Positions 1-64,000 of a DNA stretch of 64,000 nt are shown here, in pieces (the stretch's first letter is position 1; each line of letters opens with the position of its first letter). This DNA comes from Desulfobacula sp. (GTDB lineage: Bacteria > Desulfobacterota > Desulfobacteria > Desulfobacterales > Desulfobacteraceae): NCBI GenBank assembly GCA_023701135.1, contig JAMPXP010000005.1, positions 1 through 64,000 on the forward strand, written 5' to 3'. The notes under the pieces were generated by a model, which was not told the DNA's origin, ran no database searches, and saw only the letters and a list, made by a program, of their open reading frames with translations. A program made the position numbers and the translations under genes.

Positions 1-92
1 CGCTTATAACCCTGTTCTCTTAGGCGGATAACCTGATTCCTGATTTCCTGTTGAGCATCTGTGCCCAGTTTGCGTGCGTCTGTTTTTTCCAT
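1..92 (-). CDS. IS630-family transposase, N-terminal fragment (runs off window)
   Basis: The reverse strand from the ATG at 92 reads MEKTDARKLGTDAQQEIR and continues NQVIRLREQGYK. This is the usual opening of IS630-type transposases, which begin with a winged helix-turn-helix. Only the first 30 or so residues are in the window, so it cannot be told whether the element is intact. It points away from the cassettes to its right, so the end of the insertion sequence should lie between about 93 and 190; I could not fix its terminal inverted repeat. Family assignment rests on recognition of the N-terminal pattern alone. Confidence 0.65.
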   Translation of the reverse strand, partial: MEKTDARKLGTDAQQEIRNQVIRLREQGYK

Positions 93-213
93 GAACCACT
101 ATAACAAATTACTACTTTTATGTCACGTATTATTTTGCCGTGTTAATATCATTACAAATTGACAAGATACACTGAACCACACAATAGCTTGTTATGCTTA
201 TGGAAGGCAAAAA

Positions 214-427
214 ATGAATTCTAGAATGATCACTTTCCATGTTCCCAAAGATAAAGAGCTACTTGCAGCTCTCGGAGTTGTTACTCTCAGAGTTACATCC
301 TTTGCCAACTGTCGAAGAATTAAATTATTTGGCAAATGAAATAGCTGTGATCACACAAGAATTAAATGAAGCAAGGCTGTATGGATTTCTAAAGGAAGCG
401 TTGGAGAAAAAAACAAAGAAAGCATAA
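214..427 (+). pseudogene. Cassette 1 reading frame, possibly frameshifted small protein
   Basis: Two overlapping frames occupy cassette 1. The frame starting at ATG 214 has a good ribosome site (GGAAGG at 202-207) and begins MNSRMITFHVPKDKELL, but stops at 339 after 41 codons. The frame 239-427 encodes 62 residues ending KEALEKKTKKA and has no ribosome site. The opening of the first frame looks like a conserved small-protein start, and the second looks like a helical tail. A single frameshift near 285 would join them. Alternatively only one frame is used. I do not recognise a function. Confidence 0.35.
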
Positions 428-500
428 CAAATTGCTCAACAAATGACTTGCTGTAAAGGCTTGCGCGTTTCCAGCAAGCCTGTTAGCCATACCGTTAGCG
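422..500 (+). repeat. attC-like recombination site 1
   Basis: This 79-bp site begins with the inverse core GCATAAC (422-428) and ends with the core GTTAGCG (494-500). The middle contains the complementary arms CTTGCTG (449-455 region) and CAGCAAG (472-478 region), giving the imperfect cruciform expected of an attC. The inverse core is the exact complement of the cassette's own front at 191-197, as expected for a captured cassette. Confidence 0.65.
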
Positions 501-519
501 GACACAAGGAGGTAACAAG

Positions 520-969
520 ATGCTTGAATCCATACAAAAGCTGCTTCCATGGGTGACAGGTCTTCCTATCGCTCCTAAGATCGCGGTGACAATAATTTGG
601 CTTCTACTCTCGTTCGTCTTCCTTTACATGGTTTGGGTGCCGGTGGCGAAGGTTGCAATCGACCAACGACCAGCGGTTAGGCAGGCTTACGACCGTATGG
701 AGCGTGTGCTCAGTCAGATCAAGCTCCAGCCGGATGGCCAGATAGTTGTCAACGGCAATGCTGTAGAGCATAGGCTCGCCGGCTACTACCGTGACTACAT
801 AGCTATTGCTGAATTTGTCTCAAAACACCCTGGCGATATCAAGGGGGCATACGAGGAGATCTGGGCACACGGCGGCGCTGGCAGGGTTTTTATAGACGAC
901 ACGCAGGCCTTTGAGGCTGTTGTCTCCGGATTTTTCCAACAGTATACCGTTGCCAGTAATGGCGGCTAA
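520..969 (+). CDS. Cassette 2 protein: membrane-anchored hypothetical
   Basis: A 149-residue protein with a clear ribosome site (AAGGAGG about six bases before the ATG). A single hydrophobic segment at about residues 20-45 (IAVTIIWLLLSFVFLYMVW) predicts one membrane anchor, followed by a soluble domain of about 100 residues rich in charged helix (DRMERVLSQIK). The stop codon lies inside the following attC-like site, typical of compact cassettes. I recognise no family. It may face the cytoplasm or periplasm; the sequence does not decide. Confidence 0.6.
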   Translation: MLESIQKLLPWVTGLPIAPKIAVTIIWLLLSFVFLYMVWVPVAKVAIDQRPAVRQAYDRMERVLSQIKLQPDGQIVVNGNAVEHRLAGYYRDYIAIAEFVSKHPGDIKGAYEEIWAHGGAGRVFIDDTQAFEAVVSGFFQQYTVASNGG

Positions 970-1020
970 CCAGTCGTTCCAGCGGACAGCATGCAGCTAC
1001 CGCTGAACTCTATGTTGGCG
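964..1020 (+). repeat. attC-like recombination site 2
   Basis: A 57-bp site with the classical short attC form: inverse core GGCTAAC (964-970), arm TTCCAGCGG, a short loop, arm CCGCTGAA, then core GTTGGCG (1014-1020). The inner arms pair except for one extra base, like the extrahelical base that IntI uses to choose the strand. Confidence 0.72.
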
Positions 1021-1077
1021 TGCCACAATTGGATGGATAGGCCGGAAATAAAAAACTTGCCTTTTAATATTGTTAGT

Positions 1078-1095
1078 GGTACATGCAAATGTACC
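1078..1095 (+). promoter_or_regulatory. Inverted repeat, probable autoregulatory operator of the toxin-antitoxin pair
   Basis: GGTACAT-gcaa-ATGTACC is a perfect 7-bp inverted repeat just upstream of the antitoxin ribosome site. Phd/YefM-type antitoxins are known to repress their own promoter through such palindromes. The binding role is inferred. Confidence 0.55.
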
Positions 1096-1109
1096 AAAGG
1101 AGGTGCAAT

Positions 1110-1391
1110 ATGGGCAAGCTATCAAATATTATCCCAATAAGTGATCTTAGGCAGGATGCTTCAAACTTGTTGAAACAATTACGCAAAAGCAAAGAGCCTT
1201 TGATAATTACACAAAGAGGCAGGGCAACTGCTGTAATGATTGGTGTTGATGCCTATGAGAAATCTGAACACGAGAAAGAGTTATTGCTCCTTTTAGCTAA
1301 AGGTGAAAAGGAAATCGAAATCGGCCAGGGGTATGACCTCGACGCAGTCCTTGCTGAAGCTGATGTCCTTTTGTCTAAGGAGTCTTCGTGA
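1110..1391 (+). CDS. Phd/YefM-family antitoxin (cassette 3)
   Basis: A 93-residue protein starting at ATG 1110, chosen because AAAGGAGG sits seven bases upstream; an in-frame ATG at 1083 lies inside the operator palindrome. The N-terminal half (IIPISDLRQDASNLLKQL, then PLIITQRGRATAVMI) is the Phd/YefM DNA-binding fold. The acidic C-terminal half (EKEIEIGQGYDLDAVLAEAD) is the likely toxin-binding tail. It should neutralise the toxin encoded next and repress the pair. The genes overlap by four bases (GTGA). Toxin-antitoxin pairs are common stabilising cargo of integron cassette arrays. Confidence 0.85.
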   Translation: MGKLSNIIPISDLRQDASNLLKQLRKSKEPLIITQRGRATAVMIGVDAYEKSEHEKELLLLLAKGEKEIEIGQGYDLDAVLAEADVLLSKESS

Positions 1392-1678
1392 ATGTCAAAT
1401 TTACACCTTCTGCCAGAACTCAATTTCTTTCTGCGCTATCCTTCATTCGAAAGGATAAACCTTCAGCGGCTATAAATTTTCGTAATAAAGCTGAAAAAAT
1501 ATTGCGAAGGCTTGAAGATTTTTCAGAATCCGGAAGAATTATACCAGAGTTTCCGGAACTCACCTACCGAGAAGTAATCATATCGCCGTACCGGTTTTTT
1601 TATAAAGCCAAAGGCGATGCTGTCTGGATTGTTGCGGTATGGCATGGCGCGCAGCTTCCAAGAGAACCGTCATCCTAA
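1388..1678 (+). CDS. ParE/RelE-superfamily toxin (cassette 3)
   Basis: A 96-residue protein with a GTG start that overlaps the antitoxin stop by four bases. It begins VKFTPSARTQFLSALSFI, has the basic helix KAEKILRRL and ends with a REVIISPYRFFYKAKGD strand pair followed by VWIVAVWHGAQ. This is the compact ParE/RelE fold, closest in pattern to ParE. ParE members poison DNA gyrase and RelE members cleave ribosome-bound mRNA; the sequence alone does not decide which. The stop lies at the edge of the third attC-like site. Confidence 0.82.
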   Translation: MNVKFTPSARTQFLSALSFIRKDKPSAAINFRNKAEKILRRLEDFSESGRIIPEFPELTYREVIISPYRFFYKAKGDAVWIVAVWHGAQLPREPSS

Positions 1679-1730
1679 CGCCAACAAGAAAATGCACCGG
1701 GCCCAAAAAAGCCGGGCCGGTGATTTAACT
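1679..1730 (+). repeat. attC-like site 3, right end degenerate
   Basis: The inverse core CGCCAAC (1679-1685) is the exact complement of the cassette front GTTGGCG at 1014-1020. Arms AAATGCACCGGGCC (1690-1703) and GGCCGGTGATTT (1715-1726) pair with two unpaired G residues, like extrahelical bases. The expected closing GTTNNNN core is missing: the sequence runs into AACTGTCACC. The array therefore seems to end in a damaged or fused site. Confidence 0.55.
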
Positions 1731-1850
1731 GTCACCAATATGGTCTGCCAATGGGTTGTCCCCAATCATAAGGAACCGGATCGGGGAACACTGAGAGCTA
1801 TTCTGCGGCAGGCGGATTTAAGCATTCATGGATTTGAAAAATTGCTCTAA
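1731..1850 (+). pseudogene. hicA: HicA mRNA-interferase C-terminal remnant
   Basis: The frame reads VPNHKEPDRGTLRAILRQAD and then LSIHGFEKLL before the stop. This is the typical C-terminal end of HicA toxins (x-VPxH-x-GTLRxILRQAxLSxxEF). The N-terminal half carrying the double-stranded-RNA-binding fold and catalytic His is absent, and no start or ribosome site is present. No hicB partner is visible. It lies directly after the broken attC-like site, so it is probably the stump of an older cassette or chromosomal gene cut by rearrangement. Confidence 0.55.
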
Positions 1851-1876
1851 TCCCACTATCCTTATAGTCATGCGAT

Positions 1877-3127
1877 TTAATGCATGGCCTCGGCAATGGA
1901 CACGGTCCGGTCGCCCAGCATGTTGACATAGCTGGCCATTTCATTGTCGTACCAACCGTAGATTACGGCCTGGGTGACCTGGATGCTGGCGACCTGATCC
2001 TTGATCTGGTCCAGGATGGCCTTGTCGATTCCCCGGACATGCTCCAGATGGATATTGATGGCACCGGTCCGGGCATGGGTTTCATGGCCTTCAATGACGG
2101 CGGCGGCCCTGGGGGTGCCGATGATGTCCGAGGATACGTTCTGTTTGTCCGAATAGATGAGATACCCTTTTGTATCGGCTTTGGCTGCCGATTCATAGAT
2201 GGAATTGATAAGATCCCGGCGGATGGGCTTTTTATTGAGTTCTTCCTGGAAATTCATGACCAGGATGATGAGGGAGCCGGTGGCTGTCGGAATCCGGACG
2301 GATTCGGCGATGAACCCGATGGTGGCCATCTCCGGGATGACCAGTTGCAGGGCTTTGGCAGCTCCGGTGGTGGTAAGGATGATATTGTTCATGATGGACC
2401 GGCTTTTCCGGAGATCCTTGGCATCGGTCTTGGGCAGGCGGTCCAGGACGGCCTGGGAGCCGGTGGCGGCATGAATGGTGGCCATGGAAGCGGAAAGAAC
2501 CCGTTCAACACCAAAATAATCCAGCAGGGGTTTGATCATATGGGAGAGACAGGTGGTGGTGCAGGAGGCATTGGACACAATGGTATGCCGCATGGGATCA
2601 TAAACCCCGTCATTGATCCCCATGACCGTGGTGACGGCATCTTCGGGCATGGCCGAGCCTTCTTTGAGCTTGAAGGGAGCCGAGGCGATGACCTTTTGGG
2701 CGCCGGCTTCCAGATGTCCCCGGAGGGAGCCCTTGGGGGCATTGGCGGGAAGACTTGGGTCCAGGAATTGCCCGGTGGTGTCCACCACCAGTTTTGCCCC
2801 ATGGGCAGCCCATTCAATATCCTTCGGGTTTCTGTCTTTTTGAAGGAATTTGACGGTTACGCCGTTGATATTCAGGCTGGATTCCTTTTCATTCACCTCG
2901 CCGATGACGGGTTTTGCCTGGTATCCGTAAAGGAAGGCATCCAGTTTTCCATAGGTTGAGTCCCGCTCAATATAATGGATCATGTCCTCAAGGGATTTTC
3001 CCACGTTCCTGCCGGTATTGACGATAATCCTGTCAAAGTATTTTCTGCCGGCATGGTGCCACAGGGAAAGTTTCCCAATTCTTCCCAGTCCGTTGATTCC
3101 CAGTGTTTTTACAGTATTTGAATTCAT
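1877..3127 (-). CDS. gap: Glyceraldehyde-3-phosphate dehydrogenase (long form)
   Basis: NAD(P)-dependent phosphorylating GAPDH of glycolysis/gluconeogenesis, cytoplasmic. The Rossmann motif GINGLGRIGK is at residues 10-19, the active-site motif SNASCTTTCL has its catalytic Cys near 189, the partner His is in ATIHAATG near 219, and the C-terminal GWYDNEMASY motif is present. At 416 residues it is about 75 longer than typical GAPDH (about 335). Extra residues sit in the N-terminal domain, for example around residues 120-140 (FLDPSLPANAPKGSLRGH). A strong ribosome site (AAAAGGAGG) precedes the ATG. Transcribed alone or after the minus-strand gene upstream, which ends close by. Coenzyme preference cannot be read. 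Confidence 0.92.
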   Translation of the reverse strand: MNSNTVKTLGINGLGRIGKLSLWHHAGRKYFDRIIVNTGRNVGKSLEDMIHYIERDSTYGKLDAFLYGYQAKPVIGEVNEKESSLNINGVTVKFLQKDRNPKDIEWAAHGAKLVVDTTGQFLDPSLPANAPKGSLRGHLEAGAQKVIASAPFKLKEGSAMPEDAVTTVMGINDGVYDPMRHTIVSNASCTTTCLSHMIKPLLDYFGVERVLSASMATIHAATGSQAVLDRLPKTDAKDLRKSRSIMNNIILTTTGAAKALQLVIPEMATIGFIAESVRIPTATGSLIILVMNFQEELNKKPIRRDLINSIYESAAKADTKGYLIYSDKQNVSSDIIGTPRAAAVIEGHETHARTGAINIHLEHVRGIDKAILDQIKDQVASIQVTQAVIYGWYDNEMASYVNMLGDRTVSIAEAMH

Positions 3128-3153
3128 CCCTGACCTCCTTTTTGCTGTTTGCC

Positions 3154-6100
3154 CTAGGCAGGTTGATTGATTTTGATAGCGCCTCTATATACAGAGCCTT
3201 TCTGGCCGTTGATGCTGATATAATCCCCGGTTGTCATCCGGATATTGTTCAACATACACTCTTTTGCCGGTTCATTGCAAACAAGATTTTCACATCCCAC
3301 GATGCAGGTTTTTCCAAGGTTATAGGTGACCACGGCCGCATGGGAGGTGAGGCCCCCCCGGGCGGTCAGGATACCGTCGGCCGCATCGATTTCAAGAATG
3401 TCATCGGGTACGGTATCGTTTCTGAGTAGGATCAGGTTGGCATCGGGATCAACCCTTCTGAAATTATCGATTTCTTCCAGGGTAAAGACGATCCTGCCGC
3501 TCATGGCGCCCCCGCTGACGCCGATGCCCTGGCCCAGGTAAGCCTCTGCAAGGATGTCAGGGCCGGCATCAAAATCCACGATTTTTTTTCTGTCTCTTAA
3601 GGACATTTCCCTGGCCTGGAGGATATAAAGATCATCCTTTGATTCCCCTTCAAAGGTGAACTCGATTTCCTGGGGATTCCAGTCCTCTTGAAACAGGAGC
3701 TTATAGATGATTCGTTTCAGTTCTGCATAGATGGAGGGGAAGCTTTCTTCCAGGCTGATTTTCGACTCCCGTTCTTCGAGCTCCCTCTGGATTTCTGAAA
3801 TGGGAAGGGTCTTCACCAGTCCGGACACGACGTCTTCCCCCTGGTTGCCGATGGTAAAATCCCCCCAGAGCCTGGCCGCATCGCCGGGGAGTTTCGGGCT
3901 GTGGCTGAACACCACGCCTGAGCCCGACTGCCTGGACCGGTTGCCGAATACCATGGACTGCACCGTCACCGCCGTTCCCCAGTCATCGGAAATTCCCATG
4001 ATCCGCCGGTAATCCTTTGCCCTTTTGGATTCCCAGGAAGAAAAGACCTGGTCAATGGCCAGATAAAGCTGGTCAAAGGGGGATTCGTTCAACCGGATAT
4101 GGGAGGTCTTTAATAACTGCTTATAGGCCAGGGCCACTTCCTTCATCTGATCTCCGGTGAAATACCGCTTCAACTGAACCTTGTATTTTTTCTTCTTTTG
4201 ATCAATGATCTCATCAAAGGTATCCCTTTTGATACCGGAAGCCATGCCGTAGACCTGGATAAACCTCCGGTAGCTGTCCCAGGCAAACCAGGGGTTTTGG
4301 CTGGTTTTGGCAAGGCTGGAGGCAATTTCCTCGTTCATGCCCACATTGAGAAAAGAATCCATCATGCCGGGTTGGGAAATGGATGACCCGCTCCGAACAG
4401 ACAATAACAGCGGGTTTTCCGGATTGCCAAAACTTTTGCCGGTTCTTTTTTCCAGAAGGGTGACCATTTTGTTGACAAATTTTTTAAAATTGATATTGGC
4501 CGGCTTGTACTGGTTGATGATTTCCCGGCATTTGAAAACCTCCGTCGTGATGATGAATCCTTCAGGGACAGGGATTCCCAGATTTTTGAGTTTGATGAGA
4601 TTCAGTCCCTTGTTGCCGAGGAAGATGATATTATTGCTGATGGGGTCGTCGCCGCCGATTTCAATAACCGAGCATTTGGGATCATAATTGAGCAACCGGC
4701 TCAGGTGGACGGGCGAAAGCTTTTCCGACTGCTGGATCAGGGTGTGGAGGATCCGGTTCAAAAAGACATCAATCTGCTGGAGCCCGATGGAGGTGGCAAT
4801 GCGGTCCATGAAAAAGACTTCGGCCACCCTCTGGTCCAGTTTGGACTCCTGCTTTCCCGGTTCATTGGGCAGATATTTTTTCAGGATACGGTCTTTCCCG
4901 ATTCGGGCTTCAATATGAAACAGATTGGCGGAATGGATCGTGTTGAAATGGTCGTTAATGATGTCCGCCACTGACCGGAGCAGGCCCTTGAAAATGTCCA
5001 GGTACTGGCTGATGGAGCAGGTTCTGATGTCCACGGAGGATTTCAGGAAATCCATCTGGACATTTAACTGGTTGGAGTTGATGCCGTCCAGGGCCAGGGC
5101 CGTTCGAAAAAGGCTCAGAATGCTGTAGATCCGTTTAAAGGTGGACTTGGTGATGACCTGGAGATCAATGCTGTTGATCAATTCTTCAAACAGGACATTG
5201 AGAATGCTTTCTACCCTCAGGGTCAGCCCCATGGCATCAAATTTTGCCTCATTGTAACTGCCGTACATGGACGGGATATCCACGGCAAAATGCCGCTTAT
5301 GATAGATGGCTTCGTTGACCTCATAGATTTTGTCCGACAGAATGATATCCTTTAAATCCTGCATATAGGAGAGAAGGGCCGTGATTTTATCTTCCAGGTT
5401 TTTTTCTTCCAGGGCCGAGACAAGTTTGTCCGTATCCGGCAGGTTTTCCGTATTAAAGGAAGACAGGTATTTTTTGATTTCCAGGTGATCCATCCGGTAT
5501 TTCTGATTTAAGAGCCTGTAAAATCCGAAAATCATTTTAACCCTGGACCGGTCCAGGTCCGACACCCCTTCAACGGCATCTATGAGATGATGGATGGCCT
5601 CCTCGGTATGAATAAGGTTGTCTTCGGGGAAATGGATTTCTTTAAATTCAGGCGAGTTCAGAATCATCCGGGGTCCGTCCACAAAGGGCCCTGATGCGGT
5701 GATATCTTCATAAATCGATGGGGGCAGATAGGTTTCAAGGGCGGTTTTATCCCCTGTTTTCCAGAAAAGAATGACTTCCCGGATAAAATCCACGATCCGG
5801 CTGGAGGATTCCACATGGCATTGCTTTCTTAAAAAATGGATGAGCCGGTCCTTCCTCTGGCAGGACTCGTCCAATTGTGTGGAAATATCCCTTAACCTTC
5901 CTTCGGCCCCGATTTCATTGAAAAAAGCGGGCAAGAGTCTTGAAAGCTGTTTGACCAGGTTGAAAACAGGGCCGATATCGGAATTCAGAAATTTGGTGAT
6001 ATCCCTGGGGAAAAGATCCGTATCCTTGATGAATACGCCTCCGATGGCAAGGGAGATGATGAGGGCGGATAAAAGGCGCCTGGATTTTTTCGGGTCCTGG

Positions 6101-7335
6101 CTGATGAGATCCAGGAAAACCCGGATATTGTTGACATGGGCCGAATTGCTCTTGATCTGCCAGTCCTCGCCGGTACCTTCAATCATGGGAAACTGGAACC
6201 CGTGGTCCACGGCCCTGTCTATAAAATGATGGATGAGATCAATTTTGGATGTCCGGTAGACGGCTTCCCCGATTTTATGGATGCAGTCCAGAACCGTTTC
6301 CGGGTATTTTCCCTTATGTTCCTTGAGCAAAGAAAAGGTCTGGTTGATGATATTGACGTCCTTTTTAAAATCAGCATCCCCGATGAGCCGGGTCAGGGTG
6401 GTGTTGATATCGCGCAGGGCCTGGACATGGATGGCGGAAAGCCCGGGGATATGAATGATATAAAACAGAAAAACCAGTTTCAGGTGCCGTCCGGCCGTCT
6501 CATTGCCGTTTTTGTCCATGATTCTCTGGGGGACGGCCCAGATCCGGCTGACAAATTCCTGAAAGCTCACCAGGCCGGTCAACGCTTCCGTTGCCCGGAC
6601 CGGGTCCTGATCCAGGATCTGGATGATGGATTCCAGATCCTTTTGCCAGGAAAGGATGCGGCTGTGGGACACCTCGCTTAGGATATCCTTTAATTCCTGA
6701 TCCAGTTGCCCGATGTCCATGCTCTGGCCGACCCAGGCCAGGGGGTCTTCCTGGCTGAGCCAGTAATGGAAGGAACCGTCGTGGAATTTGACCAGGAAGG
6801 GGTTGATGGATTTAAAAAAGGCGGTGTCTTCAGGCCCCAGGCTTTTTAAAAGGGCTTCGGCGATTTTGTCGGGCTGGTAATAGGATTTGATAAAATAATA
6901 AAAGGACCCCTCATCATAGGTTTCAATTTTCTCGATGGTTTCTTTAATGACATGGAGAAATCGATGGAGATCAGGGCCGGATTCTTTAACCATATGCTGT
7001 AAAAACAGCATGAGATTATCGGCAGCTTCGGTTTTCAGTTTCGGATTGGAATTGGATTCAAAGGCGGTGGCATAAATGCCTGCAAAAAGAGAGAGGGCCT
7101 TATCCCCGTCCTCCTGCCTGAAAAGGTAAAAATTCTGAATGGAGAAATACCGGGTTTCGCTGACAATAAACCCCCAGTTTTTATAGGGGTGGGACAATTC
7201 TTGTAAAAAGATGTTCATCCGTTTGAGAATGCCCACATAGGGGGACACGATATTTAAAAGGACGGCATATTTTTCATCAATTCCGACATCGACCTTTGTA
7301 TCCGACAGGTTGATCTCAAGGGCTTTGGACTTCAC
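3154..7335 (-). CDS. PEP/pyruvate-binding (PPDK N-terminal-like) domain protein with large unknown N-terminus
   Basis: About 1393 residues from GTG 7335, chosen because GAAAGGA precedes it at good spacing; a longer TTG-started frame begins at 7383. Roughly residues 1-900 are helical and unassigned. Residues about 905-1290 form the ATP-grasp nucleotide/pyruvate-binding domain of PEP synthase and pyruvate phosphate dikinase (GNKGLNLIKLKNLGIPVPEG; SVRSGS near 980). The C-terminal 100 residues are the mobile phosphohistidine domain with GGLTSHAAVV; the His near 1332 is the phosphocarrier. The PEP-binding TIM barrel that completes true PpsA or PPDK is absent, so it cannot be a complete PEP synthase. 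It may phosphorylate an unknown substrate, as rifampin phosphotransferase-like relatives do. Confidence 0.8.
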   Translation of the reverse strand: MKSKALEINLSDTKVDVGIDEKYAVLLNIVSPYVGILKRMNIFLQELSHPYKNWGFIVSETRYFSIQNFYLFRQEDGDKALSLFAGIYATAFESNSNPKLKTEAADNLMLFLQHMVKESGPDLHRFLHVIKETIEKIETYDEGSFYYFIKSYYQPDKIAEALLKSLGPEDTAFFKSINPFLVKFHDGSFHYWLSQEDPLAWVGQSMDIGQLDQELKDILSEVSHSRILSWQKDLESIIQILDQDPVRATEALTGLVSFQEFVSRIWAVPQRIMDKNGNETAGRHLKLVFLFYIIHIPGLSAIHVQALRDINTTLTRLIGDADFKKDVNIINQTFSLLKEHKGKYPETVLDCIHKIGEAVYRTSKIDLIHHFIDRAVDHGFQFPMIEGTGEDWQIKSNSAHVNNIRVFLDLISQDPKKSRRLLSALIISLAIGGVFIKDTDLFPRDITKFLNSDIGPVFNLVKQLSRLLPAFFNEIGAEGRLRDISTQLDESCQRKDRLIHFLRKQCHVESSSRIVDFIREVILFWKTGDKTALETYLPPSIYEDITASGPFVDGPRMILNSPEFKEIHFPEDNLIHTEEAIHHLIDAVEGVSDLDRSRVKMIFGFYRLLNQKYRMDHLEIKKYLSSFNTENLPDTDKLVSALEEKNLEDKITALLSYMQDLKDIILSDKIYEVNEAIYHKRHFAVDIPSMYGSYNEAKFDAMGLTLRVESILNVLFEELINSIDLQVITKSTFKRIYSILSLFRTALALDGINSNQLNVQMDFLKSSVDIRTCSISQYLDIFKGLLRSVADIINDHFNTIHSANLFHIEARIGKDRILKKYLPNEPGKQESKLDQRVAEVFFMDRIATSIGLQQIDVFLNRILHTLIQQSEKLSPVHLSRLLNYDPKCSVIEIGGDDPISNNIIFLGNKGLNLIKLKNLGIPVPEGFIITTEVFKCREIINQYKPANINFKKFVNKMVTLLEKRTGKSFGNPENPLLLSVRSGSSISQPGMMDSFLNVGMNEEIASSLAKTSQNPWFAWDSYRRFIQVYGMASGIKRDTFDEIIDQKKKKYKVQLKRYFTGDQMKEVALAYKQLLKTSHIRLNESPFDQLYLAIDQVFSSWESKRAKDYRRIMGISDDWGTAVTVQSMVFGNRSRQSGSGVVFSHSPKLPGDAARLWGDFTIGNQGEDVVSGLVKTLPISEIQRELEERESKISLEESFPSIYAELKRIIYKLLFQEDWNPQEIEFTFEGESKDDLYILQAREMSLRDRKKIVDFDAGPDILAEAYLGQGIGVSGGAMSGRIVFTLEEIDNFRRVDPDANLILLRNDTVPDDILEIDAADGILTARGGLTSHAAVVTYNLGKTCIVGCENLVCNEPAKECMLNNIRMTTGDYISINGQKGSVYRGAIKINQPA

Positions 7336-7426
7336 AGGGGATCCTTTCTTTAGTATATAGGGCGAGCTGCCCTGCTTTGGCAAACTTTGGTTATTTTATC
7401 ATGTTGACGGGGTTTTTCAATGTTCT

Positions 7427-10400
7427 TTATCGCGTCTTCCGGTAAAGCGTGATTTTCCGGTAATCGGGCAGAACGTCAAATACGGTTTCGAAATCCGATA
7501 GATAGGGGCTTTTCCCTGCCGGAGCGGTATTTATCGTTTCAATAATGATTTTTTTCAAGGGTTTGACGGGCCGGGTCAAGAGATGCCTCAAACAGGCCAG
7601 GTATTCTACCAGGCTTTCGTCTCCGGGGTCTGCATGAATCAGGAGATCTTTGCCGTTTCCCAGAGAAACCAGTTTAAGGTCACGGCCCTTAAAAACCAGA
7701 AGGGTGGTGGGCAGGCGCTTGGGAAAGTGCTGTTTTACGGCAGGCAAAGGAATGCCGCAAACGGAAGCAGGGTCAACGGCATTCATAAAATAGACCGCAT
7801 CTTCGGGCAGGGTGGCCTGGAGTTTCTGAAAGGCCCTGGGCAGTATGAACTGGAGGCCGGGGATATCTTTAAAAAATTGGCCTGACAGGATTTCACCGGA
7901 TAATTCCATGAGCCTAAGGGACCGGAAAAGAGCCGGCCATTGAAACTGGGGCAATTCTCTGTGCAGGATTTCCCGGAAGAGTATCCCGTACCGGTCCAGC
8001 AAAAGCCTGACCCTGTCCTTATGGAGGTCTTGGGTTTCCATTTCATCCTGGGGATCCGGCGGCAGGGCCGGTTTATACCAGTGCCCGGCAAAGGGGAGAG
8101 AGCCCCGCCATTGGGAGAAAGAGGGGCCGGCCTTGGACTGCCGCAGGCCAAACCGTCTGCCGGTCGGCGGTTTTATGGCTTCCGGGGCCTTGTATCCGGT
8201 TTCAATTCCCTTTCTTAATGCGGAAAAGCCGTCATTGGACAGTTTCCCCTGCCAGACAAGATTCCAGATCCGCTCAGACAAGGTCCGCGAATCACAGGCG
8301 AGCAGGTTCAGGAGGCTGGAAAAATCATATCGGACACCCCCGGGATCAAAGAGGGAGTCAAGCTCCGGGTCTTTTTTATGGGCGGTCTTTCCTGTTTCAG
8401 GGCCGGACCCTTTGGGCCTATGCAATAATAAATCCATATCCGGTTTGAAACAAAAGGCCGATTGCTTTCTTGCAAAGCCCATCCATTGGAGACCTCCCTC
8501 CTGCATGAGGGTATCCAGAAATGAGGGGTGGTAGGGGGATATCCGGGCCGGCAGGATATCCGATTCCCAGGATTCAGCCGGAAGCGGGAGGCAGGAGAGC
8601 TGTTCCAGGCGGTCAAACAGGCCGTCGATATGGTCAGATCGCTTTGTGAGCCCCTGGTAATGGGCCAGAAATAAAGGCAAAACATCAATTTCCAGGGCGT
8701 CAAACCTTGGTCTGGCCATGGACCGGGAAAGCCTTAAAAGAATTTCATAATTTTCACTGTCGCATATGTCCGTATCAGAACCGTTATCTACCAGGAGCCC
8801 CACAATGACCCGGCGGTCTTCAACAAGGGCGTTGATCACATCTTCAAGCCTTGATGCTTCAATGCCCAGGGAGTTTCGGATAAAATCAAGGGAAACCGGC
8901 CCGTAAAAGGAAAGCCACTGGCCCAAAAAAGAGGCCCCGGCTCCCTCATCTTTTTTTGGTCCATAAAAGGCGCCCCTGAGTTTGGAATCCCATTCACGGG
9001 AAACCATAAGCTGGCAATCAATTCTTTCAGGAGAAAGAAGGGTCAGTTTATCCCGTGCCGGATCAAGGATCGTTTCCATCGAATCCAAGGCTTCCGTTTT
9101 GATTTGCTGAAGCAATGCTTCCCATTCCGCATGGGGAATGGCAATGCGCTCCTTTACCCAGTCCAGGAGATCCTGCGGTGTCTGGGGAGCATATCCGGGT
9201 GCCAGACGCTGCCGCTTTTTTTCAAATTCCTTTACAAGGGCCGGGGATACGGCAGGCCTCAGATTCGGGGAAAAGACAAGGTCCCGCAGAAAATTGGCGC
9301 CAAGTTTCGAAGTGGATGAGGCTGCCTCGTCCTGCCGGTACATATACTGGTTGATCTGGTTCCAGGCCATGCCGGCGGCAAAGGGGCTTGGCCGGGAGGT
9401 AAAGGCGGCGGACCAGGCAAGTTCTCCGGTTTGGATCTCATCCAGCATGAGTTTCAGCCGGACAAGGTCAAATTCATCCTGAAGACAGGTGCGATAGGTT
9501 TCCAGGAGAATCGGAAAATCCTGGTAGGGGGTTATGTTTTCCAGAAGTTTTTTGGATTTCAGCCGTGTCATCCAGAGGGGCATCCTCTGGTTGATTTTAT
9601 TTTTGGTCAAGAGCAGAGCCCGGGCCGCACATTCCCTGAAACGGGCGGCAAAAAAGCCCGTGTTTTCCAGTTTCCTTTTTAAGAGGGCTTCCACATTGGA
9701 TGCGGTGACAAGGGAAAGAATCTCTTCCGGTTCAATCTGATGGGGAAGCTGGATGACCACGGCATCATTGCCGGGAAAGATTTCCGGTTTTTCACCAAAC
9801 CGGTCTTCCCAGGCCGCTTCCAGGGCAATGGCATAGGGCCGGTTCACCCGGCCGCCGAAAAGGGTGTGGATCACCAGCATGGAGCCGGGGCTGCCGCCGG
9901 GCCCGGATCGGACATATTCCAGGACAAGGTGGCGCCGGTGGGGCAGGGCCGTGCCGGTGGATTCTTGCTGCTGCTTTAAAAACCGGATCAGTTCCATTGC
10001 AGCCGTTTCATCCATATGGTATTCCGTTTTCAGGCGGAGTTCGAATTCCGGCCGGGTCAAATGGTCTTCCGCGGTTTCAAGAAAAGTCCGGATGAGTCCT
10101 GAAAAATGAGAATCCCGGTTCATGGCCTCGGCAATCCAGAAGGGGGCGTCTATGTGGCTGTTTCCCACGGGAAGGGCAAAGACATCATTGTGGGTGATTC
10201 TCATGATTTTCCAGTTCCGGGTGCCCATGGTGGCAATCTGCCCGATTTTCGCCTCCCAGACATATTCTTCATCCAGTTCGCCGACTCTGGCCTGGGTGTC
10301 ATGGTGGCGGAGCTGGTAATAGCCCCGGTCGGGAATGGTTCCGCCGGAGGTATAAAGGTCCAGGAGGGCCCCTTTTTTTCCCTGGACCGTATGATCCAGA

Positions 10401-11839
10401 CGGTCGATGGAAATTCTCGGCCGGAGTTCCCGGATTCTTGTATCGGAATATCGCCCGGCCAGCATATTCAATACGAGATCATAGCTTTCCCGGCCGAGGT
10501 TGTGGTAGGGCAGGCTTGTTTTCAGGAAGGCGTAGAGTTCATCCATGTCCCAGGTTTCAAGCCCGGTCATGGAAACAATGATTTGGGCCAGGACATCCAG
10601 GGGGCAGTCAATGGGATGGACAGGTTCGATATCCTTTGTATCCATGGCCTTTGCCAGGACTGCGGCAGCGATGAGATCATGAGAATGGGCCGCAAAAAGG
10701 GCGCCATGGCTGACCCCTTCAATATGGTGCCCGGCCCTTCCGATTCTCTGTACGGCCGAAGACACGGAGAAAGGAGACTGGATCAGGATGACCTGGGAAA
10801 GCTCGCCGATATCGATGCCCATTTCAAGGGAGCTTGTGGCCACAATGGCCCGGAGCCTGCCGTTTTTCAGATTCTGTTCCACATTGAGCCGAAGCTGTCT
10901 TGAAAGGGAACCGTGATGGGCATAGGCAACCGGTTCCGCCGACCGTTGATTGATTTTATAGGTGATTTTTTCACAGAGCCTGCGGCCGTTGGTAAAGATC
11001 AGGGTGGATCTGTTCTTTTCAATGATGCCAAGGCATTCTTTGGCCAGAAGGTCCCATACCGGGGCATCGGCCGGTTCTTCCTCCTTTTGTGGATATTGCA
11101 CCGAGATCCGGTAATGTTTTTGAATCCCGGATTCGATTTTTTCAACGGGCCGTTTGGCATACCGGGGATGGGGGCCATGGCCGTCCATCCGGTATCCGCC
11201 CACAAAGTCTGAAACCAGATCCAGGTTTTTCAAAGTGGCCGAGAGGGCAATGCGCTGAAATTCTCCGGACAGCCGGACCAGCCTTTCCACCGCCGTGATG
11301 AGGTGGACCCCGCGTTTATTCCCCAGAAGGGCATGGATCTCATCCAGGATCACGGCTTTGAGCGTGCACAGCATTCCCCGGCCGGAGCGGGAGCTGAGCA
11401 TGAGATTCAGGCTTTCCGGGGTTGTGATCAGGATCTGGGGCGGATGGCGGAGCATTTTCCTGCGGTCCTCCGGGGAGGTGTCACCGCTCCGGGTCATGAC
11501 CCGGATATGGGGAAACGGTTCCCCCTGCGCTTCAAAAAGGTCCTGGATTTCTTTTAAGGGCTGATCCAGATTTTTTTTGATGTCGTTGTTCAATGCTTTC
11601 AGGGGAGATACATACAGGACAAGGGGGTGGTGGGCCGTCCGGTTTTGAGTCACCAGTTCATTGATAAACCATAAAAAAGCGGTAAGGGTTTTCCCGCTTC
11701 CCGTGGGAGCCGTGATGAGAACATGCTTATGGGCGGCAATGAGTGGCCAGGCTCTGTCCTGGATATCCGTGGTGTGGGCAAATTTTCCAAAAAACCATTT
11801 TTCGATCAATGGATGAAAATATTCAAAGGCTTTTGTCAC
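7427..11839 (-). CDS. lhr: Lhr-type large DEAD/DEAH ATP-dependent helicase
   Basis: A 1470-residue superfamily 2 helicase, length as expected for full-length bacterial Lhr. Motif I APTGSGKT is at 44-51, motif II DEIH at 166-169, motif III SATLKNLD follows, and motif VI QRIGRAGHH closes the second RecA domain. The middle and C-terminal thirds correspond to the Lhr-core winged-helix/beta-barrel and the long C-terminal extension. Lhr proteins translocate 3'-5' on single-stranded DNA, unwind RNA:DNA hybrids and are linked to DNA repair. The start is GTG with AGGAAAGAG upstream. The gene stands alone; the next gene downstream starts about 90 bases away. Confidence 0.9.
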   Translation of the reverse strand: MTKAFEYFHPLIEKWFFGKFAHTTDIQDRAWPLIAAHKHVLITAPTGSGKTLTAFLWFINELVTQNRTAHHPLVLYVSPLKALNNDIKKNLDQPLKEIQDLFEAQGEPFPHIRVMTRSGDTSPEDRRKMLRHPPQILITTPESLNLMLSSRSGRGMLCTLKAVILDEIHALLGNKRGVHLITAVERLVRLSGEFQRIALSATLKNLDLVSDFVGGYRMDGHGPHPRYAKRPVEKIESGIQKHYRISVQYPQKEEEPADAPVWDLLAKECLGIIEKNRSTLIFTNGRRLCEKITYKINQRSAEPVAYAHHGSLSRQLRLNVEQNLKNGRLRAIVATSSLEMGIDIGELSQVILIQSPFSVSSAVQRIGRAGHHIEGVSHGALFAAHSHDLIAAAVLAKAMDTKDIEPVHPIDCPLDVLAQIIVSMTGLETWDMDELYAFLKTSLPYHNLGRESYDLVLNMLAGRYSDTRIRELRPRISIDRLDHTVQGKKGALLDLYTSGGTIPDRGYYQLRHHDTQARVGELDEEYVWEAKIGQIATMGTRNWKIMRITHNDVFALPVGNSHIDAPFWIAEAMNRDSHFSGLIRTFLETAEDHLTRPEFELRLKTEYHMDETAAMELIRFLKQQQESTGTALPHRRHLVLEYVRSGPGGSPGSMLVIHTLFGGRVNRPYAIALEAAWEDRFGEKPEIFPGNDAVVIQLPHQIEPEEILSLVTASNVEALLKRKLENTGFFAARFRECAARALLLTKNKINQRMPLWMTRLKSKKLLENITPYQDFPILLETYRTCLQDEFDLVRLKLMLDEIQTGELAWSAAFTSRPSPFAAGMAWNQINQYMYRQDEAASSTSKLGANFLRDLVFSPNLRPAVSPALVKEFEKKRQRLAPGYAPQTPQDLLDWVKERIAIPHAEWEALLQQIKTEALDSMETILDPARDKLTLLSPERIDCQLMVSREWDSKLRGAFYGPKKDEGAGASFLGQWLSFYGPVSLDFIRNSLGIEASRLEDVINALVEDRRVIVGLLVDNGSDTDICDSENYEILLRLSRSMARPRFDALEIDVLPLFLAHYQGLTKRSDHIDGLFDRLEQLSCLPLPAESWESDILPARISPYHPSFLDTLMQEGGLQWMGFARKQSAFCFKPDMDLLLHRPKGSGPETGKTAHKKDPELDSLFDPGGVRYDFSSLLNLLACDSRTLSERIWNLVWQGKLSNDGFSALRKGIETGYKAPEAIKPPTGRRFGLRQSKAGPSFSQWRGSLPFAGHWYKPALPPDPQDEMETQDLHKDRVRLLLDRYGILFREILHRELPQFQWPALFRSLRLMELSGEILSGQFFKDIPGLQFILPRAFQKLQATLPEDAVYFMNAVDPASVCGIPLPAVKQHFPKRLPTTLLVFKGRDLKLVSLGNGKDLLIHADPGDESLVEYLACLRHLLTRPVKPLKKIIIETINTAPAGKSPYLSDFETVFDVLPDYRKITLYRKTR

Positions 11840-11974
11840 GATTTCTCTTTCCTGAAAACCATAAGATGACCTATCCCTAATGATGCTTTTTGCATTGATG
11901 GGGGAGATTTTACAAGTATTTTTTCCGGCTGGGCCCTGATTTAAGACGGCAGGGCGGGAAGCGGGAAATACAAA

Positions 11975-12003
11975 TTGACAATATCCATGTACATTGGTAT
12001 AAA
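11975..12003 (+). promoter_or_regulatory. Sigma-70 promoter for the MFS transporter gene
   Basis: TTGACA at 11975-11980, a 17-base spacer and TATAAA at 11998-12003: nearly perfect consensus. It lies about 50 bases before the transporter start and points toward it. Confidence 0.75.
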
Positions 12004-12052
12004 TTTATTTAAATAATTTTTCATGAAAATAAATACCAGGAGAACAAATACA

Positions 12053-13288
12053 ATGATCAACCGGAATTTTTTGCTGCTCTTATCAGGTCAGTTGGTTTCC
12101 CAGATCGGGGATAAATTTCATATGATTGCCCTGTCCTTCTATGTATTGAAGACAACGGGATCATCCGCCAGAATGGGGGCGGTGCTGGCCGCTTCTCTGA
12201 TCCCTTCCCTGGTGCTGGGATTTTTTTCCGGTGCCTTTATCGACCGGTATAACCGGAAAACCATCATCGTGGGCACGGACCTGATCCGCGGGGTGATCAT
12301 TGGAATTTTCGCCCTTTTGTTTTATTTTGAAGCCATGAATTTTTATGTCATTTTGCTCATGCAGGTGCTTCTTTCCGTCAATGCCGCATTTTTTGATCCG
12401 GCCGTTCCTGCAGTGATTCCTCGGATTGTGGAGGAAAAGGACCTGGCTGCCGCCAATTCCGGGCACCAGTTTGTCAGCAGTTTTTCCACCATTGCCGGTG
12501 CGTTTTTAGGGGGAATCATGGTTTCGGCCTTTGGGTATTTCTGGGTGTTTGTCTTGAATGCGGCTTCCTTTATTCTTTCCGCCGGGTTTGAATGCTTTAT
12601 CCAAATTCCGCCGATCTCTGGGAAAGAAAAGATAAAAAAGCAGCAGGGACTTTGGGAAGATATGAGGCAGGGATACCGGTATATCCTTTCCCGGCAAGAG
12701 CTTGTCGTTCTTTTATTCATGGTCCTGGTCATTCATTTTTTTGTCGGTTCCATTGAAGTCATCCTGCCGGTGATGGCGGATACTGTTTCATTGGAAGGGG
12801 CCAGGACCCTTGGATTTTTTCAGACCGCCTTGGGGCTTGGCACCCTCGCCATGGCCGTTTTCCTCAGCATCCGGACCATTTCGGGAAGGGAAAAAGCAAG
12901 CCTTTTCAGCAGTGTTTTCATTATCGGGCTGCTTTTTTTGGGGATAGGGATGGTCAACCCCGGGGAAAGGATCAGTTTTTATCTGCTCATGATTTTTTTG
13001 TTCGGATGCTGTATTATCTGTGCCGGAATTTCCTTTCGGACCCTTTTACAGAAGGGGGTGGATAATGCCTTTGCCGGAAGAGTGTTTGCCGTGGCAGGTT
13101 CCATCGGAAATGCCGCCATCCCCGGCGCCATGATCATTTACGGGGTCTTGCTGGAACACTATTCTTTTCAAGGATTGCTGATGGTTTCAGGCCTGGTGCT
13201 GATGCTGCTCAGCATGGGTTCATGTGTTTTGTATAAGGAGAAAAAATTTGGCCGCACAGAAAAAATCCTCTCTAAACCCGGCGCTTAA
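12053..13288 (+). CDS. MFS transporter, MFS_3/EntS-like exporter
   Basis: A 411-residue inner-membrane protein with about 12 hydrophobic segments. The start at 12053 is chosen because AGGAGA is spaced correctly upstream; an in-frame ATG at 12023 lacks a site. The opening NFLLLLSGQLVSQIGDKFHM and the loop SGAFIDRYNRKTIIVGTDL (the MFS signature between TM2 and TM3) match the drug/siderophore-exporter branch (EntS, MefA-like). Substrate unknown. The next small gene overlaps its 3' end by about 40 bases, so the two are probably translated together. Confidence 0.85.
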   Translation: MINRNFLLLLSGQLVSQIGDKFHMIALSFYVLKTTGSSARMGAVLAASLIPSLVLGFFSGAFIDRYNRKTIIVGTDLIRGVIIGIFALLFYFEAMNFYVILLMQVLLSVNAAFFDPAVPAVIPRIVEEKDLAAANSGHQFVSSFSTIAGAFLGGIMVSAFGYFWVFVLNAASFILSAGFECFIQIPPISGKEKIKKQQGLWEDMRQGYRYILSRQELVVLLFMVLVIHFFVGSIEVILPVMADTVSLEGARTLGFFQTALGLGTLAMAVFLSIRTISGREKASLFSSVFIIGLLFLGIGMVNPGERISFYLLMIFLFGCCIICAGISFRTLLQKGVDNAFAGRVFAVAGSIGNAAIPGAMIIYGVLLEHYSFQGLLMVSGLVLMLLSMGSCVLYKEKKFGRTEKILSKPGA

Positions 13289-13523
13289 CGTTGAAAGGGT
13301 GCAGACCGGAGTCAGGATTGAAAAAAGGATATTAAAAGTATTGAAGGGGCTTGCCGAATATCATGACCTGACCCTTGGCGACCTGATTGAGGGAATCGTC
13401 CTCCATGCCTTTGAAGGCAAGGCCCCTTTTGATGAGAAAAACCTGAAAAAAATTGAAGAATTAAAGCAGATCTATGATTTGGATCTGACCAGCCAGGACA
13501 GCCATAAGCTTGTGGAGTCCTGA
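13248..13523 (+). CDS. Small ribbon-helix-helix-like protein
   Basis: About 91 residues. A TTG start at 13248 is preferred because AAGGAG ends seven bases before it, inside the 3' end of the transporter gene. The core TGVRIEKRILKVLKGLAEYH followed by DLTLGDLIEGIVLHAFEG has a strand-helix-helix pattern like Arc/CopG ribbon-helix-helix proteins. It may be a small DNA-binding regulator or an antitoxin without a visible partner. Overlap with the exporter suggests co-expression and possible control of that gene. Function is inferred from pattern only. Confidence 0.6.
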   Translation: MAAQKKSSLNPALNVERVQTGVRIEKRILKVLKGLAEYHDLTLGDLIEGIVLHAFEGKAPFDEKNLKKIEELKQIYDLDLTSQDSHKLVES

Positions 13524-13545
13524 CCGGTATCCGGATGAAAAGATA

Positions 13546-14631
13546 TCAGCTTGCCGGAGCCTGGCCGGGTAAATGTCGCATGCCTGAAATTCCATTCCAG
13601 GCCATCAGAAGGGTAAGAATCAGGGCTCCTGCCAATTGGGCGGGATAGGGAATGATTTCAGAAGCCTGGCCTATGGTCGCACTGGCCTGGATGCCGGACA
13701 GAACATATATCCAGTCCAGCAGAAATCCCATGGCCAGAGAACAGATGGCTATCATGGACAGATAAATGATGAGGGCCCGGGTATTGAATATGTTTTTAAC
13801 AATATTCATGGTGGCGGCATTGGTGGCCGGGCCTGCCAGCAGGAAGACCAGGGCGGCTCCGGGATTCAATCCTTTGAGAATGAGAGCCGCGGCAATGGGG
13901 GTGGAGGATGTGGCGCAGACATACATGGGCATCCCTGCCGCCAACATCATCAGCATGGATAGGAATTGATGCTCGTTGGCCCAGATTGTCAGATCTTCCG
14001 GGAAAAAAAAGGTAATGAGGCCGGCAATGAAGATCCCGATGATAAAGGGTTTTGTAATATCCGATAAAAGTTCGCCAAAGGCATAGTGAACACCTGCCTT
14101 TAATTTTTCGGAAAGGGTTTTCGGTTTCGCTTGTGCAACTGCACAGCAATTTGAAGTGCTGCTTCAGCCGCCTTTTAGGCTTAACGGTGGTGTGTTTTCC
14201 GGCAAGTCGTTGATCCCGGCATAATTCTGGACGATTCCGGTGGCAATGGCCGTGATAAACCCTGCAACAGGCCTTATGACCGTCATGATGGGGTCCAGCA
14301 TGGCCCAGGAAACAGCAATGGAATCCACGCCTGATTCAGGCGTGGCAATCATAAAGGAGAGGGCGGCTCCATTATTGGCCCCCTGTTTTTTCAGTCCTGC
14401 GGCCACCGGGACAACACCGCAGGAGCATAAGGGAATGGGAATTCCGAAAAGCGCGGACAGGATGACCGGCCTGATTTTGCCGGTTCCAAGATATTTTTTG
14501 ATCTTATCCGGTTTGAAAAAAACATAGAGGATACCGGCCATAAAAAAGCCGAACAGCATATAGACGGCAACATCAAGATAAATCTGCCAGGTTTCTTTTA
14601 GTATTTCATATAGAATTGTCATGAGTGTCAT
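13546..14631 (-). CDS. SO_0444/YraQ-type metal permease with in-frame TGA, probable selenoprotein
   Basis: Two membrane halves sit in one frame, separated by a single TGA at 14164-14166. The first half (155 codons) has the family hallmark IPIPLCSCGVVPVAAGLKKQG and PESGVDS. The second has MPMYVCATSSTPIAAAL and GPATNAATMNIV. Reading the TGA as residue 156 gives a 361-residue protein, the normal length of this DUF318-type permease. The TGA falls in the Cys-rich linker (GG-U-SSTSNCC), where relatives usually have Cys clusters. A SECIS-like hairpin follows. The gene is 24 bases after an ArsR/SmtB regulator, so it likely exports a soft metal such as Zn, Cd or Cu. A nonsense-mutated pseudogene is the alternative. 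Confidence 0.7.
14129..14147 (-). promoter_or_regulatory. Candidate bacterial SECIS element
   Basis: On the minus strand, 16 bases after the in-frame UGA, GCUGUGCAGUUGCACAAGC folds into a seven-pair stem (GCU/AGC and GUGC/GCAC) with one bulged A and the loop AGUU. The loop G is the second loop base and lies 24 bases from the UGA. Bacterial SECIS elements are known to carry a G in the first two loop bases at about 16-37 bases from the UGA. Translation requires SelB and tRNA-Sec, which are outside the window. Confidence 0.6.
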
Positions 14632-14654
14632 GATGGGGAATCCTTGTTTCAGTT

Positions 14655-14999
14655 TCAGTGTCTGACATGGTGAAGGCTCATATGGATCAGGGAGGCGACA
14701 TGGTCGTCATCAATGGAGTAGTAGATGATTTTACCATCTCTCCTGGTTTTTACGATTTTCAAGGTCCTTAATATCCGGAGCTGGTGGGAAACGGCAGAAT
14801 CCGTCTGACCGCAGATGGCCGCAATATCGCACACGCAATGTTCCTGGTTGAGCAGGGCCAGAACAATTTTAAGCCGTGAAGGATCACTCAAAGCCTTGAA
14901 GATATCCGCCATCTGATGGATATCTTCCGTTGGGGGCAGGCTTCCTACCGTTGCTTTGACCTTGGTTTCGTTAATACATTTTATATCACAGGTATCCAT
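14655..14999 (-). CDS. ArsR/SmtB-family metal-responsive repressor
   Basis: About 114 residues from ATG 14999, preferred to ATG 15014 because AAGAGG precedes it and the first ATG overlaps a candidate operator. The winged helix-turn-helix is DIFKALSDPSRLKIVLALL followed by CDIAAICGQTDSAVSHQLR. The alpha-3 ligand motif CVCD and a C-terminal helix with DDDHVASLIHMSLHHVRH match both the thiolate (CadC-like) and the alpha-5 zinc (SmtB/ZiaR-like) sensing sites. It should repress its own operon until Zn, Cd or a similar metal binds. The permease follows after 24 bases. Confidence 0.88.
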   Translation of the reverse strand: MDTCDIKCINETKVKATVGSLPPTEDIHQMADIFKALSDPSRLKIVLALLNQEHCVCDIAAICGQTDSAVSHQLRILRTLKIVKTRRDGKIIYYSIDDDHVASLIHMSLHHVRH

Positions 15000-15012
15000 T
15001 AAACACCTCTTC

Positions 15013-15032
15013 ATTTGATCAGTTGTTCATAT
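15013..15032 (-). promoter_or_regulatory. SmtB/ArsR-type operator candidate
   Basis: The minus strand carries ATATGAACAACTGATCAAAT. The left half ATATGAACA matches the known SmtB/ZiaR half-site; the right half is degenerate. It lies directly at the start of the regulator gene, where autorepression would act. Confidence 0.45.
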
Positions 15033-15097
15033 ATTAATCCTGCAAGGCTTCCTAGTCAACCCTGAAAATGCATTCGTTGAAATTTTTTTTTTTGTGA

Positions 15098-16201
15098 TCA
15101 GCCCTGAAGGATTTTATCCACTGCTATTTTTGCATCCCAAACAGCCGTGAAAATCAGGTTTGAATGCTTTTTTTCCTTGATGATGCCATCGGAGCCGATT
15201 TCCATATAGGAGGGGCTGATGGCCCCGCCAATGGCGTAGATGCCTTTCCTGCCAGTTTCAAAATGCTCGGAAAGCATGAGCAGCCTCTCCCCTTCCCTGG
15301 CAATTTTGCAGATGACCCCTGTGCAGGTGATCTGCTGGAGATTGAGGGTATCGAAAATGGCCGAAGGCCCGTGGGTACCGATACAGGCAATCACATTTTT
15401 CATGGGGAAGCTCATCCCCTGGTAGGTGTAAAGGTCATTACCGAGGCTCGGAGAAATTGTCTGATGGATATAAAGCCGGTCAATCCCTTCTGCATCCACT
15501 TCTCCAATTTTGGGGACCGCTTTTTGAAGAATTTTAATATGCCCGCCCAAAAGGATTTCCTCGCCCAGATCCCGGGCCGTATCTTTGTTGATTTCAAAGG
15601 TTTCCTTGATATGGGCCCAATACACACTGGTGGTGTCGTCTTTTGCCTGGCGCTTGATTTTGGAAAGAGAGCACACCACATCGGCTGCGGCATTCCCGCC
15701 ACCGATGACCAAGACATTGACGCCGATATAATCCTCGCCGTTTTCAATATTTCTTCGCACGGTTTTGGCTTCTCCATATATCCCCAGATCATTGGGAATG
15801 TTGCTGCCAAAGGCAAGAATGATGTTTTGAGCGAGATATGAGCCCTTATTGGTTTTAACAAGATAATCCGGATAGGCGCCCATGATCTCTTGAAATTCTT
15901 CATTGAAATGGATATTGAGCCGGCTCTTTGAGGCCAGGGCCTGAATCTGTTCAATATACAGTTCAACCGGAACCTTTTCTTCCGGCGGCTTGATTTCGGG
16001 AACCGGGAAAAGGCCTTCATAGCCTTTGGGTATGGTCGGGTAAACTTTTTTGCCTTTTGGATAAGTGTCGATAATGCCTTGCATGATATTCCGTCCCTTT
16101 TCCAGGATCAAATGGGACTTTGACGATTTTTGGGCCAGGAGAGCCGAGGAAAGGCCTCCCGGACCTGATCCGATAATGACCAGATCAAATGTTTCAGCCA
16201 T
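15098..16201 (-). CDS. FAD-dependent NAD(P)-binding oxidoreductase, thioredoxin-reductase-like
   Basis: About 367 residues. ATG 16201 is preferred because AAGGAG lies nine bases upstream; the ATG at 16210 abuts the site. A first Rossmann motif DLVIIGSGPGGLSSALLA is at the N-terminus and a second, VLVIGGGNAAADVVCSL, is near residue 165, the two-dinucleotide-fold arrangement of low-molecular-weight pyridine-nucleotide disulfide reductases and YpdA/flavin monooxygenase-like proteins. No CxxC redox pair is visible between the domains, so it is not a classical thioredoxin reductase. Partner and substrate are unknown; it could reduce a quinone, ferredoxin or persulfide. Confidence 0.75.
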   Translation of the reverse strand: MAETFDLVIIGSGPGGLSSALLAQKSSKSHLILEKGRNIMQGIIDTYPKGKKVYPTIPKGYEGLFPVPEIKPPEEKVPVELYIEQIQALASKSRLNIHFNEEFQEIMGAYPDYLVKTNKGSYLAQNIILAFGSNIPNDLGIYGEAKTVRRNIENGEDYIGVNVLVIGGGNAAADVVCSLSKIKRQAKDDTTSVYWAHIKETFEINKDTARDLGEEILLGGHIKILQKAVPKIGEVDAEGIDRLYIHQTISPSLGNDLYTYQGMSFPMKNVIACIGTHGPSAIFDTLNLQQITCTGVICKIAREGERLLMLSEHFETGRKGIYAIGGAISPSYMEIGSDGIIKEKKHSNLIFTAVWDAKIAVDKILQG

Positions 16202-16285
16202 GGGGCACATCTCCTTGAATTGAGTTCATTAAGTGATTTCAAATCAGATTATCATGATGGATAAAGTATTGTCCAATCCAAAAAA

Positions 16286-16299
16286 CTGTTTTAAAACAG
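16286..16299 (+). promoter_or_regulatory. Perfect 14-bp palindrome in the divergent intergenic region
   Basis: CTGTTTTAAAACAG is a perfect palindrome between the divergent FAD oxidoreductase and amidohydrolase genes. It could be an operator for either; no adjacent regulator gene is present. Confidence 0.35.
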
Positions 16300-16344
16300 G
16301 CATAAAAAATTGTATCATCGGATTGCAAAAGAAAGGAAAACTCC

Positions 16345-17595
16345 ATGGAATATGATATCCTGATAGAAAACGGCCTGCTTGTCACCATGGCGGAAGGGTT
16401 GCCGGTGGTGGAAGACGGCGCCGTCCTGATATTGAAGGGAGAGATTGCCGGGTGCGGGACGACAGAGGAATTTTCAGAGCATAAAGCAAAAACCCGCATC
16501 AATGCCCATGGGAAAATCATCATGCCGGGATTGATCAATTGCCATACCCATCTTCCCATGTCCATGTTCAGGGGGCTGGCCGATGATCTGCCCCTGGATG
16601 TCTGGCTCAATGACCATGTTTTCCCGGCCGAGGCAAAGCATGTGAATCCGGATTCCGTGGAAAAATGGAGCCGTCATTCCTGCACTGAGATGCTGCTCGC
16701 CGGAACCACCACCTGCTGTGACGGGTATTTTCATGAAGACCGGGTTGCAGCGGCTGTCCTGGCTTCCGGCATCAGAGCCGTAGCCGGTCAGGGGGTCATC
16801 GATTTTCCTGCACCCGGCGTGCCTGACCCAAAAATGAATATCAAGACGGCCGTTGAATTTGTGAACCAATTTAAGGGGGTTTCGCCTTTGCTGACCCCGT
16901 CCATCTTCTGCCATTCGCCCTATACCTGTTCACGGCAAACCCTTACGGCGGCAAAAAAAGCAGCCAATGACCTTGGGGTCCTTTTCCAGATCCATGTGGC
17001 AGAGACCAAAAACGAAAAGAATCTGATACAGGGGCTCGGATCCATGACCATTGTTGAATATCTGGAATCCGCAGGTGTCCTTGATTCAAATACGTTGATG
17101 GTCCATTCGGTCTGGATCAATGACAATGACATGGACATCATAAGGAAAACCCGGGCCAGGGTTGCCCATTGCCCTGAATCCAATATGAAGCTTGCCTCGG
17201 GTATCGCCCCCATTCCAAAGCTCATTAAACTGGGGGTGCCTGTCGGGCTGGGAACCGACGGGTGCGCGTCCAACAATGACCAGGATCTTTTTTCGGAAAT
17301 GGATATGGCGGCCAAACTGCACAAGGTGGCCTTGCTGGACCCCTGTGTCATGGACGCCCGGACAACCCTGAGGATGGCCACCATTGAGGGGGCAAAGGCC
17401 ATTGGGCTGGATAGTGTCACAGGGTCCATTGAAAAGGGAAAAAGGGCGGATATTATCCTGGTGGACAGGGCCCGGCCCCATATGACCCCCATGTATGATC
17501 CCTATTCCGGTCTGGTGTATTCCGCCAAAGCCGCTGATGTCGATCTGGTAATGGTGGATGGAAGGGTCCTGGTCAGGGATGGGAAACTGGTTTAA
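16345..17595 (+). CDS. mtaD: Amidohydrolase, MTA/SAH deaminase type
   Basis: A 416-residue metal-dependent hydrolase of the TIM-barrel amidohydrolase superfamily. The metal ligands are visible: HxH in INCHTHLPMSMFRG (His 67 and 69), the His of FQIHVAET, the His of MVHSVWIND and the Asp of GLGTDGCASNN. VAHCPESNMKLASG is characteristic of 5'-methylthioadenosine/S-adenosylhomocysteine deaminases, which deaminate the adenine ring to inosine products in methionine salvage. Related guanine or atrazine-type deaminases share the fold, so substrate remains inferred. AAAGGAAAACTCC precedes the ATG. Monocistronic or weakly linked to the next gene 73 bases downstream. Confidence 0.82.
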   Translation: MEYDILIENGLLVTMAEGLPVVEDGAVLILKGEIAGCGTTEEFSEHKAKTRINAHGKIIMPGLINCHTHLPMSMFRGLADDLPLDVWLNDHVFPAEAKHVNPDSVEKWSRHSCTEMLLAGTTTCCDGYFHEDRVAAAVLASGIRAVAGQGVIDFPAPGVPDPKMNIKTAVEFVNQFKGVSPLLTPSIFCHSPYTCSRQTLTAAKKAANDLGVLFQIHVAETKNEKNLIQGLGSMTIVEYLESAGVLDSNTLMVHSVWINDNDMDIIRKTRARVAHCPESNMKLASGIAPIPKLIKLGVPVGLGTDGCASNNDQDLFSEMDMAAKLHKVALLDPCVMDARTTLRMATIEGAKAIGLDSVTGSIEKGKRADIILVDRARPHMTPMYDPYSGLVYSAKAADVDLVMVDGRVLVRDGKLV

Positions 17596-17668
17596 GGTTG
17601 CCTCCATGGAGATTAAAGTATATAGAATGAAGCGTGAAGAACAGGAGAAATAACACAAGGAGCAATCT

Positions 17669-18469
17669 ATGCTGCAACCGCTGTTTATAAAAGCCACAAG
17701 CCTTTCGGATGCATGGTTTCAGACGCTTTACCGGTGTGTGGAACAGGGCCGGTCCTTTGCCATTGACCGGGGGTCCTTTGAAGGGCAGAAGCGGCTTGAA
17801 TTTGATTATATCACCATTCATATCACCCACCCCGCCAGCATCCCCTTGCTGCCCAAGGTAAATCCCCTCCTGGGATTTCCAGACCCGGTGGATGAGCATT
17901 ATCTGGATGACTATCTGCCTTACCTGATGACGGGAGAGGAAAAGGAAGGGGAATCCTATACCTATGGGCAGCGGATCTGCAAATGCGATCTGGCCTATCT
18001 GCCCGATGAGTTTAAGCGGCTGACCAATATCCTGGTCCAGGAAAAAGAAATCTGGGCGGACCGGAATATTTTAATCGAAGCGGACGGGCGTTATTTTGTC
18101 AACCAGATGGAAATGATGATATGGACCTATAAAAATAAGGGATACCGGAACAATCAGATGATACTTCAGGTGGGCCAGCCTTCCGACATGGTTCTTTTGG
18201 ATCCCCCCTGCCTCCGCCATATTGATACCCGGATCCAGGATGGAAAGCTTCATTTTTTCCCCTATTTCCGTTCCTGGGATTTATTCGGCGGGTTTCCGGC
18301 CAACCTGGCTGCCATTGAAATGATGAAACAATATTGTGCAGCCCAGATAGGGGTTGAAAACGGGGAAATCATTGCCTCCTCCAAAGGGCTTCATATTTAT
18401 GATTATGTCTTTGAGATTGCAGAAGCCATACGGGGCCGGTCCATGGAAGAATTCAGGGAAATGTCTTAG
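17669..18469 (+). CDS. Thymidylate-synthase-family protein
   Basis: A 266-residue protein with good ribosome site AAGGAG. The C-terminal half follows the ThyA plan: LLDPPCLRH (catalytic Cys near 181, in the PPC motif), then FPYFRSWDLFGGFPANLAA (cf. the RSxDxxLGxPxN motif that holds dUMP), then a GLHIYDYVFE strand that matches the HxY nucleotide-binding motif. The N-terminal half is shorter and unlike E. coli ThyA, closer to the small archaeal-type synthases. Likely role: methylation of dUMP, or hydroxymethylation of a related nucleotide. The substrate Asn is present, consistent with uracil rather than cytosine. Confidence 0.7.
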   Translation: MLQPLFIKATSLSDAWFQTLYRCVEQGRSFAIDRGSFEGQKRLEFDYITIHITHPASIPLLPKVNPLLGFPDPVDEHYLDDYLPYLMTGEEKEGESYTYGQRICKCDLAYLPDEFKRLTNILVQEKEIWADRNILIEADGRYFVNQMEMMIWTYKNKGYRNNQMILQVGQPSDMVLLDPPCLRHIDTRIQDGKLHFFPYFRSWDLFGGFPANLAAIEMMKQYCAAQIGVENGEIIASSKGLHIYDYVFEIAEAIRGRSMEEFREMS

Positions 18470-18510
18470 AAGGGTATCGATCTTCTGTGGAATGTTGAGC
18501 CCTGATCTTT

Positions 18511-18570
18511 CGGGGCTTCCAAAAACAAAGCCCCGGAATCATCGACATGAATTGCCGATGATCCCGGGGC
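18511..18570 (+). terminator. Overlapping hairpins, probable bidirectional terminator
   Basis: GCCCCGG at 18530-18536 plus ATCATCG pairs with CGATGAT plus CCCGGGGC ending at 18570. A competing arm CGGGGCTT at 18511-18518 can pair with AAGCCCCG at 18528-18535, so the two hairpins exclude each other. It lies between convergent genes and is followed by a T-run at about 18592-18599. Confidence 0.55.
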
Positions 18571-18598
18571 CGGATGGTTGAGTCTATCAGATTTTTTT

Positions 18599-18802
18599 TC
18601 AGGACAGATCAATCTCGCACTGGTCATTGAGGTTGAGGCTGTAAATATAAAAAGAAAGTGCAACCACCGGAACTGCCAGTATAAATCCGAATACCGGAAG
18701 CAGGGTAATGCCGATAATGACCAAGGCTATGGCGGCTACCAGCATTAAAGAACCTAAAAGAAGTTTGGATATTTTCTGAGGCATACATTTTATGGGTTTC
18801 AT
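18599..18802 (-). CDS. Small two-helix membrane protein, hypothetical
   Basis: A 67-residue protein with a very good ribosome site (AAAAGGAGG) before the ATG. Two hydrophobic stretches, GSLMLVAAIALVIIGITLL and FGFILAVPVVALSFYIYSL, form a likely hairpin in the inner membrane with a basic N-terminus (KPIKCMPQKISK) inside. The acidic tail NLNDQCEIDLS contains one Cys. No family recognised. It stands alone. Confidence 0.6.
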   Translation of the reverse strand: MKPIKCMPQKISKLLLGSLMLVAAIALVIIGITLLPVFGFILAVPVVALSFYIYSLNLNDQCEIDLS

Positions 18803-18919
18803 GAAAACCTCCTTTTTTAATATGATTCAAAAATCACTTCGTTATCATTCAGCAGTATTTAACAGGGCGTTTATTCCTGTTCGCATGCATAAAAAATAAG
18901 AACCCCTTGGAAAAAAGCA

Positions 18920-19381
18920 ATGCAAATGATTGAATGGGAAACAAAATCCTTTGACAGGCTTGGCACCGATGAATTGTATGAGCTGTTAAAGTTGAGGGTG
19001 GACGTGTTTATCGTGGAGCAGAGCTGCGCTTATAGAGAATTGGATGAAAAGGACCGGCACCCTGATACCCTCCATCTGACAGGAAGAAATGAAAATAGAG
19101 AACTGGTTGCATATTTGAGAATTCTACCGCCGGGCTTGAGTTTTGACCGGCCGAGTATTGGAAGGGTGGTGGTTTCAAAGAAGAGCCGGGGGCAGGGGCT
19201 TTGTCATCTCATGATGAAACAGGCAGTGGATGAGGTCTGCCGGAGCTGGCCGGGTATTGGCATACGAATAAGTGCCCAGGCTTATTTAGAGGGGTTTTAT
19301 GCCGCTTACGGCTTTAAAAAAGCCTCAGACGTTTATCTGGAGGATGGCATCCCTCACGTGGAGATGGTTCGGGAGGGATAA
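18920..19381 (+). CDS. elaA: ElaA-family GNAT N-acetyltransferase
   Basis: A 153-residue GNAT protein. The acetyl-CoA pyrophosphate-binding motif is RVVVSKKSRGQGLCHLMM, and the ElaA signature LLKLRVDVFIVEQSCAY followed by ELDEKDRHPDTLHL is clear. The C-terminal AQAYLEGFYAAYGFKK strand is also typical. ElaA proteins are small cytoplasmic acetyltransferases of uncertain substrate. The ribosome site is weak (TTGGAAAAAAGCA). It converges with the universal stress protein gene. Confidence 0.88.
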   Translation: MQMIEWETKSFDRLGTDELYELLKLRVDVFIVEQSCAYRELDEKDRHPDTLHLTGRNENRELVAYLRILPPGLSFDRPSIGRVVVSKKSRGQGLCHLMMKQAVDEVCRSWPGIGIRISAQAYLEGFYAAYGFKKASDVYLEDGIPHVEMVREG

Positions 19382-19407
19382 CTCCTTGTCTTTACAGGGA
19401 TCTGCAA

Positions 19408-19425
19408 CAGACGGATAATCGTCTG
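19408..19425 (+). terminator. Short hairpin between convergent genes
   Basis: CAGACG-gataat-CGTCTG is a perfect 6-bp stem in the gap between convergent elaA and the universal stress protein gene. There is no long T-run, so terminator function is tentative. Confidence 0.35.
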
Positions 19426-19436
19426 AGGGGCTTGAT

Positions 19437-19928
19437 TTATGCTTTGGGAACCCGGATAAGGAGGACCGGTACCTCGCTGTTTTTGACCACGGTCCTCGCG
19501 CTCCCCCCGATCAGTGCTTCCTGGAGGATATTATGGCCGTAATTTCCCATGACAATCATATCTGCATGGATTTCTTTGGATGCATTCAGAATTTCTTCTG
19601 CCGGGTTTCCCTTTGGGATTCGTATTTCCTCTACCAGGAGCCGGCAGGAATCGATTTTGGATTCCATTTCCGTGCAAAAGTCTTCAATTTTGGATTTAAT
19701 TTTTTGTTTCAGATAATTCATTTTTTCAGATTTCAGCGCTTCCCATTTCTCTTTTCCGACCATATCCCTGACCTGGTTTTCAATCATGGTGTTCATGCTC
19801 TCCATGACATAGACAATGGTAATCATGGCGTCATAATGCTTTGCCATATCGGCGGCATAGCCAAAAGCATATTTCGCAGTGTCGGAAAGGTCTGTTGCAT
19901 AAAGAATTTTTTTAATTTTGGGTACCAT
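19437..19928 (-). CDS. Universal stress protein, UspA family
   Basis: A 163-residue cytoplasmic protein. It opens KKILYATDLSDTAKYAFGYA, the classic Usp strand-helix, and ends with MGNYGHNILQEALIGGSAR followed by SEVPVLLIRVP. The G-N-x-G-x9-G-S/T pattern is the ATP-binding signature, so it is likely an ATP-binding Usp. GGAGG precedes the ATG. The gene lies downstream of the GntR regulator, on the same strand, about 90 bases apart. Confidence 0.9.
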   Translation of the reverse strand: MVPKIKKILYATDLSDTAKYAFGYAADMAKHYDAMITIVYVMESMNTMIENQVRDMVGKEKWEALKSEKMNYLKQKIKSKIEDFCTEMESKIDSCRLLVEEIRIPKGNPAEEILNASKEIHADMIVMGNYGHNILQEALIGGSARTVVKNSEVPVLLIRVPKA

Positions 19929-20015
19929 TTTATACTCCTCCCAGGGTTAACGAGCAATAAGGGTTTTTGCTTAATGTATAACTGCATGTAGTATATTCCG
20001 AATTGGGATATCGGG

Positions 20016-20675
20016 TCAATGGGTAGCAGAAAGGTTTAAAAATTTGGACCTGATTCTCTTCAGATGTTTCAACAGATGATCTTTTCTTGCCTCCCCGACC
20101 ATTTTCGGCGCATCCGCTCTCAGCAGTTCGGACAAGGAAAGCAGATCCTCCCTGATGCTGATGACTTCGGCCTTCCATTCATCAGCGTTCATTTTTAACA
20201 GGTTAAAATACCAGAGCCGAAAGGTCAGGCAATAGAGCCGTTCAGATATTTCCGTAAGAAAAGGATTGGCTGCGGCGTCATAGAAAAGCCGTTTGACGTC
20301 CATGTCCAGAGAGGCTAAGGTTTTTGGATTTCTAGGGTCAAACTGGCGCTCACATTCCAGCATCAACTCGTCCAACCGGCTGAAATGGTCTTTTGTAAAC
20401 CGTTCTGCCGCCATGGTACCGATGACGGACTCGAGTTCTAGCCTTGCCTGGAAGACATGGGTAATGGTATTTAATTCCAGCTCCATGACAAGAATACCGG
20501 TCCGGGGCAGGGTTTTTACCAGGTGCTCCCATTCAAGGCGAAATAGAACCGTACGGAGCGGTGTCCGGCTGATACCGAATTCCCCGGCAAGTTCCTGTTC
20601 TTTGAGCATATGGCCGGGTGCATAGTCAAGATAGATGATTCTGTCACGAAGTGTATTGTAAATATCGATATTCAT
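20016..20675 (-). CDS. GntR-family (FCD-type) transcriptional regulator
   Basis: A 219-residue regulator. The N-terminal winged helix-turn-helix is RDRIIYLDYAPGHMLKEQEL followed by AGEFGISRTPLRTVLFRL. The all-helical remainder is the FCD effector domain, with likely metal/ligand residues in the DMDVKRLFYDAAANPFL region. It is divergent from an FAD-dependent oxidase whose promoter carries two TGGTATACC sites of the type this subfamily binds. It probably represses the oxidase and itself until a small carboxylate or amine binds. Confidence 0.85.
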   Translation of the reverse strand: MNIDIYNTLRDRIIYLDYAPGHMLKEQELAGEFGISRTPLRTVLFRLEWEHLVKTLPRTGILVMELELNTITHVFQARLELESVIGTMAAERFTKDHFSRLDELMLECERQFDPRNPKTLASLDMDVKRLFYDAAANPFLTEISERLYCLTFRLWYFNLLKMNADEWKAEVISIREDLLSLSELLRADAPKMVGEARKDHLLKHLKRIRSKFLNLSATH

Positions 20676-20721
20676 TTAATGAAATAACACCTGTTAAAAT
20701 TTAAGGATGATCAATGCCTTC

Positions 20722-20730
20722 TGGTATACC
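20722..20730 (+). promoter_or_regulatory. GntR operator candidate 1
   Basis: TGGTATACC, in the context CTGGTATACCTT, is close to the gntR start (ATG at 20673-20675). It repeats the core of the second site near the oxidase promoter. Confidence 0.6.
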
Positions 20731-20813
20731 TTAACAATACAAGTCTATATAGGCTTACCGATATCTTGTCAAACCATTTCAAAATATAGGGTATTTTTAA
20801 TTGCAAAAAAATA

Positions 20814-20842
20814 TTGACTTAAATATTTTTTTTGGTATACCA
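20814..20842 (+). promoter_or_regulatory. Promoter of the DAO-type oxidase with overlapping GntR operator 2
   Basis: TTGACT at 20814-20819 and TATACC at 20836-20841 (16-base spacer) form a sigma-70-like promoter. The perfect palindrome TGGTATACCA (20833-20842) covers the -10 box. Binding there would block RNA polymerase. FadR/GntR-type regulators are known to use T-GGT-N-ACC-A palindromes. Confidence 0.65.
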
Positions 20843-20888
20843 TAAAAACATCAAAAAAATTTTAAATAAATCACTAAGGAGATATACA

Positions 20889-22166
20889 ATGAAAAAAAAT
20901 ATTACTCACGGGCTCTGGGAGGCTACTGCTCCGGCCAGGCCTAAATTGGATTCCCTGCAGGGAGACCAGAAAACAGATATTGCCATTATCGGCGGAGGCT
21001 ATACCGGTCTTTCCGCCGCCCTGCACCTGACCAAAATGGGCAAGGAAAGTATTCTTCTTGAAGCCGAAGACATCGGATATGGGGGGGCAGGCCGGAATGT
21101 GGGCCTTGTAAATGCAGGGCTCTGGCTCATGCCTGAAGATCTCATTCAACTTGTGGGGCCGGTGTACGGAGAGAAATTGATCCGGATTCTGGGGGCGTCG
21201 GCAGACCTTGTTTTCGGGTTGATCCAGGAATACGGCATTGAATGTGAAGCGCTCCGGAACGGAACCCTTCACTGTGCAGATTCCAGAAGCGGCTATAAAG
21301 CGCTTCAGCAAAGGGAGGAACAATGGCTGAAACGGGGAGCGCCCGTCAGGCTTCTTGAGCGGGAAGAAGCTGCGGTTGCAACGGGAAGTTCTTCTTTTTA
21401 TGGGGCATTGCTGGATAAGCGGGCCGGAACGGTTCAGCCCCTGTCCTATGCCGTCGGACTTGCAAAGGCTGCCTTGAAAGAAGGCGCAAAATTATATAAC
21501 CATTCCCCTGTCACGGGGTTTGATAAGGTGAGCGGCGGATGGAAATTAAGCACCCCTAAGGGGTCATTGACGGCAAAATCCGTTATCATTGCCGTCCAGG
21601 GATATGCGGAACATGCATTTAAAGAATATCAGAAAAATCTGGTTCCGTTTAATTATTTTCAATTTGCCACCTCTCCTCTCCCGGAAAAAGTGCTGAAAAC
21701 TGTTTTGCCGGAACGTCAGGGCGCCTGGGACACCAATCTGATTCTGTCTTCTTATCGCCTGGATGCAGCAGGGCGGCTGGTCGTCGGAAGTGTGGGCATG
21801 GTGGAAGGATTTGCCTGGGATATCCATGAAAACTGGGTGAAAAGAACCATTGCAAAAACTTTTCCCCAGGTGGGCGAAACCTCCCTCGACTATGGCTGGT
21901 ACGGCCGGATTGCCATGACCACCAACCATATCCCCAGGTTTCACATCCTGGATTCCTCGGTTGCCATGGTCACCAGCTATAACGGCAGGGGAATCGGTCC
22001 CGGGACCGTTTTTGGAAAGCTCCTGGCCGAATATATGGCCGGGGGATCGGCAGAAAACATACCGTTGCCGGCCACAAAAATTGATCCTGTGGGTTTCAGA
22101 AATCTCAGGGGACTTTTTTATGAAGCAGGGGCAAGGCTGTATCATTTTGTCCAGAGGAGAATTTAG
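20889..22166 (+). CDS. FAD-dependent amine/amino-acid oxidase (DAO family, PuuB-like)
   Basis: A 425-residue flavoprotein starting at ATG 20889, behind AAGGAGATATACA. The ADP-binding motif DIAIIGGGYTGLSAALHL is at about residues 30-47, followed by the GYGGAGRNVGLVNAG loop typical of DadA/gamma-glutamylputrescine oxidase relatives, and a C-terminal SYNGRGIGPGTVFGKLLAEY FAD-binding end. The family oxidises secondary or primary amines or amino acids to imines. Substrate is unknown. In an anaerobe it more likely passes electrons to a quinone or electron-transfer protein than to oxygen. It is controlled by the divergent GntR gene. Confidence 0.8.
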   Translation: MKKNITHGLWEATAPARPKLDSLQGDQKTDIAIIGGGYTGLSAALHLTKMGKESILLEAEDIGYGGAGRNVGLVNAGLWLMPEDLIQLVGPVYGEKLIRILGASADLVFGLIQEYGIECEALRNGTLHCADSRSGYKALQQREEQWLKRGAPVRLLEREEAAVATGSSSFYGALLDKRAGTVQPLSYAVGLAKAALKEGAKLYNHSPVTGFDKVSGGWKLSTPKGSLTAKSVIIAVQGYAEHAFKEYQKNLVPFNYFQFATSPLPEKVLKTVLPERQGAWDTNLILSSYRLDAAGRLVVGSVGMVEGFAWDIHENWVKRTIAKTFPQVGETSLDYGWYGRIAMTTNHIPRFHILDSSVAMVTSYNGRGIGPGTVFGKLLAEYMAGGSAENIPLPATKIDPVGFRNLRGLFYEAGARLYHFVQRRI

Positions 22167-22228
22167 TTTCGGATTAGAAGGCCCTGCAATGGTTTCATTG
22201 CAAGCTGTTTTTTTAACCCGGGTGTTGA

Positions 22229-22313
22229 CCCTGGAATGTGAAAAGCATATAGATTTCAAAGGCCATTGAATTCTATATTCAGGATACTGATTATGGTGCT
22301 TCACATTCCAGGG
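22229..22313 (+). repeat. Long imperfect nested inverted repeat
   Basis: Outer arms CCCTGGAATGTGAAAAGCA (22229-22247) and TGCTTCACATTCCAGGG (22297-22313) pair over 17 bases with a two-base insertion. Inside, ATATAGATTTCAA pairs with TTGAATTCTATAT around aggcca with one mismatch. An 18-base segment interrupts the right side. It may be a terminator, an RNA structure or a small mobile-element remnant. Confidence 0.55.
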
Positions 22314-22787
22314 AAACCGGGGTCGTCATTTTTAATGACCCACCTGCCTTTGCTCTTGAAAAGATTCACACTTTTCTATAAACAGGATGGATCATGTCTT
22401 GAGTATTTTTTATACAGCAAAGAGAATAACAGCCGGATTTCAAAAACCCTGGTGGTTTCCCATGATTTATTTTCAGGCAGCTTATATATTGCCAAATTCT
22501 ATCCTGAAATTTTCAGGGAAATGAATTGTAAATATTTATCGGCAGCCTGTTTTTATCTGATGGCCCACCATGCCGTCAGGCTATTCCATCTTGCAGACAA
22601 TTGCTGTGTCAACCTGGAAACGGATCTGGCGGTTTTTAATAAGTTCTATGGCCGACTGGATGATTTTAATTTTAAAATCCATTATCACCGGCCTTCTGAA
22701 AAGGTTCGCCTCAAGGGACACTATCATGAAATAGCTTTTGGCACCGATGAAATTCTCCACCATATCCCTGCAGAAGATGGAGAATAA
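22266..22787 (+). CDS. Hypothetical protein, start uncertain
   Basis: The open frame gives up to 173 residues. The first codons lie within the right arm of the inverted repeat, so a start near 22335 (MTHLPLLLKRFTLF) or later is plausible; neither has a clear ribosome site. The body reads as a soluble alpha/beta protein with histidine-rich stretches (FYLMAHHAVRLFHLADNCC; KGHYHEIAFGTDEILHHIP). No family recognised. It converges on the VOC gene, its stop lying a few bases from that gene's stop. Confidence 0.45.
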   Translation: MNSIFRILIMVLHIPGKPGSSFLMTHLPLLLKRFTLFYKQDGSCLEYFLYSKENNSRISKTLVVSHDLFSGSLYIAKFYPEIFREMNCKYLSAACFYLMAHHAVRLFHLADNCCVNLETDLAVFNKFYGRLDDFNFKIHYHRPSEKVRLKGHYHEIAFGTDEILHHIPAEDGE

Positions 22788-22793
22788 TCTGGG

Positions 22794-23162
22794 TTATCTG
22801 TTCGGAACAATTTCCAGCCAGTAGCCGTCCGGGTCTTTAATAAAATAAATTCCCATGGCCGGATTTTCAAAACAGATACAGCCCATTTCTGTGTGGTGTT
22901 GATGGGCCGCATCAAATTCATGGGTTTTAAAGGCAATATGGAATTCCTCATCTCCCAGATTATAGGGCCGGTCCATGGCTCGCAGCCAGGTCAGCTCCAA
23001 TCTGGTCGTGCTTGCGCCATCACCCAGGAATACAATGATATAGCTGCCGTCTTCAGCCTCTTTCCGCCTGATTTCCCTTAACCCCAAGGCCTTATCATAA
23101 AAGAGAAGGCTTTTCTCAAGATTAAAGACATTGATGTTAAAATGATCCATACTAAATTTCAT
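22794..23162 (-). CDS. VOC-superfamily glyoxalase I-like protein
   Basis: A 122-residue protein with two beta-alpha-beta-beta-beta modules. The first module starts MDHFNINVFNLEKSLLFYDK (metal His) and contains RLELTWL (metal Glu). The second has EEFHIAFKTHEFDAAH (metal His) and ends DPDGYWLEIVPN (metal Glu). All four metal ligands of lactoylglutathione lyase are thus present. Role: probably methylglyoxal detoxification, or another vicinal-oxygen-chelate reaction. AAAGGAAT precedes the ATG. Confidence 0.85.
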   Translation of the reverse strand: MKFSMDHFNINVFNLEKSLLFYDKALGLREIRRKEAEDGSYIIVFLGDGASTTRLELTWLRAMDRPYNLGDEEFHIAFKTHEFDAAHQHHTEMGCICFENPAMGIYFIKDPDGYWLEIVPNR

Positions 23163-23330
23163 GGTTATTCCTTTTATATGTAATGGTATTGAATGCTTCC
23201 ATTAATCACGGATTTTCATCTCGAGGTCAAGGGAAAAACCCCGGTCTTAAAAATGGGCATTAAATTCCATGCTGAAAAAGCGTTTAACATCTGATATGGT
23301 AGCAGGGTTTTGAATTTTAAGGAATGGGTG

Positions 23331-25904
23331 ATGACAACATTGAATTGGTCATGGATATATGGTTTTTTTTCTTTTGCAGCAGGATTTGTATCCCTGTCCC
23401 TGTCCATCTATCTTTTTCCCCATTGGAAGAATGCAAGCGCTCGAATTCTTATGATGCTCACGGCGGCGACTGCAATTTGGTCCCTGGCCTATGGCATGGA
23501 GTTGATCAGCCCGGATATGGCGCTCAAGCTCTGGTGGGTAAAAATTGAATATTTGGGTGCAGTATGGGTAGGTATGCTGATTTTTTGTTTCATCACAACC
23601 ATTGCAACGAAAAAATCCCAGGTGACAAGAACCGGCTATCTCATGTTAAGCCTGGTTCCCCTTCTGGCCATTCTCCTGGTTTTGACAAACGATCATCATC
23701 ATCTGATGTGGCATCATGCTTGGCTGGATCTGAACGGCAGGGCCCCTACCCTTGCCTATTTACGGGGGAAGGGCTTCTGGGGCTATGTTGGGTTTTCCTA
23801 TCTGTTGATCTTTATGGCGACTGTTGTTTTGATAAGGGCTTTGATATCTGCCAAGGGAATAGTCAGAAAGCAATTGTTCATGCTGCTGGTGGGCATGATA
23901 TGCCCATGGATGGCCAATATCCTTTACCTGGCCGGATTTGATGAATTAAAACATCTGGATCTCACTCCGGCCGCATTTGCCGTCAGCGGGATTGCATTTT
24001 CCTGGGGGCTTTTGAAATATCAGATGCTGGGGCTGATTCCCCTGGCCCGTGAAATGATGATAGAAAGCATGGGGGACCCTGTCATTGCCCTGGATATGAA
24101 TGACCGGATACTGGACTTGAACCGGGCTGCCCAGGATCTGTTCCGGATTGACAGAGCTACCCGGACCTATAATGGAATCAGAGAAACGGTTCCTGTTCTG
24201 TATGAGCTGGTCGAGCAATTTCGTGGGCCGGAGCCGGTCGAAGTTGAAACACGGTTTTGTGTGGAAGATTTATCAAAACAATGGAATTTGAGGATTTCCC
24301 CCTTGCTGAATAAAAAGGAAAAACAGACCGGTCGCTTGGTTATTTTAAGGGATATCACAGACCGGAAAAATGCAGAAGCTGCACTGAAAGAAAGTGAGAG
24401 AATCCACAGGGTCATTCTTGAAGCCTCTCCCAATCCCATCGTGTTTTATAATGAATCAGGAGAGGTCACCTATTTGAACCCCGCCTTTACAAGGGTTTTT
24501 GGCTGGCATCTGGATGAGCTTCTCGGGAAAAGGATTGATTTTGTGCCTGAAGAAAAACAGAAGGAAACCAAAGAGGCGCTGCAAAAAACCATTGATCATC
24601 CGGAAGGAAATTATGATTTTATTACCCAGAGGATGACAAAAACAGGGGATATCCTTGATGTCAGCATCAATTCAGCCCTCTACCTTGCCAAAGACGGCAG
24701 CAGGAAAAGCCTGGTCGTCAATTTTACGGATATTACCAAGCTCAAAAAAACAGAGCATGAACTGAGGCATACCCAGGATTATATCCGCAGCATTATCAAT
24801 TCCATGCCTTCGGCGTTGATAGGGCTGACGGCCGAAGGTATCGTCACGCAATGGAATACTGAAGCGGAAAGATTGACGGGAATTCCAGTCCATGAGGCAA
24901 AAGAAAAGCGGCTTGAAAAAGTATTTCCCAGGCTTTTTAATCATATTTTCAATGGAAGTCAGGCCCTGGAAGGAAAAACCGTAAGAAAGGAAAGCAAAAT
25001 AGAGATTTCAACAGGCGGGAAAACAATTTTGACCGATATCACCATTTATCCGATTCTGTCGGACAAGGCCGAAGGAGTCGTCATCAGGGTTGATGATATC
25101 AGTGACAGGGTCAGGATGGAAGAAATGATGATGCAATCTGAAAAAATGTTGTCCGTGGGCGGGCTTGCAGCAGGTATGGCCCATGAAATAAACAATCCTC
25201 TTGCCGGGATCCTTCAGAATATCCAGGTGGTACGGAACCGTCTGGAAAAAGACCTGCCTGCCAATATCAAGGCGGCATCGGAATGCGGGGTCAGCCTTGA
25301 CGCCCTGAGAGCCTATATGGAAAAAAGAAGTATTTTTGCCATGATGGACTTGGTAAGGGCTTCAGGCTGCCGGGCAGCTCAGATTGTTGAAAATATGCTG
25401 ACCTTCAGCAGGAAAAGCGATCACCGCAAATTCACCTATTATCTTCATGATATCATGGAGGCGACCCTGGAGTTGATTGAAAATGATTACAACACGAAAA
25501 AGAACTATGATTTTCGCTCCATTGAGATCATCCGGCAATACCAGGAAGCGACACCCCCGGTTTCCTGCGAAAAAACCCAGATCCAGCAGGTGTTTTTAAA
25601 TATCCTGAAAAACGGGGCCGAGGCCATGGTCGAGGCCGGAATCTCTTCTCCAAGATTTATTATCCGGTGTTCCAGGGAAGATCACCATGCGGTTCTGGAA
25701 ATAGAAGACAATGGCCCCGGGATAGCCCATGATATCCAGAAGCGTATTTTTGAACCCTTTTTTACTACCAAGGAAGTGGGTGTCGGGACAGGTTTGGGCT
25801 TATCTGTTTCCTATTTTATTATCACGGAAAATCACACCGGCATTCTGGCGGTGGATTCAACTCCCGGCAAGGGAACTGTTTTTATCATCAAACTCCCCCT
25901 TTAA
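23331..25904 (+). CDS. Membrane sensor histidine kinase with 7TM sensor and three PAS domains
   Basis: About 857 residues; ATG 23331 is preferred to the TTG at 23310 because AAGGAA precedes it. An N-terminal set of about seven membrane segments (to residue 220) resembles the 7TM sensor module of histidine kinases. Three PAS domains follow (about 230-350, 360-480, 490-605). The second begins VILEASPNPIVFYNESGEV. The phosphoacceptor box is GLAAGMAHEINNPLAGI (His near 617). The ATP lid DNGPGIAHDIQKRIFEPFFT leads into GTGLGLSVSYF. No response regulator is directly adjacent on this strand. The NtrC-type regulator 0.6 kb away could be its partner. Confidence 0.88.
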   Translation: MTTLNWSWIYGFFSFAAGFVSLSLSIYLFPHWKNASARILMMLTAATAIWSLAYGMELISPDMALKLWWVKIEYLGAVWVGMLIFCFITTIATKKSQVTRTGYLMLSLVPLLAILLVLTNDHHHLMWHHAWLDLNGRAPTLAYLRGKGFWGYVGFSYLLIFMATVVLIRALISAKGIVRKQLFMLLVGMICPWMANILYLAGFDELKHLDLTPAAFAVSGIAFSWGLLKYQMLGLIPLAREMMIESMGDPVIALDMNDRILDLNRAAQDLFRIDRATRTYNGIRETVPVLYELVEQFRGPEPVEVETRFCVEDLSKQWNLRISPLLNKKEKQTGRLVILRDITDRKNAEAALKESERIHRVILEASPNPIVFYNESGEVTYLNPAFTRVFGWHLDELLGKRIDFVPEEKQKETKEALQKTIDHPEGNYDFITQRMTKTGDILDVSINSALYLAKDGSRKSLVVNFTDITKLKKTEHELRHTQDYIRSIINSMPSALIGLTAEGIVTQWNTEAERLTGIPVHEAKEKRLEKVFPRLFNHIFNGSQALEGKTVRKESKIEISTGGKTILTDITIYPILSDKAEGVVIRVDDISDRVRMEEMMMQSEKMLSVGGLAAGMAHEINNPLAGILQNIQVVRNRLEKDLPANIKAASECGVSLDALRAYMEKRSIFAMMDLVRASGCRAAQIVENMLTFSRKSDHRKFTYYLHDIMEATLELIENDYNTKKNYDFRSIEIIRQYQEATPPVSCEKTQIQQVFLNILKNGAEAMVEAGISSPRFIIRCSREDHHAVLEIEDNGPGIAHDIQKRIFEPFFTTKEVGVGTGLGLSVSYFIITENHTGILAVDSTPGKGTVFIIKLPL

Positions 25905-25987
25905 AAAAGATAGGCCGCTTACAGCATAGGTTTCCGGCTTGGGTGCCCGGTATTTTGCCCTTGAATTAAAAACCCTGGGGCATGGGT

Positions 25988-26045
25988 GGTTCATTTGAAC
26001 CGGTAACCGGTGGTTCATTTGAACCGGAAATGGTCCATTCGAATT
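25988..26045 (+). promoter_or_regulatory. Tandem palindromic enhancer sites upstream of the PilZ gene
   Basis: GGTTCATTTGAACC occurs at 25988-26001 and 26012-26025, and a degenerate GGTCCATTCGAATT at 26032-26045. Each is an inverted repeat GGTTCA-TT-TGAACC. Sites repeat at 24 and 20 base steps. Their position 65-120 bases upstream of a sigma-54-like promoter fits enhancer sites for an NtrC-type activator. Confidence 0.72.
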
Positions 26046-26109
26046 ATAAATTATTCTGAGTTAAGCCTAACTTCATAAAATTATTATATTATTTCTATCC
26101 TCCAGGCCC

Positions 26110-26123
26110 GGCCCCATTTTTGC
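26110..26123 (+). promoter_or_regulatory. Sigma-54 promoter of the PilZ gene
   Basis: CCGGCCCCATTTTTGCTA has GG at 26110-26111 and GC at 26122-26123 with exactly ten bases between, the invariant -24/-12 geometry. AAATTATTATAT lies at 26078-26089, as in the second copy of this arrangement at 30.6 kb. Confidence 0.65.
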
Positions 26124-26203
26124 TAGACCTATCTGCAGGCGTAGGTTTATTTTACAAAATAGGAACCCGAGGCAGTATTAAAAATTCATCAATTCAGGTG
26201 TTT

Positions 26204-26521
26204 ATGGAACCAACAAAAGAACGACGCATATGGCCCCGTCATCAGGTCATGATTCCCATTTCTTTGAAATGCTCTCATGCGCGGACACCCAACCGGGCAT
26301 GGCATATCGGAGAAACCGGGAATATCAGCGTAGACGGGATGATGCTGGTCTCTTCTGTTTTAAAGGAGACCCAACTGTCTTCAATGGTGGAGATTTTATG
26401 CTTTCCGCAGAACCAGGATTTGTATTCTCAAATCCGTGATCCCGAACCCATCAGCATGACCGGGGTTGTGATATGGCAAGACCGGGTGAGCGGAACTGCA
26501 GGAATTCAAGTGAACAATTGA
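26204..26521 (+). CDS. PilZ-domain protein
   Basis: About 105 residues from ATG 26204. A longer frame starting with a TTG at 26120 overlaps the sigma-54 promoter and is rejected. The c-di-GMP-binding signature is visible: RRIWPRH at the start (RxxxR) and GNISVDGMML (D/NxSxxG). A single PilZ domain acts as a c-di-GMP receptor controlling motility, polysaccharide or envelope functions. Shared sites with the envelope operon at 30.7 kb place it in the same regulon. Confidence 0.8.
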   Translation: MEPTKERRIWPRHQVMIPISLKCSHARTPNRAWHIGETGNISVDGMMLVSSVLKETQLSSMVEILCFPQNQDLYSQIRDPEPISMTGVVIWQDRVSGTAGIQVNN

Positions 26522-26525
26522 TCGT

Positions 26526-27866
26526 TTATGAGCAGCCCTCTTCTTTCAGGTCGAATTTTTTCATTCTGTACCGAAGGGTGTTCCTTGTGATGCCGAGCTG
26601 CCGTGATGCTCTGGAAATATTCCACCCCGAGGCGGTTAAGGCTTCTACAATCATTTCCTTTTCTTTTAAGAAAAGATTTTTTTTCGAGACAGGTTGAGGC
26701 TCTGGGGTAATCCGGGCCTCTTTTTCAAGGAGCCGGGCAACCATTTCCCCTGTGATATCGCTTCCCTTTGAAACCAGCACCAGGCGTTCCAACCTGTTTT
26801 TCAGTTCCCTGACATTGCCGGGCCAGGAATATCGGGAAAAGTCATCCATTGCCGAATCCATGATCCGGGAAGGGGAGAGGTTAAATTCCCGACTAAAAAT
26901 GCTCAGAAAATGTTGGACCAACTCGGGGATGTCTTCGGGTCTTTCTTTTAGGGACGGCATTTTGATGGTATAGGCATTCAAGCGAAAATAAAGGTCTGAT
27001 CTGAATTTTTTTTGTCCCACCATCTCCTCTACGTTCTGATTGGTTGCAGAAATAATTTTAATATCGATTTTCACAGGTTCACCCGATCCCACCGGTATGA
27101 TCAGTTTATCTTCAACGGCATGAAGAACTTTTGCCTGGAGGTCCAGGGGCATATCCCCTATTTCATCCAGGAACAGGGTGCCGGAGTCTGCCTGGATGAA
27201 TGAGCCTTTCCGGTCATGAAGAGCCCCGGTAAAGGATCCTTTGATATGCCCGAACAATTCGGATTCCATGAGTTCCCTGGGAATGGCTGCGCAATTGACC
27301 CTGATAAAGGGTTTGTGCCTTCGGGGGGACAGGTCATGGATGGTTCTTGCAGCCAATTCTTTTCCGGTTCCGGATTCGCCGGTGATGAATACGGAGGTCG
27401 AAGTGGATGCAACCAGTTCCAGCTCTTTTCGAATATTTCTCATGACACCGGAGGAGCCGATCAGAAGCTGCCCGTCAGATTCATGGCCCTTGGGGGCAAA
27501 GGATTTTCCGGCCAGGGCCGCTTTTACTTTTTCGATAATGATATCGTTATCCACAGGTTTGGTAATATAGTCAAAGGCCCCTCTCTTCATGGCATCGACA
27601 GCCGTTGAAACGGTCCCAAAAGCCGTGAGAATGATCAGCGGGGTCTCCGGGTATTTCAGGTTCCGGTGTTTTAATACCTCCATCCCATCCGCTTTTGGCA
27701 TTTTCAGATCGGTAAATACAAGGTCCGGTTGAAAGTTTTTCCATTTGACGATGCCGTCTTCTCCGTCTGTGGCGGTTTCCACAAGATATCCCCTGGTTTC
27801 GAGAACAAGCTGAAGGATTCTGCGCATGCGGGCCTCATCTTCAATAATGAGTATTTTTTCAGACAA
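26526..27866 (-). CDS. Sigma-54-dependent NtrC-type response regulator
   Basis: About 446 residues; the TTG start at 27866 follows AAAGGAGG and reads SEKILIIEDEARMRRIL. A longer ATG frame begins at 27884 inside the ribosome site. The receiver domain has LVFTDLKMPKADG (phosphoacceptor Asp) and AFDYITKP. The AAA+ domain has Walker A GESGTGKE, the sigma-54 contact loop GHIKGSFTGA (GSFTGA rather than GAFTGA), and SWPGNVRELKNRL. The Fis-type helix-turn-helix NISRASRQLGITRNTLRYR ends the protein. It overlaps the end of the kinase gene by eight bases. It is the obvious binder of the nearby GGTTCATTTGAACC sites. Confidence 0.92.
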   Translation of the reverse strand: MSEKILIIEDEARMRRILQLVLETRGYLVETATDGEDGIVKWKNFQPDLVFTDLKMPKADGMEVLKHRNLKYPETPLIILTAFGTVSTAVDAMKRGAFDYITKPVDNDIIIEKVKAALAGKSFAPKGHESDGQLLIGSSGVMRNIRKELELVASTSTSVFITGESGTGKELAARTIHDLSPRRHKPFIRVNCAAIPRELMESELFGHIKGSFTGALHDRKGSFIQADSGTLFLDEIGDMPLDLQAKVLHAVEDKLIIPVGSGEPVKIDIKIISATNQNVEEMVGQKKFRSDLYFRLNAYTIKMPSLKERPEDIPELVQHFLSIFSREFNLSPSRIMDSAMDDFSRYSWPGNVRELKNRLERLVLVSKGSDITGEMVARLLEKEARITPEPQPVSKKNLFLKEKEMIVEALTASGWNISRASRQLGITRNTLRYRMKKFDLKEEGCS

Positions 27867-30468
27867 GGGAAGCCTCCTTTGCATTGGGTTTGGCCGGATT
27901 GGAAACAGAAGAAATCGACAAGGGATTGCACGGCAGTTGGATGGCGACCTTCAGTCCGTCTTGGGGCATATTTTCAATGGAAATCCGTCCGTTGTGGGCC
28001 AAAACGATCTGTTTGCAGACACAAAGTCCGATCCCCATTCCCTTTTCCTTTGTTGTGAAAAATTTTTTAAAAGCGTTCCCAAGGTCTTTTTCAGGGATGC
28101 CTGGGCCTGAATCCATGATATGTATCGCAATGGTGTCATCCTGGCCAGGCTTTATGGAAATGGTAATTTTCCCGCCCTTTGGCATGGCATCTTCAGCATT
28201 GGAAATGCAGTTTAAAAAAACCTGCTGTAGCTGCCGAATATCGGCTAGTATTCTAGGAAGTGTATCCGGGGACAGCAGCTCAATGGTTATGAGCTTATTG
28301 TGGTTGCCGGATTGTATGAAGTGGTCTATCAGGGATGCGGTTTCCCGGCATAAATCAACACCGGTGAATTCCGGGGCCTTATACCGGGCAAGCCCCATCA
28401 TATTGTTGATGACCGAAGAAAGGCCGTCCACTTCTCCCATGATATATTCCAGCAATTCCTTTCGGGTTTCCGCATCCCCGGAATTTCCGGTCAGATATTG
28501 GGCTGAACTGCGGATGATGCCCAGGGGGTTTTTCAATTCATGGGCAAGGACCGTGGCCATTTCACCCAGGGCCGCCATTTTTTCCGACTGAACGATTTTA
28601 TTGAACATCTTTTCCAGTTGCTTTTTATTTTCAATCAGGGATTCATAGTGAAAGGCGTTTTCCAGGGCGAGCCCGACCTGGTTGCAGATCGTGGTGAAGA
28701 ATTGAACGTCTCTTTTCGCATACGGTCTGCCATCCTTACGCCGCCCCAGAAGCATCAGGCCTGATAAGCCGGTTGCCCCTCTCAGGGCCAGGATCAATTC
28801 AATCTTCTCGGATTTAAGGGAGATCAGGGTCTTTGCAAGGCCCTGATCCTTTGTCGGTGTGGTGCAGAACAGGTAATCGGTCTTGCCGGACAACCTTGAT
28901 TTCAGAAGATTTGAGTCGACGGAAGGGGTTGAGAAAGATCCGGGCCCAGGGCCGGGATACCATTGCACCCTATCCTGATCAAAAATGATGAGGTTCAGCT
29001 TTTGGATATGAAAATCTTCAGGAATGGTATGGGTTAGAAGATGGATCAAATCTTTTAAATATACGGACGACCCGATATGTCTGCTCAGGGCGGATAGGCT
29101 GCCGTCTTTGTAGAGGGCTCTGGGAAGAAAAAGGAGATCCAGGAAAAAGGAAATCACTGTTTTCAAAGGTTCAAAAGAAACGGCAATGGCAATGAGATAA
29201 ATCAGAAACAGCTCTTCAGAAAGGATCTCCCGCCCGACAAGGGTCCGTTTGATAAAAATCATCAGGTATGAATAGGAGATCAATAAAAATCCGATCAATA
29301 GAAAATAGGAAATGGTTCTGGATATCATTTTATCCACGTCTAAAAGCCTGTAACGGATCAGGGCAATAAAATATGCTCCCGGAAGGATGACCCCGGACAG
29401 GACAACCAGCTCAAAGGAAATAAAAGGGGTGTTAAACAGGATATTGGGAACGGCATAAAAAATGATATAGGGCCCGAAAGACATCCAATAGGCGCTGATA
29501 ATCAGTTTGATCTGGTTTTTTTCAAGGGAGGAGGTGAGCTTTGGATAGTCTGTGCAATGTTTTATAAACGCAGCTGCCGCCATGAACGGTAAGGCAAGGT
29601 TTCTCAAGCGCTGGAGCCAGCCCAGAAACTCGCCGGCGCTCTCACACAGGACCAAGGCCGTTGAAATGCTGATCAGAGGTGCGGATAGATAGAATATTGC
29701 AAATGCCCAGGGCTTGTTTCTTACCATATCCCGTTCCTGGGGAAAGCTGAAAACAAAATGCAGGCAGGTACCGAAGGCCAGCCAGTTAAAAATGGCCAGG
29801 GTAAAGAAGCTTAAAGAGATGATAGCAGGGTTGAGAATTCCAAAATGCGAGGGAAATGTGGCTGAAAAGGTTGTGGCAAAAAATGAAAGGGTCAGAAGAA
29901 AGACAAGTACCGGTTGCTCACTGGTGACTCGGAAATAAGATAAGATACCGAGAAAAATCAGGGAGAACATGAGCAGCAGATGGGGCCAGGCAATGGATAG
30001 AAACCGGAAGGGTGAAACAGGATTCAGCTTTGGCTCGAATTTAAAATAGGTTTCTCCCCGCTTGACCGTAATGGTGCCTGGTTTTGCAGGCCCAGATTTG
30101 GAAGAAACGAGATGGGCCAGAACCTGTTCATAGGTGAGGCCATTGATGCGGATGATAATATCCCCGCTTTGGACGGGGTTGATGGCCTGATGAATTTTTC
30201 CGATTTTTAAGCCGTATTGCGTCTTATCCACTCTGAATTCAGGAGTCCCATAATAAAGAACGGAAAATGAAAAAATACAGATAAAGGATAAGGGCAGAAA
30301 AATGATGACAAAAGGCAGGATTCTTCCGATCATATCTTTATCAGGCCTCAACGGGCTGTTCTGTCTTGTCAATTCATCCAAATCCGTGGGCTCCTCATGC
30401 CGGGGCTGTCTATAAACCCATTTGCTTATATCAAAAAACAAGGACCAATAGAAAGATAAAAACGTCAT
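27859..30468 (-). CDS. PDZ-7TM-GAF histidine kinase partner of the NtrC-type regulator
   Basis: About 869 residues from ATG 30468; a GTG frame starts at 30495 inside an enhancer site and neither start has a strong ribosome site. One membrane segment is followed by a periplasmic PDZ-like domain (NPVQSGDIIIRINGLTYEQV), then seven or eight membrane segments, a GAF domain (about 560-640) and a kinase core. The H-box is MATVLAHELKNPLGII, the ATP-binding end is DSGPGIPEKDLG then GMGIGLCVCKQI. The PDZ domain suggests sensing of envelope protein C-termini. It is co-transcribed with the response regulator. Confidence 0.85.
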   Translation of the reverse strand: MTFLSFYWSLFFDISKWVYRQPRHEEPTDLDELTRQNSPLRPDKDMIGRILPFVIIFLPLSFICIFSFSVLYYGTPEFRVDKTQYGLKIGKIHQAINPVQSGDIIIRINGLTYEQVLAHLVSSKSGPAKPGTITVKRGETYFKFEPKLNPVSPFRFLSIAWPHLLLMFSLIFLGILSYFRVTSEQPVLVFLLTLSFFATTFSATFPSHFGILNPAIISLSFFTLAIFNWLAFGTCLHFVFSFPQERDMVRNKPWAFAIFYLSAPLISISTALVLCESAGEFLGWLQRLRNLALPFMAAAAFIKHCTDYPKLTSSLEKNQIKLIISAYWMSFGPYIIFYAVPNILFNTPFISFELVVLSGVILPGAYFIALIRYRLLDVDKMISRTISYFLLIGFLLISYSYLMIFIKRTLVGREILSEELFLIYLIAIAVSFEPLKTVISFFLDLLFLPRALYKDGSLSALSRHIGSSVYLKDLIHLLTHTIPEDFHIQKLNLIIFDQDRVQWYPGPGPGSFSTPSVDSNLLKSRLSGKTDYLFCTTPTKDQGLAKTLISLKSEKIELILALRGATGLSGLMLLGRRKDGRPYAKRDVQFFTTICNQVGLALENAFHYESLIENKKQLEKMFNKIVQSEKMAALGEMATVLAHELKNPLGIIRSSAQYLTGNSGDAETRKELLEYIMGEVDGLSSVINNMMGLARYKAPEFTGVDLCRETASLIDHFIQSGNHNKLITIELLSPDTLPRILADIRQLQQVFLNCISNAEDAMPKGGKITISIKPGQDDTIAIHIMDSGPGIPEKDLGNAFKKFFTTKEKGMGIGLCVCKQIVLAHNGRISIENMPQDGLKVAIQLPCNPLSISSVSNPAKPNAKEASLV

Positions 30469-30479
30469 TGGCTGAAATC

Positions 30480-30516
30480 GGTTCAAATGCACCACCTGTT
30501 ATGGCTCATTTGAACC
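30480..30516 (+). promoter_or_regulatory. Second set of palindromic enhancer sites
   Basis: GGTTCAAATGCACC at 30480-30493 and GGCTCATTTGAACC at 30503-30516 match the palindromes upstream of the PilZ gene, 23 bases apart. They sit between the kinase and the envelope operon and could serve both. Confidence 0.65.
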
Positions 30517-30600
30517 AGAACAGGCTTATTTTCGATTGCCGTTCAGCGTCATGCATGGTTAATAATTTGAAATTATTATATGTTTTTATTTCTCAGAACC

Positions 30601-30614
30601 GGCCTCCTTTTTGC
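30601..30614 (+). promoter_or_regulatory. Sigma-54 promoter of the envelope operon
   Basis: CCGGCCTCCTTTTTGCTG has GG at 30601-30602 and GC at 30613-30614, ten bases apart. AAATTATTATAT at 30570-30581 is 20 bases upstream, as at the PilZ promoter. The two promoters differ in only three of eighteen bases. Confidence 0.68.
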
Positions 30615-30678
30615 TGTGACAACGAAGGAAAATTAGAAACGGCTAAACAGCAACTATTTTATTAAAGAAGGAGCTAAG

Positions 30679-32304
30679 GTGAGGAAAAACGTATTGAAAA
30701 TGAAACTGTCGGGTTTCAATTTGTTGGGAAAGGGGTGGGCGATTCTTCTGGCGTTCCTGTTGTCAGCTTCAACCCTTTATGCGGAAGATCTGCATATATC
30801 AAACGAATTTTCGTTGACCCATAATCATATTTCAGGCCCCGGCCAGGCAAGTTCTTCTTTAACGGAGGGCCTCCGGTATCTGAATGTTCTGGGGATCACC
30901 GGAGCCGGGCAGATCAAAGGATTTGATTATAATTTTAATTTCGGCGGGAAAGCGACGGATGATAATAGAAATGATGTTAAGAGCCTTTCTCTCACCAATC
31001 TCCAGGGCAGAATAACCGATAAAATCAATACGGTGAACATGGGGGACACCTTTGAATCGTTTTCCCAGTATTCATTAGGGACGTCATTGAAAGGGGCCTC
31101 CTACAGGTTTTATGATGAGGCCGCTAATACCCCCGATATTACGGTAGTCTCCGGCCTGGCTTATCCCAGGTGGGATAATGTCTGGCGTGAGCGTGAGACA
31201 AGGACCGTCGAGCGGCAGGCCTTTGGCAGCCGCATAAAATATAATGTTACCCCTGATTTCTTTGCCGGGGCCAACCTGGTGGTTTCAGATGATGATAAAC
31301 GGATAAGGACAACGGATCCGCTTTACAATAATATGGTGTATTCATTGGATATGGAATACAGGCCCATCCCCGGGCTGACGCTTCGGACGGAATCCGCCTT
31401 TAATGACACCAAACTGTCGGAGCAGGAAGGCGCTGACTATAAAATCAATCACGGATATGCTCATAAAATTGAAGCCATCGGAGATGGCGGCCCCAGCCGG
31501 GCCAGCCTGGAATATGAACGGATTGCGCCTGATTTCCAGACCCTGCTCGGATCGGCCACCCCTGACCGGGAAAAAGCAAAGGCCAAATGGAGATATCGGT
31601 ACAGCAAAACCCTTAGCATCAGCACCGGGTTCCTATGGTTCAGAAACAATCTGGAGCACCAAAGGGCATTTACCACAAACAATTATAAACCCGAGGCCGG
31701 GATAACCGTTAAGAGGCTGTTTGACAGGCAATACTCCACAGCAGATATATCCTATAAATTTGACAGGAAATACGGGGGCACGACGAGCGCCTCCAATCAT
31801 ATCACCAATTTCGGTTACCGGGACAGATTCGGAATTTTTGACAGCGAAACCAATCTCGGCTATACCATATACAATACAAAAACCAGGGTCATTGACAGCA
31901 AAGAATATACCTACAACACCATGCTCAGTTCCCGGCACACCCTTGAAAAATGCATCCTGAAACCCTCTTTATACCTTGGCGGGTGGACGGCCAGCGACGA
32001 ACTGGCAGATACCAGGGATGTGATCTACGAATATTCCCTCGGGCTTGGGGTGGATATCCCCGACCGCAAAATCACCTCTGATATCCGGGTGGGCATGAAC
32101 AAGCTTGAAAAGGAGGCGGCCGGTACGGACGATTCGCTCAAGACTTTTGCCGTCATGAGCCTTTATTACAGGCCTGATTTCCTGGCAAAGCTCAACCAGG
32201 GCCTGCTCTTTTTAAGGGCGAGCATCAATGATTTCAATTATACCACCGAGACCCGGGATTTCAGGGAAACCAGCATCACATCAGGAATAAATATTCAGTT
32301 TTAA
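30679..32304 (+). CDS. Putative outer-membrane beta-barrel protein
   Basis: A 541-residue exported protein with a GTG start behind GAAGGAG. The signal peptide includes GWAILLAFLLSASTLYA with cleavage likely after YA. The mature part is built of alternating short strands rich in Tyr, Gly and Thr (YNFNFGGKATD; RFGIFDSETNLGYTIYNTK) and ends in Phe (TSGINIQF), the typical C-terminal signature for BAM-mediated assembly. Channel or scaffold role unknown. It is the first gene of an operon reading from the sigma-54 promoter, followed after ten bases by the next. Confidence 0.7.
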   Translation: MRKNVLKMKLSGFNLLGKGWAILLAFLLSASTLYAEDLHISNEFSLTHNHISGPGQASSSLTEGLRYLNVLGITGAGQIKGFDYNFNFGGKATDDNRNDVKSLSLTNLQGRITDKINTVNMGDTFESFSQYSLGTSLKGASYRFYDEAANTPDITVVSGLAYPRWDNVWRERETRTVERQAFGSRIKYNVTPDFFAGANLVVSDDDKRIRTTDPLYNNMVYSLDMEYRPIPGLTLRTESAFNDTKLSEQEGADYKINHGYAHKIEAIGDGGPSRASLEYERIAPDFQTLLGSATPDREKAKAKWRYRYSKTLSISTGFLWFRNNLEHQRAFTTNNYKPEAGITVKRLFDRQYSTADISYKFDRKYGGTTSASNHITNFGYRDRFGIFDSETNLGYTIYNTKTRVIDSKEYTYNTMLSSRHTLEKCILKPSLYLGGWTASDELADTRDVIYEYSLGLGVDIPDRKITSDIRVGMNKLEKEAAGTDDSLKTFAVMSLYYRPDFLAKLNQGLLFLRASINDFNYTTETRDFRETSITSGINIQF

Positions 32305-32314
32305 GGAGAAAAAC

Positions 32315-33616
32315 ATGAAAAACATAAGACTCAATCTGGCCGTATCCGTTTTCATATTGATGCTGACTGCGGTTCATGCCGACGCCAAATGGTGGATATT
32401 CGGCCAGTCCAACGATGAGATCAATATCAATTACCTCTACCTCAATAAGATCGCCTATGATGAAAGCGGCCCTCAGATCACCGTTTACAAGGAGACTCTG
32501 CAGGACGGACTGGTTTATATCACTGGCAAAGCCTCAACCCGGAAAGGGAAATTAGGCGGGGTCAGGGTTACGACCAACAACAAAGAAACCTGGGAAGAGG
32601 CTAAAATCTCCGAGAACGGGGCCTTTGAATACAGTTTCAAGCCCGAGTTGAACAAAGACTATATTCTTTTTATAGAGATTATGGATACGGCCGGCAAGAC
32701 CAACGACATCGAATTGACGCGAAAGGAAGTGAAACTGTCGGAGCAGAATATCATGGCCTTGATCAGGGAAACCCTGGATAAGATGATCGAGGCATACAAA
32801 AACGAAGATCCTGCCCGGTTCATGTCCCATGTCAGTGAGGACTTTACCGGGGATGAGGCCAACCTTGACCGGGCCATCCGGAGGGATTTCAATGCCTTTG
32901 ACAATATTGATTTACGGTATACTCTGAACAATATCACATCGGGAGCCAAGGGCATGGTCTATGTGTCCATCAATTTTAACCGGTCGGTAATTTCGACAAA
33001 GGACGGGAAGCCATATACGGACAAGGGGATGACGGAATTCATATTTCAACTGGGTCCTGCAAGGGTCTATAATATGAAGAACCCTCTTATTTTCGGGTTG
33101 AGCGATGCCGAGAATGTGGCTGTCGGAACCGTTAAATCCAGTTCCGGAGAACTGAATATCAGCTTAAGCGAAACAAATGCCGTCGGTCTTACCGCAGACG
33201 GTACGACAGGAGACAGCTCTGTCTTGAGCGGGACAGTGACCTTGACCACAGTAAACCCGTTTACCAATTTTCAAGGGTTTATCTTTGCCGACGAAGAAAT
33301 AACCAATGAAACCGACGGGGGAAATATTATGGGGGATTTTGGCTTAGCGATAGAAACCCTGGCCATGGCGGTTATGAATGTGCGGGCAGGGGTACAGGTG
33401 AAAAAAAGAGCCGGTACCCCCCTTTCCCAGATCACAAGCGCGGATGAATCCGGCTACGGAACCTGGGCGGATTCGGGTCAGGCCGGGGACAGCTATGTGT
33501 TCAAACTTTCCAACAACACCTATGGGGCCATTGAAATTGTCAGTTTAAACGGGGCCGGTCCGCGTTATGCCAGCATCAGATATAAATACCAGCCCAATGG
33601 GACAAGGAATTTTTAA
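32315..33616 (+). CDS. Exported protein with an NTF2/SnoaL-like domain
   Basis: A 433-residue protein with signal peptide NLAVSVFILMLTAVHADA. Residues about 45-130 look like a beta-sandwich (ITGKASTRKGKLGGVRVTTN). The segment LIRETLDKMIEAYKNEDPA through a DLDRAIRRDF-like pattern to FIFQL is NTF2/SnoaL-like and resembles the C-terminal domain of the two giant proteins downstream. The C-terminal third is beta-rich (GDSSVLSGTVTLTTVNPF). Good ribosome site AAGGAG. Likely periplasmic or surface-exposed; function unknown. Confidence 0.65.
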   Translation: MKNIRLNLAVSVFILMLTAVHADAKWWIFGQSNDEININYLYLNKIAYDESGPQITVYKETLQDGLVYITGKASTRKGKLGGVRVTTNNKETWEEAKISENGAFEYSFKPELNKDYILFIEIMDTAGKTNDIELTRKEVKLSEQNIMALIRETLDKMIEAYKNEDPARFMSHVSEDFTGDEANLDRAIRRDFNAFDNIDLRYTLNNITSGAKGMVYVSINFNRSVISTKDGKPYTDKGMTEFIFQLGPARVYNMKNPLIFGLSDAENVAVGTVKSSSGELNISLSETNAVGLTADGTTGDSSVLSGTVTLTTVNPFTNFQGFIFADEEITNETDGGNIMGDFGLAIETLAMAVMNVRAGVQVKKRAGTPLSQITSADESGYGTWADSGQAGDSYVFKLSNNTYGAIEIVSLNGAGPRYASIRYKYQPNGTRNF

Positions 33617-33694
33617 GCCGGACGGGTTTGCCGGATCAAGGGGAAATGGCAGCTTTTATGGGCTGCGGCGCATGCAATAAAAGGAGAAGCAAGG

Positions 33695-34870
33695 ATGAAA
33701 CATAGGTTATCCATTTCACCGGTCATGGCCTGGCTGCTGATGCTGGCCGTATGGATGGGATGTGCGGCGTTGGCCGTGGCCGATACCCCGCCCTTGGAAA
33801 CCCGGAAAAAAATTGAATTCACTCCTCCGGCGGAAAACCCGGATGAATTGTTTAAAGAGGCCGAGGCTGCTTCTGAAAAAAATCCGGACGAAGCGATCCG
33901 GTTATATCAGAGGGCTCTTCAATCTAAGCCGGGGGCCTGGGAGGAGAGAAAAAAACTGGCCCTGCTCTATGAAAAACTGGGGAGGCTGGATGCTGCTGCG
34001 ACTGAATATGAGGCTATCCATAAGGCTGAAGATAGTGCGGAAAGCCATGGGATTCTGACTCGGATATTGGATAAGACCGGAAACTTGCTGGCTGCCGCGG
34101 ACATCGCCTTCCGCGGGGCGGAAAAATTTCCCGATGATGGAGCGTTGGCCCTCCAGGCAGGGGATCTTTTGTTAAGATCCGGCCAGGCGGCCAGGGCTGA
34201 GGAATTTCTAAACAGGCGGGTTCAGGGTAAATCCGGCGATAACAAGCTCTTTTATCTACTGGGACGGAGTCTTGAACATCAGGGGCGCAGGGCGGCCGCC
34301 CTGCGGGCCTACCTTAGGAGTTACGGTGCAGACCATGGAGATGAATATCAAAAGGCCCTCCAGAGCCTGGCGGCATATGCGGTCAGGGTTGAGGAGTTAT
34401 GGGTATTCCCGCCCCAGGGCTGGGAAAAGGATGGGACCATGATTTTCAATGCTACGGAAAACCGTAGGATCTATATCCATGCCCATCCAAAAGGTGATAT
34501 GAAGGCTATTGCCCTGAAGGTCATCCGGGAGAACATGCCGGCAGGCCTGTTTGATGATGATCAGATGAAAAGCTATGAGGAGATGCGAAAATGGACTTTA
34601 GAGCTTTCAAAGTCATCTCCGGACGCTTCAGCCCAGCTTATGACGGGCAGGCTTCCCGTTTTCACCCAAAAAGAGTTGACTCCCCCGATGAAGGGTGTCA
34701 TGGCCCTCGCCTCCTCTAGCGAAGAACCTTCCGACCTCATGCAATCCGTCTGTGTATGGATCATTCCGGGCCAGGATAAAATATATTCGGTGGCGCTGGT
34801 ATCCTCAGCCCTGCCTCAGGATGGAGAGGGCATCCTGGTTTCCTTAACCGACCATATCGTCTTACCCTGA
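33695..34870 (+). CDS. Exported TPR-repeat protein
   Basis: A 391-residue protein with a hydrophobic N-terminus MAWLLMLAVWMGCAALAVA that could be a signal peptide or lipoprotein signal. Residues about 50-230 carry tandem TPR helices (ELFKEAEAASEKNPDEAIRL; ERKKLALLYEKLGRLDAAA). The C-terminal 150 residues form a separate alpha/beta domain (RIYIHAHPKGDMKAIALKV). TPR proteins scaffold protein complexes, here presumably with the barrel and the giant coiled-coil protein. Ribosome site AAGGAGAAGC precedes the ATG. Confidence 0.7.
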   Translation: MKHRLSISPVMAWLLMLAVWMGCAALAVADTPPLETRKKIEFTPPAENPDELFKEAEAASEKNPDEAIRLYQRALQSKPGAWEERKKLALLYEKLGRLDAAATEYEAIHKAEDSAESHGILTRILDKTGNLLAAADIAFRGAEKFPDDGALALQAGDLLLRSGQAARAEEFLNRRVQGKSGDNKLFYLLGRSLEHQGRRAAALRAYLRSYGADHGDEYQKALQSLAAYAVRVEELWVFPPQGWEKDGTMIFNATENRRIYIHAHPKGDMKAIALKVIRENMPAGLFDDDQMKSYEEMRKWTLELSKSSPDASAQLMTGRLPVFTQKELTPPMKGVMALASSSEEPSDLMQSVCVWIIPGQDKIYSVALVSSALPQDGEGILVSLTDHIVLP

Positions 34871-34884
34871 CAGGAGATTGAACC

Positions 34885-37800
34885 ATGAAGATTCTATTGT
34901 GCAAAGCCATTGTCCCGGTGCTTATTCTTTTTTTAATGTTGCCGCCGGCTCCTGTCCGGGCGGATGACTATGAGGCCTATCAGAGTGCGCAATCTTCAGT
35001 GGAAAATGCCGCCGCCAGGATACGCATGGCCGAAGGGGCCGTCGGCCAGGTGCTGATGGAGGCCATGAGCGGCAAATATGGGGAATTGCATAAATGGAGT
35101 CTCATTGATGAGAAAATGGCGGATTTGGAAAAAACCATTGATGGTTCGCTGAGTGAGATCGGCGGCCTTGCCGGCGTCCTGGTCAAAGTGAATCCGAATT
35201 ACCGGTTCCCCAGTGTGGATCTCGGGCATCCCTTTGAGGGAAATCTGAATATGGCCCGCAATAAAAAACAGGAATTGCTGGAACTGGCCAAACAGGAAAA
35301 CGCAAAGCTCCAGAAGCTGAACGATATGCTGGCCAAGGTGGATAAGGCGCTTTACAATGCCACCAAGGGGTCGGTCGGTGACACCATTGAGGGGTTTTTG
35401 CCCAGCGAGGTTCAGCTTGGGGGAGAGGCGGCCGTCATTGTCCTGGGGGCTTATTTCGGCCCGCCGGGAATGATGGTGGCGGGTCTTGGGGTTTTTGCCA
35501 CCTTTACCTTCAATACGGTGGTGAGCATGTATTATAACGCCTCGGCCCTGGCGGACCAGATCAAGGCCCTGACCCCCATGAAGGAGATGCTGCAAACCAA
35601 TAAGCAGACCGTTGAAAAGAACGTCAATGAACTGAACCGGGCGGCCCAGGAAATGCAGCAGATCGAACAGGTGCTGGACCAGCATCAGAAAAGGTTTGAC
35701 GGGTTGCGGCAAAGGGTTGCCGGAGCCCAGGAAGGCTGGGGAGCCCAGGCCCAAAGCGCTTACCAGGAGAAGCAGGCCGCCGCCGCCGCCCAGGCCCGGG
35801 CATTGGCGGAAGCCCCTAAAAAACCTATTGATATCCACAGTTCAGCCTATGGTATGGGGCCCATACCGCCGATACAGCCCGGGGAGTACTCAGGCGAGAT
35901 AGATAGCATTGTAACAGAGATGGAATCTTACTGTAAGGCAGTGGAAGACGGCGGTGATCCCGATAATTTCAGCGAACTGGTATCCAACTGGGAGAAAAAA
36001 TGGTCTAACCAGTACGAGCCCATATGGAAAGATTATGGCAAAAAATATGAAGAATATCAGAAGGCCTCGGAGATCTGCTGGCAAAAACGGCATCAGGCGT
36101 GGTTGAACTATGTGGCCTCTTTTGATGCGCTCCGCAAATCCTATATCGGAAAATACTGGGATGAGGCGGCCCAGAGAGCCGCAGACAGTATTTCTGCAAC
36201 TTATAATGCCGCTGATCAGTCCGCCCTTGCCGCCCTTGCCCCCAGCGGCCAGGCCCTTGCCGGACCCATCCGGGAAATGGCAAGGCTGAACCAGGTCCGT
36301 TCCGGCGTGATGGGACCGTTTTCCATGTATAACCAACGCGTCGTGGATGCCGTTAATTTCCACACAAGCGAATTCTGGAAAAAAACGGCTCGCTGGGGCG
36401 GAACTCTTGGTGAAGCCCTGATGAAATCCGGCCAGGCCCTTACCAGGATCCCTTATTATTCAAAGGGATATCAGGAAAGAGCTGACAATATTGATGCCGA
36501 GGCCTCACGGGCCATAGACTGGGGTGCGGACGCCATGGGCCTGAAGGCGGAATTCCTGGCCGTAGCCGATCAATTGAAAGCCATCGGCAAGGATGTCAAA
36601 GAAGGCATCCGGGCCTATGATGCCATAGCACCGGAACTCCACAGGGTCATCAATGTGGGCCGGGCCGAACTGGAAGCTTATATCGCAGCTTACGGCAAGC
36701 TGGTCAACCATCCCAGGGCCGGCCGGTATTATATGGGCGATTCACAAGAATTTGCACCCAATACCACGGAAACCTCAGAACGGGTGAAATGGATGTCGGA
36801 ATATGTGAAAACCACTTTGACCTATACGGAGCCGCTATTCTTGGAAGAGGCCAAAAAAATAAATTGGGAGGGCCTTGCCCGCATTTTTGAAACCAAGGCC
36901 AATGAGTTCAATGCCTATGTGGATTGGGTGGAGCAATATATGAACCGCCAGGGAGTGGCCGCAAACCGCCTGGACAAGGTGTGCAGGGATCTTACGGGGC
37001 TTAGTTTTTACGGCTCCCGGGACGGGTTCCCCCAGGATTTCGTTCAAAAGGAGCTTTTAGCATCTGAATGGGCTTCCATCACCGTAGAGATCGAAAAATA
37101 CGCGTCGGAAGCGGATTATAAAAGATTGCCCCAGGCGGGCTGGCTGCCTTGGCAGGGATTGTCCCCGGCCCAGAAACTCAATGCAGCCCAGACGCTTCTT
37201 CTCATCCGGATTAATACGGAGATGAAAAACCATGTGCAGGCCCGTTCCAGCGGCAGATTTCTACCTGTCCCTGACGACGTGGTCAAACCCTTGGAAGAGG
37301 CCTGGAAAGGGATCAAGGCCCTGTGCGTGCAGTATGAGGCCCAGGCAAAGCCCATGGCCGATAAGATGGGCAATGCCCCGGAAGATTCCGCCAAGGAAAT
37401 CTCAGCCGTTGCGGAGATCTGGAACCGGATGCCTGAATTGTCTAAAAAGACGGTTAGTTCGGAATACAGTCGTTTCTTCAGGGCTGCCGAATGGTTCAGG
37501 GGCTATCTTCAATACAAGGGGAATGCAGTGAAAGTATCGCTTCTGCCCCCGGATAACAGCACCGCCGCCCAGATCGAAAACCTGATCGGCAACTACCGGG
37601 CGGAGTTGGAAAAGTGGAAAGCGCAACAGGCCAGGGAACAGGAAGAATATGAGAAACGGCAGAGAGGATATGAAGAGGAACAGGCAAGGCTGAAGGCCGA
37701 AGAAGAGGGCAAGAAGCGGGCGGAAGAGGAGAGATCCGCGGCATCCCTTTCATCTGTATCAGCTCTGTACGATCAATTCAAGCAGGCCTATGAATCACGA

Positions 37801-38121
37801 AATGACTCGCAGATTATGAGTTTTATGGGGGACGACTGGGAAGCCGGTGACGGGACAACTCTTTCGGATTTAGAGGAGAATATCAGCAGAAATTTCAAAA
37901 CCTTTGATGAGATCAAATACAATATCCAGAATTTGAAAATAGAACTGAAATCCGAAGGGCGGTACCTGGCCAGTTATGATGTGACCATTACCAGCAGGAT
38001 TTACAAAAGAAATCTAAAACACGAGGAAAAATCCTCTGTCAATGAAGAAATTGTGATAGACGGTTCCGGAAAACCAAGGATAGCCCGGACCATGAATGGT
38101 AGATTCTGGTACGTGGAATAA
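34885..38121 (+). CDS. Giant exported coiled-coil protein with C-terminal NTF2-like domain
   Basis: A 1078-residue protein with signal peptide AIVPVLILFLMLPPAPVRA. Long helical regions rich in Gln, Glu and Lys predict coiled coils at about 80-160 and 230-310, separated by a Gly-rich hydrophobic stretch (AAVIVLGAYFGPPGMMVAGL) that may insert in a membrane. A charged linker (EEEQARLKAEEEGKKRAEEE at about 925-945) leads to a 129-residue C-terminal domain starting RSAASLSSVSALYDQFKQAY, NTF2-like by pattern. It lacks transporter or enzyme motifs. It is the last gene of the sigma-54 operon; the ribosome site is AGGAG. Role unknown. Confidence 0.6.
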   Translation: MKILLCKAIVPVLILFLMLPPAPVRADDYEAYQSAQSSVENAAARIRMAEGAVGQVLMEAMSGKYGELHKWSLIDEKMADLEKTIDGSLSEIGGLAGVLVKVNPNYRFPSVDLGHPFEGNLNMARNKKQELLELAKQENAKLQKLNDMLAKVDKALYNATKGSVGDTIEGFLPSEVQLGGEAAVIVLGAYFGPPGMMVAGLGVFATFTFNTVVSMYYNASALADQIKALTPMKEMLQTNKQTVEKNVNELNRAAQEMQQIEQVLDQHQKRFDGLRQRVAGAQEGWGAQAQSAYQEKQAAAAAQARALAEAPKKPIDIHSSAYGMGPIPPIQPGEYSGEIDSIVTEMESYCKAVEDGGDPDNFSELVSNWEKKWSNQYEPIWKDYGKKYEEYQKASEICWQKRHQAWLNYVASFDALRKSYIGKYWDEAAQRAADSISATYNAADQSALAALAPSGQALAGPIREMARLNQVRSGVMGPFSMYNQRVVDAVNFHTSEFWKKTARWGGTLGEALMKSGQALTRIPYYSKGYQERADNIDAEASRAIDWGADAMGLKAEFLAVADQLKAIGKDVKEGIRAYDAIAPELHRVINVGRAELEAYIAAYGKLVNHPRAGRYYMGDSQEFAPNTTETSERVKWMSEYVKTTLTYTEPLFLEEAKKINWEGLARIFETKANEFNAYVDWVEQYMNRQGVAANRLDKVCRDLTGLSFYGSRDGFPQDFVQKELLASEWASITVEIEKYASEADYKRLPQAGWLPWQGLSPAQKLNAAQTLLLIRINTEMKNHVQARSSGRFLPVPDDVVKPLEEAWKGIKALCVQYEAQAKPMADKMGNAPEDSAKEISAVAEIWNRMPELSKKTVSSEYSRFFRAAEWFRGYLQYKGNAVKVSLLPPDNSTAAQIENLIGNYRAELEKWKAQQAREQEEYEKRQRGYEEEQARLKAEEEGKKRAEEERSAASLSSVSALYDQFKQAYESRNDSQIMSFMGDDWEAGDGTTLSDLEENISRNFKTFDEIKYNIQNLKIELKSEGRYLASYDVTITSRIYKRNLKHEEKSSVNEEIVIDGSGKPRIARTMNGRFWYVE
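37732..38121 (+). repeat. Duplicated NTF2-like C-terminal domain, copy A
   Basis: The last 129 codons and stop of the 34.9-kb gene recur as the last 129 codons of the 38.2-kb gene (copy B). The protein copies differ at 10 of 129 positions. Confidence 0.9.
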
Positions 38122-38125
38122 TTTG

Positions 38126-38154
38126 TTGACATTTCTCACTGTTTTGTTGATAAA
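38126..38154 (+). promoter_or_regulatory. Sigma-70-like promoter between the two giant genes
   Basis: TTGACA at 38126-38131 followed after 16-17 bases by TGATAA/GATAAA (38148-38154). It lies in the 101-base gap before the second giant gene, which may therefore also be expressed separately from the sigma-54 operon. Confidence 0.55.
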
Positions 38155-38222
38155 AAGCGTGTTCCGATTCTATTTCATGCGGTTCCTAAACCTTTACAGT
38201 TAAGCACGTAAAAGATGATGCC

Positions 38223-41200
38223 ATGAAAAAATTGATGTTGATACTATTTCTGTGTTTGGCGGTGAGCCGCCCCGTTCCCGTTTACGGCGGGCCACGCCTC
38301 ACTAATTCAGAAGATTTTACAAAGGCGGCAACCTATGGCATGAACCTGGCAACCTATACGGCTGAGAAAAAGGATGGAAAAGAGGCGGCTGCCAAACTTC
38401 TTTCCTTTGATATTATCTGGGACATTATGGGGAAGGGAGAGGAATTTTTTCTCAATGGAGACCCCAATGCCTTTCCAAAATTCAAAGATGATGTGCTGAA
38501 GGTCAAGCTTGTTCTTGATAAAGTGGCTGAGGTATCCGCAAAGATAGGCTCCGGAGAATACGATGATGCATTGATCGCATCCGTTGACGCGGTGGTCGGC
38601 ACGGTGAATCACCCCGTCGTTAATGCTTTGTGGGAGGTTGTAAAACTCAGCTACGAGTCCCATAAACTGGTCAAAAGCACGAAAGCCGCGCTTCAAATCG
38701 AAACGCTGTATGGCGTGGTCAATCATGATCGAAGGCTGATCGGCTCACGCAGCGGGGATGCCCCTGCACTGATTCCCGTGGATAGTGATACCGTCACTTA
38801 TTTTTTCAATAAATACCTCATCATTGATGCAGGCACCAGAGAACTTGTTAAAGCCTATGTCAAAACAAAACTGGGAGAAGATTTTCCCGAAGTTTCGACC
38901 ACCATATGGGATTATCTTACCGGTTCTTCCGAGGCCATTCAGGAGGAACATGAACTTAAAAATCTCCAAGACTTTGAAAATGTCTCAAGACGCTGGATTA
39001 AATCTCTGCTTGAGGATTTGAACACCCAGGTTACAAAACAGTGGACTGAAACACGCTTCCGCCAGGAAGCAGAGAAGTTCCAACTCTTTTCCGCCCAGTT
39101 TGCCTCAGCATTTGCAGACATGGACCATGTGATTGCCTATTATGCAAAACTTAAAAATCTCGAAAAGCAAAAAGAACAATTTCCTGTCAAATTGGAAGAA
39201 TTCAGAAAGATCAAGGCGGAGGCTCAGGCAAAGTATGGAGCAGCAGACACCTTGGGGAAAATAGCGATAAGAGGCAAGCTCTTTGAATTATCAGAAGACT
39301 GCCATCTGTATGCCGTGAATTCCATGATCCTCAATGCGGTTGATCTTGAAAAGCAATTTGAGGCATTGCAAATCGAGGTTCTATCTCTTGTTGTCGCTTT
39401 AGATAAAGAAATAATGGGGGCAGATAAAGAAGACCTGGTTGAAGAGGTTTATCAATCCGACCCTCCGCAAAGCTATGAAGCCTCTGTTAATGCCGTTTAC
39501 AAACCCCTGCTCGATCATTACAGTGAAATGCTTTCGGAATATAAAGAGCCTCCCGCAGAGGAGGTCAAGGGGTATTTGTCAAACAATGATCCGGAAAATG
39601 CGTTGAGGGTGACTAAAGAATGGACAACAAGCCAGGATAAGCTTTTTGCCGAAGCCGAATTAAAATTTAACCAATCCCTCCCTAAATTATACAGTTCAAT
39701 TCCCCATATCGTATCCAGCAATTATGATCAACGGCTTGAACTATGGGAAAAATTTGAAAAAGAAGCTTTGCCCAGCCTCTATGATCCGGACCAGGATCTT
39801 TCCGTTTATGCTAACAAAGCACCGGTATGGAAAATTGCAGAAAAAAAACTGTATAGTGCAAAAGAAATCATTCTATCGGTTAATACATTGCGATATGGCA
39901 ACGATCATAAAACGCTCACGGCAATGATTGATTATTTTATGCTGGAGATTAAAAGAGTGGGCGGTGCCGTTTATCAGAACCGCATCGACTTCGGTGTTTT
40001 CCAGCAAAAGCTTTCAGGGAATTATGGGAAAGGCTATAGCGAAGTGTCGGATTTTAACCCCGACGATGTACCGGAAACTTGGCCCTCGGAGCCTAAAGAT
40101 GCGTTGGACTACTTGAGAAAAAACAGTTATACCGGCATCGGAAAAATCGATGATGAGGGCGTTGCTTTGAATACCATTGGGAATCATATCCTGTCCAAGA
40201 CAGGTCAAATCATGGCTCCCATGGGTACCCTTAATGCTTTGATTGCATCCTTAAGCGCCATACCGGGTGAAATATACAGGCTTGATGCCCTGAAGAAAGA
40301 CTGGGAAAAATTTCCTGTCCTTGACCAGGAAACAATAGCCCAATACAATGATTTTGCCGCACCCACAAAAGAACAGGCAGAAGAGAGAGCGGCCTTTGTC
40401 GTGTTTCATGATATCAAAGAAAGTAATGCCGTCCGCCATCTTTTCGGAAGACTGGATGGATATCAGGCATGTATTGATAAAACGAGAAGACTGGTCCATT
40501 CCATCAATACAGGCGCCATGAAATCCCAGGCCCAGCAATATCTCGATGCTGTGGATACGGATCTGGGCAACAGACAAAGAGATCTGGACTATCTTACAAA
40601 GCTTTCAAAACAGTGGGAGCGCTGGTATGCAGATCAGATAAAAAACGATATTTTCATTTTGGATCGGCAATCGGGGAAAATGATGATCGGGGCGGGACTG
40701 AGGCGTTCTAAAGAGGGGAATTACGCCATTGTCGCTGAACCATACGAGCACTACGCCCTTGAAGAAGAATTGGGAAAGAATGACAAAATTGAAAAATCTA
40801 AAAATGATTTGACCCGGCTTGAGGTGTATTCCTTCATCCAGAATCATATGTCAAAGACCAAACTTCTTTTAGATTCTCTGTTCACGGCCCAGGACTTCGA
40901 GCCGGCAAAGGAAGAGAATTTTCTTTTGGGGGAATCCGTCCTTTGGAAAAGTGATTTGATCAAAGCGGAAAAGCTCATCGGCGACATTGATATTAAAAAA
41001 GACAGCTCATACAGAGATAAATTGATCGAGATATCCCAGTTGCTGCCATACACCGTGAGTTTTCCTGAAATAAAAGAGGGAAAAGAAAAAGACTATGCGG
41101 CCACATGGCAGAGTCGATACGGATTGTTCAATGATCAATTGGCCGTTGATCATCTCCAAGCCTTTGAGCTGGGGAAACAGTTTGTTCAATTAAGGGTTTT

Positions 41201-41714
41201 GGTGCAGGACCTTATCGCAGCCAAAGGCAGGCTGACCGAACAGGAACGGTTAAGGCTGAGCGCCGAAGAAGAACAGGCAAGGCTAAAGACTGAAGAGCAG
41301 GAGAAACAGCAGCAGGAGCAGGCAAGATCCGCCGCATCCCTTTCCGCCGTATCGGCCCTCTACGACCAATTCAGGCAGGCCTATGAATCAAGAAATGACT
41401 CACAGATTATGAGTTTTATGGGGGACGACTGGGAAGCCGGTGACGGGACCACGCTTTCGGATTTAGAGGAAAATCTCAGCAGAAGTTTCAGAACATTTGA
41501 TGAGATCAAATACCATATCCAGAATTTGAAAATAGAGCTGAAATCCGAGGGCAGGTACCTGGTCGGTTATGATGTGACCATTACCAGCCGGATTTACAAA
41601 AGGAATCTGAAACACGAGGAAAAATCTTCGGTCAATGAAGAGGTCTTGATTGACGGTTCCGGAAAGCCAAGGATAGCCCGGACCATGAACGGCAGATTCT
41701 GGTACGTGGAATAA
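38223..41714 (+). CDS. Second giant exported coiled-coil protein with the same C-terminal domain
   Basis: An 1163-residue protein with signal peptide LMLILFLCLAVSRPVPVYGG. The body is helical and unlike copy one in sequence, with coiled-coil stretches at about 280-340 and 1040-1065 (LRLSAEEEQARLKTEEQEKQ). The last 129 residues, RSAASLSAVSALYDQFRQAY onward to RFWYVE, are 92% identical to the C-terminal domain of the preceding gene. This suggests both proteins dock on the same partner through that domain. Base composition is more AT-rich than the gene before it. No ribosome site of strength is visible at the ATG. Function unknown. Confidence 0.6.
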   Translation: MKKLMLILFLCLAVSRPVPVYGGPRLTNSEDFTKAATYGMNLATYTAEKKDGKEAAAKLLSFDIIWDIMGKGEEFFLNGDPNAFPKFKDDVLKVKLVLDKVAEVSAKIGSGEYDDALIASVDAVVGTVNHPVVNALWEVVKLSYESHKLVKSTKAALQIETLYGVVNHDRRLIGSRSGDAPALIPVDSDTVTYFFNKYLIIDAGTRELVKAYVKTKLGEDFPEVSTTIWDYLTGSSEAIQEEHELKNLQDFENVSRRWIKSLLEDLNTQVTKQWTETRFRQEAEKFQLFSAQFASAFADMDHVIAYYAKLKNLEKQKEQFPVKLEEFRKIKAEAQAKYGAADTLGKIAIRGKLFELSEDCHLYAVNSMILNAVDLEKQFEALQIEVLSLVVALDKEIMGADKEDLVEEVYQSDPPQSYEASVNAVYKPLLDHYSEMLSEYKEPPAEEVKGYLSNNDPENALRVTKEWTTSQDKLFAEAELKFNQSLPKLYSSIPHIVSSNYDQRLELWEKFEKEALPSLYDPDQDLSVYANKAPVWKIAEKKLYSAKEIILSVNTLRYGNDHKTLTAMIDYFMLEIKRVGGAVYQNRIDFGVFQQKLSGNYGKGYSEVSDFNPDDVPETWPSEPKDALDYLRKNSYTGIGKIDDEGVALNTIGNHILSKTGQIMAPMGTLNALIASLSAIPGEIYRLDALKKDWEKFPVLDQETIAQYNDFAAPTKEQAEERAAFVVFHDIKESNAVRHLFGRLDGYQACIDKTRRLVHSINTGAMKSQAQQYLDAVDTDLGNRQRDLDYLTKLSKQWERWYADQIKNDIFILDRQSGKMMIGAGLRRSKEGNYAIVAEPYEHYALEEELGKNDKIEKSKNDLTRLEVYSFIQNHMSKTKLLLDSLFTAQDFEPAKEENFLLGESVLWKSDLIKAEKLIGDIDIKKDSSYRDKLIEISQLLPYTVSFPEIKEGKEKDYAATWQSRYGLFNDQLAVDHLQAFELGKQFVQLRVLVQDLIAAKGRLTEQERLRLSAEEEQARLKTEEQEKQQQEQARSAASLSAVSALYDQFRQAYESRNDSQIMSFMGDDWEAGDGTTLSDLEENLSRSFRTFDEIKYHIQNLKIELKSEGRYLVGYDVTITSRIYKRNLKHEEKSSVNEEVLIDGSGKPRIARTMNGRFWYVE
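41325..41714 (+). repeat. Duplicated NTF2-like C-terminal domain, copy B
   Basis: Matches copy A (37732-38121) over 129 codons and stop, with ten amino-acid differences, while the remainder of the two genes is dissimilar. This implies recent duplication or gene conversion of the domain alone. Confidence 0.9.
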
Positions 41715-41769
41715 AGGCAATCATTTTAAGCTGTCGTCGGCGGTTAAACACCGCCTTTGATGAAGATCA

Positions 41770-42147
41770 TTATTCGGGCGCTGTGCAATCATTTCCTTGC
41801 CAGCGCCAGGATACGACTTTTTCATTCTCAAGTTCGAATGTGGTTTTGCAGTTCAGTTCAATATATTGATCGGGGATTCCGCCCACACGATTTTTATAAA
41901 TCGTGTTTCCCACCACGGTCTGGGTGTAGGAAGGCGGTGAGCCGGGAAGGATCATATTCCGGGACGACGAATAGACCAGAAATTTCCGGCCGCCGGTCTC
42001 ATACGACTGTTGAGGCACCCCCCATTTTCTGACGAGATCTATTTCCTTGGCACCCACCCAGGAATTTAAAGCATTTTCGTAGTTGGCTCTGGTGGCACAA
42101 CCGGCTAAAAAGATCAGGATGGCAGTCAGTACAACAGCCTTTTTCAT
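41770..42147 (-). CDS. Small lipoprotein, hypothetical
   Basis: A 125-residue protein with a lipoprotein signal (MKKAVVLTAILIFLAGC, lipobox LAGC, Cys 17). Asn-free position +2 (Ala) favours outer-membrane sorting by the enterobacterial rule, which may not hold here. The mature domain contains ALNSWVGAKEIDLVRKWGVP and a two-Cys pair (ELNCKTTF; GNDCTAP). The pattern resembles small outer-membrane lipoproteins of the SmpA/BamE-like fold, but this is a weak guess. AAGGAGCACCC precedes the ATG. Convergent with the giant gene. Confidence 0.7.
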   Translation of the reverse strand: MKKAVVLTAILIFLAGCATRANYENALNSWVGAKEIDLVRKWGVPQQSYETGGRKFLVYSSSRNMILPGSPPSYTQTVVGNTIYKNRVGGIPDQYIELNCKTTFELENEKVVSWRWQGNDCTAPE

Positions 42148-42321
42148 GGGTGCTCCTTATCTGAAGATACGCATATGTTAAACTTTTTATCAAAATTCGT
42201 CATCGTTGTAAAGATGTGTTCTGTTGAAGTTCATTTTGGAATAAACCAGAGGCGATGACGTATCCTGAATTTAAAGTGAACAGGAGTTGGTGAAGAACTC
42301 GGCTGGTTCTATAATTTTTTA

Positions 42322-42335
42322 GTTGATTAATCAAC
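42322..42335 (+). promoter_or_regulatory. Perfect palindrome, candidate operator of the oxidoreductase operon
   Basis: GTTGATTAATCAAC is a perfect 14-base palindrome about 95 bases upstream of the -35 box. A TetR, MarR or IclR type regulator could bind; none is encoded in the neighbourhood. Confidence 0.5.
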
Positions 42336-42429
42336 CATATGCAATATTCACAATTCATATCATATCTCATAACTACTACTTCTTATTATTTAAATCGGAT
42401 ATTTTTTTCAGGTAAAAATTATTTTTTAC

Positions 42430-42459
42430 TTGACAATGCAATCACGCTGCGGCTAATTA
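42430..42459 (+). promoter_or_regulatory. Sigma-70-like promoter of the oxidoreductase operon
   Basis: TTGACA at 42430-42435, an 18-base spacer and TAATTA at 42454-42459. It lies about 80 bases upstream of the first gene. Confidence 0.55.
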
Positions 42460-42537
42460 TCAGCTATGAAATAGATACAGTAAAAGGGTCATAATTTTAT
42501 GAGGGGTTATCTTATTTTCTAAAGAGGAGAGGGTTGT

Positions 42538-42825
42538 ATGTCATCAAACAAGTATTTTAAGCATGAAGGACCGTGGTCGGATTCCAACGATCCCCTGATG
42601 TGTTCGGATACGGGGGACTGGCGAACCAAGCGGCCTGTCGTTGACAAGGACAAATGCATATTCTGCGGCTTTTGTGCAATCTACTGTCCGATTCAGGTGA
42701 TGGAGATGGTTGAGGAGTCCTATTTTTCTCCCGACCTGGACTTTTGTAAGGGATGCGGGATCTGTGCCAAGGAATGTCCCAAAAATGCAATTTCCATGAT
42801 GCCGGAGGGGGATTTTAAGAAATGA
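42538..42825 (+). CDS. 2-oxoacid:ferredoxin oxidoreductase delta subunit (2x[4Fe-4S])
   Basis: A 95-residue ferredoxin-like subunit with two four-Cys motifs: CIFCGFCAIYCP and CKGCGICAKECP. These carry electrons from the thiamine-diphosphate centre toward ferredoxin. It begins the operon; AGAGGAGAGG is upstream. It overlaps the alpha-subunit start by four bases (AATGA). In the phenylglyoxylate enzyme the equivalent is PadF; in pyruvate synthase, PorD. Confidence 0.92.
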   Translation: MSSNKYFKHEGPWSDSNDPLMCSDTGDWRTKRPVVDKDKCIFCGFCAIYCPIQVMEMVEESYFSPDLDFCKGCGICAKECPKNAISMMPEGDFKK

Positions 42826-44048
42826 TTACAAAAGTGCAAAAAAAATCACAGATTAAGGTTATCACAGGGAATGCCGCCGCCGCCATTGCTGCAAAACTTG
42901 CCCGGCCGGATGTGGTGGCAGCTTACCCGATTACTCCTCAAACCGAAGTAATTGAACAGATTTCCCAGTTCCATGCAAATGGGGAAATGGATTGCGAGCT
43001 GATTACTGTTGAAGGCGAAAACTCAGCCATGAATGCCGTTATGGCAGCCTCCCTTGCAGGCGGAAGAGTCTTTACAGCCACTTCTTCCTGGGGGCTTGTC
43101 TTTATGTATGATGCCATTCTTGCTGCGGCAGGAGCAAGAGCGCCGATTGTCATGGTGAATGTCAATCGTGAAACCCCGGGGATTATAGCGGTATCGTCAG
43201 GCCAGCAGGACATGATTTCCACCCGGGATGCGGGATGGATATTTTTGATTGCTGAAGATTGCCAGGAAGTTCTGGATCTGGTTCTCCAGGCTTACCGCCT
43301 GGCTGAAGATTATGATATCCAGGTGCCGGTCATGGTTCATTATGACGGGTTCTACCTGTCTTATCTGTCCGAGGGAGTGGATGTGCCTATCCAGGAAGAT
43401 GTGGACCGTTTTTTATCGGTGTTAAAGACTCAGCCCGAGAGAACCAAACTGGTACCGGGCGGACGGTTGGGCTGCGGTTCCCACGGTATCCTGGGGGGAT
43501 ATCTGGAGCTTCGGCACAAACATGTTTCTGCCATGGAAAGAGCCAAAGCCAAATTCCAGCAGATTGATAAAGAATATGAAGAGATTTTCGGCCGCAGTTA
43601 TGGCGGTCTGGTGGAAGAATATCGGATGGACGATGCCGATGTGGTTCTGGTAGGTTCAGGCTCTATGTGCGGTACCATTAAATCGGTGATTGATGAAAAA
43701 CGTGAGGAAGGGGTCAAGGCCGGCCTTTTAAAAATGAGAATGTACAGGCCCTTTCCCAGCGAAGCCATGATTAAAGCGCTTAAAGGCAAAAAAGCCATTG
43801 GCGTGGTGGACAGAAGCCTTTGCTTCGGATTCAAGGGCGGTCCGATTTATACCGAACTCAAGGCCTTTGAAACAAAGCTGGGCGGTTCAAAAATGATCAG
43901 TTTTATCGACGGTATTGCAAACACGGACATCACAAAAATCAATGTTGCAACCATGATTGATACAACCTGTGATCTTGCTGCGGGCAAAAACGTTCGTGAA
44001 GTCACCTGGGTTTCATATCCTGAAGCCCAGGAAGAGGGAGGGCTTTAA
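42822..44048 (+). CDS. 2-oxoacid:ferredoxin oxidoreductase alpha subunit (PadG/PorA-like)
   Basis: A 408-residue alpha subunit. The N-terminal pyrimidine-binding-domain pattern VAAYPITPQTEVIEQISQF, then VEGENSAMNAVMAASLAGG and ARAPIVMVNVNRETPG, is characteristic of the KOR alpha fold. The C-terminal domain II begins DADVVLVGSGSMCGTIK and has GVKAGLLKMRMYRPFP. The enzyme decarboxylates a 2-oxoacid and forms its CoA thioester while reducing ferredoxin. The context (next to a PadBCD-like enzyme) favours phenylglyoxylate over pyruvate, but pyruvate, indolepyruvate or 2-oxoisovalerate are not excluded. Confidence 0.88.
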   Translation: MITKVQKKSQIKVITGNAAAAIAAKLARPDVVAAYPITPQTEVIEQISQFHANGEMDCELITVEGENSAMNAVMAASLAGGRVFTATSSWGLVFMYDAILAAAGARAPIVMVNVNRETPGIIAVSSGQQDMISTRDAGWIFLIAEDCQEVLDLVLQAYRLAEDYDIQVPVMVHYDGFYLSYLSEGVDVPIQEDVDRFLSVLKTQPERTKLVPGGRLGCGSHGILGGYLELRHKHVSAMERAKAKFQQIDKEYEEIFGRSYGGLVEEYRMDDADVVLVGSGSMCGTIKSVIDEKREEGVKAGLLKMRMYRPFPSEAMIKALKGKKAIGVVDRSLCFGFKGGPIYTELKAFETKLGGSKMISFIDGIANTDITKINVATMIDTTCDLAAGKNVREVTWVSYPEAQEEGGL

Positions 44049-44050
44049 TA

Positions 44051-45009
44051 TGACGGAAAAAAAGAAAGACAATCTGACTAAAGTGATGGATTACCTCAAA
44101 CATGAGGACCCTTTTTCAAAAGGTGTGGCATTCTGTCCCGGCTGCGGTCTTGAGCTTTTATTGCGATTTATTCCCCAGGTCATGGGCAATGATATCGTGA
44201 TTACCGGGACCCCGTCCTGTTCAGCACCGGTTCTTCTCGGTCAGAACAATCAATCCTGGCATACCCTTTCATACTTTGGAACCTTGATGACCGGTGCTGC
44301 CGCCAATGCCACAGGTCTTGCCCGCTATTACCGGAAAGCCGGGATCAAAAATACGGTGGTCTGTTTCAACGGGGACGGAACAGCGGCCGATATCGGGTTT
44401 GGAAATCTGTCCGGCGCAGCCGAAAGAAATGAGCCCTTTATCTATATTTGCTATGACAATGAAGGATATATGAATACCGGTATCCAGAAAAGTGGAACCA
44501 CTCCCTTTGGAGCCACCACCACCACCACTCCCTTTGGTTCTGCTTCCAAAGGAAAGAACCTGAGACGCATGAATCTGGCTCTGAAAATGGCCATGCACAA
44601 GATTCCCTATGCCGCAACAGCAACCCTGAGCGACCTTGACGATCTGGCCAAAAAACTCTTGAAAGCCAAAGAAGCTAAAAAAAGAGGCTTTGCCTTCCTT
44701 CATGTGTTTGCACCCTGCACCACCGGCTGGGGATTTGCCCCGGAAAATACCATTGAGGTCTGCCGGAGAGCGGTGAAGACCAATTATTTTCCGCTTTGGG
44801 AAGCAGAAAACGGCAAAATCAGGATGACCAAAACCGTTAAAAAACCCAAACCTGTATCCACCTATACCGAACTCATCAAAAAATTTGCTCATCTGAGCCA
44901 AGAGGATCTTCAGATTCTTCAGGATGACGTGGATTATGAATACTGCATGTTGGGCGGCTTGAGCTTACTGGAAGGGGAATGTCGGCTGCCGGCATCCTTG
45001 GAAGATTAA
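44051..45009 (+). CDS. 2-oxoacid:ferredoxin oxidoreductase beta subunit (PadI/PorB-like, ThDP-binding)
   Basis: A 319-residue beta subunit starting at ATG 44051, two bases after the alpha stop; a longer frame from 43957 overlaps alpha and is rejected. The first Cys pair is FCPGCGLELLLRF. The ThDP/Mg motif is CFNGDGTAADIGFGNL (GDG...N-type), followed by CYDNEGYMNTGIQKSG. Further Cys at FAPCTTGWG and EVCRRA complete the fourth cluster's ligands. It binds the thiamine cofactor with the alpha subunit and lies in the cytoplasm. Confidence 0.9.
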
Positions 45010-45024
45010 AGGAGGAAATGCAAA

Positions 45025-45573
45025 ATGAGTGAAGTCAGATTTCATGGTAGGGGGGGGCAGGGGGTTGTCACCACTTCAAAAATTCTAGCCAATGCATTTG
45101 CCAGAACCGGACAGTTCGGTGCCAGTTTTCCCATGTTCGGATTTGAAAGAAGAGGCGCACCTGTGACAGCCTTTGGAAGGTTTTCCGATAAGCCGATAAG
45201 AGAGAAAACCCAGATTTATAACCCGGATATTATTGTGGTGCTGGACCCGAGTCAGAAAAATTCTCCTGCCGTGTTTCAGGGATTGTTGCCGGGCGGCATG
45301 ATGCTTCTGAATGATGCCGACAATAAGGTCGGCGTCTCCCACGAGAATCTAAGAAAACTCGGGATTATCAATGCCAACAAAATCGCTGTGGAAGAAATCG
45401 GCCTGTCCATACCCAATACGGTAGTGGTCGGCGCCTTTGCCAGGATGTCGGGGCTATTGGATATTGAACCGTGCTGTGAAGCCCTGGAAGATTATTTTTC
45501 CGGGAAAAAGCTTGCCGCTAATATTGTATGCGCCAGAAGAGGGTTTGAAGAAGTCGAATTATTTGATCTTTAA
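45025..45573 (+). CDS. 2-oxoacid:ferredoxin oxidoreductase gamma subunit (PadE/PorG-like)
   Basis: A 182-residue gamma subunit. The opening EVRFHGRGGQGVVTTSKIL is the signature of the KOR gamma domain, and FGFERRGAPVTAFGRFSDK follows. It binds the CoA substrate site near the alpha/beta interface. AAAGGAGG precedes the ATG. It completes the four subunits; the fifth (NADH-dehydrogenase-like PadH) known from denitrifiers is not here, so electrons probably go to ferredoxin. Confidence 0.93.
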   Translation: MSEVRFHGRGGQGVVTTSKILANAFARTGQFGASFPMFGFERRGAPVTAFGRFSDKPIREKTQIYNPDIIVVLDPSQKNSPAVFQGLLPGGMMLLNDADNKVGVSHENLRKLGIINANKIAVEEIGLSIPNTVVVGAFARMSGLLDIEPCCEALEDYFSGKKLAANIVCARRGFEEVELFDL

Positions 45574-45631
45574 TGCCAGGGGAAAATTTAGATCAATAAG
45601 GGGATAACTTTAATTTTATAAAGGAGTTCTT

Positions 45632-46288
45632 ATGCCTAGATGGGGAATGGTAATTGACGTAAAAAGGTGTATTGCCTGCTGGGGCTGCACCATAGCATGT
45701 AAAGAGGAACATTTTCTTCCTCCGGGGGTATTCTTTAACAGGGTCCTCATCGGAGAAACCGGGAAATTTCCGTCATCCAGCAAACTGATTTATCCGATTC
45801 TTTGCAACCACTGTTCCGATGCCGCCTGTGTGGAAGCTTGCCCCACCGGGGCGACCTATGTGAGAGAAGACGGGATCGTGGCCATTGACGATAAAAAATG
45901 CGTGGGATGCAGGGCCTGTCTTGTGGCCTGTCCCTACCAGCAAAGAACCTATTATGACCAAAAGGTCAAAAGCAAGGAATATTTTCCGGGCCAGGGGAAA
46001 ACTGAGATGGAACTCATCGGGGAAAAATTGTACCCTTTCAAACTCGGAACCGTAATTAAATGTAATTTTTGTTCGGAAAGAATAGAAGCCGGTTTAAAAA
46101 AGGGTCTTACACCGGGTAAGGATGAGGATGCATCTCCTGCGTGCGTGAATATCTGTCCGGTGAACGCCAGGGTTTTCGGGGACCTGGATGACCCCAACAG
46201 TGAAATCAACCGTATGATCATGGAGAACAAAGGCAAACAACTCCGGAAAGAATTTGGTACTGAACCGGCAGTCTATTACATTGATTAA
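45632..46288 (+). CDS. padC: 4Fe-4S subunit of a DMSO-reductase-family enzyme (PadC-like)
   Basis: A 218-residue electron-transfer subunit with four Cys motifs: CIACWGCTIACK, CNHCSDAACVEACP, CVGCRACLVACP and CNFC with CVNICP. This is the four-cluster design of PsrB/DmsB/PadC. The opening MPRWGMVIDVKRC resembles PadC of phenylacetyl-CoA:acceptor oxidoreductase. It links the molybdopterin subunit to the membrane subunit. Ribosome site AAAGGAG. Name depends on the operon context. Confidence 0.75.
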   Translation: MPRWGMVIDVKRCIACWGCTIACKEEHFLPPGVFFNRVLIGETGKFPSSSKLIYPILCNHCSDAACVEACPTGATYVREDGIVAIDDKKCVGCRACLVACPYQQRTYYDQKVKSKEYFPGQGKTEMELIGEKLYPFKLGTVIKCNFCSERIEAGLKKGLTPGKDEDASPACVNICPVNARVFGDLDDPNSEINRMIMENKGKQLRKEFGTEPAVYYID

Positions 46289-46303
46289 TTTACAGGGGGA
46301 AAT

Positions 46304-48913
46304 ATGACCTATAAAACAGATGAAATTTGGGAAGACAAATGGGTAAATACCACCTGTGGCGTATGTTACTGCGGTTGCGGCGCAAAAGTCAGGGTGGTCA
46401 ACGGGGTTCCCGTCAAAATTGAGGGAATTAAAGAAAGCACCATGGGCGGAAATAATGCAGGGCTCTGCGGCAAGGGCGCGGCAGGGCTCATGTATTACCA
46501 TGACCCCAACCGGATTAAAAAACCGCTTCTGCGGACCAATCCGGAAAAAGGGATCGGGGTGGACCCGAAATGGAAGGAAATCGAATGGGATGAGGCCCTA
46601 GACATCATTGCCACCAAGATGAAAAAAATCATGGAAGATGATCCCAACAAAATCCTTTTTACCAATCAGACCATGAGGGCCAGTGACGGGCCCCATAACC
46701 ACCCATATTTTTATGCCCAGGCCTTCGGCGTCAAGAACAACGGGAATTTTATCATCGGCGGCGGCAGTCTTCACTGCGGAAATGCCTGCCATATGCTGGG
46801 CGGGTTGATCCACGGCGCCTGGTCCATTGCACCGGACTGGAGATATACCAAATATGTTCTGAAATGGGGCTCCAGCAAAGGCACCGGTTCCGGACATTCC
46901 GCCATGACCAACGCCCGGCTTCGGGCCGATGCGGTCCGCCGCGGCATCAAGGAAATCGTATTTGATCCCATGGGCAATTTTGCCGGCGGCAAGGCCACCG
47001 AATGGGTGGCCATTCTCCCGGGTACGGATACGGCCGTGGGGCTGGCCATTGCCAATTATATCGTGAATATACGCGGTGAAATGGACCTGATTTATCTGAA
47101 GGCCAAAACCAATTTTCCGTACCTGATTAAAGAGGACGGCACCTATATGCGTCATGTAGAGAGCAACAAGCCCTTGATTTATGACGAAAAAGATAAGGTG
47201 ATCAAAGAATATGACGATAAGACCCTTGCCTTTGAGGACTGTGCCCTTTATGGTGAATACGAATATGAGGGGGAAAAGGTCAGACCCTGCTTTGTGCCGT
47301 TTAAAGAGCATCTGAAACAGTATACCATTGAATGGGCCGCCGAGGTATCCACGGTTCCGGCCGCCAAGATCCTGCAGGTGGCCAAGGGCTGGGTGGACAA
47401 TGCCCAGATCGGTTCCACCATCACCCTTGAAGGCAAAACTTACCCGTACAGACCGGTTTCATCGGTGACCTTCCGCGGGTCCCAGGGCCATTCCAACGGG
47501 ATTCACCAGGTGGCGGCCATTGATCTCATGAGCCAGTTGGTCGGAGCCGAAGACGTACCCGGCGGAACTCTGGGATGGCCTGCCATCCGAAGGGCCTATC
47601 CGGGAGGGAATTATGAACAGACCTGCACCGTGGGAACGGATGGGGTAATTGTTCCCTCCGTGTTCTATTCCCATGATCCCTGGCCGGTTCATGCCCCCAG
47701 CTATCCGGCCACCAATATGGGCTGCGTGGACCTGTGGACCCATTGCACCCTTTCCCATATCCCCTATGTGGAGGAAATGGAGTACATCCACGAGAAGCTC
47801 GGTATGAAGGCCAAGCCGGAAATGATTTTCGGTATCTCGGCCAATTTTGTCATCAGTAATTCCGACTGGGCAGCGGCCATTAAAAATTTCAAAGACTGTT
47901 TTGTGGTTCAGTTGGATCTGTGGGTCAATGAAACCGACCAGGCCATTGGTGATATCATCCTGCCGGACGTGTCTTATCTTGAAAAAGACTGCTGGTCTTC
48001 TGAAATAGACGCCTTCTTCTTCTCCGGCTCACCCTCCTATGAAGACTGGTATGTGCACATGCAGCAGCCTGTGGCCAAACCGGTGGGGGAATCCCGGTTC
48101 TTTATGGATGTGTATATTGATATTGCCAACCGGGTAGGCGTTCTGGATAAATTCAACGCCAAACTGAATTCCTACTACGGCGTCAAAGATCCGGAACTCC
48201 AGATCAAGCCCGGTGAAGTTTTAACCTGGAAGCAGATTGGGGAGAGATTCCTCAAATGGGTGTATGGCAAAGAAGGGGCGGAGAAGGTTCAGAAACAAGG
48301 CTATGCCACCTGGCATAAACCCATTGACGATGTCTACTGGCGGTGGAATATTGATACCCGGTGCCCGGTGTATATGGAATACCTGATTCATGACAAACGG
48401 GGCATGAAGAAGATATTTGATGAGGTCGGATTTGATCTGTGGATGGATTGGGATCAGTATACACCGCTGCCGAGCTGGTTCTGGCCAGAATCCCACAAGG
48501 ACCTGGACAATGAATTTGATCTGCTGGCATTTTCCTACAGGGATATCCTGCATACCAACAATACCACCTTCCAGAATCCGTATATTGATGAAGTCTCCAA
48601 GATGTGTCCCTACACCTTTACCATCACCTTGAACACCACCATGGCCAAACAGAGGGGGCTCAAAGACGGAGATATCATCTGGATCGAAAACAAATATGGT
48701 GTTAAAGAAAGCGGTATTGTCAAGACCATGGAGGCCCAAAGCCCGAAAGTTATCGGGATTGCCGGCCAGGGCGGATTGTGGGCCGACGGAAGGCCCATTG
48801 CCAAAGGCAAAGGCGCCAATTTCTGCAAGCTTTTACCGGCAAAATTCAGATATTTCGACCCGGTTGCCGGTAATATGGAAACCGCTGTTGCAGTTAAAAT
48901 TTATAAAGAATAA
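46304..48913 (+). CDS. padB: Molybdopterin oxidoreductase catalytic subunit (PadB-like)
   Basis: An 869-residue member of the DMSO-reductase family. The N-terminal 4Fe-4S site is TTCGVCYCGCG (Cys 18, 21, 25) with Cys 55 in GLCGKGAAG. The bis-MGD domains follow, including GGGSLHCGNACHMLGG near residue 155, and the C-terminal beta-domain starts around residue 750. No twin-arginine signal is present, so the enzyme faces the cytoplasm, unlike polysulfide or thiosulfate reductases. This matches PadB, which oxidises phenylacetyl-CoA to phenylglyoxylate with release of CoA. Other cytoplasmic paralogues remain possible. Confidence 0.7.
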   Translation: MTYKTDEIWEDKWVNTTCGVCYCGCGAKVRVVNGVPVKIEGIKESTMGGNNAGLCGKGAAGLMYYHDPNRIKKPLLRTNPEKGIGVDPKWKEIEWDEALDIIATKMKKIMEDDPNKILFTNQTMRASDGPHNHPYFYAQAFGVKNNGNFIIGGGSLHCGNACHMLGGLIHGAWSIAPDWRYTKYVLKWGSSKGTGSGHSAMTNARLRADAVRRGIKEIVFDPMGNFAGGKATEWVAILPGTDTAVGLAIANYIVNIRGEMDLIYLKAKTNFPYLIKEDGTYMRHVESNKPLIYDEKDKVIKEYDDKTLAFEDCALYGEYEYEGEKVRPCFVPFKEHLKQYTIEWAAEVSTVPAAKILQVAKGWVDNAQIGSTITLEGKTYPYRPVSSVTFRGSQGHSNGIHQVAAIDLMSQLVGAEDVPGGTLGWPAIRRAYPGGNYEQTCTVGTDGVIVPSVFYSHDPWPVHAPSYPATNMGCVDLWTHCTLSHIPYVEEMEYIHEKLGMKAKPEMIFGISANFVISNSDWAAAIKNFKDCFVVQLDLWVNETDQAIGDIILPDVSYLEKDCWSSEIDAFFFSGSPSYEDWYVHMQQPVAKPVGESRFFMDVYIDIANRVGVLDKFNAKLNSYYGVKDPELQIKPGEVLTWKQIGERFLKWVYGKEGAEKVQKQGYATWHKPIDDVYWRWNIDTRCPVYMEYLIHDKRGMKKIFDEVGFDLWMDWDQYTPLPSWFWPESHKDLDNEFDLLAFSYRDILHTNNTTFQNPYIDEVSKMCPYTFTITLNTTMAKQRGLKDGDIIWIENKYGVKESGIVKTMEAQSPKVIGIAGQGGLWADGRPIAKGKGANFCKLLPAKFRYFDPVAGNMETAVAVKIYKE

Positions 48914-48927
48914 AGGAGGGATGAAAA

Positions 48928-49842
48928 ATGAGTAACAAAGACCATGAACTGATCCAAACCATGTTTCCTCCTGACGGCAGCGGGCTAAAACCCTATGAAT
49001 GGATGGTGAACCCTACCCGTCAGCAGCAATGGATAGATAATCAGGGTGTTTTCCTGTGGCTGGCCTTTTTTTTCTCTGAAATCGGGGCCGGCTTGTATTT
49101 TGTATCGCTTTTTTATGAGTTTAAGGCCGGCCTGGTTCTGGGATGGCTCATCACCCTTGTCCTTGGCGGTGTGATTCATATCCTCTATCTCGGCAACCCC
49201 TTACGGGCCTGGCGGATGCTCATGAAGCCCAATACATCGGAACTGTCCCGTGGCATCTGGATCATAGGGGTTTTTGCGGCCCTGGGCTTTGTCCAGATCA
49301 TCACCAGCGGCGGTTTTAATATTGTATTGAATATCATCATGGGAATTTTATGCCTTCTCATCATTACCCATGGGTTTGCCACCATGAATGTGATCCGGGC
49401 CCTTCCGGCCTGGAGTTCCACCATGGTGCTGCCTTTATCCGTAATTTCCGGCGTATGGGTGGGACATCAGCTCTTGCAGTTCATGTTTGCCGCTTCAAAG
49501 CCTGCAGAAATGGCTGCCGGAATGGAAGTGTGGGCGGAAGTGTTTTTCTTTGCCTATGTGCTTTGTATCGTTCTTTATGTCTGGGGGACCTATCACAGCA
49601 ATGAAATCGGAAAGGCATCCATCCTTATGCAGGTAACAGGAGAGCTCAAGCGGATTTCTCTTATCGGTGTGGCAGGTCTTGGGGTCGGGCTTCCGCTGAT
49701 TCTGACCCTGATCATGTGGGGAGGGGATACCAATGCCTTCTGGATCTTTTTGAGGCTGGCTTCTGTGATTGCCGGTGATCTTGCCGTACGCTACGTCATT
49801 ATGAAAAGCGCGGTATATAAACCGCTTTTAACACGGCAATAA
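48928..49842 (+). CDS. padD: NrfD/PsrC-type membrane subunit (PadD-like)
   Basis: A 304-residue integral membrane protein with about eight hydrophobic segments. The opening GLKPYEWMVNPTRQQQWIDN and FLWLAFFFSEIGAGLYFVSL match the PadD pattern more closely than PsrC. It anchors the FeS and molybdopterin subunits and passes electrons to the (mena)quinone pool. Ribosome site AAAGGAGGG. Followed by a strong intrinsic terminator, so it ends the operon. Confidence 0.75.
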   Translation: MSNKDHELIQTMFPPDGSGLKPYEWMVNPTRQQQWIDNQGVFLWLAFFFSEIGAGLYFVSLFYEFKAGLVLGWLITLVLGGVIHILYLGNPLRAWRMLMKPNTSELSRGIWIIGVFAALGFVQIITSGGFNIVLNIIMGILCLLIITHGFATMNVIRALPAWSSTMVLPLSVISGVWVGHQLLQFMFAASKPAEMAAGMEVWAEVFFFAYVLCIVLYVWGTYHSNEIGKASILMQVTGELKRISLIGVAGLGVGLPLILTLIMWGGDTNAFWIFLRLASVIAGDLAVRYVIMKSAVYKPLLTRQ

Positions 49843-49859
49843 CCCAAGGTTCTAACATT

Positions 49860-49898
49860 GGCGGGCAGGGAATCATATTTCCTGCCCGCCTGTTTTTT
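49860..49898 (+). terminator. Rho-independent terminator of the oxidoreductase operon
   Basis: GGCGGGCAGG (49860-49869) and CCTGCCCGCC (49881-49890) form a perfect 10-bp stem followed by TGTTTTTT. Confidence 0.9.
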
Positions 49899-50114
49899 GG
49901 GATAGGGCGGTTAGGGAAAAATAAAATTAGGGATTGAAAATAAAAGGGAAAGGGGATAATTATAGCTATATCATAGACAAGATAAAGCTGTTATCTTATA
50001 TGTTTAAGCAGTTAAGACTAAATGCGGAAAGTTTATCAATTGAAAAGAGCAATGCGAAGAAAATGACAATGAAAAATTGGGTATTTTATCTATTGATGTC
50101 ACATAGGATGCCAT

Positions 50115-50300
50115 ATGGCGGATAAAGAGAAACAGGAAAAAAATACGGAAAAGAAACCTGAACTTCAGCCAAAGGTAAAATTTGAAGTATATGGTGAAGA
50201 AATGATCGAAAAAGAAGTAAAATCCAGCGGCAACAGCGGAAGAATCTATCTTCCGCCAAACTGGGTCGGGCATACGGTGAAGATCATTAAGGTAGACTAA
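50115..50300 (+). CDS. DUF2080-like small protein (transposon-encoded/AbrB-like)
   Basis: A 61-residue protein: a charged N-terminus (ADKEKQEKNTEKKPELQP) and a C-terminal domain with EEMIEKEVKSSGNSGRIYLP and NWVGHTVKIIKV. The EKEVK-x2-GNSGRIYLP-x-W pattern matches DUF2080, found on archaeal and bacterial transposons, and is close to AbrB/SpoVT swapped-hairpin DNA-binding domains. The gene ends three bases before the GNAT gene and likely pairs with it. It could be an antitoxin or transcription factor; no evidence decides. Confidence 0.65.
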   Translation: MADKEKQEKNTEKKPELQPKVKFEVYGEEMIEKEVKSSGNSGRIYLPPNWVGHTVKIIKVD

Positions 50301-50314
50301 CAATGGAGGATCTT

Positions 50315-50755
50315 GTGGAACACGCAGTTAACATAAGAGAAATCACTCTTGAAGATGCAGCAGCCATTCAAGAGATCAGAAGGGCAATCTCAGAGGAAGA
50401 CGGCGCTGTGGATTTTGAAAAATTTATTGAGCAGCAGATATCTGAAAATAGAGGCAAATTAAGCCTGGTGGCCGTCATTAACGGAAGAGTTGTGGGATAT
50501 ATGATCAGTACCGTCCTGTATGCCGGGTTCGGGATCAAAAAAAGTGCCTGGATTATGGCCATCGGTGTCCACCCGGAATATATGGGGCAGGGGATAGGAT
50601 TGACCCTTGCCCGGAAGATTTGTGATATCTATAAAGAAAAAGGAATTAAAAATATCTATTCTTCGGTTCTCTGGGATTCAACCGATGTGCTGTCCTTTTT
50701 TAAGAAACTGGGATTTGAGAGAAGTGAATTTATCAACCTGAAAAAGAAATTGTAG
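50315..50755 (+). CDS. GNAT-family N-acetyltransferase
   Basis: About 146 residues from GTG 50315, preferred because GGAGG lies five bases upstream; an ATG at 50303 is also in frame. The GNAT core is MAIGVHPEYMGQGIGLTLAR (acetyl-CoA loop Q/GxGxG) and FFKKLGFERS near the C-terminus. Opening NIREITLEDAAAIQEI is typical. The substrate is unknown. Tight spacing to the DUF2080-like gene suggests joint function. Confidence 0.8.
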   Translation: MEHAVNIREITLEDAAAIQEIRRAISEEDGAVDFEKFIEQQISENRGKLSLVAVINGRVVGYMISTVLYAGFGIKKSAWIMAIGVHPEYMGQGIGLTLARKICDIYKEKGIKNIYSSVLWDSTDVLSFFKKLGFERSEFINLKKKL

Positions 50756-50800
50756 CGGTCCGCGATCCCGGACTCGTCTTTTCCTGAAGGAGCGGCTCGA

Positions 50801-51217
50801 ATGTCGAGTCTTCTGAGTATTGGACTGATTGTGTTGATGGTCTGCCTTTACTTCAGCAGGTCTATCTCAAAGGAAGCTCTGGAACTTCTTACGGACCAGG
50901 AAAAATATCTTCTTGAAAAACAATTTACCGGCACAGGCAATCGTCTTCACCTGGTACCCATCATTGTCTGTTTTGCAACGTATATGCTTGTCAGCTATTT
51001 ACAGCCTTCTTTTTCCAGTGCGGCCTTTGTTGTATTTATCCTTTTTTTTCTATTTTTTCTATTTTTAAATTCCATTCGGGCCCTCCGGAAAATGAAGGAC
51101 ACAGATCTTCCGGCAGCCTATATCAGGGAATATCGACATTCCAGATGGATATATAATATGGGGTTTGTTTTGTGTGGCGGTATCCTCTTATATGAAACCG
51201 TGTTTTCAGGCGGATGA
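50801..51217 (+). CDS. Hypothetical membrane protein with three or four helices
   Basis: A 138-residue protein with ribosome site AAGGAG about eight bases upstream. Hydrophobic segments are at about 4-20, 52-68, 73-92 (AFVVFILFFLFFLFL) and 117-133. A short basic helix SIRALRKMKDTD follows the third segment. No family recognised. It converges with the chemoreceptor gene. Confidence 0.65.
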   Translation: MSSLLSIGLIVLMVCLYFSRSISKEALELLTDQEKYLLEKQFTGTGNRLHLVPIIVCFATYMLVSYLQPSFSSAAFVVFILFFLFFLFLNSIRALRKMKDTDLPAAYIREYRHSRWIYNMGFVLCGGILLYETVFSGG

Positions 51218-51239
51218 ATATACCCTGACCCTTCTCCGT

Positions 51240-53396
51240 TTAAATTTTAAACTGGCTGACCAGATTTTCAAGCTGAACGGCAAGCTTCATCAATTCATCC
51301 GCACTGTTTTCCACCTGGGCGCTTTTTTCGGAAATGCCATGGGAGTTTTTATCCACATCCACCATATCCCGGCTGATCCGGCCAGTGGAATCATTGGTAT
51401 GGTTTACATTGGCATTCACATCCTGGATGCCGTTATAGGCATTTGAAATATTGACGGCAATCTCCTTGGTGGTCACCGACTGTTCTTCCACGGCAGATGC
51501 AATTTGAGCGATAATGGAATTGATATTGTGGACCACTTCCAGGGTATTGTTCATTTCAGTGGTTGATTTTTGAACCATTTTTTGAATTTCATTGACTTTA
51601 TCCCCGATTCCTTGGGTGGCTTTGGCCGTCTGGTGTGCAAGGGCTTTAATTTCATTGGCCACTACGGCAAATCCTTTTCCGGCTTCGCCGGCCCTTGCCG
51701 ATTCAATGGTGGCATTGAGGGCCAAAAGGTTGGTCTGCTCGGAAATCTGGTTGATGGCCTCAGTCACCTTTCCGATCTCAACGGCGGCATTTCTTAATTC
51801 CGATAACCGGTCGGAAGAATTCTGAGCCTGCACAACAGCCTGTTCCGCAATGGACCGGGCATTTTCGGAATTCTTTGCAATCTCATTAATGGTGCTGGTC
51901 ATTTGTTCGGTGGCCGAGGAAACCATGTGGATATTGGAAGAAGCCTCATCCATTTTCAGGGTGATATGGCTGATATTTTCAGACATGGCCATCAAGGCAT
52001 CATTCACGCTGTTGGATTTGGCATTCATCTCACTGGAGCCCGTTGACATGATATGGGAAAGATCGGAAAGGCCTGTGGAGGAAAGACTTAAGGCAGAGGC
52101 ATTGCTTGAGATATTGGCGATGATGCCCTGGAGTTTGTCCATAAAAATGTTAAAGCAACCGGCCAGTTTTCCTATTTCATCTTTGGATTTGATATCAAGC
52201 CGTATGGTCAGATCTCCCTCTCCCCTGGCAAGATCATCAAGACCGCCTACAATTCTAAGGATGGGGTTGATGAACGAATTGGCAAAAATAATGGTTACCG
52301 GGATGACCAGCAGGATACACACAAGGGCCACAATGCATAAAAGTTTGATAATCTGCCATGAATTGTTTTTAATGATCTCATCGGACAAAAGAGATGCCGC
52401 TATTCCCACAAAGGTTTTGCCGTTGTATAAGGGGAGAGCCCCCTGGATATAGGAGGCGTTTTCCAGGTTGAGGTGGCTCACAAAGGTTTCCTGTTTTTCA
52501 AGGCTGTCAGGTGTCTCTTTATGGGGAATATGGGAGAGGTCCGGTTTTTTATAGTCCGGCAGGGTTCCGATGAGAAAACGGTCCTTTGAAAACAGGTTGA
52601 TCTTCATGCCGGTGACCTGGGACATTTTATCTGTAAAATCTTTTTTAAACTGAAAAGAGGTTTGAACAAATCCAAGCTGCTTGGCCTCTGTTTGACCCCT
52701 GGCTGCATTAAACACATCCCCGATAATAGGGACTGATGCGACAATATTAATACTGTTGCCTGAAGCATCAAAGTCAACGGATGGCTTTGTGATGAGGGTT
52801 TGGCCGTAATTCACGGCAATGCCGGCGTCAGGGAAGGCTTCGGTTTGCTGATAGGCATCCCGTGTGGCAGCATCTCCCTTGTTCAGGGATGCAACAAAAA
52901 AAGAAATTTCTTTTTGTGAACCTGCCGGGGTTTCCTCTGATTTGGCAGGACCCGCAGCCGTCATTGATGCGTAATGCACATAACCCAGGATATCCGAGGC
53001 TTCTCCACGGACGGCAAAGGCCTTAAGATCGCCTTCCATATCATAGATGGCCATTTTATAGAGGTCACTGGTCTGCCCGACCTGGTAAATGGCGCCAACG
53101 ATGGTCTGATATTGGGCGTGCAGGAGGCGTATATTGGGTTCCCGTTTGTTTTCATTCAGATATGCAATTTTGGATGCCATTTGATTGGCCGAGGCCATTT
53201 GCAATGCATCGGCCATGAGCTTATTCTGCTTGTCCAAAAGATCCTGCCGGATGACATTGACGGCGCTTAAGACCTGTTTGTCGGCAATATTGTTGTTCTG
53301 CTTTGTAACTAAAACGGAAACAAGGGACAAGGTAGCGATCATGATAAGAATCACCAGTCCAATGGCGCCAAAAATCAATTTCTTTTTAAGGGACAT
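51240..53396 (-). CDS. Methyl-accepting chemotaxis protein (Cache-type sensor)
   Basis: A 718-residue chemoreceptor. TM1 is [19 protein letters not shown]; the periplasmic domain of about 300 residues looks like a double Cache sensor; TM2 is near 350-370 ([19 protein letters not shown]). HAMP follows ([20 protein letters not shown]). The cytoplasmic signalling tip [18 protein letters not shown] is clear. Methylation sites are not individually resolvable. GGAAGG precedes the ATG. Placement near the aromatic-acid oxidation operon and an ABC transporter suggests taxis to a related compound, which is inference. Confidence 0.92.
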
Positions 53397-53417
53397 GTTT
53401 TTTCCTTCCGCAAATCT

Positions 53418-54266
53418 TTAGGAGCGGTAAATCAATTGGTCATAAAATGCCTGTATCTTTTTTGTCAGGGGCCCCGGTACACCGTGGCCGATTTTTTCCC
53501 CATCCGCTTGAATAATAGGCTGTATTTTCATAACGGTTGAACATAAAAAAGCTTCATCGCAATGATAAAATTCATGGATCTGATAAGGTCTTTCCTCAAC
53601 TGCAATTTTTTCTTTTTTGCAGATCCGGTTGATGATGACCTCTCTGGTGATCCCCGGAAGGACATGGTTGTCAAGGGGGTGAGTGATAAGGGTCTGTCCT
53701 TTTATCATAAAGATATTGGTGCAGGTTCCTTCGAGAACATGACCCTCCTTGGATATGAAAACCGTATCAGCCAGGCCCGCTTTTCTGGCCCGGTGCTGTT
53801 CCAATGCAGCGGGAAGGAGCTGAACGGTTTTGACATGACACATGCCCCATCTGTAATCCTCGCAGGTTCTGATGCGAATGCCTTTGGTATTCACGTCGGT
53901 ATCCAGGCGGGAAAGGTCTTTTATGGTCATGGTGATCTGGGGAGGGACCCTATTGGTATAACTGTGGGCTCTGGGTTCGACCCCCCGGGATATCTGAAGA
54001 TAACACCCTGCCCTTGCGTATTCTGAAACCTGAAACAGTTTAATGATCTGATCTTTCAGCTCCGGTATGGAAACAGACGGAAAATCGATCAATTCCATGG
54101 AGGTTTCAAGCCTTTTCAAATGTTCATCCAGACAGAAGATTTGATAATTAAAGCTTTCAATGAATTCATAGACGGCGTCACCAAATTGGTAGCCCCGATC
54201 CTCGATGGAAACAAAAGCGTCTTCGATTCTAATGATTTGACCATTTAAACAGGCAAAATCCGGCAT
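53418..54266 (-). CDS. Class IV PLP-dependent aminotransferase (D-alanine aminotransferase-like)
   Basis: A 282-residue fold-type IV aminotransferase. YQFGDAVYEFIESFNYQIF and the lysine-containing CHVKTVQLLPAALEQHRA segment are typical; the K of HVKT is the likely Schiff base. EGTCTNIFMIKG and HVLPGITREVIINRI are the cofactor-binding loop and phosphate-binding region. The length and motifs fit D-amino-acid transaminases better than IlvE (no branched-chain signature). It would make D-Ala or D-Glu from 2-oxoacids. Ribosome site CAGGAG. It is expressed away from the liv promoter. Confidence 0.85.
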   Translation of the reverse strand: MPDFACLNGQIIRIEDAFVSIEDRGYQFGDAVYEFIESFNYQIFCLDEHLKRLETSMELIDFPSVSIPELKDQIIKLFQVSEYARAGCYLQISRGVEPRAHSYTNRVPPQITMTIKDLSRLDTDVNTKGIRIRTCEDYRWGMCHVKTVQLLPAALEQHRARKAGLADTVFISKEGHVLEGTCTNIFMIKGQTLITHPLDNHVLPGITREVIINRICKKEKIAVEERPYQIHEFYHCDEAFLCSTVMKIQPIIQADGEKIGHGVPGPLTKKIQAFYDQLIYRS

Positions 54267-54605
54267 GGAAAGGCTCCTGAATATGGATTGACCGGCTTTT
54301 CAAGGCACGGCAGGTTTTTCCCCTTTGTCGGCAGGAAACGGGCTAAATTTAGAATAGGGAAAACGGCTTTGTCAAGAAGAGAATTGATTTTATGAGGTAT
54401 TTCGATCTTTTGCCGGTTTTTCCTCTAAACTAAAATCATAGTATGGCTTGACAAATGAGTGCCCCATGAATATAAACAAACGACGTAAGTAAGTGCGTGA
54501 TGCAGGCTGTACCAGGCGGGTCAAAACGCTGATAATATAGCTATTTTCGCAATTGGCCCAGATTTTTTAACATAAACTGAGCTTTAGTTAAAGGGGGAGT
54601 GTCGT
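54267..54605. other. 339-base divergent intergenic region
   Basis: This gap separates the aminotransferase gene and livK. It contains the strong sigma-70 promoter at 54448-54476, listed separately, and a 120-base untranslated leader for livK. I found no convincing riboswitch or small frame in it. Confidence 0.6.
54448..54476 (+). promoter_or_regulatory. Consensus sigma-70 promoter of the liv operon
   Basis: TTGACA at 54448-54453, exactly 17 bases, then TATAAA at 54471-54476. The transcript would carry a leader of about 120 bases before livK. Confidence 0.8.
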
Positions 54606-55814
54606 ATGAAAAACGTATTAAAGGTTTTTATTGCAGTTTGTTTCCTGTTCAGCGTGACGGCAATGCCGGCCGTTGCAGGAAATGTCGTTAAATTACAAAA
54701 GGGTGAGCCGGTTCATCTGGCCTATTGGTTTGTAACATCAGGAGCCAATACCTCTCTTGGGATGGATACGTTCCGCGGTGTTGAGATTGCCATTGAAGAT
54801 TTCGGCGGAAAACTCAAAGGCCATCCTATTAAACTGACCGGCCAGGATGAAATGTGCGGACCGGAAGGCGGCCAGGCAGCGGCTTCCAAAATTGCATCCG
54901 ATCCTACAGTGATTGCATCCATTGGGTCTAACTGTTCCAGCGCTGCAAAACCCGGTGTGCCCATACTCTGGAAGATGGGAATCCCCAATGTGTCTCCCTC
55001 CAACACCGCCCCATTTTTGACTGATCCCGCCAGCGGACCGGATTTTGACGGTTATCTGAGGACCTGCCACAATGATAAGGTTCAGGGCGCCGTTGCTGCT
55101 GAATTTGCATTCACAAAACTGGGTCTTAAAAAAGCAGCCACCATCCATGACGGCAGCGTTTATGCAGAACAACTCCAGCAGGTATTTGCAGACACGTTTA
55201 CCAAGCTGGGCGGAACCATTACCTCCCAGGAAGCGGTTTCCCCGGGAGATACGGATATGAGGCCGGTTCTGACAAAGATTGCCAGCGGGAAACCTGAATT
55301 TATATATCTTCCCATGTTCATTGCCGAATCAGGCCATGTGACCCGTCAGTGCAAAGAAGTTGCCGGTTTGGAAAAGGTTGCCCTCATGAGTGCCGATGGT
55401 TCTTTTTCTCCGGATTTCCTGAAAGCTGCCGGCAAGGCCGTTATCGGTATGTATCACTCCAGCCCTGACTTTTCAGCCCTGGGTGATTCCTATGGTAAAT
55501 TTCTTGAAAAACACAAGGCAAAATATGGTATAAGCCCGGAAGCGCCCTTCCATGCCCATGCCTATGATGCCGCAATGCTGATCCTCAATGCCATTGATAA
55601 GGTTGCCGTTGTTTCAGGCGATACCCTTGAAATCGATAGAGAAGCCCTTGTCAAGGCAATGTATGCAACAAAAGGCATGAAAGGCCTTACAGGAACCATT
55701 ACCTGTGATGAACATGGTGACTGTGCCGATCCTAAAATTGCCGTCTACAAGACCAGTGAAGCCGACCTTAAAGCCGGCCTAATGCCGACGGTACCGTTCT
55801 GGAAAAAATACTAA
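54606..55814 (+). CDS. livK: ABC transporter periplasmic substrate-binding protein (LivK type)
   Basis: A 402-residue secreted protein with signal peptide VLKVFIAVCFLFSVTAMPAV (cleavage after VAG). The mature part is type I periplasmic-binding (Peripla_BP_6): VHLAYWFVTSGANTSLGMD, GQAAASKIASDP, IGSNCSSAAKPGVPILWKMG, and AFHAHAYDAAMLILNAID. Family members bind branched-chain amino acids, but related ones bind aromatic acids, urea or amides, so the ligand is unknown here. The cysteine pair TCDEHGDC near the C-terminus may form a disulfide. Ribosome site AAAGGGGGAG. Confidence 0.88.
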   Translation: MKNVLKVFIAVCFLFSVTAMPAVAGNVVKLQKGEPVHLAYWFVTSGANTSLGMDTFRGVEIAIEDFGGKLKGHPIKLTGQDEMCGPEGGQAAASKIASDPTVIASIGSNCSSAAKPGVPILWKMGIPNVSPSNTAPFLTDPASGPDFDGYLRTCHNDKVQGAVAAEFAFTKLGLKKAATIHDGSVYAEQLQQVFADTFTKLGGTITSQEAVSPGDTDMRPVLTKIASGKPEFIYLPMFIAESGHVTRQCKEVAGLEKVALMSADGSFSPDFLKAAGKAVIGMYHSSPDFSALGDSYGKFLEKHKAKYGISPEAPFHAHAYDAAMLILNAIDKVAVVSGDTLEIDREALVKAMYATKGMKGLTGTITCDEHGDCADPKIAVYKTSEADLKAGLMPTVPFWKKY

Positions 55815-55823
55815 ATTGACCCT

Positions 55824-55863
55824 GACGACATCCGGTGATGAGAACGCAAAACCGGATGTCGTC
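55824..55863 (+). terminator. Intercistronic hairpin between livK and livH
   Basis: GACGACATCCGGT (55824-55836) and ACCGGATGTCGTC (55851-55863) form a perfect 13-bp stem with a 14-base loop and only a weak T-run. It probably attenuates or stabilises, so that livK is made in excess over the permease genes, as is common for binding-protein operons. Confidence 0.75.
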
Positions 55864-55974
55864 TGTTTCGTGGGATAAAAAATAATCAAGGCCTGTTTCC
55901 GGGATTTTTTAAATGGTCTAACTATTTACCCTGATCGGATACACATTATTTTTTATCATTGGGATGGAGGATAA

Positions 55975-57036
55975 ATGTTTCAAAAATGGAAAGATAGGGT
56001 GACGGTAACCGACATTGTCATGTGGATGATCGGCGGAACCCTGTTGTTATTGTGTTTATGGGGATCAGTTTCCACGATCAGGGCAGGCCTGTATACAAAA
56101 AGTCACTGGATAGACTTTTTAATTTTCGGACTGGCGCAGGGTAGTATCTATGCATTGATAGCCACCGGCTACACCATGGTCTACGGTGTTCTGAAAATGA
56201 TCAATTTCGCCCATGGTGAGGTTTTCATGAGCGGGCCGTTCACCGGTTATTTTGTTGCCACCGCCATGTGGCGCAGTGATTTTCTGGATAATCATCCGAT
56301 TATGGCCATTGTTGCCATTTTTGCCGTGGCCATGTTCGTGTCCACCATGGTTGCTTTTCTGGTGGAAAAAATCGCCTACAGGCCTTTGAGGGGAGCCCCC
56401 CGGTTGATCCCATTGATCACGGCCATCGGCGCATCCTTTTTCCTTCAGTATCTTTTTAAAGGGCTTTACGGCTCCGGGGTCAATGCGTATCCGGACATTG
56501 AGATCCTTAACGGATTCTGGATGATTTTTGGCATAAGAGTTCTGAAAATTCAGGTGATTGTCATCATTGCAGCCATTGTGCTCATGTTGGTCCTGTATAA
56601 TTTTATCATGCTGACACGGGTTGGAAAAGCCATCCGGGCTGTATCAGAAGATAAGGAAGCGGCAGCCCTCATGGGAATCAATGTAGATGCCATGATTTCC
56701 ACTACCTTTATCATTGGCGGTATGGCCGCCGGTGCGGCCGGTGTTCTATATGCCTTGATGTTTAAACAGGTACATTTTTTCATGGGATTTCTCCCGGGAT
56801 TGAAGGCCTTTACTGCAGCAGTTCTCGGCGGAATCGGAAATATACCGGGGGCTATGCTGGGCGGTATTTTTTTAGGGTTGATCGAATCTGTGGCTCCGGC
56901 TCTATTCCTTGATGGTCTTGGGATCATTGCGCCTTACCAGCTTAAAGACGCCATTGCGTTTACCATGCTGGTAATGGTTCTGATTTTCAGGCCCACGGGA
57001 ATTCTGGGCGAACGTTTAGCCTCTAAAAAGGCCTAA
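55975..57036 (+). CDS. livH: ABC transporter permease (LivH type)
   Basis: A 353-residue permease, longer at the N-terminus than typical LivH (about 290-310). The signature IDFLIFGLAQGSIYALIATG then TMVYGVLKMINFAHGEVFMS is clear, and AVSEDKEAAALMGINVDAMI is the cytoplasmic EAA-like loop that contacts the ATPase. About eight to nine membrane helices. GGAGG is eight bases before the ATG. Forms the inner-membrane channel with LivM. Confidence 0.9.
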   Translation: MFQKWKDRVTVTDIVMWMIGGTLLLLCLWGSVSTIRAGLYTKSHWIDFLIFGLAQGSIYALIATGYTMVYGVLKMINFAHGEVFMSGPFTGYFVATAMWRSDFLDNHPIMAIVAIFAVAMFVSTMVAFLVEKIAYRPLRGAPRLIPLITAIGASFFLQYLFKGLYGSGVNAYPDIEILNGFWMIFGIRVLKIQVIVIIAAIVLMLVLYNFIMLTRVGKAIRAVSEDKEAAALMGINVDAMISTTFIIGGMAAGAAGVLYALMFKQVHFFMGFLPGLKAFTAAVLGGIGNIPGAMLGGIFLGLIESVAPALFLDGLGIIAPYQLKDAIAFTMLVMVLIFRPTGILGERLASKKA

Positions 57037-57063
57037 AATTAATAAAGTTTATATGGTGAGGGT

Positions 57064-58743
57064 ATGACTAAAGCTCAATCTTTGTGGAATCAAGGTGTTA
57101 AAATAGGAGCCATTGGTGGTGTCAGTGTTCTGATAATATCCCTTATCGGGATGGTGGAATCCTTTGGAAAACGTGACATCATTGCCGGGGTCCTGCCGAT
57201 GGGTGTGGCGATAGCGTTGATTATCTCCATTCTTGCGGCCTATATGGCGGCCAAAAAAACACCGATTTCAGATAAATCCATTCAATTTGCCAATGCCGTG
57301 GTGTCCGGTCTTGTGATTTCCGGATTCCTTGCAGCATTCGTGATGATAGGACGTTCGTTTAATATCCGGGAAATGTTGGTCGGGGCTTCCCCGGTACTTT
57401 ATAGCATACTGACCGGCGGGGTTGCCGGTGCCGGCGGTATATTTCTGCTTCTCTTGACAGGCCTTCTGTGTGGTGCCTTTGCAGGCATCCTTTACATGCT
57501 CAGGGATCTGCCGAGAAGACTCACGGTGAATGCACTGCTAACGATTTTCATCCTGGGGTTGTTGCAGGAATTGATATTGCCCATCTTAAAGGCCTGGGAT
57601 GTCGGCATGATCAATTATTTGGCGGGTCTGTTCTATACATTAAATGGCCTGACCCCAGTCGGGGCCATCCTGTCCGTGGTGATTTTCTGTATTCTATACC
57701 TTCTTTGGAACGCCAATCAGGGGGCCATCAAATCCAAATATGCCGCTTTGCCCAAAGAGGCCCGGAAAAAATCACAGATCGCTGCCCTTATTGTTCTTGC
57801 CGTTATTCTCATTGTGCTGCCCCAGTTTTTGGGATTGTTTTTAAGCGAGGTGATCACCATTGTCGGCCTTTATGTTCTTCTGGGGCTCGGACTGAATATT
57901 GTTGTCGGATATGCCGGGCTTCTGGATCTCGGCTATGTTGCATTTTTTGCCATTGGCTCCTATGTGGTGGCCTTGCTGACATCTCCGCAGATTTTCGCAT
58001 TTGGACTCAATTTCTGGCAGGCCCTCCCCATTGCTGTCATCTGTGGTATCTTAGCCGGTGTTATGCTGGGTATCCCGGTGCTAAAGATGCGGGGGGATTA
58101 TCTGGCCATTGCTACTTTGGGGTTTGGTGAAATCATCCGCATTCTGGTGCTTTCCGATTTCCTAAGACCATGGCTGGGAGGTGCCCAGGGGATCGGTTCC
58201 ATTCCCAATCCGAATCTTTTCGGATTTCAGATGGTAAAACCCCAGCACATATATTATCTGCTTCTTGCGGGCATCATTCTGGTCATATTTATTTCTCTCA
58301 GGCTCAAAAAATCAAAGATCGGAAGGGCATGGATGGCCATGCGGGAGGATGAAGACGTGGCCCAGGCCATGGGGATCAATCTTGTGGCCACCAAGCTTCT
58401 GGCCTTTGCAACCGGTGCTGGATTCTCTGCTTTGAGCGGGGCCATTTTTGCCAGCAAGATCGGTTCGGTGTATCCCCACAGTTTTAATGTTTTTATTTCC
58501 ATCAATGTGGTGTGTATCGTCATTATCGGCGGTATCGGGAGCCTGCCCGGAATTGTTGTGGGTGCAGCGGTTCTGATGGGTCTTCCCGAGCTTTTAAGGG
58601 AATTTGCCGAATACCGGATGTTTGTCTATGGCGTGGCCCTGGTCATCGTGATGCTGTTAAGACCGGAAGGCCTTTTGCCTGAAGCGCGGCATAAAATGGA
58701 ATTTCATGATGAAACAGAAGCCGGCGCCAAAACCGTTGCTTAG
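57064..58743 (+). CDS. livM: ABC transporter permease (LivM type) with long N-terminal extension
   Basis: A 559-residue permease. The C-terminal 330 residues are LivM proper (LGLGLNIVVGYAGLLDLGY; AMREDEDVAQAMGINLVATK as the coupling loop; GGIGSLPGIVVG). The N-terminal 220 residues add about six further hydrophobic segments (VLIISLIGMVESFGKRD; IIAGVLPMGVAIALIISIL), making the protein much longer than the usual 320-430. The extension may be a fused permease-like domain or a DUF3382-type region. Ribosome site GGTGAGGGT. Confidence 0.88.
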   Translation: MTKAQSLWNQGVKIGAIGGVSVLIISLIGMVESFGKRDIIAGVLPMGVAIALIISILAAYMAAKKTPISDKSIQFANAVVSGLVISGFLAAFVMIGRSFNIREMLVGASPVLYSILTGGVAGAGGIFLLLLTGLLCGAFAGILYMLRDLPRRLTVNALLTIFILGLLQELILPILKAWDVGMINYLAGLFYTLNGLTPVGAILSVVIFCILYLLWNANQGAIKSKYAALPKEARKKSQIAALIVLAVILIVLPQFLGLFLSEVITIVGLYVLLGLGLNIVVGYAGLLDLGYVAFFAIGSYVVALLTSPQIFAFGLNFWQALPIAVICGILAGVMLGIPVLKMRGDYLAIATLGFGEIIRILVLSDFLRPWLGGAQGIGSIPNPNLFGFQMVKPQHIYYLLLAGIILVIFISLRLKKSKIGRAWMAMREDEDVAQAMGINLVATKLLAFATGAGFSALSGAIFASKIGSVYPHSFNVFISINVVCIVIIGGIGSLPGIVVGAAVLMGLPELLREFAEYRMFVYGVALVIVMLLRPEGLLPEARHKMEFHDETEAGAKTVA

Positions 58744-58758
58744 CCCGGAGGAAATCTT

Positions 58759-59538
58759 ATGATTTTATTAAGTATACAGGAAATGACAAAACGGTTTGGT
58801 GGGTTGGTGGCACTGAACGAATTGAATATCAATGTAAAGGAAAAATCCATTCATAGTATTATCGGTCCCAACGGCGCCGGAAAAACCACCTTTTTCAACT
58901 GTCTCACCGGATTCTACCGTCCTGAGGAGGGGGAAGTCATGTTTAACGGGCAGTCCATTGTCGGGCTTTCACCGGACCGAATCGTCCATAAAGGCATTTC
59001 CAGAACCTATCAGAATATCAGGCTGTTTCCGAATTTAACCGCTCTTGAAAACGTCATGGTGGGATATCACGTACACCTTAAATCAGGCTTTTTCGGGCCT
59101 ATCCTGGGCCTGAAAAAAACGAGGATGGAAGAAGAAAAGGCCCGGCAGATTGCTTTTGACCTTTTGAAATATGTAAAAATGGAAGGAAAAGAAGATACCC
59201 TGGCCAAGAATTTCCCCTATGGTGAGCAAAGGAGACTTGAGATGGCCAGAGCCTTGGCTTCCCAGCCAAAACTACTGCTTCTGGATGAGCCCACGGCTGG
59301 TATGAATCCAAAAGAGACCCAGGACATGATGGATTTTATCCAGCATATGCGGGGGGAACTGGGGATTACCATTATTCTGATTGAGCATCAGATGCGGGTG
59401 GTGATGAATATTTCCGATATTGTTACCGTATTTGATTACGGAAAGATGATTGCAGAGGGCTTGCCCGAAGAGATCAAGAACAACAAAACCGTTATCGAGG
59501 CTTATCTGGGGACCGGTGAAGCAGCAGAAGCGCATTGA
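58759..59538 (+). CDS. livG: ABC transporter ATP-binding protein (LivG type)
   Basis: A 259-residue ATPase. Walker A IGPNGAGKTTFFNCLTG, Q-loop RTYQNIRLF, signature FPYGEQRRLEMARAL (a YGEQ variant of LSGGQ), Walker B LLLLDEPTAGMNP and switch His in IEHQMRVVMN. The LivG-specific insert FFGPILGLKKTRMEEEKA is present. Cytoplasmic, works with LivF. CGGAGGAAATC precedes the ATG. Confidence 0.94.
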   Translation: MILLSIQEMTKRFGGLVALNELNINVKEKSIHSIIGPNGAGKTTFFNCLTGFYRPEEGEVMFNGQSIVGLSPDRIVHKGISRTYQNIRLFPNLTALENVMVGYHVHLKSGFFGPILGLKKTRMEEEKARQIAFDLLKYVKMEGKEDTLAKNFPYGEQRRLEMARALASQPKLLLLDEPTAGMNPKETQDMMDFIQHMRGELGITIILIEHQMRVVMNISDIVTVFDYGKMIAEGLPEEIKNNKTVIEAYLGTGEAAEAH

Positions 59539-59605
59539 TCGGGCAGCACGATAATTGCCGGCAACCGGCTGAAATTTATAAAACATCAATTGAGGTCAAT
59601 CAATT

Positions 59606-60316
59606 ATGGCAATGCTTGAATTAAGAAACGTGCATGCCCATTACGGGAAAATACATGCTTTAAAAGATATTTCAATAACCGTCAATAAAGGCGAGATCGT
59701 TACTTTGATCGGTGGTAACGGGGCAGGCAAAAGCACAACCCTGAAAACCATCAGCGGTACTTTAAAACCGTCGGCAGGACAGATTTTTCTGGATGGTGAA
59801 GATCTGGGGGCCTATCCAGCCCACGAAATTGTTACCAAGGGAATTGTCCAGGTACCGGAGGGCCGCAGGGTTTTCGGCCAGTTGACGGTATTGGAGAATC
59901 TTGACCTTGGCGCATTTACATCAAAAGACAAAAAAAGAGATGCCGGGACCATTGAAAAGATTTTTCATATGTTCCCAAGACTTGCGGAACGCTCAAAGCA
60001 GCTTGCCGGAACTCTGAGCGGCGGTGAGCAGCAGATGCTGGCCATGGGAAGGGCTTTGATGGCGGCTCCTAAAATCCTGCTTCTGGACGAACCCTCCATG
60101 GGTCTTGCCCCGGTTCTTGTGGACTCTGTCTTTGACACCATAAAAGCCCTCCATGCCGAAGGAACAACCATTCTTCTGGTTGAACAGAATGCCCGGATGG
60201 CGCTTAAAACAGCCTCCCGCGGTTATGTCATCCAAACGGGAAAAGTCATCCTGGAAGATGATGCCAAAAAGCTCCTTGAGAATGAGATGGTCAAAAAAGC
60301 CTATATGGGGGATTAA
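59606..60316 (+). CDS. livF: ABC transporter ATP-binding protein (LivF type)
   Basis: A 236-residue ATPase with Walker A IGGNGAGKSTTLKTISG, the GIVQVPEGRRVF Q-loop region, signature LSGGEQQMLAMGRAL, Walker B LLLDEPSMGLAP and switch His replaced by Gln in LLVEQNARMAL, as is standard for LivF. It is the last gene of the liv operon. The upstream gap is 67 bases. Confidence 0.94.
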   Translation: MAMLELRNVHAHYGKIHALKDISITVNKGEIVTLIGGNGAGKSTTLKTISGTLKPSAGQIFLDGEDLGAYPAHEIVTKGIVQVPEGRRVFGQLTVLENLDLGAFTSKDKKRDAGTIEKIFHMFPRLAERSKQLAGTLSGGEQQMLAMGRALMAAPKILLLDEPSMGLAPVLVDSVFDTIKALHAEGTTILLVEQNARMALKTASRGYVIQTGKVILEDDAKKLLENEMVKKAYMGD

Positions 60317-60327
60317 CTTTGAGAGAT

Positions 60328-60361
60328 CAGCCGCTGTTGCATGAAATAGCCGCGGCGGCTG
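60328..60361 (+). terminator. Possible hairpin after livF
   Basis: CAGCCGC at 60328-60334 can pair with GCGGCTG at 60355-60361. There is no T-run, so terminator function is doubtful. Confidence 0.3.
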
Positions 60362-60505
60362 GCTCCCCTGCCCCTACCCTCCTGTACTCCCTGCCCGGCA
60401 TTTTTCTTTTCGATTCACGGATCTGTGTTTTATCCAGAATTTGATTGTGGGAACAGACTGAATCATAGTATGTTTTAACCCATGATCATGCAATGAGGAC
60501 AAGAC

Positions 60506-62293
60506 ATGGATACACAAGAGAAAATCAAGGGACTCCGGAAGGCCATGGCGGAGAAGAACCTGGATGCCCTGATGGTTCCCACGGACGACCCCCACAAAAG
60601 CGAATATGTGGCCGGGCACTGGCAGGCCCGGCAATGGCTGACCGGATTTTCAGGCTCTGCCGGAACAGCCGTTGTTACAAGGGATAAGGCCATATTGTGG
60701 ACGGATTTCCGGTATTATATCCAGGCGGAAAAGCAATTGGAAGGCTCCGGCTTTGAACTGTTCCGGATGGGGGAGCCGGGAGTCCCGTCTGTTACGAAAT
60801 GGCTGAAAGATAATTTAGGGCCCGGCGCCGGGATCGGCATCGACGCCAAGGTTTTCAGCACGGCCGGTGTAAGGGAATTGAAAAAAGAACTTGATGAAAA
60901 GGGGATCAGGCTCCATACCGCCGCGGACATTCTGTCCGGGTTATGGACGGACCGCCCCTTGCAGCCGTCATCCCGGGCCTTTGATTTTCCCGCCTCCTAT
61001 GCCGGTCAGGGGCGGGGGGACAAAATAAAACTCATCCGGGAAAAGATAAAAGACTCCGGGGCAACCCATCATCTTATGTCCACCCTGGATGATATCGCCT
61101 GGACCCTTAACCTCCGGGGCCGGGATGTCCATGCCAATCCCGTCAATATCGCCTATCTGGTGATCTCCCTGGATAAGGTATCCCTGTTTATCAACAGGGA
61201 AAAAATAGATTCGGACCTGGAAAGGGAATTGAATCGGGACGGGGTTGAAATTGAGGCCTATGCAACCATTCATGGGGCCATGGCCGGTCTGAAGCAAGGG
61301 GAGGGCATCCTCATTGACCCGGATAATCTCAATTTCAGCCTTTATGAGGCCATTCCCGGTCATTGCAGGATCATTGAAAAGCCGAATCCGTCGATTTCAC
61401 TGAAAGCGGTGAAGAATGAGGTCCAGATCCGGCATTTGCGGCAGACCGCCGTAAAAGACGGGGTTGCCGTGGTCAAATTCCTGTACTGGCTGGAACACGA
61501 GGCCGGACGTGAACCCATAACGGAAATGTCGGCGGCGGAAAAAATGCTTTCCCTCCGCAAAGAGCAGGAATGTTTTATCGGCAACAGTTTTGACCCCATT
61601 ATGGCCTATGGGGACCATTCGGCCATGTGCCATTATTCCGCCACAAAAGACACGGATGCGGCCATCGGCCGGGATGGGATGTTCCTGGCCGATACCGGGG
61701 GGCATTATCTCACCGGCACCACGGATATCACGAGAACCCTGTGCCTTGGAAAACCCTCACCCGATGAAAAGCGGGATTATACCCTGGTGATGAAAGGCCA
61801 TATCGCCCTGGCCGATACCTTTTTCCCGGCCGATACCCGGGGATTCCAGATCGACACCCTGGCCCGGCAGTATTTATGGAAGCAGGGGATGAATTTCGGC
61901 CACGGCACCGGCCACGGGGTGGGGTTCTTTTTATGTGTCCATGAGGGGCCGGCCAGAATCGGTCCCCATCCCCTGGACGTGAAGCTTGAAAAAGGCATGG
62001 TGCTGACCGATGAGCCCGGTGTTTACCGGGAGGGCCGATACGGCATACGGCTGGAGAACATGGTCCTGGTGACGGAAGCCTTTGAAAATGAATTCGGTCA
62101 ATTCCTGAAATTCGAACCCCTGACCTGGTGCCATTTCGAGAGGGACCTTCTGGACCAGGCCCTATTGTCCGCTGAGGACATCGCCTGGATAAATGCCTAT
62201 CATCAACGGGTTCATGAACTGATTTCTCCGGAACTGGACGGTGAAACCAGGGCCTGGCTCAGAAGGAAGACAACCCCCCTGCCTGTAAAATGA
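60506..62293 (+). CDS. pepP: Xaa-Pro aminopeptidase (three-domain AMPP, M24B)
   Basis: A 595-residue peptidase. Two N-terminal creatinase-like domains (opening EKIKGLRKAMAEKNLDALM) precede the M24 catalytic domain with metal ligands in LADTGGHYLTGTTDITRT (two Asp), NFGHGTGHGVGFFL (His), LTDEPGVYREGRYGIRLEN (two Glu). The length matches XPNPEP1/AMPP-type cytosolic aminopeptidase P rather than the 430-residue E. coli PepP. Dinuclear Mn centre. It removes N-terminal residues before proline. Confidence 0.92.
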   Translation: MDTQEKIKGLRKAMAEKNLDALMVPTDDPHKSEYVAGHWQARQWLTGFSGSAGTAVVTRDKAILWTDFRYYIQAEKQLEGSGFELFRMGEPGVPSVTKWLKDNLGPGAGIGIDAKVFSTAGVRELKKELDEKGIRLHTAADILSGLWTDRPLQPSSRAFDFPASYAGQGRGDKIKLIREKIKDSGATHHLMSTLDDIAWTLNLRGRDVHANPVNIAYLVISLDKVSLFINREKIDSDLERELNRDGVEIEAYATIHGAMAGLKQGEGILIDPDNLNFSLYEAIPGHCRIIEKPNPSISLKAVKNEVQIRHLRQTAVKDGVAVVKFLYWLEHEAGREPITEMSAAEKMLSLRKEQECFIGNSFDPIMAYGDHSAMCHYSATKDTDAAIGRDGMFLADTGGHYLTGTTDITRTLCLGKPSPDEKRDYTLVMKGHIALADTFFPADTRGFQIDTLARQYLWKQGMNFGHGTGHGVGFFLCVHEGPARIGPHPLDVKLEKGMVLTDEPGVYREGRYGIRLENMVLVTEAFENEFGQFLKFEPLTWCHFERDLLDQALLSAEDIAWINAYHQRVHELISPELDGETRAWLRRKTTPLPVK

Positions 62294-62400
62294 TGTGACC
62301 GGGATTGTCATTGGCATGTTTCTTGAATTGTCTTGGAACCATGCAGATAATCCTGTTGGGATAAGAGCAAAACCAATAATTTCAAAAAAGGAGAAAGATT

Positions 62401-62568
62401 ATGGTCAGTTGGATATGCAGCAAATGCGGCTATACCCTGAATGCGGACACACCCCCGGACAAATGTCCTTCCTGCAAGAGCGAGTGTTCATTTGTGGACA
62501 ATTCCTGCTATACACCGGATTGTTCGGGCAAGCCCTTTGATCCCCAGATCAAGGGCTCCAAGGAATAA
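62401..62568 (+). CDS. Rubredoxin-like Cys4 small protein
   Basis: A 55-residue protein with AAGGAGAAAG upstream of the ATG. It begins VSWICSKCGYTLNADTPPD and has KCPSC after 13 residues, giving two CxxC knuckles like a rubredoxin Fe(Cys)4 site. Further Cys at 29 (ECSFVDN), 35 (SCYTPDC) and 39 may add a second site. Related tiny proteins accompany oxidoreductases in sulfate reducers as electron carriers. Too short for usual gene prediction. Confidence 0.72.
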   Translation: MVSWICSKCGYTLNADTPPDKCPSCKSECSFVDNSCYTPDCSGKPFDPQIKGSKE

Positions 62569-62596
62569 AACGGCCAATCAACGGTTTGAGGAGGGG

Positions 62597-62782
62597 ATGA
62601 TGAAAAAAAAATACAGAATTACCAGTTCCTGCCCCCGGTGCGGGTGTTCGGGAGTTTCCCATCTGTCCGAAGAAGAGATCAAAAAAAAATATGGGGATGT
62701 CCCCAATATCGAGCTTGAATGCCATGAATGCATGATGGTCATGGATGCCCATGTTGAGGAAGAAACGCCTTCGGATGAATAA
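62597..62782 (+). CDS. Small zinc-ribbon-like protein
   Basis: A 61-residue protein with GAGGAGGGG before ATGATG. CPRCGCSGVSHLSEEEI and LECHECMMVMDAH give a CxxC plus CxxC zinc-ribbon pattern, with additional Cys 14. The acidic tail is EEETPSDE. It overlaps the following SagB-like gene by eight bases. No function recognised; the repeated order with the Cys4 protein before it suggests an associated redox or metal role. Confidence 0.6.
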   Translation: MMKKKYRITSSCPRCGCSGVSHLSEEEIKKKYGDVPNIELECHECMMVMDAHVEEETPSDE

Positions 62783-64000
62783 CCGGGTTTCTTCGTCAGT
62801 TGAATACCATTGGGCAACGGCCCATGTCCGGAACCGGATCAGGCCTCATTCCCTGGATTTTGGCCATTATCCCAAACCCTTTAAGACCTATGGGGCCTTA
62901 AAGAGGATTCCCCTGATCAAAGGGGAGATCTCTCCGGGAAGGGATCTCATGGGCCTTTTCAGGGGAGAGGAACCGGCGGAATCAGAACAAAGCCTCGGAT
63001 TTCCGGCCTTGTCCAGGGTGCTTTACCGGTCCTATGGGGTGACACGGGAGGAAAAGGCAAGGGGGATACGGTTTTTTTCAAGAACCGTTCCCTCTGCCGG
63101 AGGACTCTATCCCTGCCAGATCTATCTCATGTCCAGACATATGGAAGGGCTTGAGACAGGTGTGTATTATTGCCATATGATACAGGAATCCCTGGACCTG
63201 ATACACCGGGACGGCTTTTCCCTTGGCCGGGACCAGACCTTTGATCTTTCCTTTGTGGTGACCGGAATTTTTTTCAACAGCGCCTGGAAATACAGGGAAA
63301 GGGCCTTCCGGTATCTGCTGCTGGATTCTGGTCACCTGGTCGAAAACCTGAACCTTGCCTTGAGGGCGGAAGGGCTAAGCCCCCGGGTTGATGATGATTT
63401 TGAGGATGACAGGATCTCAGCTCTTCTGGCGCTGGATCAGGACAAAGAGGTCCCCCTGGCCTGGGTCCACGTCAACGGAAAAGCATCCGGGCCGGAAGAA
63501 AAATGCCAGCCGGCGCCGGATTTTTCAGGACCCTGCTTAAAAGCCATTGAAGATGAATCTGTGGCAGTTTCCTATCCCCTGCTGAGACGGATCCATGAGC
63601 TTGGAAAGGCCCGGGTCGGGACCCGGGCCCATGATGCTGAATCAGCCGGAGTCCTGGCCTTTGAACCCGAGGACAGGAGGGTCTCTTTGGATTTCGAGGC
63701 TTTGAACCCGCCTCTGGATTATGAGAGGGCCGTCCTTTCCCGGCGGTCCAAAAGAAATTTTTTTCCGGCCCGGCTGGACCGGAAAAAGGCGGTTCTCCTG
63801 CTGGAGTCGGCTTCAAGTCTTTATAAAGGGCAGCCGGAAGATTCTGCAAGGGCCTTCCCTTTTCTTGCCTTGGGAGTATTGTTCCAAAATGTTGAGGGGT
63901 TCGACGACGGGTTCTATATTGTTTCAGGAGAAGGAGGATCGCTGCGTTTCATCCGAGAGGGACCATTTCATGAACCGCTCGCCCGTGTCTGCCTGGATCA
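62775..64000 (+). CDS. SagB-type nitroreductase/dehydrogenase, 3' end cut by the window
   Basis: At least 408 residues from ATG 62775, which overlaps the preceding stop (ATGAATAA); no closer ribosome site. FFSRTVPSAGGLYPCQIYLM, then GLETGVYYCHM and FVVTGIFFNSAWKYRERAFR match SagB-family FMN-dependent dehydrogenases. A second nitroreductase-like unit begins near residue 300 (ALNPPLDYERAVLSRRSKRN), so this is a tandem-domain form. In azol(in)e-modified peptide clusters SagB oxidises azolines; no peptide or cyclodehydratase gene is in view, and many SagB-like proteins are outside such clusters. Confidence 0.75.
   Translation, partial: MNNRVSSSVEYHWATAHVRNRIRPHSLDFGHYPKPFKTYGALKRIPLIKGEISPGRDLMGLFRGEEPAESEQSLGFPALSRVLYRSYGVTREEKARGIRFFSRTVPSAGGLYPCQIYLMSRHMEGLETGVYYCHMIQESLDLIHRDGFSLGRDQTFDLSFVVTGIFFNSAWKYRERAFRYLLLDSGHLVENLNLALRAEGLSPRVDDDFEDDRISALLALDQDKEVPLAWVHVNGKASGPEEKCQPAPDFSGPCLKAIEDESVAVSYPLLRRIHELGKARVGTRAHDAESAGVLAFEPEDRRVSLDFEALNPPLDYERAVLSRRSKRNFFPARLDRKKAVLLLESASSLYKGQPEDSARAFPFLALGVLFQNVEGFDDGFYIVSGEGGSLRFIREGPFHEPLARVCLD

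Follow-up and report, generated by a model that had tools for sequence, protein, structure and literature searches.

A Probable Selenocysteine in the Linker of an SO_0444-Family Permease from Desulfobacula

Introduction

Does a permease gene interrupted by one in-frame TGA encode a short protein, a broken one, or a full-length selenoprotein, and if the last, what would selenium do in a membrane transporter? The question is raised by a gene from Desulfobacula sp., here called the window gene, which lies in a stretch of 64,000 nucleotides referred to as the window. An initial annotation of the gene proposed that selenocysteine (Sec) replaces one Cys in a metal-binding linker of an exporter. The SO_0444 protein of Shewanella, which owes its annotation to stress phenotypes, is needed under Zn and Cu stress according to the available part of PMC3219624, and in Nitratiruptor a relative is induced by Cd and Cu (PMC10092412, available part).

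Results

A single gene of the SO_0444 family around one TGA

The initial annotation placed the gene correctly, at 13546..14631, and gave no strand; it is the minus strand (Table 1). Under the standard code the permease falls into two ORFs of the same frame, 14631-14164 (155 aa) and 13956-13546, the second counted only from an inner ATG. With the internal TGA (codon 156, 14166-14164) translated as Sec, the product has 361 residues. That the two halves share one frame around a single TGA, with no frameshift, was borne out by two family models whose matches cross it. Pfam model ArsP_1 (PF03773), the DUF318 of the initial annotation, matches residues 10-305 with 164 bits (cut-off 32.3), and NCBIfam model NF033936 (SO_0444 family Cu/Zn efflux transporter) matches nearly the whole length and scores 379 bits, above its cut-off of 300, in agreement with the DUF318/SO_0444 assignment first made. 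Five Sec-bearing relatives score 379-431 bits against NF033936. The window permease also has both of the features that we use as family marks, the motif PLCSCG and a Cys in the second half, which come from our own alignment rather than from a published definition. Membership in SaoE (NF040736), a related permease of the SAO organometal system, was rejected: the match covers most of the length at 179.7 bits, but the cut-off is 325, and the neighboring arsR and FAD genes, scanned against the Sao models, match none of them. A sequence search of the PDB with the permease returned no relative (best E 0.9).

Table 1. Coordinates of features at the permease locus, numbered from the first letter of the window
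Feature	Position	Strand	Basis or remark
SO_0444-family permease gene	13546..14631	-	NF033936 and PF03773 matches
Start codon ATG of permease gene	14631-14629	-	
PLCSCG motif, site A, Cys69/Cys71	14416..14433	-	at predicted helix break; Cys in window gene, Sec in many relatives
Linker between repeat halves, residues 139-172	14116..14217	-	predicted disordered around Sec
Putative Sec UGA codon 156, site B, linker	14164..14166	-	residues GGU-SSTSNCC; TGA in 18/21, Cys in 3/21 same-genus genes
bSECIS-like hairpin UUGCUGUGC-AGUU-GCACA(A)GCGA	14127..14149	-	fold and covariation
Hairpin loop AGUU	14140-14137	-	
Cys239 codon, repeat-symmetry partner of Cys69, second helix break	13915..13917	-	conservation and half-to-half alignment
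Stop codon TGA of permease gene	13548-13546	-	
ArsR/SmtB-type metal sensor, 114 aa from inner ATG, directly upstream	14655..14999	-	CxxxC and CVC, DxHx10Hx2H
FAD/NAD(P) oxidoreductase upstream of arsR	15098..16210	-	

Conservation at codon 156

Searches of the source genome and 57 relatives found permease matches at E 1e-40 or better in 37 of the 58 genomes, including 21 of the 26 from the same genus (its own included). At the linker position the 21 same-genus genes have TGA in 18 cases and Cys in three (L025, L031, L033), so that every one of them carries either Cys or TGA. The concern that the TGA might be peculiar to one isolate, with decay elsewhere in the gene, is removed by this distribution and by substitution rates: in comparisons with the window gene, dN/dS is 0.07-0.25 downstream of the UGA (computable in 17 of 20 comparisons) and 0.06-0.11 upstream of it (18 of 20), the value after the UGA exceeding the value before it in nearly all comparisons. 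By this measure purifying selection acts on the stretch past the TGA.

A search of 291 genomes of the order found a match at E 1e-60 in 127. The best 30 places contributed 22 new loci, among them two further linker-Sec genes (L260 and L261), and many of the other matches, beyond those 30 places, carry the flag "1 TGA". The 223 loci collected reduce to 210 that are nonredundant, of which 206 were long enough to align; UGAs past residue 300 were counted as stops. Internal UGAs occupy only four columns of this alignment: the Cys69 column (89), the codon-156 column (22), and two further columns, both in the linker, with four and one. The other rows of the codon-156 column show Cys in 144, other residues in 17 and gaps in 23, although outside the clade of the window gene (26 rows of the tree described below) the column is uncertain because the linker varies much there in length and sequence. 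A different linker motif with Sec, PGCGUP, is found in L062, L064, L068 and L075, which belong to another lineage of these permeases.

Relatives had been said to carry Cys clusters in the linker, and of the 193 family members that reach 300 residues, 155 do have two or more Cys within residues 129-190. In the Cys homologues the cluster reads CxCx3CC or CxCx4C, its first Cys being the residue that corresponds to Sec in the window gene. The Cys two residues past Sec is present in 19 of the 21 same-genus genes and missing in the window gene and its nearest relative, L020, which leaves these two a linker cluster with fewer ligands. The expectation that close homologues would show no residue but Cys in place of Sec stands within the genus and fails beyond it: L222, which is 61% identical and belongs to the clade though not to the genus, lacks both Cys and Sec in the linker and has its Sec at the intramembrane site. 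The linker cluster is therefore not essential to the family. The linker of L264 equals that of L222, and the two loci may be one genome.

The hairpin behind UGA156

The bulged-base hairpin with an AGUU loop noticed at the outset, its loop G 24 bases from the UGA, is present at 14149-14127, with one unpaired A on the 3' side. Taken alone it is unexceptional, since shuffled sequences fold equally well in 7 of 200 trials with the 54-nt stretch and in 49 of 200 with the 41-nt core, and we discarded single-sequence hairpin statistics as too weak a proof of Sec. The case that the hairpin exceeds chance is a comparative one. In 21 aligned clade Sec genes the loop begins with AG (AGUU, AGAC or AGGU) at +24, +21 or +18, and the residues encoded by the hairpins differ (CAVA, GVVT, DTVV, DAGA). 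An unguided search ranked an AGNN loop best in 20 of these 21 genes; L021 prefers another loop. Of the two genes found later, both judged by eye, L261 has the loop AGUU and L260 the loop GGU. The stems vary in a compensatory manner (GUGC/GCAC, GUGU/ACAC, GAUAC/GUAUC, GGAUGC/GCAUCC). In 18 distinct rows and five pairs, 93.3% of cells are paired and four of the five pairs show changes on both sides. The covariation score is 0.414, against 0.220 for shuffled alignments, which ignore relatedness and reached the observed value in 0 of 500 trials, and against at most 0.174 for slid pairings, which keep relatedness; the rows were registered by a script that seeks AG at the three offsets. The four clade homologues with Cys in the linker lack the hairpin (L025, L036) or have a different loop (L031, L033).

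Raw stability discriminates poorly at this site. The median hairpin energy is -5.25 kcal/mol in 22 Sec genes and -3.7 kcal/mol in 144 Cys genes (p 0.014, uncorrected for relatedness), and synonymous shuffles are beaten at the 5% level by one of the 22 Sec genes and 13 of the 144 Cys genes, so that stability as such was set aside as weak proof of Sec. Six linker-Sec genes outside the clade (L062, L064, L068, L075, L078, L081) have hairpins of 5-8 pairs with a G in the loop and a loop start at +19 to +21; those of the four PGCGUP genes follow the motif at -6 to -14 kcal/mol.

All four genes of the Sec machinery whose presence was in question occur in the genome: selA (612.9 bits), selB (352.9 bits), the tRNA-Sec gene selC (76.8 bits) and selD (369.8 bits). 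Homologues, covariation of the SECIS-like element, selection past the TGA and this machinery agree in placing Sec at codon 156 of a Cys-bearing linker, as first proposed, and the decoding of UGA156 as Sec is strongly supported by the comparative data. The SelD gene (G000:C39:8198-9124; L243) has an in-frame UGA near its own N-terminus (VTGAGUASKLG), and a GGG-loop hairpin comes after it.

A second Sec site at Cys69

Scanning genome contigs for the DNA pattern of PLCSCG with TGA in place of the first Cys codon returned 90 stretches, and all 90 match the SO_0444 family with U at the Cys69 position. The ORF of L195 is in two pieces, and L163, L190, L215, L228 and others cut by a sequence end hold part of the gene. 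Their titles name Desulfobacterota-type organisms or merely "Deltaproteobacteria" or "Proteobacteria". Among the 206 aligned genes the Cys69 column contains Cys in 115, U in 89, gaps in two and nothing else, so that all 204 ungapped rows have C or U; the ratio of the two is not a natural frequency, because the 90 loci were sought by that very UGA. Hairpins of -9 kcal/mol or stronger follow this site, site A, in 66 of the 89 Sec genes vs. 25 of the 115 Cys genes (p 2.7e-14, uncorrected for relatedness), and synonymous shuffles are beaten at the 5% level by 36 of 89 vs. 13 of 115. The commonest loops are GGC at +18 (42 genes) and CGUGUC at +24 (22 genes), followed by GGUC, AGUU, AGGU and UGUA.

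Linker and site-A Sec occur together in five distinct genes, namely the clade members L035, L039, L040 and L041 and the distant L081, which have PLUSCG besides the linker Sec. These five double-Sec genes recur among the 90 stretches, as L167 (Desulfobacula sp.), L229, L177, L214 (Desulfospira joergensenii DSM 10085) and L232. The gene is also present, in 15 copies, in 14 of 18 genomes of the Desulfomonile-type family, with U at site A in ten, Cys in five, and linker Sec in none. One of that family's genomes (G456, 6.5 Mb in two contigs; locus L247), which we take to be that of the Desulfomonile tiedjei type strain, has PLUSCG and lacks the linker Sec; D. tiedjei is presumably also the source of the protein WP_014809615.1, considered below.

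In addition to a FastTree phylogeny of 198 rows, we computed a more careful one from 48 selected rows. The latter supports the 26-row clade at 100/100 and unites the clade members with Sec at Cys69 (L035, L039, L040, L041, L222) in one subclade at 99/99. The minimum number of state changes is six for linker Sec and seven for site-A Sec on the 48-row tree, and seven and 18, respectively, on the 198-row tree. On these sequence trees, whose root was not inferred, Sec seems to have been lost repeatedly from the linker, giving the Cys of L025, L031/L033 and L036.

Predicted anatomy of the protein

An AlphaFold2 model, computed from the window protein together with 36 locus sequences, is all helix (mean pLDDT 81.7, pTM 0.79). 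Residues 139-172 are without helix, and pLDDT falls below 50 at residues 150-166, around Sec156. The two halves of the protein align with each other at a score of 117, compared with 32 (sd 5) for shuffled sequences, none of 500 of which reached it, and in 188 of 189 sequences this alignment sets Cys69 opposite Cys239. The modeled helices are broken at residues 64-69 and 237-239. Cys239 is conserved in all 203 ungapped rows, and Cys71 in 203 of 204. Helix breaks are a usual substrate-binding place in transporters. Cys69 and Cys239, together with Cys71, form the likely transport site, a role suggested by sequence and predicted fold; as the first two sit at symmetric breaks, a site-A Sec would occupy one of the two positions.

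Gene neighborhood

A same-strand ArsR gene lies directly upstream of the permease in 25 of the 26 clade loci; the exception, L035, has only 113 nt of upstream DNA. Each of the 24 readable ArsR proteins from these loci has a CxxxC motif near the N-terminus, CVC and DxHx10Hx2H, which we take to be the alpha3N and alpha5 metal sites known from the CadC/SmtB-type sensors that respond to Cd, Pb and Zn. In loci beyond the clade, a same-strand ArsR gene occurs within 300 nt in 52 of the 78 Sec genes that have at least 700 nt of upstream sequence and in 19 of the 27 genes without Sec, so this neighbor is typical of the family rather than of its Sec form. The FAD/NAD(P) oxidoreductase gene is present upstream in five of the 26 clade loci (own locus included; some have little upstream DNA). 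The listed start of the arsR ORF (14655-15014) is probably too early; the start is probably at 14999, because many relatives seem to have a stop ahead of the inner ATG.

Discussion

The window gene very probably encodes a full-length exporter of the SO_0444 family, most likely for soft metals and under ArsR/SmtB regulation, in which UGA156 would be read as Sec by way of the hairpin and metal would be handled from linker to membrane. In the mechanism we propose, decoding would be assisted by the hairpin with its loop 24 nt downstream. Soft metals, Zn/Cd/Pb-like or others, would probably induce the sensor and permease pair, given that the upstream sensor gene has the same orientation and its product two metal-site motifs. 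The permease would work as a two-fold repeat whose likely transport site consists of Cys69 and Cys239 at the broken helices plus Cys71. The flexible Cys/Sec cluster of the linker would capture metal and hand it to the membrane site, and Sec would bind soft metals more tightly, or exchange them faster, than Cys would. For this last part, capture and transfer by the linker with the advantage due to Sec, we put the chances at about even. Service of Sec as a metal ligand, and export of metal in Desulfobacula sp., are our inference from these data.

The strongest competing explanation accepts Sec156 and gives it another task, as a redox switch or sensor, or as a nucleophile toward organometals, the linker then gating transport by redox state rather than holding metal as a plain ligand. 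The related SaoE family is named for an organometal system (PMC13188914, available part). The Sec of the window gene has Cys residues nearby and falls in the disordered linker, an arrangement shared by many Sec-Cys redox pairs, and an FAD oxidoreductase gene stands upstream in a few clade loci. That gene is, however, not consistently adjacent; the regulator that is adjacent carries metal-site motifs; and the presence of at least two linker-region Cys in most family members fits metal ligands throughout the family. We regard a redox or nucleophilic role as rather unlikely.

Two other readings deny Sec altogether. Read-through by a suppressor tRNA, by insertion of Trp, or as a regulated pair of short and long products is very improbable, since the alternative residue within the genus is Cys and not Trp, a covarying hairpin follows the UGA, selA, selB, selC and selD are present, and the other internal UGAs of the family are at Cys69 or in the linker. 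A nonsense-broken gene or an ordinary short protein, for which the standard meaning of TGA and the unexceptional single-sequence hairpin might speak, is less probable still and is all but excluded by retention of the TGA in most same-genus genes with Cys its only substitute there, by dN/dS well below 1 past it, and by the covariation.

The initial annotation knew of no described selenoprotein permease of this family, which calls for a correction. A 2026 review (PMC13188914), in its available part, includes the SO_0444 family among selenoproteins, with a single Sec in the motif UxC, represented by WP_014809615.1 and marked "GenBank annotated". The listed case and the window gene thus belong to one family with Sec, and differ in that the listed Sec is probably intramembrane, in USC, while that of the window gene is in the linker. 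We assign the listed Sec to site A, as probable, because of the Desulfomonile-type genes above (U at site A in 10 of 15, none with linker Sec); a linker UGC would also read as UxC, so the Sec of WP_014809615.1 could be at either site. The same review states, as far as its available part goes, a link between most such transporters and resistance to metals or metalloids, and it lists further transport proteins predicted to contain Sec, MerT-like, E1-E2 ATPase, YeeE/YedE, SaoB, SaoX and SaoP. These resemble the window gene in having Sec in a transporter or metal-handling protein and belong to different families, as judged by the review's names and models only. The searchable literature yielded no description of the linker Sec or of the two-Sec form, within a coverage incomplete enough that an earlier description is possible: neither form appears in the available parts of PMC9312934 and PMC8318568, and the transport-protein words searched for are absent from the main text of PMC12013277. 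The family is thus known as a selenoprotein, and the linker site and double form appear to be undescribed in that literature. From the SO_0444 transporters as characterized, with which it shares the PLCSCG core and the nearly full-length NF033936 match, the window gene differs by its linker Sec; its substrate would be predicted by analogy with distant relatives.

Among relatives, Sec is found at Cys69 alone, in the linker alone, or at both sites. A broader hypothesis, which we hold tentatively and at somewhat less than even odds, is a selenium-based metal export spread across the Desulfobacterota: the SO_0444 permease would have recruited Sec repeatedly at Cys69 and in the linker, both sites being used in at least five genes, each with its own hairpin, and soft metals would pass along a selenolate relay that starts in the linker and ends at the transport site. 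The window gene represents the linker-only form. Most prokaryotic selenoproteins are thought to serve redox reactions (PMC9312934, available part). An exporter with Sec at predicted metal-ligand positions, in many species and with several exchanges between Sec and Cys, suggests that selenium helps in the handling of toxic metals, and the natural Sec/Cys pairs offer a way to ask what selenium contributes to metal transport. Where UGA is taken only as a stop, the Sec genes of this family look truncated, and metal resistance in sulfate reducers may consequently be under-read in genomes.

Additional observations

An Rfam scan of the 64-kb window at the gathering threshold gave no match. A codon-usage scan of the window for further read-through genes ranked the permease only ninth and is for that reason uninformative about other selenoproteins there. 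The same genome encodes two distant relatives of the permease (27-31% identity), close together on one contig at G000:C36:25332-26162 and 31629-32639, both free of internal stops. On the plus strand, convergent to the permease gene, is an ORF of 99 aa (13224-13523) that has no Pfam match; nine other clade loci have a counterpart next to the permease, at 72-83% identity.
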